Positions 1-32,894 are shown, numbered from the stretch's first letter. The stretch is 32,894 nt of DNA from Candidatus Omnitrophota bacterium (GCA_016929445.1 JAFGIU010000127.1:1-32894), one strand, 5' to 3'. Notes: generated by a model from the letters alone, not told the origin. Program-made: numbers and translations.

Positions 1-775
1 CGTTCTCATGAATAACGGGAACCGGACAAGCTGTCGAGCAAATCGCAATATCCGGGTCCAACAAATAATCCAAATCAGCATCCAACTGCACAGCAGTGGC
101 CCCGTGGGCTTGCGCCAAATCGCGCGCGCGATCCAATCGCCGGTTGGAAACCACCACAGCCCGGACCCCACGGCCCACCAGGCTTTGCAGAACCGCCTGC
201 CCCATGGCCCCGGCCCCCACCACAACCACCCGCTTGCCGGAAAGTTGGGTAAATATCTTTTCTGCCAAATGGACAGCCGCGCCGCCCACCGACACCGTCC
301 CCTCTCCGATACCCGTTCGCGTGCGCACTTCCTTGGCTGTGTTCAGGGCGCGCTGAAAAAGCTGGTTCAGGACCTTGCCCGTGGTACCGGAATCCAGGGC
401 AGCCTCATAAGCGCTCTTCACTTGGCCCAGAATCTCGGTCTCGCCCACGATCATACTGTCCAAACCACTGGCCACGCCAAAAAGATGTTCCACACTCCCC
501 GCCTGGGTGTGTTCGTAAAGACAGTCCCCCAAATCCTCGAGTCTCAATTCGTGGAAACTCAAAAGACGGCTTCGAATCTCTTCAGATGAACTGGGATCGC
601 TCAGCGTGTAAAGCTCCACACGATTGCAGGTGGACAGAACCACACCTTCCTCAGCCAAACCTTGGGAACGCAATTGACGCAAGAATTCCGGCTGCTGCTT
701 TTGCGTAAAAGCAAGCTTTTCGCGCGCTGCGACAGGGGCTGTCTTGTGGTTCAAACCAATACAAGTAATGTGCAT
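1..775 (-). CDS. hemA: Glutamyl-tRNA reductase (partial, C-terminus outside window)
   Basis: HemA reduces glutamyl-tRNA(Glu) to glutamate-1-semialdehyde, the first committed step of C5 tetrapyrrole synthesis. The frame is open from an ATG at 775 to the left edge, giving 258 residues. The protein starts MHITCIGLNHKTAPV, and the catalytic STCNRVELY motif puts the nucleophilic Cys at residue 50, the usual position. An SMIVGETEILGQVK stretch near residue 108 and a Rossmann GAGAMG motif near residue 190 (NADPH domain) follow. The C-terminal dimerisation domain is missing because the window ends. There is no clear Shine-Dalgarno site; the start lies 3 nt after the stop of the CcsA/HemX-like gene, so translational coupling is likely. 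A CcsA/HemX gene next to hemA is a common arrangement. The family assignment is firm. Confidence 0.95.
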   Translation of the reverse strand, partial: MHITCIGLNHKTAPVAAREKLAFTQKQQPEFLRQLRSQGLAEEGVVLSTCNRVELYTLSDPSSSEEIRSRLLSFHELRLEDLGDCLYEHTQAGSVEHLFGVASGLDSMIVGETEILGQVKSAYEAALDSGTTGKVLNQLFQRALNTAKEVRTRTGIGEGTVSVGGAAVHLAEKIFTQLSGKRVVVVGAGAMGQAVLQSLVGRGVRAVVVSNRRLDRARDLAQAHGATAVQLDADLDYLLDPDIAICSTACPVPVIHEN

Positions 776-778
776 GGA

Positions 779-1234
779 TTAGAAAAAAGTATGCCGGCCC
801 GGCAGCCAATAGTTCACGCCGACAAAGGTAAACAGCAAGCAAGCAAATCCCACCAAGGACATCAGCGCCACCCGGCCGCGCCGGCCCCCGAGCAAAAACC
901 GCTCTACCAAAGCCCCAGCGTATACAGCCCAGGTTGCCAAAGCAGCCACAGTCTTGGGATCCCCCCAGGCCCAGGTTTCCCAATTCTTGGAGGCGAGCAA
1001 CAAGCCCTGCGCCAAACCCAAGGTCAGCAAGATCCAACCCAGGAGCAACGCCCCGGAGTGCACGCGGTCCAGGGTCTCCAATGCAGGAGTCCGATTTTGA
1101 AAGATGTCCGGATCCTTTCGCTTGAGGCGAAAGACCACCCAAAGATAGGTGAAAGCCAGAAGAGCGGCTGTTAAAAAAGCAGAGTAGCCCAGGAGAGCTG
1201 TCAGACCGTGTGTCTGCCAGGAATCGAGTGCCAT
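779..1234 (-). CDS. Short CcsA/HemX-like cytochrome c assembly family membrane protein
   Basis: This 151-residue, very hydrophobic protein has about four membrane segments. The signature is WETWAWGDPKT near residues 85-95, which resembles the Trp-rich haem-handling motif of CcsA/ResC/HemX proteins. HemX-type proteins influence HemA levels in some bacteria, and CcsA proteins act in cytochrome c maturation. The family is usually 250-300 residues or longer with about eight membrane segments, so this copy keeps only the C-terminal half with the Trp motif. The start follows the ClpX-like stop by 4 nt, with AGG in that stop region as a weak ribosome site. The upstream sequence belongs to the ClpX-like gene, so the missing half is not nearby. 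Family moderately sure; exact role unknown. Confidence 0.75.
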   Translation of the reverse strand: MALDSWQTHGLTALLGYSAFLTAALLAFTYLWVVFRLKRKDPDIFQNRTPALETLDRVHSGALLLGWILLTLGLAQGLLLASKNWETWAWGDPKTVAALATWAVYAGALVERFLLGGRRGRVALMSLVGFACLLFTFVGVNYWLPGRHTFF

Positions 1235-1238
1235 ATTC

Positions 1239-2786
1239 CTACCTCGCGTAAGTCTCGCGAATCCAAGTATCCAAGGTGCCCGCAGGATCGTTCAGAACTT
1301 CTTCGGTCACAGGGAACCGGACTTCAACACCTTCTTTAGCAATCAGCTTGAGGCCATAATGGTAGTCGGCAAAGATCTCCCCGCAGAGGTCCGCAATCTC
1401 CTTCTGCTCCGCCAGCGAACGCTCGGCCAAATGCGTAAGCGCATGAGCGTCAAAATCCAGCCAAACTCCAACGCGCTTATGAAACTGGTTCACGAATTCG
1501 GCCACTGCCGCCTGGCGGTAGGGCATCTCTGCAGCAGAAGGATCCTCCAACCAACGGGCCAGATTCAAATCCGGTTCCTCCACAATCAATTCGTCAACCA
1601 CAAAGCGCTTGATCTTGGAGGAAGGGAGTTCGTACTTGAAATTGCGGAAGAGCTGCTCGCAAACCGTGACCAGTCCGCGGGCTCCGGTGCCCTCTTCCGC
1701 CGCGCGTTCTGCCAGCTTTCGAAGAGCTCCGTCCGTCATTTTCATATCAATCCCGTAAGCCTTAAACGAGGCCTTGTGCTGATGGACAATCGAACCTTCG
1801 GAGTTTTTCAAAATCTGATAGAGTTCCTCCTGACCCAAAGGCTCGCAGGCCACGCGCACGGGAAGACGCCCGACAAACTCCGATTCAAACCCGAATTCAA
1901 TGAGATCTGCGGTAGAGGCCTTTCTCAGCAAGGCGGTTTCGTCCTCCCCGAAGTCCTGTGTAAAACCGATCTGGCGGCGGTTGAGCCGTTTGTTCACGAT
2001 CTCGCGCAAGCCGTCAAAAGCGCCGCTTACAATAAACAGAATATGCTTGGTACTGAGGGTCTTGCCCTTCTTGCCCCCCTTTTGCAGATCCATGAGCGCT
2101 TGCATCTGGCCGGCCACATCCATGGGATTGCGTAAAGGCACTTCCGTGTCTTCCATGAGCTTCAGGAGATTGCGCTGCACGCCCGCGCCGCTGACGTCCT
2201 TACCCAGCACGTTGGAGGAGGAGGCAATCTTATCCACTTCATCCAGGTAGATCATACCGTAGCGGGCACGCTCCACGTCCCCATCCGCCTTTTGCACGAG
2301 CTCACGCACCAGGTCCTCCACGTCCCCTCCGACATAACCCGTCTCGCTGAATTTCGTGGCATCGGCCTTGACCAAAGGAACACCGATAAGCTCGGCCAGG
2401 CACCGGATCAAATAGGTCTTTCCCACGCCGGTCGGGCCCAGGAGCAGGATATTTTGCTTGGCATACTCCCCCTTTTCGGCATTGCCGTCCGCACAATCAG
2501 CCACGTGGTTGTAGTGATCGCAAACTCCGATGGCCAGGATGCGCTTGGCCTCCTCCTGGTGGACCACAAAGCGGTCCAAATGCGCCTTGACCTCTTTGGG
2601 TTTGAGATTCAGTCTGAGACTCTTCTTTTCTTCAGCGGGCTTGCCCCCGCCTTCCTGAACCTTTTCGGAGTCCGGCTCCTGCGGCGGCTGCCTCTTGTCC
2701 TGCCTGAACTGCTGATTGAAGAATTCGGACAGTTGCCGCTGGATTTCTTCGGGGGACGGAATATTGGATTCGTTTTTGATTGTCAT
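1239..2786 (-). CDS. ClpX-like AAA+ unfoldase without zinc finger, with C-terminal extension
   Basis: This 515-residue AAA+ ATPase is closest to ClpX. Visible motifs are Walker A GPTGVGKT (117-124), the pore loop GYVG (150-153), Walker B IYLDEVDK (179-186), an IGF tripeptide (273-275) where ClpX docks on ClpP, the arginine-finger region EFVGRLPV (303-310) and a sensor-2 GAR (368-370). The N-terminal C4 zinc-binding domain of true ClpX is absent, replaced by about 55 polar, Gln/Glu/Lys-rich residues. About 115 extra residues follow the normal ClpX C-terminus. Together these suggest an unfoldase with different adaptor or substrate recognition; ClpP partnership is inferred from IGF only, and no clpP lies in the window. 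It is the third gene of a tight operon, 2 nt after the patatin stop. Confidence 0.85.
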   Translation of the reverse strand: MTIKNESNIPSPEEIQRQLSEFFNQQFRQDKRQPPQEPDSEKVQEGGGKPAEEKKSLRLNLKPKEVKAHLDRFVVHQEEAKRILAIGVCDHYNHVADCADGNAEKGEYAKQNILLLGPTGVGKTYLIRCLAELIGVPLVKADATKFSETGYVGGDVEDLVRELVQKADGDVERARYGMIYLDEVDKIASSSNVLGKDVSGAGVQRNLLKLMEDTEVPLRNPMDVAGQMQALMDLQKGGKKGKTLSTKHILFIVSGAFDGLREIVNKRLNRRQIGFTQDFGEDETALLRKASTADLIEFGFESEFVGRLPVRVACEPLGQEELYQILKNSEGSIVHQHKASFKAYGIDMKMTDGALRKLAERAAEEGTGARGLVTVCEQLFRNFKYELPSSKIKRFVVDELIVEEPDLNLARWLEDPSAAEMPYRQAAVAEFVNQFHKRVGVWLDFDAHALTHLAERSLAEQKEIADLCGEIFADYHYGLKLIAKEGVEVRFPVTEEVLNDPAGTLDTWIRETYAR

Positions 2787-2788
2787 CG

Positions 2789-3712
2789 CTAGAACCTAAG
2801 GGTAATCAATCTCTTGAACAAAACTTTGCGGCGGCGTTGGGCCACCAGCTTCTTGAGCCAGGGTAACACCACTTGAGTGGCTTCTTCGCCGCGGCGGATG
2901 CATTCCTCTGCCTTGGAGAAATGAGCCCAAGACACATGCCGCAACTTGGGCTGAATCGGGATATCGCAGGCCTCGAGCTTAACCCGGTTGAGCTCGCAGG
3001 TCTTGATGCTGTCCGCCTGCAACACAATATCTATACCGTGCTTAAAGCTGCGGCGCTCCACCCAGCGTTCCGTGTTGACGCCGATCGTCAGATCAGCGTG
3101 GAGCTTTTTCATAACATCCGAGGGCACGGCCCCACGAATACCTCCGTCAATCAGCAGCCGCCTCCCGTAACTCACCGGAGGCAAAATACCGGGGATCGAA
3201 GCGCTGGCCAAAAGCGCGCGGGCCAGCTCGCCCTCACTCAGCAACACTTCTTCGCCTGTCATTAAGTCCACGGAAACCGCGCAAAAAGGAATCTGGGTGT
3301 CCTTGAATTCGTAGTCCCCGACCAATTCGCGGATAATCGCCTCGATTCCGGTGGAGTCCATAATATGCGAGCGCGCTGCCTGGCGATTATAGAAATAGAG
3401 CGTTCGGGCCACGTCCGCAATTCGCCGGAGCTTGTTCTTGGCAGAGCTCTCTTCAAATGCGTCGTGGGTTGTGGAGATGGATTCAATGTGAAAGAGCTCC
3501 TTGCGCTCGGCCAAGACCAAGGCCACCTCTTCCAATCGCTCCGTATTCCGATGCAGCGCAAAGGCGCCGCCGATGATCGCCCCCATGCTGGTGCCGGCAA
3601 TGAGGTCAATGGGAATCCCTTCTTTTTCCAGCACCTTCAGGACCCCAATATGGGCCAAACCGCGGGCCCCGCCTCCACCCAAACACAAGCCCACTCTAAA
3701 GGGAAATCTCAT
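2789..3712 (-). CDS. Patatin-like phospholipase (RssA/NTE type)
   Basis: This 307-residue serine lipase has the patatin fold. It has an oxyanion glycine loop GGGGARG (12-18), a nucleophile elbow GTSMG with Ser42, and the catalytic-dyad Asp in LLIDGG (Asp189). No signal peptide is seen, so it is probably cytoplasmic or peripheral on the membrane, hydrolysing phospholipid or another acyl ester. The ATG at 3712 lies one nucleotide after the upstream methyltransferase stop, and a GGAG site overlapping the end of that gene sets the start. The C-terminal 60 residues are Lys/Arg-rich. The true substrate cannot be read from sequence. Co-transcription with a ClpX-like ATPase and hemA is notable but unexplained. 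Confidence 0.9.
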   Translation of the reverse strand: MRFPFRVGLCLGGGGARGLAHIGVLKVLEKEGIPIDLIAGTSMGAIIGGAFALHRNTERLEEVALVLAERKELFHIESISTTHDAFEESSAKNKLRRIADVARTLYFYNRQAARSHIMDSTGIEAIIRELVGDYEFKDTQIPFCAVSVDLMTGEEVLLSEGELARALLASASIPGILPPVSYGRRLLIDGGIRGAVPSDVMKKLHADLTIGVNTERWVERRSFKHGIDIVLQADSIKTCELNRVKLEACDIPIQPKLRHVSWAHFSKAEECIRRGEEATQVVLPWLKKLVAQRRRKVLFKRLITLRF

Positions 3713-3713
3713 A

Positions 3714-4928
3714 CTATCTCTCCAACAACACCACCGTCTCCACGTGGCGCGTATGGGGGAACATGTCGTAAGCCTGGATACCGCACATCCGGTAACCCAC
3801 TTCCGGTCCCAGGAGCGCCCCTAGGTCCCGGGCCAGGCTCGTGGGATTGCAGGACACATAAATCATGCGCTTGGGCGGATGGCGTTTAAGAAACTTGATC
3901 ACCGACTTGTGCATCCCCGCGCGCGGAGGATCCAGGACCAGCAAATCGGGCTCCCCAAGCCCGTCCCAAGGCACCCCGGATTTCAACCAGTCTTCCACCT
4001 TACCACACTGCAACCGCACGTGCTCCATGCCCAGACGCTCCAGATTCTGGCGCCCCAAATCCACATTAAAGGGGTCGATCTCTAAACCGTACACACGCGC
4101 GGCATTCTGAGCCAAATACATGGCGATAATGCCAAAACCGCAGTACAAATCATAGACTGTCTCCCCCCCGGTCAAGGCGGCAAATTCCTTGATATCCTCG
4201 TACATGACCTCAGCCAGGCGGATATTGGGCTGGATAAAATTCGTCGGATGGAGTCGCAGTTCAAAAGGCCCGATCTTTTCCACCAAATCCCTGGGGCCGC
4301 CCAGGTGTTGCAGGTGGTCCGGAATTGCCACATCGGCAACCTTGCCGCTGACTCCCCACCAAAAGCCCCGGATCCAATCAAATTTATCCTGAAGGCGCTT
4401 CGCCATGGCCTCCACAAAATCCGTGTGCGCTTGGTCTCCGTACTCGGTGATCACGCAGGCGACCACCGTGTCGTAGTGCGCGCTGTGGCGCAGGATCAAA
4501 TAGCGCCAGAATCCGTGATGACTCTTGGGATTGTAAGCGGGAAAACCGCTCTCATTTGCTTCGGCCTCCACCGCCTTGAGCAGGGTGTTGACGCGCTCGG
4601 GGACCAACCAGCAATCTTCAATATGCACAATCTTCCAGTAGGATCCCTTGCGATGCATCCCCAAAACCATTTCGCCTTCTTTGGATCGGCCGAAAGTAAA
4701 TTCCATTTTATTGCGATAGCGCCAGGGATCCTCTGAAGTTTTGACAAGATCCGGAGTCACTTTAACGTCGACACCGGCCTCAGCCAAAATCTCGGTCAAC
4801 TTCTGTGCTTTCTCCCTCACCTGGTCCTCATAGGGGATGTGCTGGTGACTGCATCCACCGCAGGCGCGATAGTGTTCACATCGAACGTTGAGTTCCTCGG
4901 CGGGTTCCACAGTCTGAGTGTTTTGCAT
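3714..4928 (-). CDS. RumA/TrmA-family RNA m5U methyltransferase with 4Fe-4S motif
   Basis: This 404-residue SAM-dependent enzyme methylates C5 of a uridine in RNA. An iron-sulfur motif is formed by Cys17, Cys23 and Cys26 (C-X5-C-X2-C) plus Cys106 in the IEDCW segment. The SAM site is DLYCGFGIIAM (260-270), the DPP motif is VLDPPRAGMH (331-340), the catalytic Cys360 lies in YVSCNPTSLARD, and a C-terminal HVETVVLL carries the conserved Glu. There is no N-terminal TRAM domain, unlike E. coli RlmD. The target may be 23S rRNA U1939 or U747, but some RumA-type enzymes (Pyrococcus) make m5U54 in tRNA. That is attractive here because TtuA/TtuB, which thiolate m5U54, are encoded 3 kb away. A GAGGAAA ribosome site (4936-4942) sets the start. 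First gene of the five-gene operon. Confidence 0.88.
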   Translation of the reverse strand: MQNTQTVEPAEELNVRCEHYRACGGCSHQHIPYEDQVREKAQKLTEILAEAGVDVKVTPDLVKTSEDPWRYRNKMEFTFGRSKEGEMVLGMHRKGSYWKIVHIEDCWLVPERVNTLLKAVEAEANESGFPAYNPKSHHGFWRYLILRHSAHYDTVVACVITEYGDQAHTDFVEAMAKRLQDKFDWIRGFWWGVSGKVADVAIPDHLQHLGGPRDLVEKIGPFELRLHPTNFIQPNIRLAEVMYEDIKEFAALTGGETVYDLYCGFGIIAMYLAQNAARVYGLEIDPFNVDLGRQNLERLGMEHVRLQCGKVEDWLKSGVPWDGLGEPDLLVLDPPRAGMHKSVIKFLKRHPPKRMIYVSCNPTSLARDLGALLGPEVGYRMCGIQAYDMFPHTRHVETVVLLER

Positions 4929-4942
4929 AGATTGGTTTCCTC

Positions 4943-4980
4943 AAAAAAAGATGGGCAGGCAGCCTTTGCACTACCTGCCC
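4943..4980 (-). terminator. Intrinsic terminator between the zinc-ribbon gene and the m5U methyltransferase operon
   Basis: On the minus strand a 10-bp stem (4971-4980 with 4953-4962, one G-U pair) with an 8-nt loop is followed closely by seven U (4943-4949). The U tract directly touches the GAGGAAA ribosome site of the next gene, so no promoter fits between them. Confidence 0.85.
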
Positions 4981-5011
4981 AACGGGCATGATTGAAACGG
5001 TCGTCGGGGCC

Positions 5012-5569
5012 CTAGTCGTGGTTGTGTGAGTCCCATTCATCATCCTCTTCATCATCCCAGCCATACGGCCCGAAAAAGATGTTGAGGAAAAATACTGTAT
5101 TTTCCGTGGCGGTCTTCCCCCCCTTGATCTTTTCGCCTTCCGGCAAAACGTGGGAGTCAAGCTGTTGGTTCTGATCCAGTTGACCGAGCACCTTCTGGAG
5201 GACCTTCTTCAACTTGTCGATTGCCTGATTCTGATGGTAGCTGGGTAGACTCTGGAGATCTTTGCTGCAGTTACGACAGAAAAATTGCACTTCGCCGCAC
5301 TTAAAACACTCTCCCACCCAGGCCAGGTGCAGTTTCAAACTCTTGTTGCAATGCCCGCAGGTCAATTCCTCTTGGCACTTCTGGCAAACCTGGACAATCT
5401 CACCGCTGGGCAGAGTGAACTGTGCCGCCTTATCGGAAAAGAAAACATCCCGGCAGGAGATACAATGACCGGGCAGCTTGAGGGGAACGCGCTGAACTTC
5501 AACTTTCTTTCCACCAAAGTTGTGCTTACAAGTTTTGCGCTTATTGGTCACAGTCAATCCCTTCATCAA
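5012..5569 (-). CDS. Multi-zinc-ribbon protein of unknown function, acidic C-terminus
   Basis: This 185-residue protein is not assigned to a named family. It carries five CXXC knuckles (CISC, CQKC, CGHC, CFKC, CRNC) between residues 35 and 105, enough for two or more zinc ribbons of the rubredoxin or treble-clef kind. A Lys/Gln-rich, probably helical stretch follows (115-145), and the last 20 residues are strongly acidic with histidines (DDEEDDEW, HNHD). Such ribbons usually bind nucleic acid or protein. Two starts are possible: tandem ATGs at 5569/5566 without a good ribosome site, or a GTG at 5551 preceded by AAGGG at proper spacing. It is a single-gene unit with its own promoter (5608-5636) and terminator (4943-4980), divergent from rlmI. 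Confidence 0.7.
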   Translation of the reverse strand: MMKGLTVTNKRKTCKHNFGGKKVEVQRVPLKLPGHCISCRDVFFSDKAAQFTLPSGEIVQVCQKCQEELTCGHCNKSLKLHLAWVGECFKCGEVQFFCRNCSKDLQSLPSYHQNQAIDKLKKVLQKVLGQLDQNQQLDSHVLPEGEKIKGGKTATENTVFFLNIFFGPYGWDDEEDDEWDSHNHD

Positions 5570-5607
5570 ATGTGTGTGAACTCGTCTTTGTTTTCTGCCT
5601 GGGCCTC

Positions 5608-5636
5608 ATCCTAAACCCACACCTATACCTTGTCAA
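5608..5636 (-). promoter_or_regulatory. Sigma-70-type promoter for the zinc-ribbon gene
   Basis: Minus strand: a perfect -35 TTGACA (5631-5636), a 17-nt spacer and -10 TAGGAT (5608-5613). Transcription would start near 5601, about 30 nt before the first ATG. The divergent rlmI must start from the same 127-bp gap, but its promoter is not clear. Confidence 0.75.
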
Positions 5637-5696
5637 TGCCACTTTCCGAAGTGTGTTAGGATAGTTGCTCGCCTGCACACCTAACGAAAGAAAGCC

Positions 5697-6875
5697 ATGC
5701 TAAAAAATACTCCTAAGATCAAAATCAACTCCAAAGCGACCCACCGTTTACGCACCCGCCACCCCTGGGTCTGGAAAGACGAAATCCAGCTTAGCGGATC
5801 CGTGCCCGAATCCGGGGCCGTTGTCTCCGTTCAGGACTCCAAGGACCGTCTGGCCGGCTGTGCCTTCTTTAACCCAATTTCTAAGATCGCGCTGCGTTTC
5901 CTGAGTTTTGAGGACGAAAATATCGATGAGGGATTCTGGCGGACCCGGCTCGAGGCCGCCCTGTCCAGGCGTCCCTTATATAGAGAGGAAGGCGACCTGT
6001 GCCGTTTGGTCTTTTCCGAGTCCGATGGGCTGCCCGGGCTGATCGTGGACCGCTACGGACCCGTGCTTTCCGTGCAGATGCTCAGCGCGGGCATGGAGCG
6101 CCTTCAAGAGACGATCTTGGGGATTTTGCAGGAGCTCGTGGAACCCCAGGCTATTCTCTTGCGAAACGATAGCCCCATGCGCGTCTTGGAGGGCATGGGA
6201 GCGACCAAGGAAGTCGCCTTCGGTGAACCGGAGCTCCCCCTGCCCCTGCAGGACGGAGACCTGAAGCTCTGGGTAGACCCCTGGCAAGGCCAGAAGACCG
6301 GCACCTACCTAGACCAGAGGGAGAACCAGCGCCGGCTCGGGGCCCTGGCCAAAGGCCGGGTTCTGGATGCGTTTTGCTATCAGGGCGGCTTTGCCCTGCA
6401 CTGTGCGGCCGGAGCTGAGGAGGTTTTGGCTCTGGATAGCTCGGCCGAGGCCCTGGAGCTGCTCACGGAATCCGCGGCCCTCAATCAGATGCCCAATGTG
6501 AAATCCCTTCGCGCCAATGTGTTTGACTGGCTCAAGAACGAAGCCAAGGCTCAGTCCCGGAGCTTTGATCTGGTGATTCTGGACCCCCCGGCCTTTGCCA
6601 AAAAACGCGAGGATGTGAAGGCTGCCACGCGCGCCTACAAAGAAATCAACCTGCGCGGCATGAAGCTGGTCAAGCCGGGCGGGCTGCTCTTCACCTGCTC
6701 CTGTTCCTACAATATGCGGGAAGATATGTGGAAGGATTGCCTGCGCGAGGCTGCGGCGGACGCGGGCCGCACCGTACACCTGGTGGAAAGCCGCACCCAA
6801 GCCTCGGACCATCCGATCTCTCTGACTTTTCCGGAAAGTCATTACTTGAAGGCGACTTTGTTGCGGGTGGAGTAG
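5697..6875 (+). CDS. rlmI: RlmI-type 23S rRNA (cytosine-C5) methyltransferase
   Basis: This 392-residue SAM-dependent enzyme is of the RlmI/YccW family, which makes m5C1962 in 23S rRNA in E. coli. An N-terminal PUA RNA-binding domain (about 5-80) begins with the family-typical KATHRLRTRHPWVWKDEI. It is followed by an EEHD-like linker domain and a Rossmann methyltransferase. Motifs include GTYLDQRENQ (202-211), the SAM-binding DAFCYQGGFAL (224-234), DPPAF (296-300) and the catalytic Cys motif CSCSYN (334-339). Length matches the family. The ribosome site is weak (AAAGAAAG before ATG 5697). The gene stands alone on the plus strand; an 80-bp palindromic repeat lies 13 nt after its stop and may end transcription. 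Confidence 0.93.
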   Translation: MLKNTPKIKINSKATHRLRTRHPWVWKDEIQLSGSVPESGAVVSVQDSKDRLAGCAFFNPISKIALRFLSFEDENIDEGFWRTRLEAALSRRPLYREEGDLCRLVFSESDGLPGLIVDRYGPVLSVQMLSAGMERLQETILGILQELVEPQAILLRNDSPMRVLEGMGATKEVAFGEPELPLPLQDGDLKLWVDPWQGQKTGTYLDQRENQRRLGALAKGRVLDAFCYQGGFALHCAAGAEEVLALDSSAEALELLTESAALNQMPNVKSLRANVFDWLKNEAKAQSRSFDLVILDPPAFAKKREDVKAATRAYKEINLRGMKLVKPGGLLFTCSCSYNMREDMWKDCLREAAADAGRTVHLVESRTQASDHPISLTFPESHYLKATLLRVE

Positions 6876-6888
6876 GGCTTCACGACCT

Positions 6889-6968
6889 TGTCATTCCCGC
6901 GCAGGCGGGCATCTAGTTGGACAGCTGATCAGTCTGACGAGTAGATCCCCGTTTCCACGGGGATGACA
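6889..6968 (+). repeat. 80-bp palindromic repeat, copy 1 (dRS3/REP-like)
   Basis: The element is bounded by TGTCAT and ATGACA and contains two hairpins: CCCGC-GCAG-GCGGG on the left and ATCCCCGT-TTCC-ACGGGGAT on the right. A central AGCTGATCAG is shared with copy 2 at 8604-8683. By hand count 66 of 80 positions match copy 2. It starts 13 nt after the rlmI stop and encodes the C-terminus of the convergent ORF 6913-7329. Confidence 0.85.
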
Positions 6969-7329
6969 ATTCTTCCCCCGCCGGCTCAGGGATACGCATT
7001 ATCCGATTGAGCTCCGCGTAGCGGATGAGAGGGTGCTCTTGGAGGCTCCGGAGCACCTGGCGCACACCCGCCCCGGCATTGCTTGTACGCACGTGGTAGA
7101 TCTGCCCGCCCAGAAGCGTCTTAAGAACCTCCAAGCCCTGACTTCTCAGAATCTCCTCGATCTGGGGCTGGGTCGCCTCCTCAGTGAAGCGCAGGAGGAT
7201 TTCGCCCGGAGCAAACTCCGCCTCGGAATTCAAGGTTTCCACACCGGTTTGAGCCAGTTTGGACGAGTCCAGGGCCAGAACCGACGTACAGGATCCAAGC
7301 ATCACAAGGATAAGGATTGCAATACGCAT
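6913..7329 (-). CDS. Secreted orphan subtilase-prodomain-like protein (fervidolysin-type), possibly a remnant
   Basis: This 138-residue protein starts with a signal peptide or lipoprotein leader (MRIAILILVMLGSCTS; LGSC could be a weak lipobox). It continues with a domain like the N-terminal propeptide of S8 peptidases: FAPGEILLRF, then IEEILRSQGLEVLK, YHVRTSN and HPLIRYAELN, the order seen in fervidolysin-type prodomains that chaperone and inhibit subtilisins. No catalytic domain with Asp-His-Ser follows. The last 17 residues and the stop codon are encoded inside the 80-bp repeat copy 1, so the ORF appears truncated or extended by that repeat. It may be a relict of a protease gene or a free-standing protease inhibitor. 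TAGGGG lies just before the ATG. Confidence 0.6.
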   Translation of the reverse strand: MRIAILILVMLGSCTSVLALDSSKLAQTGVETLNSEAEFAPGEILLRFTEEATQPQIEEILRSQGLEVLKTLLGGQIYHVRTSNAGAGVRQVLRSLQEHPLIRYAELNRIMRIPEPAGEELSSPWKRGSTRQTDQLSN

Positions 7330-7347
7330 ACCCCTAGTTTACCTCTG

Positions 7348-7487
7348 GGGACAGGTCTCGCCTATTCATTTCACGACAGGGACTTACGTGAGGGCCGTCC
7401 CCTTCTTCTCTCCGATCGGTTTAGGTTCACTGGGGGACGACCCCTTCACAAGTACAAATACTGCAACAGGATGGAGAGACCTGTCCC
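7348..7487 (+). repeat. Palindromic element with perfect 12-bp inverted ends (GGGACAGGTCTC)
   Basis: GGGACAGGTCTC (7348-7359) and its exact reverse complement (7476-7487) enclose about 115 bp that also hold a weaker inner inverted repeat (GTGAGGG...CCCC near 7388 against GGGG...CCCCTTCAC near 7433). Related arms occur at 9683-9736 and 17915-17964. This resembles REP or small non-autonomous elements. It fills almost all of the gap before ttuB. Confidence 0.7.
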
Positions 7488-7493
7488 TGGGTC

Positions 7494-7502
7494 TGCTATA
7501 CT
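7494..7502 (+). promoter_or_regulatory. Extended -10 promoter just upstream of ttuB
   Basis: TGCTATACT is an extended -10 (TGn plus TATACT, 7497-7502). No -35 is evident. The -10 ends 7 nt before the ttuB ATG at 7510, so the start site would fall at or next to the A of the ATG. No ribosome site is seen, which suggests a leaderless transcript. Confidence 0.5.
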
Positions 7503-7509
7503 ATTCCGT

Positions 7510-7710
7510 ATGATCGAAATCAAATACGATGGTAAAATCCGACAAATCGAACGCAGCCGGGTCTCGGTGCTGCGCCTCATTGAGCTCCTGGGCCTGCTGC
7601 CTGAAGCCGCCATTGTCATTCGAAACGGCGAAATCGCCACAGAGGACGATGTCCTGCTCGCAGGCGACGAAGTGCAGGTGATCCGGCCCATTTCCGGGGG
7701 TTCCCATTGA
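7510..7710 (+). CDS. ttuB: ThiS/MoaD-like ubiquitin-fold sulfur carrier (TtuB)
   Basis: This 66-residue beta-grasp protein of the ThiS/MoaD/TtuB family starts MIEIKYDGKIRQIE and ends RPISGGSH. The Gly-Gly (63-64) that becomes a thiocarboxylate in this family is followed by two extra residues. The gene overlaps the ttuA start, which supports a role as the sulfur donor for tRNA 2-thiolation rather than thiamin or molybdopterin synthesis. The ATG at 7510 is chosen because upstream in-frame codons run through the palindromic element and the protein then has the usual family length. The Ser-His tail would need removal before activation by an E1-like enzyme, and no such enzyme or protease is in this window. 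ThiS or MoaD remain less likely alternatives. Confidence 0.85.
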   Translation: MIEIKYDGKIRQIERSRVSVLRLIELLGLLPEAAIVIRNGEIATEDDVLLAGDEVQVIRPISGGSH

Positions 7711-8639
7711 AATGCCACCAGTGCGGGGAAAAAGCGGTCATCAAGATGCCCGCCCACCGGCTTAGCCTTTGTAAATCCCACTATATCCAATGGTTTGAAA
7801 CCTACACGCGCCGCGCCATCGACAAGTTTGAGATGATCCAAACGCACGAGAAAGTCATGGTCGCAGTTTCAGGCGGCAAAGACAGCCTCGCGCTGTGGCA
7901 TTTATTGGCCGGGCTCGGCTATGAAACCGTGGGCTTCTATATCGAGCTCGGCATCCCCGATCAAGGCTATTCCTCCAATTCCCAACTCAAGGCACAAAGC
8001 TTTGCCGAAAAAATCGGACAGAAGCTGGTGATTGCGCGAGTCGAGGAGGAGATGGGGGCCGGTATCCCCGAAATCTCCAAGAGTACCTACCGCAAGACTT
8101 GTTCCGTATGCGGGCTTTCCAAGCGCCACCTCATGAATCGCGCAGCCATGGACGAGGGGGTGGATGTACTGGCCACGGGTCATAACCTGGATGACGAAAC
8201 CGCCTCACTCTTCGGCAATATGATCAACTGGGATATCGGGTATTTAGGAAAGCAAAGCCCTGTGCTGGCTGAGAATGCCGTGGGCCTGCGCAAAAAGATT
8301 AAACCCTTTTGTTACTTCACGGAAAAACAAGTGGCCATGTACGCGCTGCTTTCGGGCATCGATTACCTGCAGCAGGACTGTCCCCATTCCGTGACTGCCA
8401 CCAGCCTGCGCTACAAAGAGATCCTCAATCAGATGGAGCACCAGTCGCCTGGAATGAAGCGGCGTTTTTTTGACCGGTATCTTCAAAATCAGGGACTTTT
8501 TCAGGCGGAGCAGACGCAGCCGGAGCTAAGGCCCTGCGCGCGTTGCGGGATGCCGACTTCAATTGAAGTGTGTTCTTATTGCAAGACGGTTGAGCGGGCG
8601 AAATGTCATTCCCGCGAAAGCGGGAATCCAGTTGGATAG
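7707..8639 (+). CDS. ttuA: TtuA-type tRNA 2-thiolation enzyme (m5U54 sulfurtransferase)
   Basis: This 310-residue PP-loop ATPase of the TtuA/TtcA/Ncs6 group adenylates and thiolates a uridine C2. An N-terminal zinc finger uses Cys3, Cys6, Cys22 and His25. The PP-loop is SGGKDS (55-60). Three cluster cysteines, Cys132 and Cys135 (CSVC) and Cys225 (DCPHS), match the 4Fe-4S ligands of TtuA. A C-terminal zinc ribbon has Cys277/280 and Cys289/292. Two zinc fingers flanking the PP-loop are typical of TtuA, which makes the 2-thiolated m5U54 of thermophile tRNA. The start is a TTG overlapping the ttuB stop by 3 nt, with GGGGG as ribosome site. The last 11 residues and the stop are encoded by the 80-bp repeat copy 2, so the tail after the zinc ribbon is repeat-derived. 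Confidence 0.9.
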   Translation: MKCHQCGEKAVIKMPAHRLSLCKSHYIQWFETYTRRAIDKFEMIQTHEKVMVAVSGGKDSLALWHLLAGLGYETVGFYIELGIPDQGYSSNSQLKAQSFAEKIGQKLVIARVEEEMGAGIPEISKSTYRKTCSVCGLSKRHLMNRAAMDEGVDVLATGHNLDDETASLFGNMINWDIGYLGKQSPVLAENAVGLRKKIKPFCYFTEKQVAMYALLSGIDYLQQDCPHSVTATSLRYKEILNQMEHQSPGMKRRFFDRYLQNQGLFQAEQTQPELRPCARCGMPTSIEVCSYCKTVERAKCHSRESGNPVG

Positions 8640-8683
8640 CTGATCAGTTTGGCAAGTGGATCCCCGCCTGCGCGGAGATGACA
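8604..8683 (+). repeat. 80-bp palindromic repeat, copy 2 (dRS3/REP-like)
   Basis: Same length, ends (TGTCAT/ATGACA) and centre as copy 1. The left hairpin is ATTCCCGC-GAAA-GCGGGAAT, which fits the ATTCCC-N8-GGGAAT pattern of neisserial dRS3 repeats. It spans the 3' end of ttuA and ends 7 nt from the convergent trmI stop, so its hairpins could act as a two-way terminator. Confidence 0.88.
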
Positions 8684-8690
8684 TACAGAT

Positions 8691-9491
8691 TTACTCAATA
8701 TTACCCGCATATACCGCAAAGAGAAGAAATTCTGTGTGCGCAGACATGTGCTGCACAGGGCGGGACTTTCCATAGCGAGGCAACCAAGGGCGCAGCAAGA
8801 GCTCCATGCCCTCGACCATCACATAGCCTGCGGCGCGCAAGGTCTCGGCCATTTGTTCCATTTGATTCACAGTCGGGTTGAGGCTTGCCAGGCGGGCACC
8901 GGGCTTGAGCACACGCTTGAGCCGCTCCACTTCTTCCCAGGGTGTGGGGATATCGAGCACTACAGCATCCACAGGATCCATCTCATAGTCGGCCTCGCGC
9001 TCACGCAACACCCATTGCACATCCCCTTCAATGCCGCTGCGCTCAAAATTCTCCTGCGCAAGCTCGAGGAAGTCCTCGCGCACATCACACGCGTAGACCC
9101 TGCCGCCAGGGCAAACGGCATTGACCAAAGCCAAGTTCAGAGCCCCGGAACCCACCCCAATTTCCAAAACCCGCTTCCCGGGCCGCAAATTATTCTTCAT
9201 GCAAATATACGCGGCTTCTTTGGGGTACACGATATTGGTGCGGCGCTTAACCTTCATCATGGCTTCTTCCACGCTGGGATGCAGAATCAGCATGGAGGCC
9301 ACATTGGTTGAGACCTGCGCGCCGTATTCCAGGCCCACAAGCTCTTCGTGCGGCAATATTCCGCGGTGAGTACTCAGCTTCCTGCCGGGAATGACCTGAA
9401 ACAAATAGGTCGAGTCGTCGTCCGTGCGGACGAGAACCGTGTCCCCGGCTTGAATGGCTGATTCCTTAACTGTACTGCTTAGCAAGTTCAC
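8691..9491 (-). CDS. trmI: TrmI-type tRNA (adenine-N1)-58 methyltransferase
   Basis: This SAM-dependent methyltransferase of 266 residues (from GTG 9491) makes m1A58 in the tRNA T-loop. An N-terminal small beta-domain (about 15-60) precedes the family-typical KRRTNIVYPKEAAYI (82-96). The SAM site is VLEIGVGSGALNLAL (108-122), and the catalytic region is DAVVLDIPTPW (near 170-180, Asp in motif IV). The C-terminal AHTEFLLFAV is also typical. The start is uncertain: GTG 9491 lies inside the small basic ORF (26-nt overlap), while homologues usually begin near the IQAGDTVLV segment. An AAGGA site sits 7 nt before an in-frame ATT there, so a rare ATT start is conceivable. It converges on ttuA, and m1A58 is known to promote 2-thiolation of m5U54 in Thermus, a functional link. 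Confidence 0.93.
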   Translation of the reverse strand: MNLLSSTVKESAIQAGDTVLVRTDDDSTYLFQVIPGRKLSTHRGILPHEELVGLEYGAQVSTNVASMLILHPSVEEAMMKVKRRTNIVYPKEAAYICMKNNLRPGKRVLEIGVGSGALNLALVNAVCPGGRVYACDVREDFLELAQENFERSGIEGDVQWVLREREADYEMDPVDAVVLDIPTPWEEVERLKRVLKPGARLASLNPTVNQMEQMAETLRAAGYVMVEGMELLLRPWLPRYGKSRPVQHMSAHTEFLLFAVYAGNIE

Positions 9492-9567
9492 GGCGGCGGG
9501 CCTTTACCCTTTTGTCACGGCGATTGCGACGCTGCCGCTTGACTACTTTTCGGTGCTGTTGTCCCAT
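9466..9567 (-). CDS. 33-residue highly basic small protein overlapping trmI
   Basis: This short ORF runs ATG 9567 to TAA 9466 and encodes 33 residues starting MGQQHRKVVKRQRRNRR and ending RRRELAKQYS. Ten Arg and five Lys make it 45% basic. An excellent AGGAGA ribosome site (9575-9580) lies 7 nt before the ATG, much better than anything at the trmI start. Its 3' end overlaps trmI, so trmI may be translated by coupling. The composition suggests RNA or ribosome binding; it resembles the tiny basic proteins (KRxRR patterns) I recall in PVC-group genomes, but no family can be assigned from sequence alone. A terminator-like hairpin lies just upstream (9598-9621). Confidence 0.7.
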   Translation of the reverse strand: MGQQHRKVVKRQRRNRRDKRVKARRRELAKQYS

Positions 9568-9597
9568 GGACGTCTCTCCTATTGCTAACTTGTACTC

Positions 9598-9621
9598 AAA
9601 AAACAGCTTGGGGTGCTGTTG
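9598..9621 (-). terminator. Intrinsic terminator after the receiver/kinase operon
   Basis: Minus strand: AACAGC-ACCCCAA-GCTGTT followed by a run of six U (overlapping the last stem pairs; 9598-9603). It would end the operon that finishes at 9742. Because it lies only 30 nt before the small basic ORF and no strong promoter is visible after it, it could also act as a leader attenuator for that ORF and trmI. Confidence 0.7.
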
Positions 9622-9682
9622 CCAAATGAACGTACAGCTTAGCATTGGGACCTGAACGGATCAAGCGAGCAATCCGGAACCG

Positions 9683-9736
9683 GGGACGGACCTTTCCTAA
9701 CTTATTTGGCAGTAAGTGGTAATTGAGACCTGTCCC
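9683..9736 (-). repeat. Imperfect palindrome related to the GGGACAGGT element
   Basis: GGGAC (9683) to GTCCC (ending 9736) with a central ACTTA-N8-TAAGT hairpin. The right arm reads GAGACCTGTCCC, identical to the arm at 7476-7487; the left arm is diverged. It sits directly after the stop of the gene at 9742. Confidence 0.5.
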
Positions 9737-9741
9737 TGCTT

Positions 9742-10959
9742 TTAGGCCTCTAAAGGAAGGGTGGCACAGACGCGTGGGAGCCCCTGGGAACCCCATTCCA
9801 CCCAGGCGGAACCCCCGTGCGCCTCAAAAATCAAGCGGGCTGTGGTTAATGCCACACCGTAGCGCTTTTCCTGGGCACCGCATAAGGCCGCGGCCTGCTC
9901 ATCCGGGCAATCCTGCCAGAAAAGCCCCTCCGCATCCTGGCTCAGCCCCCCGGGAAACTGGAGGTGGTCAAAAGCCAAAAAAATCGATGAAAAGGAATAC
10001 GCGAGTTCCAGTCTGGGTAAAGGCAACAAAGGCAATGTCTTGTGGTCTGTGAAATAGGCCTCGTTCGCCGGGACAGGCTCCTCTTCCGCGTGCGTAACAA
10101 AACTCAGGAGATTGCGCAGTGCGCAGGCAATCAACCGCGCATCCCCCTGCACTGTCGGCAGATCCGGCGGAATGCACACCTCAAGTTCCAGGGACTTTTT
10201 AGAAACCATCTGCTGCCGCTCCTTGATTAGCTTTTGAACCAAGCGCTGCAAATCCACCGGCTCGGGACGCCCCCGCAAATTGCCCTCCATGCCCGCGCTG
10301 AGCACACTCAAGGTCTCCAGCTGGGAGCGGGCGCTGTGGTAGAGAGCGATTTGGTCCTGCTTGTGCCCCAAAGATTTCTGCACCTTCTCTATCTCAGAAG
10401 CCACAACTTTTGCGCCCTTGCCCAACAAATGCCCCCAAGCCAACTTCCTCGCGTCCATGGCTTGCCGGGCCTCCTGTGCAAGCACCACCCGCTCTTCCGC
10501 ATTCTGTTTTAGATCCTGGAGCTCCTCCACCTTCCAGTGCAAATCACGCACCATCTGCTGAAGGTTGGAATTCTCCATCACCAAGTCCCGCTGATGCAAG
10601 GTCTCGCGGATCACAGGGTAAAGATCCTGGAAAGACTCGGGTATTCCCATGACCCAACAGCGCCGGGTCTGCAACATCTTTTCCACTTGGGCGCCCTGTG
10701 TATTTTGTGTCAAGAACAAGCACACTGTATCCGGGCATTCCTCCAGCACCCGGGACACAATCTGAGACCCCGATAACCGGGGCATGGCTTCCGGAACCAC
10801 TGCCAGGTCCACAGGCTGGCACCGCATTTTCTGCAAGGTCTCAAACCCATCCGCACTCTCGATGATTTTGTAGTGTTCGCGAAGCAATGTCCTGGAAAGA
10901 AGGGTGGACTGGCCGACCTTAGGGCTGGCAATTAGGATAGTTGAGGTTTGACCACTCAT
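9742..10959 (-). CDS. Pseudo-receiver plus degenerate histidine-kinase-like protein
   Basis: This 405-residue protein joins a CheY-like N-terminal domain (about 5-120) to a coiled-coil region (about 125-230) and a HATPase-like C-terminal half. The receiver lacks its phosphoacceptor: the motif normally ending in Asp reads DLAVVP, with Pro56 in its place. There is no H-box histidine in the helical region. The ATPase half keeps GDARLIACALRNLL as a weak N-box but has no clear DxGxG, and ends GVALTTARLIFEAHGGSAWVEW, a decayed G2 box. It is likely a binding or scaffold protein rather than an active kinase. It is the last gene of the riboswitch-1 operon, 14 nt after the CheY-like gene. No direct family match is claimed. 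Confidence 0.75.
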   Translation of the reverse strand: MSGQTSTILIASPKVGQSTLLSRTLLREHYKIIESADGFETLQKMRCQPVDLAVVPEAMPRLSGSQIVSRVLEECPDTVCLFLTQNTQGAQVEKMLQTRRCWVMGIPESFQDLYPVIRETLHQRDLVMENSNLQQMVRDLHWKVEELQDLKQNAEERVVLAQEARQAMDARKLAWGHLLGKGAKVVASEIEKVQKSLGHKQDQIALYHSARSQLETLSVLSAGMEGNLRGRPEPVDLQRLVQKLIKERQQMVSKKSLELEVCIPPDLPTVQGDARLIACALRNLLSFVTHAEEEPVPANEAYFTDHKTLPLLPLPRLELAYSFSSIFLAFDHLQFPGGLSQDAEGLFWQDCPDEQAAALCGAQEKRYGVALTTARLIFEAHGGSAWVEWGSQGLPRVCATLPLEA

Positions 10960-10973
10960 GGATGAGTTCCAAA

Positions 10974-11354
10974 CTAGCTGCCCTGAGACCCATTGCTGAG
11001 GACTTCTTCAACACGATGGATTAGGCTGCTCATATCAAACGGCTTCACAAAATAATCAACAGCACCGATTCGTAGCATCTTCTCTGCAAGGTCTCGATTG
11101 TCCACCGTAGTGAATACGATTACAGGAATAATCTTGGTCACTTCGCCCTGTTTCAGATGGCGGCAAACTTCATCCCCTCTCATCCTGGGAAGAAGCATAT
11201 CCAGGAGAATGAGATCTGGTGAGACCTCGCCTGCTTTCTTGAGCCCCTCGTCTCCGTCGTAGGCAACCTCGACATCGTACCCTTCGTCTTCGAACAGGGT
11301 TCGCAGCAGAGTTACTATCAGCTCACTGTCATCTACGATCAATACCTTCTTCAT
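10974..11354 (-). CDS. CheY-like single-domain response regulator
   Basis: This 126-residue receiver domain has all the key residues: acidic Asp8/Asp9 (IVDDSE), phosphoacceptor Asp52 (LILLDMLLP), Thr82/83 (VFTTVD) and Lys104 (FVKPFD). No output domain is present, so it probably signals by protein contact or as a phosphorelay intermediate. The ATG at 11354 is preferred over GTG 11357 because AGGA lies 7 nt before it. It lies between an HPt gene and a degenerate receiver-kinase gene in an operon headed by a c-di-GMP riboswitch, so phosphotransfer with the HPt protein is a reasonable inference. Confidence 0.93.
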   Translation of the reverse strand: MKKVLIVDDSELIVTLLRTLFEDEGYDVEVAYDGDEGLKKAGEVSPDLILLDMLLPRMRGDEVCRHLKQGEVTKIIPVIVFTTVDNRDLAEKMLRIGAVDYFVKPFDMSSLIHRVEEVLSNGSQGS

Positions 11355-11371
11355 CACTTATTCCTGTCGTT

Positions 11372-11698
11372 TCATCCCAAATTCAATGCGTGGACCAACT
11401 GTTCAATCTCAATGGTGGACGCGCGCGCCTTCTCCAGAAGGGCGTCAACGTCTCCGGGACCATCTTTGGCGACTGGTTTGAGTTCCAGTTCCAGAGATTC
11501 GCACTTGTCGGCAATTTCCTTGGCCTCCAGCATCAAGGCCGTACCCTTAAGCGTGTGAAGCTCACCCAAGGCACTCTCAAGGGCTTCGGTATTTCCAAAG
11601 TCTTCGGCCAAAAGAGCCCAGTCCCGCTTAAGAGTTTCGAGGCGATTCATAGCCTCATTTTGAAACATCAGTTGAAGTTTGGCTTTATCCAATGGCAT
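11372..11698 (-). CDS. HPt domain phosphotransfer protein
   Basis: This 108-residue all-helical protein has the HPt signature ELHTLKGTALML, with the phosphorylatable histidine at residue 48. HPt proteins shuttle phosphoryl groups between receivers in multistep relays. The ATG at 11698 is chosen because GAGGA lies upstream at correct spacing; an in-frame GTG at 11710 lacks such a site. It lies 17 nt before the CheY-like gene and 20 nt after the putative RHH gene. The likely donor is a histidine kinase such as that encoded at 14791-16422, but partner choice is inference. Confidence 0.85.
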   Translation of the reverse strand: MPLDKAKLQLMFQNEAMNRLETLKRDWALLAEDFGNTEALESALGELHTLKGTALMLEAKEIADKCESLELELKPVAKDGPGDVDALLEKARASTIEIEQLVHALNLG

Positions 11699-11718
11699 GG
11701 TCTTCCTCACTGCAAACC

Positions 11719-12006
11719 TTACTTTGCGCCGCCTTCATCGCCTGCCGAACCTTCCCGAGCAATTTCCTCTGAAATTCTCAACTCCAACTCGCGAACCGAA
11801 CGCACACCATGGCCATTCACACCCATACGTCTCATCGCATTGACCATGGCCGCTATGATTTTGGTTCGGGACAGCTTGGTACCCGTGGAGAAGAGGGCAT
11901 CCTTCCCGATCTCATCCAGGAAGTCCACCTGCTCTCGGTCCAGCAAGGCAATCACACGGTGCGCCAGCTTGTTGGAATGATCGTCTTGCCGCGTGACCTC
12001 ACTCAT
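11719..12006 (-). CDS. Small putative ribbon-helix-helix-like protein under riboswitch control
   Basis: This 95-residue protein starts MSEVTRQDDHSNKLAHRVIALL. The core LDREQVDFLDEIGKDALFSTGTKLSRTKIIAAMVNAM (about 22-58) has the strand-helix-helix layout, with a T/S-rich turn before KLSRTKII, of small RHH DNA-binding or chemotaxis-accessory proteins. The ATG at 12006 is chosen: AAGGGAAGG lies just upstream, and codons further upstream run through the terminator and riboswitch. It is the first gene of the operon RHH-HPt-CheY-degenerate kinase. DNA binding is a guess from layout; it may instead be a protein-interaction partner of the phosphorelay. Confidence 0.7.
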   Translation of the reverse strand: MSEVTRQDDHSNKLAHRVIALLDREQVDFLDEIGKDALFSTGTKLSRTKIIAAMVNAMRRMGVNGHGVRSVRELELRISEEIAREGSAGDEGGAK

Positions 12007-12032
12007 AGAGACCTTCCCTTCGGTGTTCAAAC

Positions 12033-12070
12033 AAAAAACCCATGGCACCGATAACGGCAACGCATGGGTT
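12033..12070 (-). terminator. Riboswitch-1 expression-platform terminator
   Basis: Minus strand: AACCCATG (12063-12070) pairs with CATGGGTT (12037-12044), with an inner GCCG/CGGT stem, followed by a U tract (six U, 12033-12038). It begins directly after the c-di-GMP aptamer and ends about 27 nt before the ATG at 12006. Confidence 0.85.
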
Positions 12071-12160
12071 CTCCGACCTTTCGGTAGCCCAACCATCCGT
12101 CCTTACATGCGGCGGATTTGTGGCTTTGCGTCCCAACCTTACGGCTGGTTTGCCTTTATC
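12071..12160 (-). promoter_or_regulatory. Cyclic-di-GMP-I (GEMM-I) riboswitch aptamer 1
   Basis: Minus strand: GGCAAACC (12147-12154), a hairpin closed by a GUAA tetraloop, then GGGACGCAAAGCC, a second arm, and a closing GGTTGGGCTACCG segment. This order and spacing are the GEMM-I consensus, including the GNRA tetraloop that docks in the second helix. A terminator follows at once, so c-di-GMP should set read-through into the RHH-HPt-CheY operon. Whether ligand turns expression on or off cannot be read safely. Confidence 0.92.
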
Positions 12161-12190
12161 GATTGTCTAACTTACCAATTTTTCATTTCA

Positions 12191-12218
12191 AATATATCAC
12201 ACTTTGTTCAACAGTCAA
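12191..12218 (-). promoter_or_regulatory. Promoter of riboswitch-1 operon
   Basis: Minus strand: TTGACT (12213-12218), 16-nt spacer, TATATT (12191-12196). Transcription would begin about 25-30 nt upstream of the aptamer. It lies right after the 3' end of the Ser/Thr kinase gene. Confidence 0.75.
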
Positions 12219-12245
12219 TCGGCACAGCAGTTTAGAGTGTCTTTT

Positions 12246-13850
12246 TTACTCCTTTAAACTCACGGGGGACTCCACTTGGTGGAGGGTTTCCCCTCTTTGC
12301 AACACCACGATCTTTCCTTCGATGCGGGTGACCAAATACCCGTTGATCACCTCACCTTGCTGGACCTGACGCCCGTCAATGAGGGCCATGGGTTGTCCGT
12401 TCTTCCAGACCACCGCATCCACCTTGGGTAAAGCAGGCTCTTCCCGCAAAATCCCGGACGGGCGACGGCCGCTCCCTTCCAACCCGGGCACATTTGCCAG
12501 AATGGGGGCCCGGAATACCCACAAGACAGCCAAAGCCGCAAAAATCAATATCAGTTTCTTGCCCAGGCCGCTCTTCTTCTTGCCTCCGTATTCAGGAGGC
12601 AAACCTCTTCGACGGCCCTTTTTTATAGGCCCCTTCGGAGGCGTGGCAGGCAACGGACCCGGAGGAAACTCTTGGTTCGCCTCCGGCACCAATTCCTTGG
12701 GTAAGGGAGGCGCAGTAAATACATTCTGATCCGGCTCTGCCTCTTTGCTCGGCTCAAACTCACTCTGCCCCGAACGGCGCGCGGCAGTGGTGGCCTCTTT
12801 AATCTCTTCCTCCAAGCGCGCCAGCAAAGCTTTGGCCTCTGTTTCACCAGGGTGCAATTTGAGAGACAAGCGCACCTGTCTCTGTGCATCATGCAAACGC
12901 CCCTGCCGGTAAAAACGCACAGCCGCTTCCAAACACTGAGCCGCCTCTTTAGCAGGATCCTGGGCCGGAGAGTTTTCAACCGGCTGTCCCGCACTCTGCG
13001 GCACGTAGTTCACTGAAACCATCGGCCCGGGGGCGCTAATACTCTGTCCGGGAACTGCAGACAGACGTCTGATTTCCTCCATGAGAGTCGCCACGTCCTG
13101 ATACCGGTGATCTGCATTCTCTTCAAGACACTTCAGAATCACTCCGCGAAGCTTACCCTGGATTTGCTCCGGCCGGATAATACGCGGGCTTTCACCTGTG
13201 AGGGCTTCATAGAGTGTGGCCCCAAAGGAATAGATATCACTGCGAAAATCGACTTGTTCATCTCCCCGCCTCTGCTCCGGTGACATGTAATCCAAAGTCC
13301 CGGAGGAGGTCCCGCCAAAACCGCCGGCATCCTTGCCCGCAAAGGCAAAGCGCGCCAATCCAAAGTCCACAAGTTTGGGCATCCCGGAGGGATCCATCAG
13401 AATATTGCTGGGTTTGATATCCAAATGCACAATGCCGCGCCGGTGAGCGTAGTCCAGGGCCCGGCAAATATCGTGGGCATGCGAGAGAACCTCTTCAGGA
13501 TCCAAACCGCCTTGCTGTGTGATCTTCTGTTTGAGGGTCCCCCCCCGCACGTACTCCATGGCGATATAACACCCGTCGTCATCCGTATCCACGTCAAAGA
13601 CCTGCACAATACCCGGATGCTGCAGGCTCGCAATGGACTTGGCCTCGCGCAACATGACTTCCAAGGCCGCGGGATTGGAGGCAAAGGCCGGACGCAAACG
13701 CTTTAGAGCAATGACGCGGTCCAGGCGATTGTCCCGGGCGCGATACACAATGCCCATCCCTCCCTCAGAGATGCTCTCCAAAATGGAATAACGGTCTCCT
13801 GGATCCTTGCGATCCTGCGGTTCTTTCTGCGGATCTGAATTCTCGTCCAC
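12246..13850 (-). CDS. Membrane Ser/Thr protein kinase with TPR-like segment and GspC/PilP-like periplasmic tail
   Basis: This protein of about 534 residues has a Hanks-type kinase domain (about 20-265). It has a Gly loop EGGMGIVYRA, IALK lysine (about 50), catalytic HLDIKPSN (Leu replaces the HRD arginine), VDFG and SPE. Then come a TPR-like pair of helices (about 300-350), a Pro/Glu-rich linker, a basic stretch and one membrane helix (about 432-448). Outside the membrane, about residues 478-520 (AVVWKNGQPMALIDG, GYLVTRIEGKIVVLQRGE) look like the small beta domain of GspC/PilP-type secretion proteins. The start is GTG 13850, 5 nt after AAGGAG; a GTG at 13856 would touch that site. Last gene of the riboswitch-2 operon. 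The fold of the tail is an inference. Confidence 0.9.
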   Translation of the reverse strand: MDENSDPQKEPQDRKDPGDRYSILESISEGGMGIVYRARDNRLDRVIALKRLRPAFASNPAALEVMLREAKSIASLQHPGIVQVFDVDTDDDGCYIAMEYVRGGTLKQKITQQGGLDPEEVLSHAHDICRALDYAHRRGIVHLDIKPSNILMDPSGMPKLVDFGLARFAFAGKDAGGFGGTSSGTLDYMSPEQRRGDEQVDFRSDIYSFGATLYEALTGESPRIIRPEQIQGKLRGVILKCLEENADHRYQDVATLMEEIRRLSAVPGQSISAPGPMVSVNYVPQSAGQPVENSPAQDPAKEAAQCLEAAVRFYRQGRLHDAQRQVRLSLKLHPGETEAKALLARLEEEIKEATTAARRSGQSEFEPSKEAEPDQNVFTAPPLPKELVPEANQEFPPGPLPATPPKGPIKKGRRRGLPPEYGGKKKSGLGKKLILIFAALAVLWVFRAPILANVPGLEGSGRRPSGILREEPALPKVDAVVWKNGQPMALIDGRQVQQGEVINGYLVTRIEGKIVVLQRGETLHQVESPVSLKE

Positions 13851-13859
13851 ACTCACTCC

Positions 13860-14594
13860 TTAGCGACCCAAGCTCAAACGCTTGGCCAATACATCAGGTA
13901 ATCCTGCCTTAAGAATTTTTTCCTGTGTCTTCTGAACATTGTAGTTTACCCGCCGGAAATACAACTCCCCTATTTTGTCGTCAAAGAGAACCCAGCAGGC
14001 TTCATGCCTCCCATCCCGCGGCTGGCCTACGCTCCCCACATTCACGACAATCTTTTCGCCGGGAATCAGTTCCACGCGCCCTTCGGAAACAGACTCCCAC
14101 TTTTTTTCTTCGCGGCACACGCCCGGCAAGTGGGTGTGCCCGATAAACAGCATCGACGATTTCAATTTTCTCAAGCTGGGCTGGGCGCTGGAGGTATTCA
14201 TAATGTAATCCCAACGCTCGGGAATCTCCAGAGATGCATGGGCCAAAACGAAGTCCCCCATTTCCTTAACCAATGGCAAGGCAGCCAAATATTTCAAGGC
14301 CTCTTGGCCCAGATGCGCGCGCGCGTAATCCACCGCAGCAACTGCATAAGCATTGAAATATGTCACATCTGTCATCTCAACAACTGCATGATCATGATTG
14401 CCGGCCAGACACACGCCCCCAGAGTCCTCCACCGCTTTTCGCGTGAGCTCAAGGGCTTCAGCGGGCTGTGCTCCGTAGCCCACCACATCCCCCAGGCAGA
14501 GGATCTTGTCCGGTTTGAAACTCTGGACATCCTTGAGCGTCGCCTTTAAGGCCTCAAGATTGCTATGGATGTCGCTCATGATCGCGTACTTCAT
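13860..14594 (-). CDS. Calcineurin-like metallophosphoesterase (YfcE/MJ0936-like)
   Basis: This 244-residue phosphoesterase has the five metal-binding blocks in order: MSDIHSN (start), CLGDVVGYG, GNHDHAV, VLAHAS and FIGHTHLPG. The family includes phosphodiesterases with broad substrates and some acting on cyclic nucleotides or protein phosphate. The ATG at 14594 is chosen because AGAAGG precedes it by 5 nt and the protein then starts MKYAIMSDIHSN, as in homologues; upstream codons run into the 187-bp palindrome. It lies between a histidine kinase and a Ser/Thr kinase in one operon, so a role as phosphatase or second-messenger esterase is plausible but unproven. Its stop is 3 nt from the ribosome site of the kinase gene. 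Confidence 0.88.
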   Translation of the reverse strand: MKYAIMSDIHSNLEALKATLKDVQSFKPDKILCLGDVVGYGAQPAEALELTRKAVEDSGGVCLAGNHDHAVVEMTDVTYFNAYAVAAVDYARAHLGQEALKYLAALPLVKEMGDFVLAHASLEIPERWDYIMNTSSAQPSLRKLKSSMLFIGHTHLPGVCREEKKWESVSEGRVELIPGEKIVVNVGSVGQPRDGRHEACWVLFDDKIGELYFRRVNYNVQKTQEKILKAGLPDVLAKRLSLGR

Positions 14595-14607
14595 GAATAC
14601 CTTCTTC

Positions 14608-14794
14608 CTAGCCCGGATATTGCACGAGTCTCCGGCAAAAGACACCGGAAACGACCGGTACTGCTGCGTTGTGCTCCCTCGGCCGTCCTCACCGTATCAC
14701 ACCGGATACGCCTGCGGAGTCCTCGGTCGCACGTCTTGCATTGCCGGTCCTTTGCGTCCCTTTTGCTCGAACTCTCATGCAATATCCGGGCTAG
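14608..14794 (-). repeat. 187-bp palindromic element with perfect 17-bp inverted ends
   Basis: CTAGCCCGGATATTGCA (14608-14624) and its exact reverse complement (14778-14794) bound a 187-bp unit. Inside are further nested pairs: GCAAAAG with CTTTTGC, GACCGG with CCGGTC, and a central CGTATC-CGGTGT-GATACG hairpin. The whole unit can therefore fold into one long imperfect hairpin. It overlaps the TAG stop of the FHA histidine kinase gene and ends 14 nt before the phosphoesterase ATG. It could be a non-autonomous mobile element or a structured RNA; I could not assign it to a known family. Confidence 0.75.
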
Positions 14795-16422
14795 CCTCTG
14801 GGCAACCAGATTCTAAAGCGAGCGCCACCACTCTCCCCATTGGCTACCTCAACACACCCCGCATGCGACTCGATAAGATACCGGCAACTTGACAAGCCCA
14901 ATCCTGTCCTGAATCCCTTATCCTTGGTGGTGAAAAGCGGCTCAAACAGTCGCTGGATCTGGCTCTCCGGGATTCCCGGGCCCGAGTCTTCCACAAAGAC
15001 CTCCACGCCCCCTTCCGGAACATTTCGGGAAATCACCTTTACCGAGCCTCCGATAGGAATAGCCTCAACCGCGTTATCCAGAAGGTGTCCAAAGGCTTCC
15101 GCCAACCCCTGGGCATCTCCCTCAATCCGGTCCAGATCCTCTTGCAGACGGAGTTCGACCGAACCCTTCCTGGCCTCGAGCGGCCCCTGGATCTTTTCCA
15201 CACAGGCCTTCAGCACCTTGTTGAGGTCCACCAAGGCCGTTGAACCCAGGCCTTGGCGGGAAAACTTCAGGAGCTTGGTGGCAATACCCGAACACTGCTT
15301 GGCTTCGGATTCAATCATCTTGGCCAGACCGCGCACTTCCTCCTGGGTCCGGGGCCCTGCTTCTGTCTCGGAAAGTTCCCGGAGGAGCATTTGCGCAGCA
15401 CAAATAATGCTGCTGAGTGGATTGTTGATTTCATGGCCCACATTGTCGGCCAGCCGCCGCAAAGCAGCGAACTTTTCCGTCTCCAACACCTGTTCCCAGC
15501 GATGCTGGAATTCCCGGTCCAGCAAAGTCAGACGGCTGAAGAGATGAGATTTGGACAGGCTCACGGCAGACTGCTCTGCCAATCGCGCAAAAAGCCTGAG
15601 CTCCGTTTCCGAAAACCCGGCCCCATTGCCTCCGCGTTCCAAGTAAAGATAGGCAGCTGAGCGATTCCCGTGAGTCATCGGAGCCCATAGAGCCGTCAGG
15701 GAATCCGGAGTGCCTTGAGAATTTCCTCTGCAAGTCAACAGGGCCTCATTCCCTTTGAGCAGGGCCTCATTCCCTTTGAGCAGGGCCTGCGATTCCCCTC
15801 CGGGCAGCAAAAGTTGTAAAGGCCCGCCTTCAGGCTCCAAACCCCTGCCCGCGACACACAAGAACTCCTCCTCACCTTGATTCCAAACCAAGAGATAACC
15901 TTTGGCACAACCCAAGATTTCCACTGCTGCATCGAGAATTTCGTATCTCAAGCGCGCAGGGTCCTCCAATGAAAGGACATTCCGGTGGAACTTGACCAGG
16001 GCGGAGGAGTAATTCTCCGCGGACTCCGGGCTTTGAAAAAGCGCCTCCGAAGCCAGAACTTCAACTTGGTCTTCAAACACACACGGCGTAAAAGAAACCG
16101 GGACGCGCACCTTAGCCAAAGCATCCTCTTCATGGACTCGAATAAAAAGCAACTCCGTGCTGCCGACACGAATTTGGTCTCCAAAGCTCAGTTCATGAGT
16201 GCTGATGCGATCGCCGTTCACATAGGTCCCGTTTTTGGAATCCAGGTCGCAGAGGAGGAACTTGCCGTTGCGGAGGGCAATTTCGGCATGCCGCCGGCTC
16301 ACCAGGGGGTCGGGAACACAACAAGGCAGTTGGGGATCACGGCCCAGGACGACCGCAGCGGCCCCCCCCAGCGGAAAGGTCACCCCCCGATGTTCTCCTC
16401 CCTTGACCACCAATTTCGGCAT
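14791..16422 (-). CDS. FHA-GAF hybrid-sensor histidine kinase
   Basis: This 543-residue soluble kinase has an N-terminal FHA domain (about 1-95; GRDP 27-30, SRRHAE 42-47, NGTYVNG 64-70), which binds phosphothreonine. A GAF-like sensor region (about 140-295) follows, then a dimerisation helix with H-box NVGHEINNPLS (His330). The HATPase domain has N-box HLLDNAVEA (Asn450), DSGPGIP (479-485) and TGLGLSSCR (506-514). No membrane helix is seen. The FHA domain and the Ser/Thr kinase two genes downstream make a phospho-Thr-dependent link between the two signalling types likely. A 7-residue duplication (LLKGNEA twice, near 214-227) sits in the GAF part. First gene after riboswitch 2; AGGA lies before the ATG. 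Confidence 0.94.
   Translation of the reverse strand: MPKLVVKGGEHRGVTFPLGGAAAVVLGRDPQLPCCVPDPLVSRRHAEIALRNGKFLLCDLDSKNGTYVNGDRISTHELSFGDQIRVGSTELLFIRVHEEDALAKVRVPVSFTPCVFEDQVEVLASEALFQSPESAENYSSALVKFHRNVLSLEDPARLRYEILDAAVEILGCAKGYLLVWNQGEEEFLCVAGRGLEPEGGPLQLLLPGGESQALLKGNEALLKGNEALLTCRGNSQGTPDSLTALWAPMTHGNRSAAYLYLERGGNGAGFSETELRLFARLAEQSAVSLSKSHLFSRLTLLDREFQHRWEQVLETEKFAALRRLADNVGHEINNPLSSIICAAQMLLRELSETEAGPRTQEEVRGLAKMIESEAKQCSGIATKLLKFSRQGLGSTALVDLNKVLKACVEKIQGPLEARKGSVELRLQEDLDRIEGDAQGLAEAFGHLLDNAVEAIPIGGSVKVISRNVPEGGVEVFVEDSGPGIPESQIQRLFEPLFTTKDKGFRTGLGLSSCRYLIESHAGCVEVANGESGGARFRIWLPRG
15741..15788 (-). repeat. Perfect 21-bp tandem duplication inside the FHA kinase gene
   Basis: A 21-bp unit is repeated exactly (15741-15761 and 15762-15782), followed by six more bases of the unit. 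It keeps the frame and doubles a 7-residue LLKGNEA segment in the GAF region. The identity suggests a recent slippage event. Confidence 0.9.
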
Positions 16423-16458
16423 GGCTCGGTCCTAGTGGAGTCCGAGTGGCGGGAGCAC

Positions 16459-16493
16459 AAAAAGACCCTGCTGCCTCAGGAGCACACAGGGTC
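16459..16493 (-). terminator. Riboswitch-2 expression-platform terminator
   Basis: Minus strand: GACCCTG (16487-16493) pairs with CAGGGTC (16464-16470) over a 16-nt loop, followed by five U (16459-16463). It lies between the aptamer and the FHA kinase ATG. Confidence 0.87.
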
Positions 16494-16499
16494 ACCCCA

Positions 16500-16612
16500 A
16501 TCTCGCTTCGGCAGCCCAGCCATCCACTGTCGTCCCTAACCGCTTTATCTATAGGGACTTATGTGCATCTGTGACTTTGCGCCCCGCCCTTACGAACGGT
16601 TTGCCAGTTCGG
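16500..16612 (-). promoter_or_regulatory. Cyclic-di-GMP-I (GEMM-I) riboswitch aptamer 2
   Basis: Minus strand: GGCAAACC (16598-16605), a hairpin with GUAA tetraloop, GGGGCGCAAAGTC, a second arm with a perfect 7-bp GTCCCTA/TAGGGAC extension, then GGCTGGGCTGCCG. A TCGC/GCGA pair can close the base. The layout is the same as aptamer 1, but the loop and arm sequences differ. It is followed by a terminator and controls the operon FHA kinase, phosphoesterase and Ser/Thr kinase. Direction of control is not certain. Confidence 0.92.
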
Positions 16613-16653
16613 CGATTTTGAAAAACGCTAAATACTGCTATTTCTTACGGCAA

Positions 16654-16681
16654 AGGATAGCACGGATTGTCCCAATGTCAA
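16654..16681 (-). promoter_or_regulatory. Promoter of riboswitch-2 operon
   Basis: Minus strand: perfect -35 TTGACA (16676-16681), 16-nt spacer, -10 TATCCT (16654-16659). The start site near 16647 lies about 35 nt before the aptamer. The -35 is only 7 nt from the end of the TPR gene. Confidence 0.78.
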
Positions 16682-16687
16682 TTTTGA

Positions 16688-17731
16688 CTATAAGGACCTT
16701 TTACGGGTCAGAAGAGCCCGGTTGGACTGGCCCAAGGCCTCATAAATGGCCGCCTGGTTCTCAAGATAAACCCGGTTGTCGGGCCGCAAAGCCTTGGCGC
16801 GAAAGCTATCGGAAAGGGCCTGTTTAAAACGCCCCAAATTGGAGAGGGCCAAACCCCGAAGGCTATAAGCCGGTGCATAATAGGGGTCTTGCCGGATCAC
16901 CTCGCTGAAGTGCCGGACTGCTTTTTCATAACCGCCGTGACACATCCAGATCCAGCCCAACACAAACTCCGCCTCCACAGCCGAAGCATCGAGCTGCAAA
17001 GCTTGACCTGCAGCTTCCTGGGCTGCGCGCATGCGTCCGGAAGCCGCCAGCTGCATTGCGTGGGCCGCCCAGGTAAAGGCCGAGATCTCCGAGCCGGCGA
17101 CCATGGGAATCCCTGAACTCACGTGCTCCAAACCTAAGTCCCCCGGCTGCACCTCATACAGTAAACCTCGGTCTGTGCAATCAATGCGCAGCAGGCGGGG
17201 CCCGTCCTGCACAAAAATTGAAATTCCTTCAGTCTTCTTGAACGGAGTGGTGTCCAGGCCCAATTGATCCGCCAAGCAAAGGAAGACCAGACCCAGGCCC
17301 TGCGCACTCGCCCTCCGGTTCCTCAGCACAGGCGTTAAATAAAAATAGTCCGGACTTGTGCCTTGGGTGCCGGTGACCATTGCAATCCCCTCCGGACTGT
17401 TGAGGTGCCGGGCCACGGCAATGCCGCGTTGCAAGTCCGTGGTGCAGTGCGCAAAAGAATCCGTATCAAGAATTTCCGCGGCCAGGACGCCCAGACGTCT
17501 CATGGACTCGTCTTCACGCCAGGAGGCGTCAAAATCCTCGGCCAAAGCGGCAAGCAAGCGGCTTAACGAAGGTTCTCTCAAATTCTGAGGACTTAATGGA
17601 GCCAAATTGAACAGGGGGCCTGAAGTGGGAGAAACGGCCGCAGCGCTGGAACTTTCACCATAAAAGACAACGCTGGAGGAAAGCGCAAAAATTACTAAAA
17701 ATAAAGTGGTTATGAGCTTGAGTCTTGCCAT
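16688..17731 (-). CDS. Secreted SirB1-like transglutaminase-fold protein with TPR repeats
   Basis: This 347-residue protein has an N-terminal membrane anchor or signal peptide (about 5-25). A region at about 55-205 resembles the SirB1/transglutaminase-like N-domain (ARHLNSPEGIAMV, LGLVFLCLADQLGLDTTPF). At least three TPR units follow (about 220-340; for example AEFVLGWIWMCHGGYEKAV and APAYSLRGLALSNLGRFKQA). The usual Cys-His-Asp triad is not obvious, so catalysis is doubtful. TPRs suggest a protein-binding role in the periplasm. It has its own promoter with perfect consensus boxes (17772-17800) but only a poor ribosome site. It is a single-gene unit between the cyclase and the riboswitch-2 operon. 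Confidence 0.72.
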   Translation of the reverse strand: MARLKLITTLFLVIFALSSSVVFYGESSSAAAVSPTSGPLFNLAPLSPQNLREPSLSRLLAALAEDFDASWREDESMRRLGVLAAEILDTDSFAHCTTDLQRGIAVARHLNSPEGIAMVTGTQGTSPDYFYLTPVLRNRRASAQGLGLVFLCLADQLGLDTTPFKKTEGISIFVQDGPRLLRIDCTDRGLLYEVQPGDLGLEHVSSGIPMVAGSEISAFTWAAHAMQLAASGRMRAAQEAAGQALQLDASAVEAEFVLGWIWMCHGGYEKAVRHFSEVIRQDPYYAPAYSLRGLALSNLGRFKQALSDSFRAKALRPDNRVYLENQAAIYEALGQSNRALLTRKRSL

Positions 17732-17771
17732 GGATTAAGAAAAGCCCGCCCGCCTGGTGAAAAGATGCTTA

Positions 17772-17800
17772 ATTATACTGCAAATCAACATATTTGTCAA
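17772..17800 (-). promoter_or_regulatory. Perfect-consensus sigma-70 promoter for the TPR gene
   Basis: Minus strand: TTGACA (17795-17800), 17-nt spacer, TATAAT (17772-17777). Both boxes match the consensus at all positions. The start site near 17765 gives a leader of about 34 nt. Confidence 0.88.
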
Positions 17801-17914
17801 CAGATTCCCTTGTTAAGCAAGGAGTTAGGATCGTTTTAAAAACAGGCCTTCAATTTATTCGATTAAGGATGCTCCACTTTTTAAACGATGGGAAGAAAGG
17901 CGGTAAGTGAGGGG

Positions 17915-17964
17915 ACAGGGACAGGTTGAGCTGACCCACTTTCGTGCCCAAGACCTGTCCCTGT
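17915..17964 (-). repeat. Palindrome with perfect 12-bp arms (ACAGGGACAGGT)
   Basis: ACAGGGACAGGT (17915-17926) and its exact reverse complement (17953-17964) flank 26 bp. It belongs with the GGGACAGGT elements at 7348-7487 and 9683-9736. It starts 7 nt after the end of the adenylate cyclase gene and could end its transcript, although no U tract follows. Confidence 0.75.
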
Positions 17965-17971
17965 AATTCTG

Positions 17972-20641
17972 TCAATCCTGTTTAAGACCCAGCAGCTTGT
18001 AGACTTTGACGAACTGACTCTTTCCCTTGACCTGGACTGAGTCCAAATACTCGACTTCCACAAGATTTTCCACATCAGCCAGGGTAAATTCCGTAATGAT
18101 GATATGACAATCAAACCCGCGGGTCAGGGCCTCGACACGCGCACCCAGATTCACGGCATCTCCGATGACCGTGTAATCCATCAGACTCTTGGAGCCCATG
18201 TTGCCGACAATCATTTCGCCTGTGTTGATGCCTATGCCCATATCCAACACATGCCGGCCCGCTGCACTCCACTGGATTTGAAGTTCTTTGAGGCGCTCAA
18301 CCATCTGGAGGGCAGTCCGCACTGCAAGCTCCGCGTGATTCTTCACCTCTTCAACCGAAGGCGCGCCGAACACCGCCATGATTTCATCGCCCACATACTT
18401 GTCCAGCGTCCCGTTGTTCCTAAAAATGATCTGAGTCATCTCGTCCAAGTATTCATTCAGAAGCAACACGACTTCTTCCGGAGACATCTGTTCGGAAATC
18501 GTGGTAAATCCGCGCACATCACTAAAGAGAACTGTTAAGTTCTTACGCGCGCCGCCCAAGTTGAGTTTCGAGGGATCCGACAAGATCTCTTCCATAACAT
18601 TGCCGCTCACATAGTGGCCAAAGGCTTTTTTGATAAATCGCTTTTCCTTTTCTTCCGTCATAAAGGAATACGATGTCACTCCCACGAAGGTCAGCCCCAA
18701 GCCAATCAAAGGATTCAGGGCATCAATCCATAAGCCATGAGACTTAAAAATTAAGAGTGAGCTGAAGACCGAGGCCACACTCAGGGAGGTCACAAAACCC
18801 AAGCCCTGAAAGGCGGAAAGGCGCGGCAGAAGAAGCACTGCCAGCAAGACCCACAACGCTGCCCAAGCAAATTGCTCTTTGGGGCCGGCCTCGCCGAGAA
18901 AGCTCTCCGTCAGAATCGTATTGAGCAGATTGGCATGCGTGCCCACCACCGGGTAATTAGAGGCCAAAGGAATCGGTCCGTAGTCGTGAGTCCCCGGCGC
19001 AGTCAAACCCACAATGCAGATTTTGCCTTCCACTATCGGGCCCAGGCGTGTCCTCAATTGCCGCAACACGAGCCGGTCCTGAGCCAACTGTTCCTGAATT
19101 TGGCCGCTTCCTTCTTCCCTCAGAAGATTTTGATTGTGAGTCACATTCTGTTGCATCTCCCACAAGCGATACACAGCCGCACATGAAAGATGGGCAAAAC
19201 CCGGCCCCCAATCATCGGCCCAATTGATCATCAAACAACCCATGGAGTCGGTCGGGATAAACAAATCCCGCGGCTGGACCTCGTTAGGCAGACGGGCGGA
19301 AGGCAAAACAAAGCCCTCCCCCTTTGATGCCCGGACCCGCGTCCGGTCCACCGACAAGTAATCCATCAGAGCGCCCATGGCCAGCTGCGGCACAGCATAA
19401 CCTTCGTAATTGAGAAACAGAGGCACACGCCGGATAACACCGTCGGAATCAGGAACTGCGTTGAGGTAACCGCTTCCCGCGCAGACCTTGCTGAAGAGCA
19501 CCATCGGAGCATCCAGATCAATCGAGACATACGGACTGTCTACCGCCAACTCCCCCTGAATGCCGAAGCGCTTCAAAAATATTTGCTTCTTACGCACGGC
19601 CTCATAGACCACCCCCAAAGTATGGTCGGAGCTTGGATCGGTCATCATATAGTTGAAGAGCGATTCATCGGCATCCTGCAGAGTCCACATGATCTCGGTC
19701 ACTTCGGCATTGGGATTGGCTTCCAACAGAGGCCGGATTTTCTCGGTCAGGAGTTCGTGCCGCACCCATCCCAAATCCGAGCGCAGCTCTTCATCAGGTG
19801 TCTCTCCCAAATGATAGGCCAAGGCTTCCAAAGGAACGGAAAGATCGCGGATAAGAAAATTGCGAATCCGAAAGCGACGCGCAATGCGCTCCAATTCCTC
19901 TGTGTCAAACAGACGGGAATACGCCGGATAGGCCCCTGCCACAGCAAGGAGGCCCTCCTGATCCAGTGTGGGATCGTCAATCAAGGCCTTGGCCAGGTGG
20001 GCTTTGAGCGCCAGATAGGCCCTGTGGCGGGCGAGATCTTCCTCCGTATAAATAACCTGCATCCGGTTACCTAAATACACATTACCGGAGGAAGCCACGG
20101 CACGGGAAAGGATCGCATCATCATTGCGTACAGCCTCGTTTAACGTGCGCTGAACATCACTCTCAATCTGATCCAAAGCTGAAGAAATCTGCCCAAGGTA
20201 TGCAACGGACTCCTCAGGAGTCGCTGTCCCGCCGGAAACGAGTCCGGATGCCTGGGCAATGAAATCCTGGATTGCGGCTTTTCCCCGCTGAAACCCCACG
20301 CCCTCCTGCACGAAATCGCCATCCACGGTCAGCTGTTGCGGCTCGGTGAAGAGCACGTCAAAGAGGATCTGTTTTGCGCCCAGCTGGCCCAAAGTCTCGA
20401 TGATGCGCGCAAAAGTCTGCCTGGGCCAGGGCCAGCGTCCGAGAGTTTCAATGGCATGCTGGTCCATCTCCACAAAAAGAATTTCCGGAGCCTGGTGCTG
20501 CACACCCCGCTGCCGGAAGGCCCAATCAAAGGTTTTGAGTTGAAAGGAAGAGTAGAAATCCCCGCCAAAGAGGTTAAGAAGGAAAATGCTGACAAGGGCC
20601 ATAAGCCCTATAAGCAAAGCTGTGGTGTATTTTCTTAGCAC
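17972..20641 (-). CDS. CHASE2-domain class III adenylate cyclase
   Basis: This membrane sensor-cyclase has about 889 residues. One N-terminal helix leads into a large extracytoplasmic CHASE2 domain (FDWAFRQRG and FVEMDQHAIETLGRWPWPR near its start, YVSIDLDAPMVLFSKV later). Two or three helices follow (about 600-660), then a cyclase domain over the last 190 residues. Catalytic features are metal Asp in LFSDVRGF, LDKYVGDEIMAVFG (Lys for adenine, second metal Asp), DYTVIGDAVNLGARVE (Asp/Thr adenine pair, Asn and Arg for the transition state). All are present, so cAMP synthesis is expected. GTG 20641 overlaps the stop of the GAF kinase gene by 7 nt; an upstream ATG would overlap that gene by 76 nt. 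Operon with the GAF kinase. Confidence 0.92.
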   Translation of the reverse strand: MLRKYTTALLIGLMALVSIFLLNLFGGDFYSSFQLKTFDWAFRQRGVQHQAPEILFVEMDQHAIETLGRWPWPRQTFARIIETLGQLGAKQILFDVLFTEPQQLTVDGDFVQEGVGFQRGKAAIQDFIAQASGLVSGGTATPEESVAYLGQISSALDQIESDVQRTLNEAVRNDDAILSRAVASSGNVYLGNRMQVIYTEEDLARHRAYLALKAHLAKALIDDPTLDQEGLLAVAGAYPAYSRLFDTEELERIARRFRIRNFLIRDLSVPLEALAYHLGETPDEELRSDLGWVRHELLTEKIRPLLEANPNAEVTEIMWTLQDADESLFNYMMTDPSSDHTLGVVYEAVRKKQIFLKRFGIQGELAVDSPYVSIDLDAPMVLFSKVCAGSGYLNAVPDSDGVIRRVPLFLNYEGYAVPQLAMGALMDYLSVDRTRVRASKGEGFVLPSARLPNEVQPRDLFIPTDSMGCLMINWADDWGPGFAHLSCAAVYRLWEMQQNVTHNQNLLREEGSGQIQEQLAQDRLVLRQLRTRLGPIVEGKICIVGLTAPGTHDYGPIPLASNYPVVGTHANLLNTILTESFLGEAGPKEQFAWAALWVLLAVLLLPRLSAFQGLGFVTSLSVASVFSSLLIFKSHGLWIDALNPLIGLGLTFVGVTSYSFMTEEKEKRFIKKAFGHYVSGNVMEEILSDPSKLNLGGARKNLTVLFSDVRGFTTISEQMSPEEVVLLLNEYLDEMTQIIFRNNGTLDKYVGDEIMAVFGAPSVEEVKNHAELAVRTALQMVERLKELQIQWSAAGRHVLDMGIGINTGEMIVGNMGSKSLMDYTVIGDAVNLGARVEALTRGFDCHIIITEFTLADVENLVEVEYLDSVQVKGKSQFVKVYKLLGLKQD

Positions 20642-21954
20642 AATGGAAGCTCTAAAATGAACTTCGTCCAGGTGGGTTCGCCTTCTTCCTGAGTTTGGCT
20701 CTCCACCCAAATTTCGCCCCCGTGATCATTCACAAGCTTCTTGGAAATAGCCAGGCCCAGGCCCGTCCCGTGGGACTTCCCCTTGGTCACAAAGGGCTGG
20801 AACAACGTTTGCCTTAGATCCACCGGCACACCGGGCCCGCTATCCTGGATCTCAATACGCAGTTTGTCTCCGTTCTGGCGCGAACGCACTGTCAAAGTGC
20901 CGCCGTCAATCATGATATCCGCTGCATTCCCGCAAAGATTGAGGATAACCCTGCGCAGCCGGTCCGGATCCATGCGCGCCTCCCCTGAGTATCCCACTTC
21001 GGTCACCACCTCAATGCCCCGGCGCTCAACCGTGCGTTTCATAAAGGAAAGCGTCGACTCCAGAAACCCGCCAACCGCCACAGCGGAAATATTGAGTTTG
21101 TACTCGCCGCGGGAGTAGTCCAGAATATCCCGGGTCATGTCCACCAGGTGATCAATCTCCTGAATAATGTCATGCGAAAACTGCTTGACCTCTTCTCCCT
21201 CCAGCATTCCCTTCTCCAAAAGCTGGCAGAAGCTCTTGACCGAGGCCATCGGGTTTTTCAAATCATGCACAATCGTATTGGCCACCTGGCCCACAGCCGA
21301 GAGCCGCTCCGCCTGCACCAGCTTGGCCTCGGCAGCCAGCAGCTCCTTGTGAGTCTTAATCAGATCCGCATGCTTGTCCGCCAAATCCTTGTAGATACGG
21401 GCGTTTTCCAACGCAATGCCCGCCTGACCGGCGACAATCTCGAGCATTTTGCGGTCTTCGATTGTGAAACAGGCCCCGCGTCTCTTATTAATGACTTCCA
21501 AGACTCCCAGTAGCTTGCCTTGGTGCTCCACTGGAATAGCAAGAATGCTGCGCGTTCGAAACCCGGTTTGCTTGTCGGCTTTTTGATGGAAGCGTTTGTC
21601 CTTGGACACATCTTTGACGTTGAGCGGCTTCCGGGTCTGCCCCACAGTACCCGCAATCCCCTGGCCCAGCTTCACCACGATCTCCTGCGCGGCTTTGCCC
21701 TTCTCCCCCAAGGCCACGGTAAAATGCAGGGTGCGGGTCTTGGCCCTGTACAGGGCAATAGAGCTCGCCTCTGCCCCCACAGTCTCACTGGCCTCTTTCA
21801 TGATCAGGCGCAATAATTTTTCGTAGTCATGCATGGATCCAACAAGTTGGCTAACGGTCAGGAGGGTGTGGATCTGCTTGCGCAGATGCGCGGATTCCCC
21901 GGGTGTTGAAGTTTTCCGGGCGGGCTTCTTGGTAATCTTTTTGCGGGCAGCCAT
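20635..21954 (-). CDS. GAF-domain histidine kinase
   Basis: This 439-residue soluble kinase has a Lys/Arg-rich N-terminus (1-15), a GAF domain (about 40-185; GQGIAGTVGQTRKPLNVKDV, LAIPVEHQGKLLGVLEVINK) and a coiled coil. The H-box is TIVHDLKNPMASVKSF (His230). The HATPase domain has NLCGNAADIM (Asn343), DSGPGVP (371-377) and GTGLGLAISKKL (396-407). The ATG at 21954 has an AGGAG site 8 nt upstream; the reading frame stays open further upstream across the promoter, but that part is not coding-like. It is transcribed with the CHASE2 cyclase and divergently from the receiver/PilB operon. The receiver across the gap (22112-22495) is a natural partner. Confidence 0.93.
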   Translation of the reverse strand: MAARKKITKKPARKTSTPGESAHLRKQIHTLLTVSQLVGSMHDYEKLLRLIMKEASETVGAEASSIALYRAKTRTLHFTVALGEKGKAAQEIVVKLGQGIAGTVGQTRKPLNVKDVSKDKRFHQKADKQTGFRTRSILAIPVEHQGKLLGVLEVINKRRGACFTIEDRKMLEIVAGQAGIALENARIYKDLADKHADLIKTHKELLAAEAKLVQAERLSAVGQVANTIVHDLKNPMASVKSFCQLLEKGMLEGEEVKQFSHDIIQEIDHLVDMTRDILDYSRGEYKLNISAVAVGGFLESTLSFMKRTVERRGIEVVTEVGYSGEARMDPDRLRRVILNLCGNAADIMIDGGTLTVRSRQNGDKLRIEIQDSGPGVPVDLRQTLFQPFVTKGKSHGTGLGLAISKKLVNDHGGEIWVESQTQEEGEPTWTKFILELPLC

Positions 21955-21997
21955 TTCGCCTCTCCTTATCATGGCAAAAGTGGGTACAACATAAAGG

Positions 21998-22006
21998 ATT
22001 ATACCA
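21998..22006 (-). promoter_or_regulatory. Extended -10 promoter of the GAF kinase-cyclase operon
   Basis: Minus strand TGGTATAAT: a perfect -10 (21998-22003) with the TGn extension. The -35 region is poor (GGGGTT), as is usual for extended -10 promoters. Start site near 21991, leader about 37 nt. Confidence 0.65.
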
Positions 22007-22111
22007 CCAGTTCTCGCATAACCCCTTCCCCTGATACAGGGATATGATAAACTATACCCGAAAGTACTCATTTCTGCATTGTCATCCTTTTGGGAACACC
22101 GGGGGCGGTCT

Positions 22112-22495
22112 GTGGCTACTATCCTTATTATTGATGACGACGAAATCCTGCATAAGTTCCTGAGACAGATCCTGGGCAAAGAAGGGCATCAAGTGGAAGA
22201 GGCCTTTGACGGCATGACGGGCCTGGAAATGGCCCGCTCCTGCAAGCCTGATCTTATTCTTCTCGACCTGGAACTCCCGCGCCTCAACGGCCACAAGGTC
22301 TGTCAAATTCTCAAGGCAGACAAAAACTACCAAAGCATCCCCATTATCATGATGACAGCCTCTCTTCAGCACGAGGACAAGCAATGGGCTGAAAAAACGG
22401 GCGCCAATCACTACTTCACAAAACCCTTTGATCTGGAACAGCTCACCGGAACCATCAAAGAGCTCCTAGCCCAAGCACAAAACGCAGAGGGCTGA
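22112..22495 (+). CDS. Single-domain response regulator
   Basis: This 127-residue CheY-like receiver starts VATILIIDDDEILHKFL (GTG start). It has acidic Asp8-10, phosphoacceptor Asp52 (LILLDLELPRLNG), MMTAS for the Thr, and FTKPFD with the Lys. No output domain is present. The frame continues upstream to a TTG at 22079, but GTG 22112 is preferred because the domain then begins at the usual place and GGGGGCGG precedes it. It ends 22 nt before the GspE/PilB gene and probably shares its transcript, so it may control that motor. Confidence 0.92.
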   Translation: MATILIIDDDEILHKFLRQILGKEGHQVEEAFDGMTGLEMARSCKPDLILLDLELPRLNGHKVCQILKADKNYQSIPIIMMTASLQHEDKQWAEKTGANHYFTKPFDLEQLTGTIKELLAQAQNAEG

Positions 22496-22517
22496 TCCTC
22501 AATATAGGGAGAGCAAT

Positions 22518-24269
22518 ATGAGTGATCAAGACGCACCCCAGGCAAACAAAAGCGCTCAGGAGGTCTTGTCCCCTGAGGATATTGAAAGCCATCCCCTGAT
22601 CCAAGCCCTGCTGAACAAAAACCTGATCAACGGAGGCCAGGTCGCGGACCTCGTGGAAGCCCACCAATCGACCCACGATCCGCTGGACAAACTCCTTGTA
22701 GACAAACACATCATCAGCGAGGAACAGCTCGGCCCCTTCCTGGCCACACAGATGGATATCCCCTTTATCGATCTGAAGACATTCATCATCGAACCCGAAG
22801 TGCTGGCTACCTTGCCGGAGGCCCTGGCGCGCAAATACAATCTTGTCCCGCTTTTCCGAATCAAGGATAGCTTGACTTTGGCCATGGTGGATCCTCTGAA
22901 CGTGCCGGCCATTGAGGAAGTGCAAAAAGTCACGGGTTGTGTGGTGGACACCATGCTCGCCAACCGTTCCTCCCTCCTGCAGTGCCTGGACCAGCACTAC
23001 GGCACAGGCGACTCCATGGAGGAGCTGGTGGAAATCACGCAGGAACTGGATGACGGCGAAAACGAGGAGGGTTTCGACGCTTCGGACGTCCAGAAGATGA
23101 CCGATGATCCGCCGCTTATCCGGCTGGTGAACCTGCTGCTTTTGCAGGCCATTGACCAAAAGGCCAGCGATATCCATATCGAGCCCACAGAAAAGAATGT
23201 GCGCGTTCGCTTCCGCTTGGACGGCATCCTGCACGAGGCCAAGACACTGCCCAAAAATATTCAGTTCCCGGTGACCGCGCGTCTAAAGATCATGTCCGAA
23301 ATGGATACCATCGAGCGGCGCAAGCCCCAGGACGGCCGTATTTCGATTCGCGTGCGCGACCGGGGAGTGGACCTTCGTGTCTCGACCTTTCCCACGGGCT
23401 TGGGCGAAAAGATCGTTATGCGTATTTTGGATAAGAGCGGGGGAGTGCCCAAACTCACGGACCTGGGCTTTCAGGAAGATGTGCTTGAGACCTTCAATCA
23501 GTTGATCAAGCGCCCCAACGGCATCATCTTGGTGACCGGCCCTACGGGCAGCGGTAAAACTTCGACTCTTTACTCCGCGCTGGACGCCATCAATACCGTG
23601 GAAATCAATATCATGACCTTGGAGGATCCGGTGGAAGCCGCAATCCCCGGGCTGAACCAAGGGCAAGTCAATCCTAAGGTGGGTATGACTTTTTCGGCCG
23701 GGCTCCGGTCCATTCTGCGTCAAGATCCCAATGTGGTGCTCGTGGGGGAGATTCGCGATGACGAAACCGCGGAAATCGCGATCCGGGCCTCCTTGACCGG
23801 CCACTTGGTCTTCAGCACCTTGCACACCAACGATGCGCCTTCGGCCATCACCCGCCTGATTGATATTGGTGTAAAGCCTTATCTGGTAAGCTCTTCCGTA
23901 CTCGGAATCCTGGCTCAGCGTCTGGTTAGAAAGGTCTGCGTCAAGTGCGCCAAGAAAGGCCCCCCTGACGAAAAGCTCTGCCGCCTTCTGGGCATTGACC
24001 CCAAGAAAGAATTCTCCGGAGAGGTGCCGATTGCCAAAGGCTGCGAAGAATGCCACCAAACCGGGTATAAGGGACGCATGGGTCTGATGGAACTTTTTGT
24101 TCCGGACGAAAAGTCCCGGCGGGCCATCGTAGATGGGGTGGACGACACACGCCTCAAGGCAGACGCTGTCGAGCGCCTTGAGATGAAGACTCTCAAGATG
24201 GACGGAATTGAAAAGGTGAGACTGGGCTTCACAACCCTGAGTGAAGTCTTAACCGCAACCTCAGATTAA
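22518..24269 (+). CDS. GspE/PilB-type secretion or pilus assembly ATPase
   Basis: This 583-residue hexameric motor ATPase is of the type II secretion/type IV pilus family. An N-terminal MshEN/T2SSE_N-like region (about 25-160) is followed by an acidic linker. The ATPase core has Walker A GPTGSGKTS (341-349), an Asp box near EINIMTLEDPVE (362-373), Walker B VVLVGEIRDDE (406-416) and a His box VFSTLHTND (431-439). A zinc tetra-cysteine site has Cys474, Cys477, Cys509 and Cys512. Some N-terminal domains of this class bind c-di-GMP, but the conserved RLG-type motif is not clear here. AGGGAGAG precedes the ATG. No other pilus or secretion gene is in the window, so GspE and PilB cannot be separated. 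Its stop overlaps the convergent gene by 4 bp. Confidence 0.94.
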   Translation: MSDQDAPQANKSAQEVLSPEDIESHPLIQALLNKNLINGGQVADLVEAHQSTHDPLDKLLVDKHIISEEQLGPFLATQMDIPFIDLKTFIIEPEVLATLPEALARKYNLVPLFRIKDSLTLAMVDPLNVPAIEEVQKVTGCVVDTMLANRSSLLQCLDQHYGTGDSMEELVEITQELDDGENEEGFDASDVQKMTDDPPLIRLVNLLLLQAIDQKASDIHIEPTEKNVRVRFRLDGILHEAKTLPKNIQFPVTARLKIMSEMDTIERRKPQDGRISIRVRDRGVDLRVSTFPTGLGEKIVMRILDKSGGVPKLTDLGFQEDVLETFNQLIKRPNGIILVTGPTGSGKTSTLYSALDAINTVEINIMTLEDPVEAAIPGLNQGQVNPKVGMTFSAGLRSILRQDPNVVLVGEIRDDETAEIAIRASLTGHLVFSTLHTNDAPSAITRLIDIGVKPYLVSSSVLGILAQRLVRKVCVKCAKKGPPDEKLCRLLGIDPKKEFSGEVPIAKGCEECHQTGYKGRMGLMELFVPDEKSRRAIVDGVDDTRLKADAVERLEMKTLKMDGIEKVRLGFTTLSEVLTATSD

Positions 24270-25972
24270 GGGATGGGGATCGTCACACTCAGACGTTCAG
24301 AATCTACCGACTCGTTCCCCACTTTGTCCACAGCCACAATCCAGAAATCGACTTTGCCCGAACCTCCGGTTTCAGCCTTGACTGTGGTCAATACAACCCC
24401 GTCAATATAGAATTCGCGCTCTTGGATTATGTCGTCTGTGACCAAAAGACGATCTCCACCACCTGTGTTGGAATAATAGAGATCAAAACCCCAGAAATCG
24501 GGTTCGGTATTCATTTCCCAGGATAGAACCACCAAGTCGGACGAAACCGTTTGTGCTCTCGGGGTCACCGGCCGGTCTGGAGGCCGGTCATCCTTAAATA
24601 CGAAGCCACCTTCGTTCCCGGCCAAGTCTTGGGCCACAAATTCCAGAAGCACGGTTCTGGACCCGCCGGATTGCCGGGGAATGCGGTCGACCACGCCCTG
24701 GAAAAAGCCCTTCTCGTCCACCTTGAGACGTTTCCCGTTCACCAGAACAGACGAACCAACATCAATCTTTCCGCTCGCTGTGAGCGCGCCCCGGCGATCA
24801 ATCTGCACATCCACGTTTTCAAAGCGCGGAGGAACCGTGTCAAGAAGAACCCTGTAGAAGGCTTCCTCCGGCGCACCATCACTTCCCACGGCCTTGAGAG
24901 CGAGTATATTTTCCCCTTCCTCCATCATGACCTGAACATTAAAGCGGCCTGTGTCATCAATCACCGATTCTTTGTCATTCACCCAAAGCTGGGCCCCGGC
25001 CGCGGCCACACCCGTGAGAGTCAGGACATTGAGATTGGTTGCCGCAGGGACCCCCCCGGCAAGACGCACAAGAGAAAGTTGTTGCCCAGATCCACTGGTT
25101 GCAAGACCCTGTTCCGTCATCCAGGTTTCCATATCGATCACACGCGGGTGATCCGGGAATAATCTCACAAACTCCTTGGTGTACTTTGTGGCAGCTTCGA
25201 TAGCCTGCAGTTGCTGGTTGCCATAAGCCAGTCCATAAAGCGCGATCCCTAAATCCAGGCCCTTGGGATTAAGATCATAAGCTTTCTGAAACTCCTCCAA
25301 GGCCTTTTTGAAATTCCCACCGGCCAAACTCAGCATACCGAAATGCCCGTACACCTTGACCATCACATGCGGACCGGGATCCTGACGCGCCACGGCCTCA
25401 AGAGCCGCCCGGGTTTCTTCAGGATTATCTTTGGTTCCGGCAATTGCGTAGTAGTAAGCCACCTCAAGACCCCGTTCTAGGCTTTCCTTTTCACGCAAGG
25501 GCTCCAATGTCTCAACAGCCTTATCCCATTCCTTGCGTCCTATTAAGGCGCGCGCCATCTTGATACGCACATCCTCCTCCCAAGACGGGTCCGGAAGCTT
25601 CCTGAGCAAAGGATCTAACTCTTTCTTTGCCTGATCATAGGCCTCAATACTCAGGTAACATGCTGCCTTAAGGCTCTGCACCCAGGCCGTAATCGTTTGA
25701 TCCCGGCTCGACACTTGCTCCAGTGCCTCTAAAGCAGATTGATACTGACCGAGCCAATAGTAGGCGGATGCAACGCTCATATAAGCCCCGGGTGTTTGAT
25801 CGTGGTCCGGATGCGCTTCCGCAAACATCTGGTACATCTCGATGGCTTTTTCGTACTCCCCCTTCTCGAATAGACTGTTTCCGCTGTCAAAATACGTGGC
25901 CTTTGCCTGAGGACAATATGCGCCCAAGCCCAGAAAACAGATCAGCAGCCAAACGAAGTGTCTTTTTAGCAT
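24266..25972 (-). CDS. Secreted TPR protein with Ig-like and fibronectin III domains
   Basis: This 568-residue protein has a signal peptide (MLKRHFVWLLICFLGLGAYC; a lipobox-like GAYC is possible). A TPR array follows (about 28-265; FEKGEYEKAIEMYQMF, LGQYQSALEALEQV, GNFKKALEEFQKAYDLNP). Two bacterial Ig-like beta domains come next (about 305-455; GVAAAGAQLWVNDKE, GKIDVGSSVLVNGKRL), then an FN3-type domain (about 470-568; DLVVLSWEMNTEPDFWGFDLYYSN). The layout suits a periplasmic or outer-membrane adaptor. It follows the TPR-barrel gene by 27 nt in the same direction with an AGGA site before the ATG, so the two likely work together in envelope assembly or export. The function is not known. Confidence 0.78.
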   Translation of the reverse strand: MLKRHFVWLLICFLGLGAYCPQAKATYFDSGNSLFEKGEYEKAIEMYQMFAEAHPDHDQTPGAYMSVASAYYWLGQYQSALEALEQVSSRDQTITAWVQSLKAACYLSIEAYDQAKKELDPLLRKLPDPSWEEDVRIKMARALIGRKEWDKAVETLEPLREKESLERGLEVAYYYAIAGTKDNPEETRAALEAVARQDPGPHVMVKVYGHFGMLSLAGGNFKKALEEFQKAYDLNPKGLDLGIALYGLAYGNQQLQAIEAATKYTKEFVRLFPDHPRVIDMETWMTEQGLATSGSGQQLSLVRLAGGVPAATNLNVLTLTGVAAAGAQLWVNDKESVIDDTGRFNVQVMMEEGENILALKAVGSDGAPEEAFYRVLLDTVPPRFENVDVQIDRRGALTASGKIDVGSSVLVNGKRLKVDEKGFFQGVVDRIPRQSGGSRTVLLEFVAQDLAGNEGGFVFKDDRPPDRPVTPRAQTVSSDLVVLSWEMNTEPDFWGFDLYYSNTGGGDRLLVTDDIIQEREFYIDGVVLTTVKAETGGSGKVDFWIVAVDKVGNESVDSERLSVTIPIP

Positions 25973-25999
25973 TTCCCTATCCTATTGCAATTCATTATG

Positions 26000-28900
26000 T
26001 TAGAAATCTCTCACATACTGCAGTTTAAAATAATCCTGGTTATAGGCACTCGTGGACGTATCCGGATCATAGGGGTTGTCTTTGTGCTCATACTCCCCTA
26101 CGATCTTGCCGTCGACCAACTCATAGGTGGTCGTGAGCTTAAAAGTCTCAAGCTGGTTGTTGTCCGTATCCGTGTTGCGGCGATCCTTGAAGGAAAACTT
26201 TGCGTCAACATCCCATTTGTCTTCCACAATTTCAAAGCTGGCGGCAATGGACCATTGATCCTCTACATAACCGCGGCTTGATGAACCGCTAAAAGTCTTG
26301 ATCTCTTTGTCCCACCCAAAGGTCCACTGGAGATTGTGGTAATCTTCCCAAAAATCCCAATCAATGCTAAGACCCGCATCCTTCTTATGCTCATCGGACG
26401 GGCTTCCGGTCAAATCATTCTTGCGTTCATGCGTGTAAGTCGGCTTGAACGTCATTTTCCACGGGTCAAAGGTCCAATCGAAATCCGTCTTCAGAGTCTT
26501 GGTCCTGTAGAACGTGCACAGACAACTCCAATGCTCTTCATACAGCTTGAGATCAAAAGAGAGTTTTGCATCGTCAGGAAGCTTAAAACTAACCTTGGGT
26601 TGAACAGTACGGTATTTCTTGGTCTTGTTTTGATCTCGGTCCAGGTCATCATGGGAAAATTCAAATTTGAAGTCCGCGCTGCTGAGGTCCCAAGCCTCTG
26701 CCCCAGACGGAGTGTATTTTAGATCCACTGTATGAGTGGCTCTGTCGGCAGTCTGTGAAGCCCCGTCCAGCTTGTATGCCTTGCCGATGCGCTTCCAAGT
26801 ATAATCCGCGCCCAGTTCACTCCAAGGATCGAATTCCACTTCCACCAGAGAGCCGTAATCTTCCTGCTCATCATCGGAATCGTTGTCACTGTCCGGATCA
26901 TACCAGGTATAGCCCCAATCTCCGGAAAGTTTAAGCCTCTCATCCAAGGCAGAAATTTCCCCGTCAATTCCCCAAGCATAGTTTTCGATAGGGGTCGTGG
27001 TGGCAGAAGTGTCCGCGGAATTCTTATCGTCTTTGATATGGATGAAGCCTGCGCCGATTTGCGCATCCCAATAGGGATTGGTCTCAACGCGAACTGCCGT
27101 CAGATTCCGCTCAAACTGACCGCTGGTCTCACGCGTTTCAAAATTCTCTTCCTTCTTGTCATTCAAGCTCTTGGGACGCTGAGTCCGGCCAACAACAACG
27201 GTCGTTTCCGTAGTCTTAAATAAGCGCTTGTCCACAAATTCTTCCTGGTATATTTGCCCGATATTGACCGGGCGGGAATCCGCAGTGCTGAAATCCAGAT
27301 ACCCGGGATTGATTCTGGCCACCAGAGGTTTCTTTTCTGCGCGTTCCGCCTGATGCCAAAACCGGATACCGTCTCTAACTTCACCATGCTTGATAAGATC
27401 CCCAAAATGAGAGGACGAAAACTCGCCTATGTCGACTTCGTTCTTTTTAGACTTGTCTTTGATATTGATCTTCACAAAATCCAGGACCGTACTGTCCCAC
27501 TTATTGTGAAAGGCCTTGATATCAAAATTGACATCTGCGCCCATCAGTTCGAACTCCGTCTCCAAATCAGTCGTAAGGTGTGTTCCAGACATGGGATACG
27601 CAGTCATTGGATCCCGGTTATAGTGCTCAAAGGTGTTCGTTATCTTCCCGCTCAGACCCAAGGGCAACCGCTTCTTGGTACTTCTGCCCGCCTGCTGGGC
27701 CAGAGCCAGCTGATTGCTGCGGGACCGCAAAACCTCCTCCGCCACCTTCTTGCTCACCGCGCTCTGCTCATAGGGGCTCGGCTGCTGAGCAAGCAAACCG
27801 CCTTCCACCAAGTTTGAAAAGGCCGTTTCCACCAACAGTGCGCCCGCACTCTCCAAACTCAAGTCGGCAGCCGCAGCAAGCTCCGGGTTCAGTTCTTTAG
27901 CCGTTCTCATTTGCTCACCGGCCTTTGCCTGGTTCCCCTGCTGTTCAAACAAATAACTGTACAGGGCATGGACAAAGGGGCGTGATATCGACCCTTCGGA
28001 GGCAATCTCCTGGGCTTGCTCCAGCTTTTGTTGGGCACGAGAATATTCCTCTTGCATCAAGTAGACAAAAGCCAGCACAGCCACAGCAGTTTCATTTTTG
28101 GAATCCACATTGCGCACAAAGGTAAGTTCGTTCTCTGCCTGGGTGAAGTCCCCCACCGAAACGGCCAAAAGCCCTGCCCGATAGTGGGCATCGGGATCCT
28201 TGATCGCCTTCTGGACCAAGCCCTGGGCTACGTTCAAGGCCTCCTCCAGCTCGCCCTCCACCACCAAGGCTTCGATCAAACGCTTACGCGCTTCCATATT
28301 GTGAGGGTTGAACTTGATGGCCTCTTCCAAAAGAGTGACCGCTGCGGAATAGTCATTGTTTCTTGCCCGCAGAAGGGCCAAGTTTACATAAGAGGGCGCA
28401 TGACCCGGCTGGTTGAGAATGGTATCCCCAAATGCAGCGGCTGCCGAATCCGTATCCCCTTCGGCCAGGGCCATCAGGCCTTTCTGAAAAACTCCCTGGG
28501 CCACATCCACCTTGAGTTCTCCCCCCACTTTGAGAAGACGCTGGTGGCTTGCAAGCATGGTGAGAGTGGAAGAGCCCGGCTCCACGGCGATGACTTCGAA
28601 GTCCGCCAGACGCCGGTCGCGCTGATAATAGGACATCACGGTCCCCACCTTGACCTCGTCTGCCTCACCCGTATCCACCGTGAAACGATTCTTTTCCAAA
28701 TCAATGGCTGTAATCTTGGCATTCAGCTCAACGACCTTCTTTTTGAAATCCACACCCGCATCTTTGAGTAAAATCTTGCGCACCCGGTTCAGATAATCCA
28801 TGGCCTCCGTATGCACGGGATCGAGTTCCAGGACCTTGCGCAATTGAAGCTGGGCCTGGCGATACTCTTTCTTTTTGTAGAGCTTTTTGGCTTCGGAAAA

Positions 28901-29137
28901 GAGCTCAGCCACTTCTTTTTTTAGCTCCTCAGGGCTGGGACTAACAGGTTCTGCAGGCTGAGCAGAAGCCGGGGAGGAAACAGAGGATGGTGAGGACTGC
29001 CCAGAGGCACCGGCTGCGGCCTCCTGAGCACAAACCTGCGGGGTCAGGGCGCAAAGCACCCCTGCCACCACAAGCCCTAATAGTAGCGGTAGAAGTCCTG
29101 GACTGCTTTTCAAAGCCGAGGGCTGGTCGGAATCCAT
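26000..29137 (-). CDS. Large TPR protein with predicted C-terminal outer-membrane beta-barrel
   Basis: This 1045-residue protein has an N-terminal signal segment (about 14-38) and a Ser/Pro/Ala-rich linker. Eight or so TPR units follow (about 70-440; KKKEYRQAQLQLRKVLELDP, AEGDTDSAAAAFGDTIL, NNDYSAAVTLLEEAIKFNP), interrupted by a beta-rich insert (about 130-215). The second half (about 500-1045) alternates polar and aromatic residues (WSCLCTFYRTKTLKTDFDW) and ends in YVRDF, a terminal aromatic typical of outer-membrane barrels. TPR scaffold plus barrel is the layout of polysaccharide exporters such as BcsC, PgaA and PelB, but no specific match is claimed. ATG 29137 has no ribosome site, so the start may be wrong or the transcript near leaderless. 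Operon with the TPR/FN3 gene. Confidence 0.75.
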   Translation of the reverse strand: MDSDQPSALKSSPGLLPLLLGLVVAGVLCALTPQVCAQEAAAGASGQSSPSSVSSPASAQPAEPVSPSPEELKKEVAELFSEAKKLYKKKEYRQAQLQLRKVLELDPVHTEAMDYLNRVRKILLKDAGVDFKKKVVELNAKITAIDLEKNRFTVDTGEADEVKVGTVMSYYQRDRRLADFEVIAVEPGSSTLTMLASHQRLLKVGGELKVDVAQGVFQKGLMALAEGDTDSAAAAFGDTILNQPGHAPSYVNLALLRARNNDYSAAVTLLEEAIKFNPHNMEARKRLIEALVVEGELEEALNVAQGLVQKAIKDPDAHYRAGLLAVSVGDFTQAENELTFVRNVDSKNETAVAVLAFVYLMQEEYSRAQQKLEQAQEIASEGSISRPFVHALYSYLFEQQGNQAKAGEQMRTAKELNPELAAAADLSLESAGALLVETAFSNLVEGGLLAQQPSPYEQSAVSKKVAEEVLRSRSNQLALAQQAGRSTKKRLPLGLSGKITNTFEHYNRDPMTAYPMSGTHLTTDLETEFELMGADVNFDIKAFHNKWDSTVLDFVKINIKDKSKKNEVDIGEFSSSHFGDLIKHGEVRDGIRFWHQAERAEKKPLVARINPGYLDFSTADSRPVNIGQIYQEEFVDKRLFKTTETTVVVGRTQRPKSLNDKKEENFETRETSGQFERNLTAVRVETNPYWDAQIGAGFIHIKDDKNSADTSATTTPIENYAWGIDGEISALDERLKLSGDWGYTWYDPDSDNDSDDEQEDYGSLVEVEFDPWSELGADYTWKRIGKAYKLDGASQTADRATHTVDLKYTPSGAEAWDLSSADFKFEFSHDDLDRDQNKTKKYRTVQPKVSFKLPDDAKLSFDLKLYEEHWSCLCTFYRTKTLKTDFDWTFDPWKMTFKPTYTHERKNDLTGSPSDEHKKDAGLSIDWDFWEDYHNLQWTFGWDKEIKTFSGSSSRGYVEDQWSIAASFEIVEDKWDVDAKFSFKDRRNTDTDNNQLETFKLTTTYELVDGKIVGEYEHKDNPYDPDTSTSAYNQDYFKLQYVRDF

Positions 29138-29148
29138 GGTAACGCATT

Positions 29149-29157
29149 CTTATAACA
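29149..29157 (-). promoter_or_regulatory. Extended -10 promoter for the TPR-barrel operon
   Basis: Minus strand TGTTATAAG (-10 TATAAG at 29149-29154). A weak TTGTGT -35 lies 17 nt upstream. The start site near 29142 leaves only about 5 nt before the ATG at 29137. Confidence 0.45.
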
Positions 29158-29232
29158 CAAATTACGTCACAACACAACGACTTAAAATAAGATACTAAAG
29201 AAAGTGACAGCTGTTCTCAGCCAGCTCAGCAG

Positions 29233-29286
29233 GAACAGGGGGAACGCTCCTCCGCATTCACACGCTCTGGAGCATTCCCCCTGTTC
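29233..29286. repeat. Hairpin element with 18-bp arms (one mismatch)
   Basis: GAACAGGGGGAACGCTCC (29233-29250) is complementary to 29269-29286 at 17 of 18 positions, with an 18-nt loop. No U tract follows on either strand, so it is more like a REP or small mobile palindrome than a terminator. Confidence 0.75.
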
Positions 29287-29365
29287 TCGAAATACGGTTT
29301 AGAAAGCTGCCACCCCAAGCCTTTAGGTGAGGGCGATATGGATCTGGTTGGGGGTGAAGCGGATG

Positions 29366-29440
29366 CGTCATGGCGAGCGAAGCGCGGTCATCTTTGAGGA
29401 ACAAAGATCACCACGCCTCCTTGACAGCCGGCTCGTGACG
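29366..29440. repeat. Palindromic dispersed-repeat-like element (CGTCA...TGACG)
   Basis: Outer arms CGTCATGGCGAGC and GCTCGTGACG enclose a hairpin of 11-bp arms with one mismatch (GGTCATCTTTG 29386-29396 against 29402-29412). The CGTCATnGCGAGCGAAGCG start is like dispersed palindromic repeats common in many bacterial genomes. Only one copy is in this window. Confidence 0.55.
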
Positions 29441-29499
29441 ACGACTGGGGAGCAAGTTGAAAGGGGGAACAACTGACAAATCCCACCCCCGGCCCGGAC

Positions 29500-29561
29500 A
29501 AAAGAAGACCGAAGACGAAAGTTGCGCCGGTGCCCGCGGCCTCAATCTGCGTCTTCGGTCT
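29500..29561 (-). terminator. Terminator of the FN3 surface-protein gene
   Basis: Minus strand: a perfect 12-bp stem AGACCGAAGACG (29550-29561) with CGTCTTCGGTCT (29506-29517), a long GC-rich loop with its own short hairpin, then TCTTTTG. It starts 27 nt after the stop at 29588. Confidence 0.75.
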
Positions 29562-29587
29562 CTGTTGTGCCTCTTGCTGTCTAATCC

Positions 29588-32500
29588 TTACGGCAACGGA
29601 AGGACATTGGAACTCACCGTACCATCGCTCACACTAAGATTATCTCCGGGAGATCCGCCTGAAATCGTAAACTCGGCCTGGCCTGTACTCAGGTCCACCG
29701 TAGCCGGGGCCGTCCCTGCGCCTGTCAGCGTAACATTGGCATTTCCCATGGCATGCTTGGCATTGACTTGGTTGGATCCGGACAAGTACCCGCAAGCATT
29801 CTTTTGGTAAACGATGACTCTGTAGGTTCCTCCGCCCTCACTGTGAATTTGCAGCTCAAGCCAATCATCCGTGCCCACCGCACCGCCGAAGTAATCCGTT
29901 TCTGGGATATTGTCGATCGCCACGACCTTATCCCCCAGGTAGTTGTTTGCGAGATCCTTAACTCCATCCGGGCTGTCGCCCTCAATCTCCACTTGGGCCC
30001 CCGGTGAGAGAGCATCGTTCAAGTGGAAGGTCATTTGGTCCGCATAGTAACACACCGTATGGATAGTCGCTCCGGCGACATTCCAGTTGGCATAGTCCAT
30101 AATCGAATCAAGGTCCATATCCTCGTCAAAGAACACACGCACTTCGTACGGGGTCTCAGCTTCCGCACGCAAAACTCGCGGCGGTTCCTGATCCAAGGCC
30201 TGGAACATAACGTCATATTCCGAACTCATGACCGTACCATCCTGAAGCTTAATACGCGCAGTCTCGTATTCGGAGTTCTCAACATCAAACTCTGCAAAGC
30301 CATCGATGAAGGAAATTGTACTCGGAACAATGCGCACGCTCGGGCTGTTTGGATCATTGAGAATGATCCCATTCGCGGAACCGTTGTATCCGGAGAGTCG
30401 ATGCCCCGAGCCGTCCCCTGCATAAGCATAGATGTGTACCCGCCCACCTGTGGTTTCAATGAGCGTACCGCTCTGGCTGCGGGATTCCAGAATATACTCT
30501 TCGACGTCGGCGATCCGGATATTCACCGTATTCGAAGTCTGGGACCCATTGTCCACATCAAGGGTGTAGTCCCCTGCCGTCACCGGGTCCATCTCCAGAA
30601 TCACCTCTCCGTCGTCTGCAAGAACAAAGTTATACTGGCCTCCACCCAAGGCCCCATTCGCGTCCACCGGATTCCAAAGCACAGCAGCAGGACCCGAATC
30701 ATTCAGATTGATGGTACCGGTGTAGTCTGTGATAACCCGGCCAAATGAATCCAGGGCACTGATCACAACCGGCAATCCTGTTAGATCCCCTCCTGCATCT
30801 GCCGCGACCCCAAAACGATCCAGGGCTTGTCCTCCGGCATCTGCAGCCGGGACAAAGGTGATCGTGGCTGTAACTCCATAGCCCACCACACTGAGATCCA
30901 CTTCCTCCGGCTCTTTGTCGGAAATCGTAAAGTAGCCCGCACCATTGGCTATCTCCAAGTTATACTGACGGCCGGAAACGCGGTCATCCAAAGACAAAAT
31001 AGTGCTATCCGAATCCAATCCGCCATTCTCACTGACTTCCAAGACCACCGACGCATCGAAACTACTGACCCTTGCATTTCCAATGTCCTGCGCCTCCACC
31101 AAGACCAACACACTCGCACTCGGCCCCTCGCCAACCGGCACAGTGGTGCTCGTAGGATACACACCAAAATGATCTACGGCCCCAATGCCCATTGTAGCCA
31201 CTGCATCCAAGATGGAACTGCTCGGGGATTCATTGCCATGATCGTCCTCAGCCCGGACCTGGAAGTAATAACGCTGTCCCCCGGTCAATCCGCTTACGAG
31301 GTAACCGGCACCGGCACTCGTCGTAATGACACTGGCGCTGCCCGGAATATCCGCGGGATTGGTGGAGTAGTAAATGTTGTACTCGACCGAAGTATCTTCA
31401 TCCACAGCCGGATTCCAAGACAAGAGAACCTGACCGCCCGAAGCCCCGGACTTCGCAGACTTCAAGCCGGAGAAGGTCGGGGCCAAGTCATCCATAAAGT
31501 CCTTCACAGCCAGCGGCACCTGTCCCGTGACCACCCGGGGATCATCAACGAAGACAAAAATGACATCAACGGCCTTGTTCGGGACAAAGGAGCTATTCCA
31601 GCTTGTTCCGCTCCCGGAACTCAATTCAAGATAAGTCGCACTCATATCCGTATACTCGATCTCAGCCCAGGGCGCATGAGCCAGGGCAGAGTCTGCCGTA
31701 AAGTAAACAGTCAGGTTCGATCCCAATTGCGGCGCAGCCGGACTCGTGGTAATGGTCCCGCTTTGCGCCAAGACCGGCACTTCAATAAACACATCGGCCT
31801 GAGCTTCCTCAGGATCCCGGAAGCCGTCCAAGTCCCCGTCATTCCACACCCTGAGCATGCCTTCGTATTCACCGGCACCCTGGCTGCCCGGCACATTGAC
31901 CGTGACCGTGAAACTCATCTGCTGCCCTGCGCTGAGCACCTTGGTCTCGCCCAAAGACCACGAGGGACTAAAGCTGAAGTTGCTGTCAAAAAGATCCTCG
32001 ACAACGTTCTGGATATTCTCCATCCACAGACTCTCGCGCTTCACATAATCCATGGTCCCCGTGCCACCGTTGCGAATCGTCACCGTAAAGTGATCGCTGC
32101 TTCCGGGTTCAATAACAGGCACCGAAATCATGCTCTCAACAATGTCAAGCACCGTCCCCCCCGCACCCCCACCTGCGGTACCGGATTTCTCTTCGGAGTT
32201 GTTTCCCTCGTCTCCCAAAGCATCATAGGCGCGAATCATGAAGTAGTACGTAACGCCTTCAGAGAGATTGTTAATGTCTTCAAAGTTCATCGCCCCGTTT
32301 GTGATATCAACGGGTGAGTCCGTGTGATTGTAATTGCCGGACTGATTACCAAAGTAGATCATATATCCCGAAGCATCCGGCACAGTATTCCAGTTCAGTC
32401 TTAAGGTTTGGAAAATAGACGGATCCACCACTTGAAATCCCGTGGGCGCCGGAAGCGGACCCGGATCAATGGTAAAGACCTCTTCCGTAGATTCCCCGAT

Positions 32501-32894
32501 CACCGTGTAGCTCGCGTTCTGGGCCTCCACCATGAAGTAAAGCGGAGTGTAGTTGGGCAGGCTGGTCAGATCGTAGCTGAGCAGATTGCCCACGCTGAAT
32601 CCGGAGCTTCCTTCAGCCGCTTCTGTTCCGGAATAGGCGGTACTGGTCCCGTAGTAGACCACATAATGATCCGCACCGGCCACAGAATCCCAGTATAGAT
32701 CCACGTGTCCACTCCCCGACTGGCTCACGTTGAGGTTGAAGCCCACCACAGTGCCGCCTTCCATGATCACCTGAACGTCATTCAGCCAGTTGTTGTAGTT
32801 GTCATAAACTTCGATCTCCTGCAAACCGTTCATCATGTCCCCGGCAGCCAGCGACAACACCACATCATATAGACCCGTCCAGTTTGCCGGCCAC
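29588..32894 (-). CDS. Large multi-FN3/Ig-like surface protein (partial, N-terminus outside window)
   Basis: The frame is open to the right edge, giving 1102 residues of a longer extracellular protein. It contains at least three fibronectin III domains (HVDLYWDSVAGADHYVVYYG; LRLNWNTVPDASGYMIYFGN; VLLSWNPAVDEDTSVEYNIYY). Beta-rich repeats follow (PVVISALDSFGRVITDYTG type filler domains), then a NDGDLDGFRDPEE calcium-loop-like motif, and an SbsA-type Ig domain near the end (PPRVLRAEAETPYEVRVFFDEDMD). Pro-poor, Gly/Ser/Asp-rich composition fits a secreted or surface protein. No sortase or autotransporter signal is seen at the C-terminus, which ends SDGTVSSNVLPLP. An internal GTG at 32863 is unlikely to be the real start because coding-like sequence continues upstream to the edge. 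Confidence 0.85.
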   Translation of the reverse strand, partial: WPANWTGLYDVVLSLAAGDMMNGLQEIEVYDNYNNWLNDVQVIMEGGTVVGFNLNVSQSGSGHVDLYWDSVAGADHYVVYYGTSTAYSGTEAAEGSSGFSVGNLLSYDLTSLPNYTPLYFMVEAQNASYTVIGESTEEVFTIDPGPLPAPTGFQVVDPSIFQTLRLNWNTVPDASGYMIYFGNQSGNYNHTDSPVDITNGAMNFEDINNLSEGVTYYFMIRAYDALGDEGNNSEEKSGTAGGGAGGTVLDIVESMISVPVIEPGSSDHFTVTIRNGGTGTMDYVKRESLWMENIQNVVEDLFDSNFSFSPSWSLGETKVLSAGQQMSFTVTVNVPGSQGAGEYEGMLRVWNDGDLDGFRDPEEAQADVFIEVPVLAQSGTITTSPAAPQLGSNLTVYFTADSALAHAPWAEIEYTDMSATYLELSSGSGTSWNSSFVPNKAVDVIFVFVDDPRVVTGQVPLAVKDFMDDLAPTFSGLKSAKSGASGGQVLLSWNPAVDEDTSVEYNIYYSTNPADIPGSASVITTSAGAGYLVSGLTGGQRYYFQVRAEDDHGNESPSSSILDAVATMGIGAVDHFGVYPTSTTVPVGEGPSASVLVLVEAQDIGNARVSSFDASVVLEVSENGGLDSDSTILSLDDRVSGRQYNLEIANGAGYFTISDKEPEEVDLSVVGYGVTATITFVPAADAGGQALDRFGVAADAGGDLTGLPVVISALDSFGRVITDYTGTINLNDSGPAAVLWNPVDANGALGGGQYNFVLADDGEVILEMDPVTAGDYTLDVDNGSQTSNTVNIRIADVEEYILESRSQSGTLIETTGGRVHIYAYAGDGSGHRLSGYNGSANGIILNDPNSPSVRIVPSTISFIDGFAEFDVENSEYETARIKLQDGTVMSSEYDVMFQALDQEPPRVLRAEAETPYEVRVFFDEDMDLDSIMDYANWNVAGATIHTVCYYADQMTFHLNDALSPGAQVEIEGDSPDGVKDLANNYLGDKVVAIDNIPETDYFGGAVGTDDWLELQIHSEGGGTYRVIVYQKNACGYLSGSNQVNAKHAMGNANVTLTGAGTAPATVDLSTGQAEFTISGGSPGDNLSVSDGTVSSNVLPLP

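Follow-up and report, generated by a model that had tools for sequence, protein, structure and literature searches.

Do two neighbouring series of signalling genes in a Candidatus Omnitrophota bacterium, each preceded by a predicted c-di-GMP riboswitch, form one circuit or two separately governed units? We addressed this question in contig C127 of a metagenome-type assembly (2.43 Mb, 137 contigs, 97% complete); the whole stretch of 32,894 nucleotides that was analysed is called the window below. Among the genomes compared, the nearest relatives of the source genome belong to the same class and share no closer rank with it. Aptamer RS1 is followed by an FHA-GAF-histidine kinase, a phosphoesterase and a Ser/Thr kinase (TU1), and aptamer RS2 by a 94-amino-acid (94-aa) protein, an HPt protein, a CheY-like receiver and a degenerate receiver-kinase (TU2), the genes of TU2 being tightly spaced (Table 1). 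A preliminary description of this DNA had reported two riboswitches 4.4 kb apart in identical orientation, which the Rfam matches confirm, and had named the genes and their domains correctly, but the 94-aa gene was absent from its list. The pairing of RS2 with that gene, the one conserved part of the locus, is likewise missing there.

Table 1 Features of TU1 and TU2 in the window, in order of transcription
Feature	Position	Strand	Evidence or remark
Candidate sigma70-like promoter of TU1 (TTGACA-16-TATCCT)	16654..16681	-	Consensus match only
RS1, predicted c-di-GMP-I aptamer	16507..16615	-	RF01051 47.4 bits, cut-off 35
RS1 intrinsic terminator (GACCCTG...CAGGGTC-TTTTT)	16463..16493	-	P(terminator) 0.96 in ensemble
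FHA-GAF-HisKA-HATPase histidine kinase	14791..16422	-	Pfam; catalytic motifs intact in alignment
Dispersed palindromic repeat, MITE-like, 188 bp	14608..14794	.	Between FHA kinase and phosphoesterase
Calcineurin-like metallophosphoesterase	13860..14594	-	Pfam; widespread gene
Ser/Thr protein kinase with TPR-like part, membrane segment and T2SSB-like C-terminal domain	12246..13856	-	Pfam, BLASTP
Candidate sigma70-like promoter of TU2 (TTGACT-16-TATATT)	12191..12218	-	Consensus match only
RS2, predicted c-di-GMP-I aptamer	12079..12163	-	RF03167 68.6 bits, RF01051 68.1 bits
RS2 intrinsic terminator	12036..12070	-	Loop GTTGCCGTTATCG complementary to aptamer 5' strand CGATAAAGGCAAAC
94-aa protein, first gene of TU2	11719..12003	-	Riboswitch-linked conserved family, RHH-like by pattern
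HPt protein	11372..11710	-	PF01627 3e-10
CheY-like receiver	10974..11357	-	Pfam; intact in alignment
Degenerate receiver and degenerate kinase, 405 aa	9742..10959	-	Pfam, alignment

Both aptamers score above the curated Rfam covariance-model cut-off. At the ligand-contact positions their alignments read TGGC/AGGC, GCGCAAAG/GACGCAAAG and GCC/ACC (RS1/RS2), and both retain the contact bases G20, A47 and C92 in Vc2 numbering. On this evidence RS1 and RS2 are predicted c-di-GMP-I (GEMM-I) riboswitches. The 'GGC' variant label (RF03167) was considered for RS2 and set aside: the RF01051 score lies within half a bit and the base that names the variant, G47, is an A, so we treat RS2 as an ordinary c-di-GMP-I aptamer. 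Such aptamers are common in the class, where 259 of 292 genomes carry at least one and single genomes up to 14 among the matches listed; as the source genome itself has 8, the presence of two in the window is not remarkable in itself. Its other aptamers stand before an ATP synthase gene, a histidine kinase and exported proteins. In the literature searched, we found no description of the targets of c-di-GMP riboswitches in this class.

Each riboswitch comes with a promoter-like site of its own and with an intrinsic terminator placed between the aptamer and the first gene, which argues for two transcription units. Overall, the promoter scan returned no more sites than shuffled sequence does, so the argument for both promoters is their placement and not their number; for RS1, a weaker form of the terminator came up in the motif scan. 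From these elements, TU1 and TU2 are predicted to be distinct transcription units, each with its own c-di-GMP-I riboswitch and terminator. Within TU1, the 188-bp repeat matches 24 places in the source genome (about 14 distinct sites, 69-97% identity), several copies lying at contig ends. It has 57-nt arms, folds far better than its shuffles (z -9.8) and may affect expression of the phosphoesterase and Ser/Thr kinase genes behind it. The interval had also been a candidate for another structured regulatory RNA, which we rejected: it has no Rfam match and is a dispersed palindromic repeat.

Conservation of the locus centres on the first gene of TU2. Of the 384 class genomes, 105 encode homologues of the 94-aa protein, 28-66% identical, and a family profile run on 285 genomes of the phylum recovers members in 67, two of which lie outside the class. 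The family carries the signature HRVIAxLxREEVDFLDKLGKDALFSTGxKLSRTxII. It corresponds to no family in Pfam or NCBIfam, has no relative among PDB sequences, and has none in the plasmids, viral contigs or named loci that were searched. An Rfam scan of the upstream region, counted as -150 to +800 nt relative to the annotated start, detected a same-strand c-di-GMP-I aptamer in 65 of 80 loci, and a hand count at 18 further homologue loci added 12, giving an aptamer directly upstream of the gene in 77 of the 98 loci inspected. The same 532 kb contain about six other aptamers, so aptamers are about 140 times denser close to the gene; the P value of this comparison takes no account of kinship among loci. 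The linkage of RS2 to the 94-aa gene is clearly not due to chance. Seven homologues from six genomes additionally bear PilZ, a c-di-GMP receptor domain, at the C-terminus (PF07238, above cut-off); it is absent from the 94-aa protein of the window.

These counts bear directly on the possibility that the window is a chance neighbourhood, in which ordinary signalling genes of a riboswitch-rich class happen to adjoin and TU1 and TU2 are functionally untied. The abundance of aptamers in the class, with several in many genomes, would allow for this, as would the genes that the other aptamers of the source genome precede and the TU1-TU2 synteny, which is not conserved; yet the non-random association of RS2 with the 94-aa gene speaks against it, and it is suggestive that two of 8 aptamers in 2.4 Mb fall within 4.4 kb of each other, both before signalling genes. 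We consider a purely accidental arrangement unlikely, while granting it some weight.

For the 94-aa protein itself, an AlphaFold (AF2) model (mean pLDDT 86.8) predicts helices at residues 23-40, 46-60 and 70-87, and a possible strand at 16-22, coil in the monomer model, precedes the helices at 23-40 and 46-60. A Foldseek search against solved structures gave no match below E 1, NikR ranking third with E 2.7; a model of the monomer is ill suited as a query where the fold sought is an intertwined dimer. Comparison of the family profile with a ribbon-helix-helix (RHH) set yielded E 0.057 and a probability of 1%, and counts for little because that set comprises four hand-entered sequences, two of its rows being consensus-like. 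In its order of elements the model resembles an RHH protein, a fold that we offer as a lead, and the protein might act in DNA binding or as an adaptor. Our literature searches on c-di-GMP riboswitches with RHH proteins, or on riboswitches in Omnitrophota, returned nothing relevant.

Behind the 94-aa gene, gene content changes from locus to locus. PilT/PilB-type ATPases follow the homologue in about 25 of 80 loci, usually with a PilC-like gene after them, and more than half of the loci have non-pilus genes in this place. In one genome (G023), the 94-aa gene and pilT are separated by a gene for a HAMP-GAF-GGDEF diguanylate cyclase; in another (G009), the gene is followed by a GDSL hydrolase, two receivers, CheW, an MCP and CheA; small exported proteins occupy the position in some loci. 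The comparison suggests that the genes behind the 94-aa gene are lineage-specific modules, most often components of a type IV pilus motor or platform. Since the genes that follow the 94-aa gene vary, we interpret TU2 of the window as one local form of an arrangement that recurs. The 405-aa product of its last gene has receiver-level matches only, and no full-length orthologue, in 79 genomes. By alignment, in which the H, N, G1 and G2 boxes of an active histidine kinase were the standard, its receiver part has lost the acidic pair, the phospho-Asp and the Lys, and its kinase part the H-box His, the N-box Asn and the G1 box. Borne out by these losses, the earlier proposal of a catalytically dead receiver-kinase stands as a prediction. 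The FHA kinase, HPt and CheY retain their motifs in alignment or Pfam comparison.

TU1 has a different conservation pattern. One of 384 class genomes (G001) encodes a protein related to the FHA kinase along its full length, with 27% identity over all domains, and a single scan of genome contigs with this kinase as query gave domain-level matches only. In G001, the end of a Ser/Thr kinase gene adjoins the start of the FHA-GAF kinase gene, and this pair is embedded in a pilus operon: PilB, PilC-like and prepilin-like genes stand ahead of it, PilM and PilN come after it, and beyond PilN there are genes for a T2SSB/T2SSC-like protein, a CheY, a receiver-kinase, a second CheY and a PilZ protein. 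At its C-terminus, the Ser/Thr kinase of the window carries a domain that resembles the T2SSB-like protein encoded there (E 4e-8 in a single BLASTP comparison, 31% over 58 residues). The operon has no riboswitch above cut-off in 19 kb, and no HPt gene lies next to its FHA kinase. As two instances, G001 and the window support a link from the Ser/Thr kinase to the FHA kinase and a pilus setting for TU1, so far as gene order and similarity can indicate, and signalling from the Ser/Thr kinase to the FHA domain would be plausible. The third gene of TU1, the metallophosphoesterase, is present in 180 of 384 class genomes, one copy each, and in 29 inspected loci lies between an acylphosphatase and a ligA-like gene, neighbours that were named from their sequence starts and not from a database. 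It was rejected as a protein phosphatase or kinase partner, being found beside a Ser/Thr or FHA kinase in none of those 29 loci.

The preliminary description had joined all these genes into one phosphorylation circuit, running from the Ser/Thr kinase through the FHA kinase and HPt to CheY, with the phosphoesterase as reset, the dead kinase as scaffold and joint control by c-di-GMP. That scheme is in keeping with two units that adjoin, read in one direction and carry an aptamer each, with motifs intact in the kinase, HPt and CheY and dead in the 405-aa protein, and with the adjoining Ser/Thr and FHA kinases of G001; however, the relatives compared do not keep the gene set together, an outcome that the description itself had named as refuting, so a single circuit is not supported. 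A reset function sits poorly with the different context of the phosphoesterase elsewhere. The idea that the two switches control every gene is likewise weakened by this lack of joint conservation, by a promoter-like site for each unit and by the repeat that splits TU1; what survives of the proposed c-di-GMP-controlled regulon is the shared ligand class, but not a conserved unit. Phosphorelays follow the order His-Asp-His-Asp, and we know of no histidine kinase without a receiver that serves as phosphodonor for HPt. The FHA kinase has no receiver and the window has none between it and HPt, the sole receiver besides CheY being degenerate, so a transfer from kinase to HPt to CheY skips a required step and is not the expected order. 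CheY, the only intact receiver, would be the natural target of the FHA kinase, and phosphate would pass between HPt and either CheY or some receiver encoded elsewhere. Against this combination of points, we regard a single circuit as improbable.

Two units with separate switches raise the matter of switching direction. In RS2, the terminator loop GUUGCCGUUAUCG pairs with aptamer segment CGAUAAAGGCAAAC (-20.2 kcal/mol as a duplex), and folds of the nascent transcript prefer the antiterminator at 123-141 nt, the full terminator winning later. RS1 has a weaker alternative pairing, in which the 3' strand of the aptamer takes part (-16.7); the terminator dominates its ensemble in every state, whether the aptamer is present or not. 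The predicted mutually exclusive pairing of aptamer and terminator is convincing in RS2 and weak in RS1. Without ligand, the RS2 terminator loop would pair with the aptamer strand and allow read-through; with c-di-GMP bound, the terminator would form and TU2 would be off. Since an aptamer held by its ligand would block the antiterminator, RS2 is read as an OFF switch.

Other members of the 94-aa family show related features. Of 41 loci tested, 38 have a hairpin terminator with a U-run in the stretch that separates the aptamer from the gene, and TTTGCC, the complement of the invariant aptamer core GGCAAA, is present in 12 of 55 family terminators versus 3.1 in shuffles (maximum 8), with kinship only partly corrected. 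Terminators also pair better with their own aptamers, at -13.4 kcal/mol, than with permuted ones, at -12.0 (sd 0.35), a value reached by at most 1 of 2000 permutations, kinship again being corrected only in part. Both the enrichment and the better pairing support the OFF direction, which we infer with fair confidence for RS2 and weakly for RS1.

Every ingredient of this arrangement has a precedent, as cmrRST, the flgB switch and the EspA-PktA5 pair illustrate. The two-component operon cmrRST of Clostridioides difficile is under a class II c-di-GMP riboswitch that acts as an ON switch (PMC8844915). It resembles the window in placing a two-component signalling operon behind a c-di-GMP riboswitch and differs in its class II aptamer, ON direction, invertible promoter and products, the response regulators CmrR and CmrT and the sensor kinase CmrS; unlike the window, it lacks FHA, HPt and the 94-aa protein. 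The flgB c-di-GMP riboswitch of the same species is OFF (PMC8844915), and c-di-GMP riboswitches there control flagellar (OFF) and other c-di-GMP-regulated genes (PMC8844915, PMC6200980). Transcription termination thus tunes surface motility genes in C. difficile, with the OFF direction proposed here for RS2, although phylum and genes are different and no 94-aa homologue is reported there.

For the kinases of TU1, the closest counterpart is EspA of Myxococcus xanthus, which has an FHA domain and whose models match the kinase part of the window's FHA kinase. EspA is thought to work with the Ser/Thr kinase PktA5 (PMC4320627). A histidine kinase paired with Ser/Thr kinases is what we propose for TU1, whereas EspA, a hybrid kinase that includes a receiver, acts through MrpC turnover and involves neither a riboswitch nor an HPt. 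In Pil-Chp and other chemosensory systems of type IV pili, CheY, HPt and PilZ modules are coupled to PilB/PilT motors. Their modules recall those found here, as does the CheW/MCP/CheA cluster behind the 94-aa gene of G009, but the window has no CheA, CheW or MCP. Among described systems, we found nothing that corresponds to the 94-aa family, linked as it is to a riboswitch and in some members fused to PilZ.

The reading that we find probable on balance is one of two separately riboswitch-gated units, TU2 comprising a c-di-GMP-linked 94-aa family with lineage-specific genes behind an OFF switch and TU1 a pilus-related kinase pair, both tuning pilus-related behaviour. The 94-aa protein would be tied to c-di-GMP signalling class-wide, its gene standing behind a c-di-GMP-I riboswitch in about four-fifths of cases; TU1 would contribute a Ser/Thr kinase and an FHA-GAF kinase, a pair with full-length relatives in one type IV pilus operon and nowhere else among the genomes compared. 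Most likely, with pilus function presumed from these gene contexts, TU1 and TU2 each tune surface behaviour related to the pilus according to how much c-di-GMP is present. The comparison thereby corrects the proposed single phosphorylation circuit and shifts attention to a better supported feature, RS2 with the 94-aa gene of TU2.

A bolder and more tentative proposal is that the 94-aa family is an unrecognised effector of the c-di-GMP pathway, possibly an RHH regulator or a pilus adaptor, whose dose is set by the riboswitch and which in some lineages senses c-di-GMP through a fused PilZ domain. If true, a single signal would set both the amount and the activity of this protein throughout a class of which very few members have been cultured. 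That RS2 and the 94-aa gene recur across the class, often in the company of type IV pilus genes, suggests an uncharacterised component of c-di-GMP signalling. Linked to a riboswitch and sometimes fused to PilZ, the 94-aa family offers a clear entry point to how this class uses c-di-GMP, probably for type IV pili.

The RS1-led unit (TU1) carries one copy of a 188-bp palindromic repeat dispersed over ~14 sites genome-wide, several of them at contig ends. This repeat is likely a mobile MITE-like element at which the assembly breaks. On the 3' side of the RS2-led unit (TU2) lies a REP-like sequence (GGGACAGGTCT...AGGTCCGTCCCC), and the short basic gene that comes next is preceded by a clear terminator.

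Paired c-di-GMP-I aptamers, close by on one strand, recur in some loci of homologues of the 94-aa gene that opens TU2 (L298 and L303). In six homologue loci from one family of the class (L233, L234, L243, L265, L268 and L270), genes resembling DnaG primase and the main sigma factor lie downstream of the homologue.

Elsewhere in the genome, the strongest aptamer (L001) has a HAMP histidine kinase gene behind it; its contig also carries a GGDEF gene. Another c-di-GMP-I riboswitch with a terminator, L004, directly precedes apparent genes for ATP synthase subunits c and b, an unusual target. At a distance of 6 kb from TU1, a CheY gene precedes one for a PilB/GspE ATPase with an MshEN domain, and a CHASE2 adenylate/guanylate cyclase gene lies upstream of the unit on its strand; a second nucleotide signal would therefore be produced nearby.

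Coordinates of the features described (G000, the window's own genome; C92 and C106, its other contigs)
Feature	Sequence	Position	Strand
Palindromic repeat copy	window	14608-14794	
REP-like sequence	window	9680-9740	
Terminator	window	9620-9602	
CheY, PilB/GspE genes	window	22079-24269	+
CHASE2 cyclase gene	window	17972-20710	-
L004 riboswitch	G000:C92	3261-3365	
L001 aptamer	G000:C106	18922-19010	
GGDEF gene	G000:C106	20063-20527	
Paired aptamers	L298	5799-6320	
Paired aptamers	L303	1061-2150
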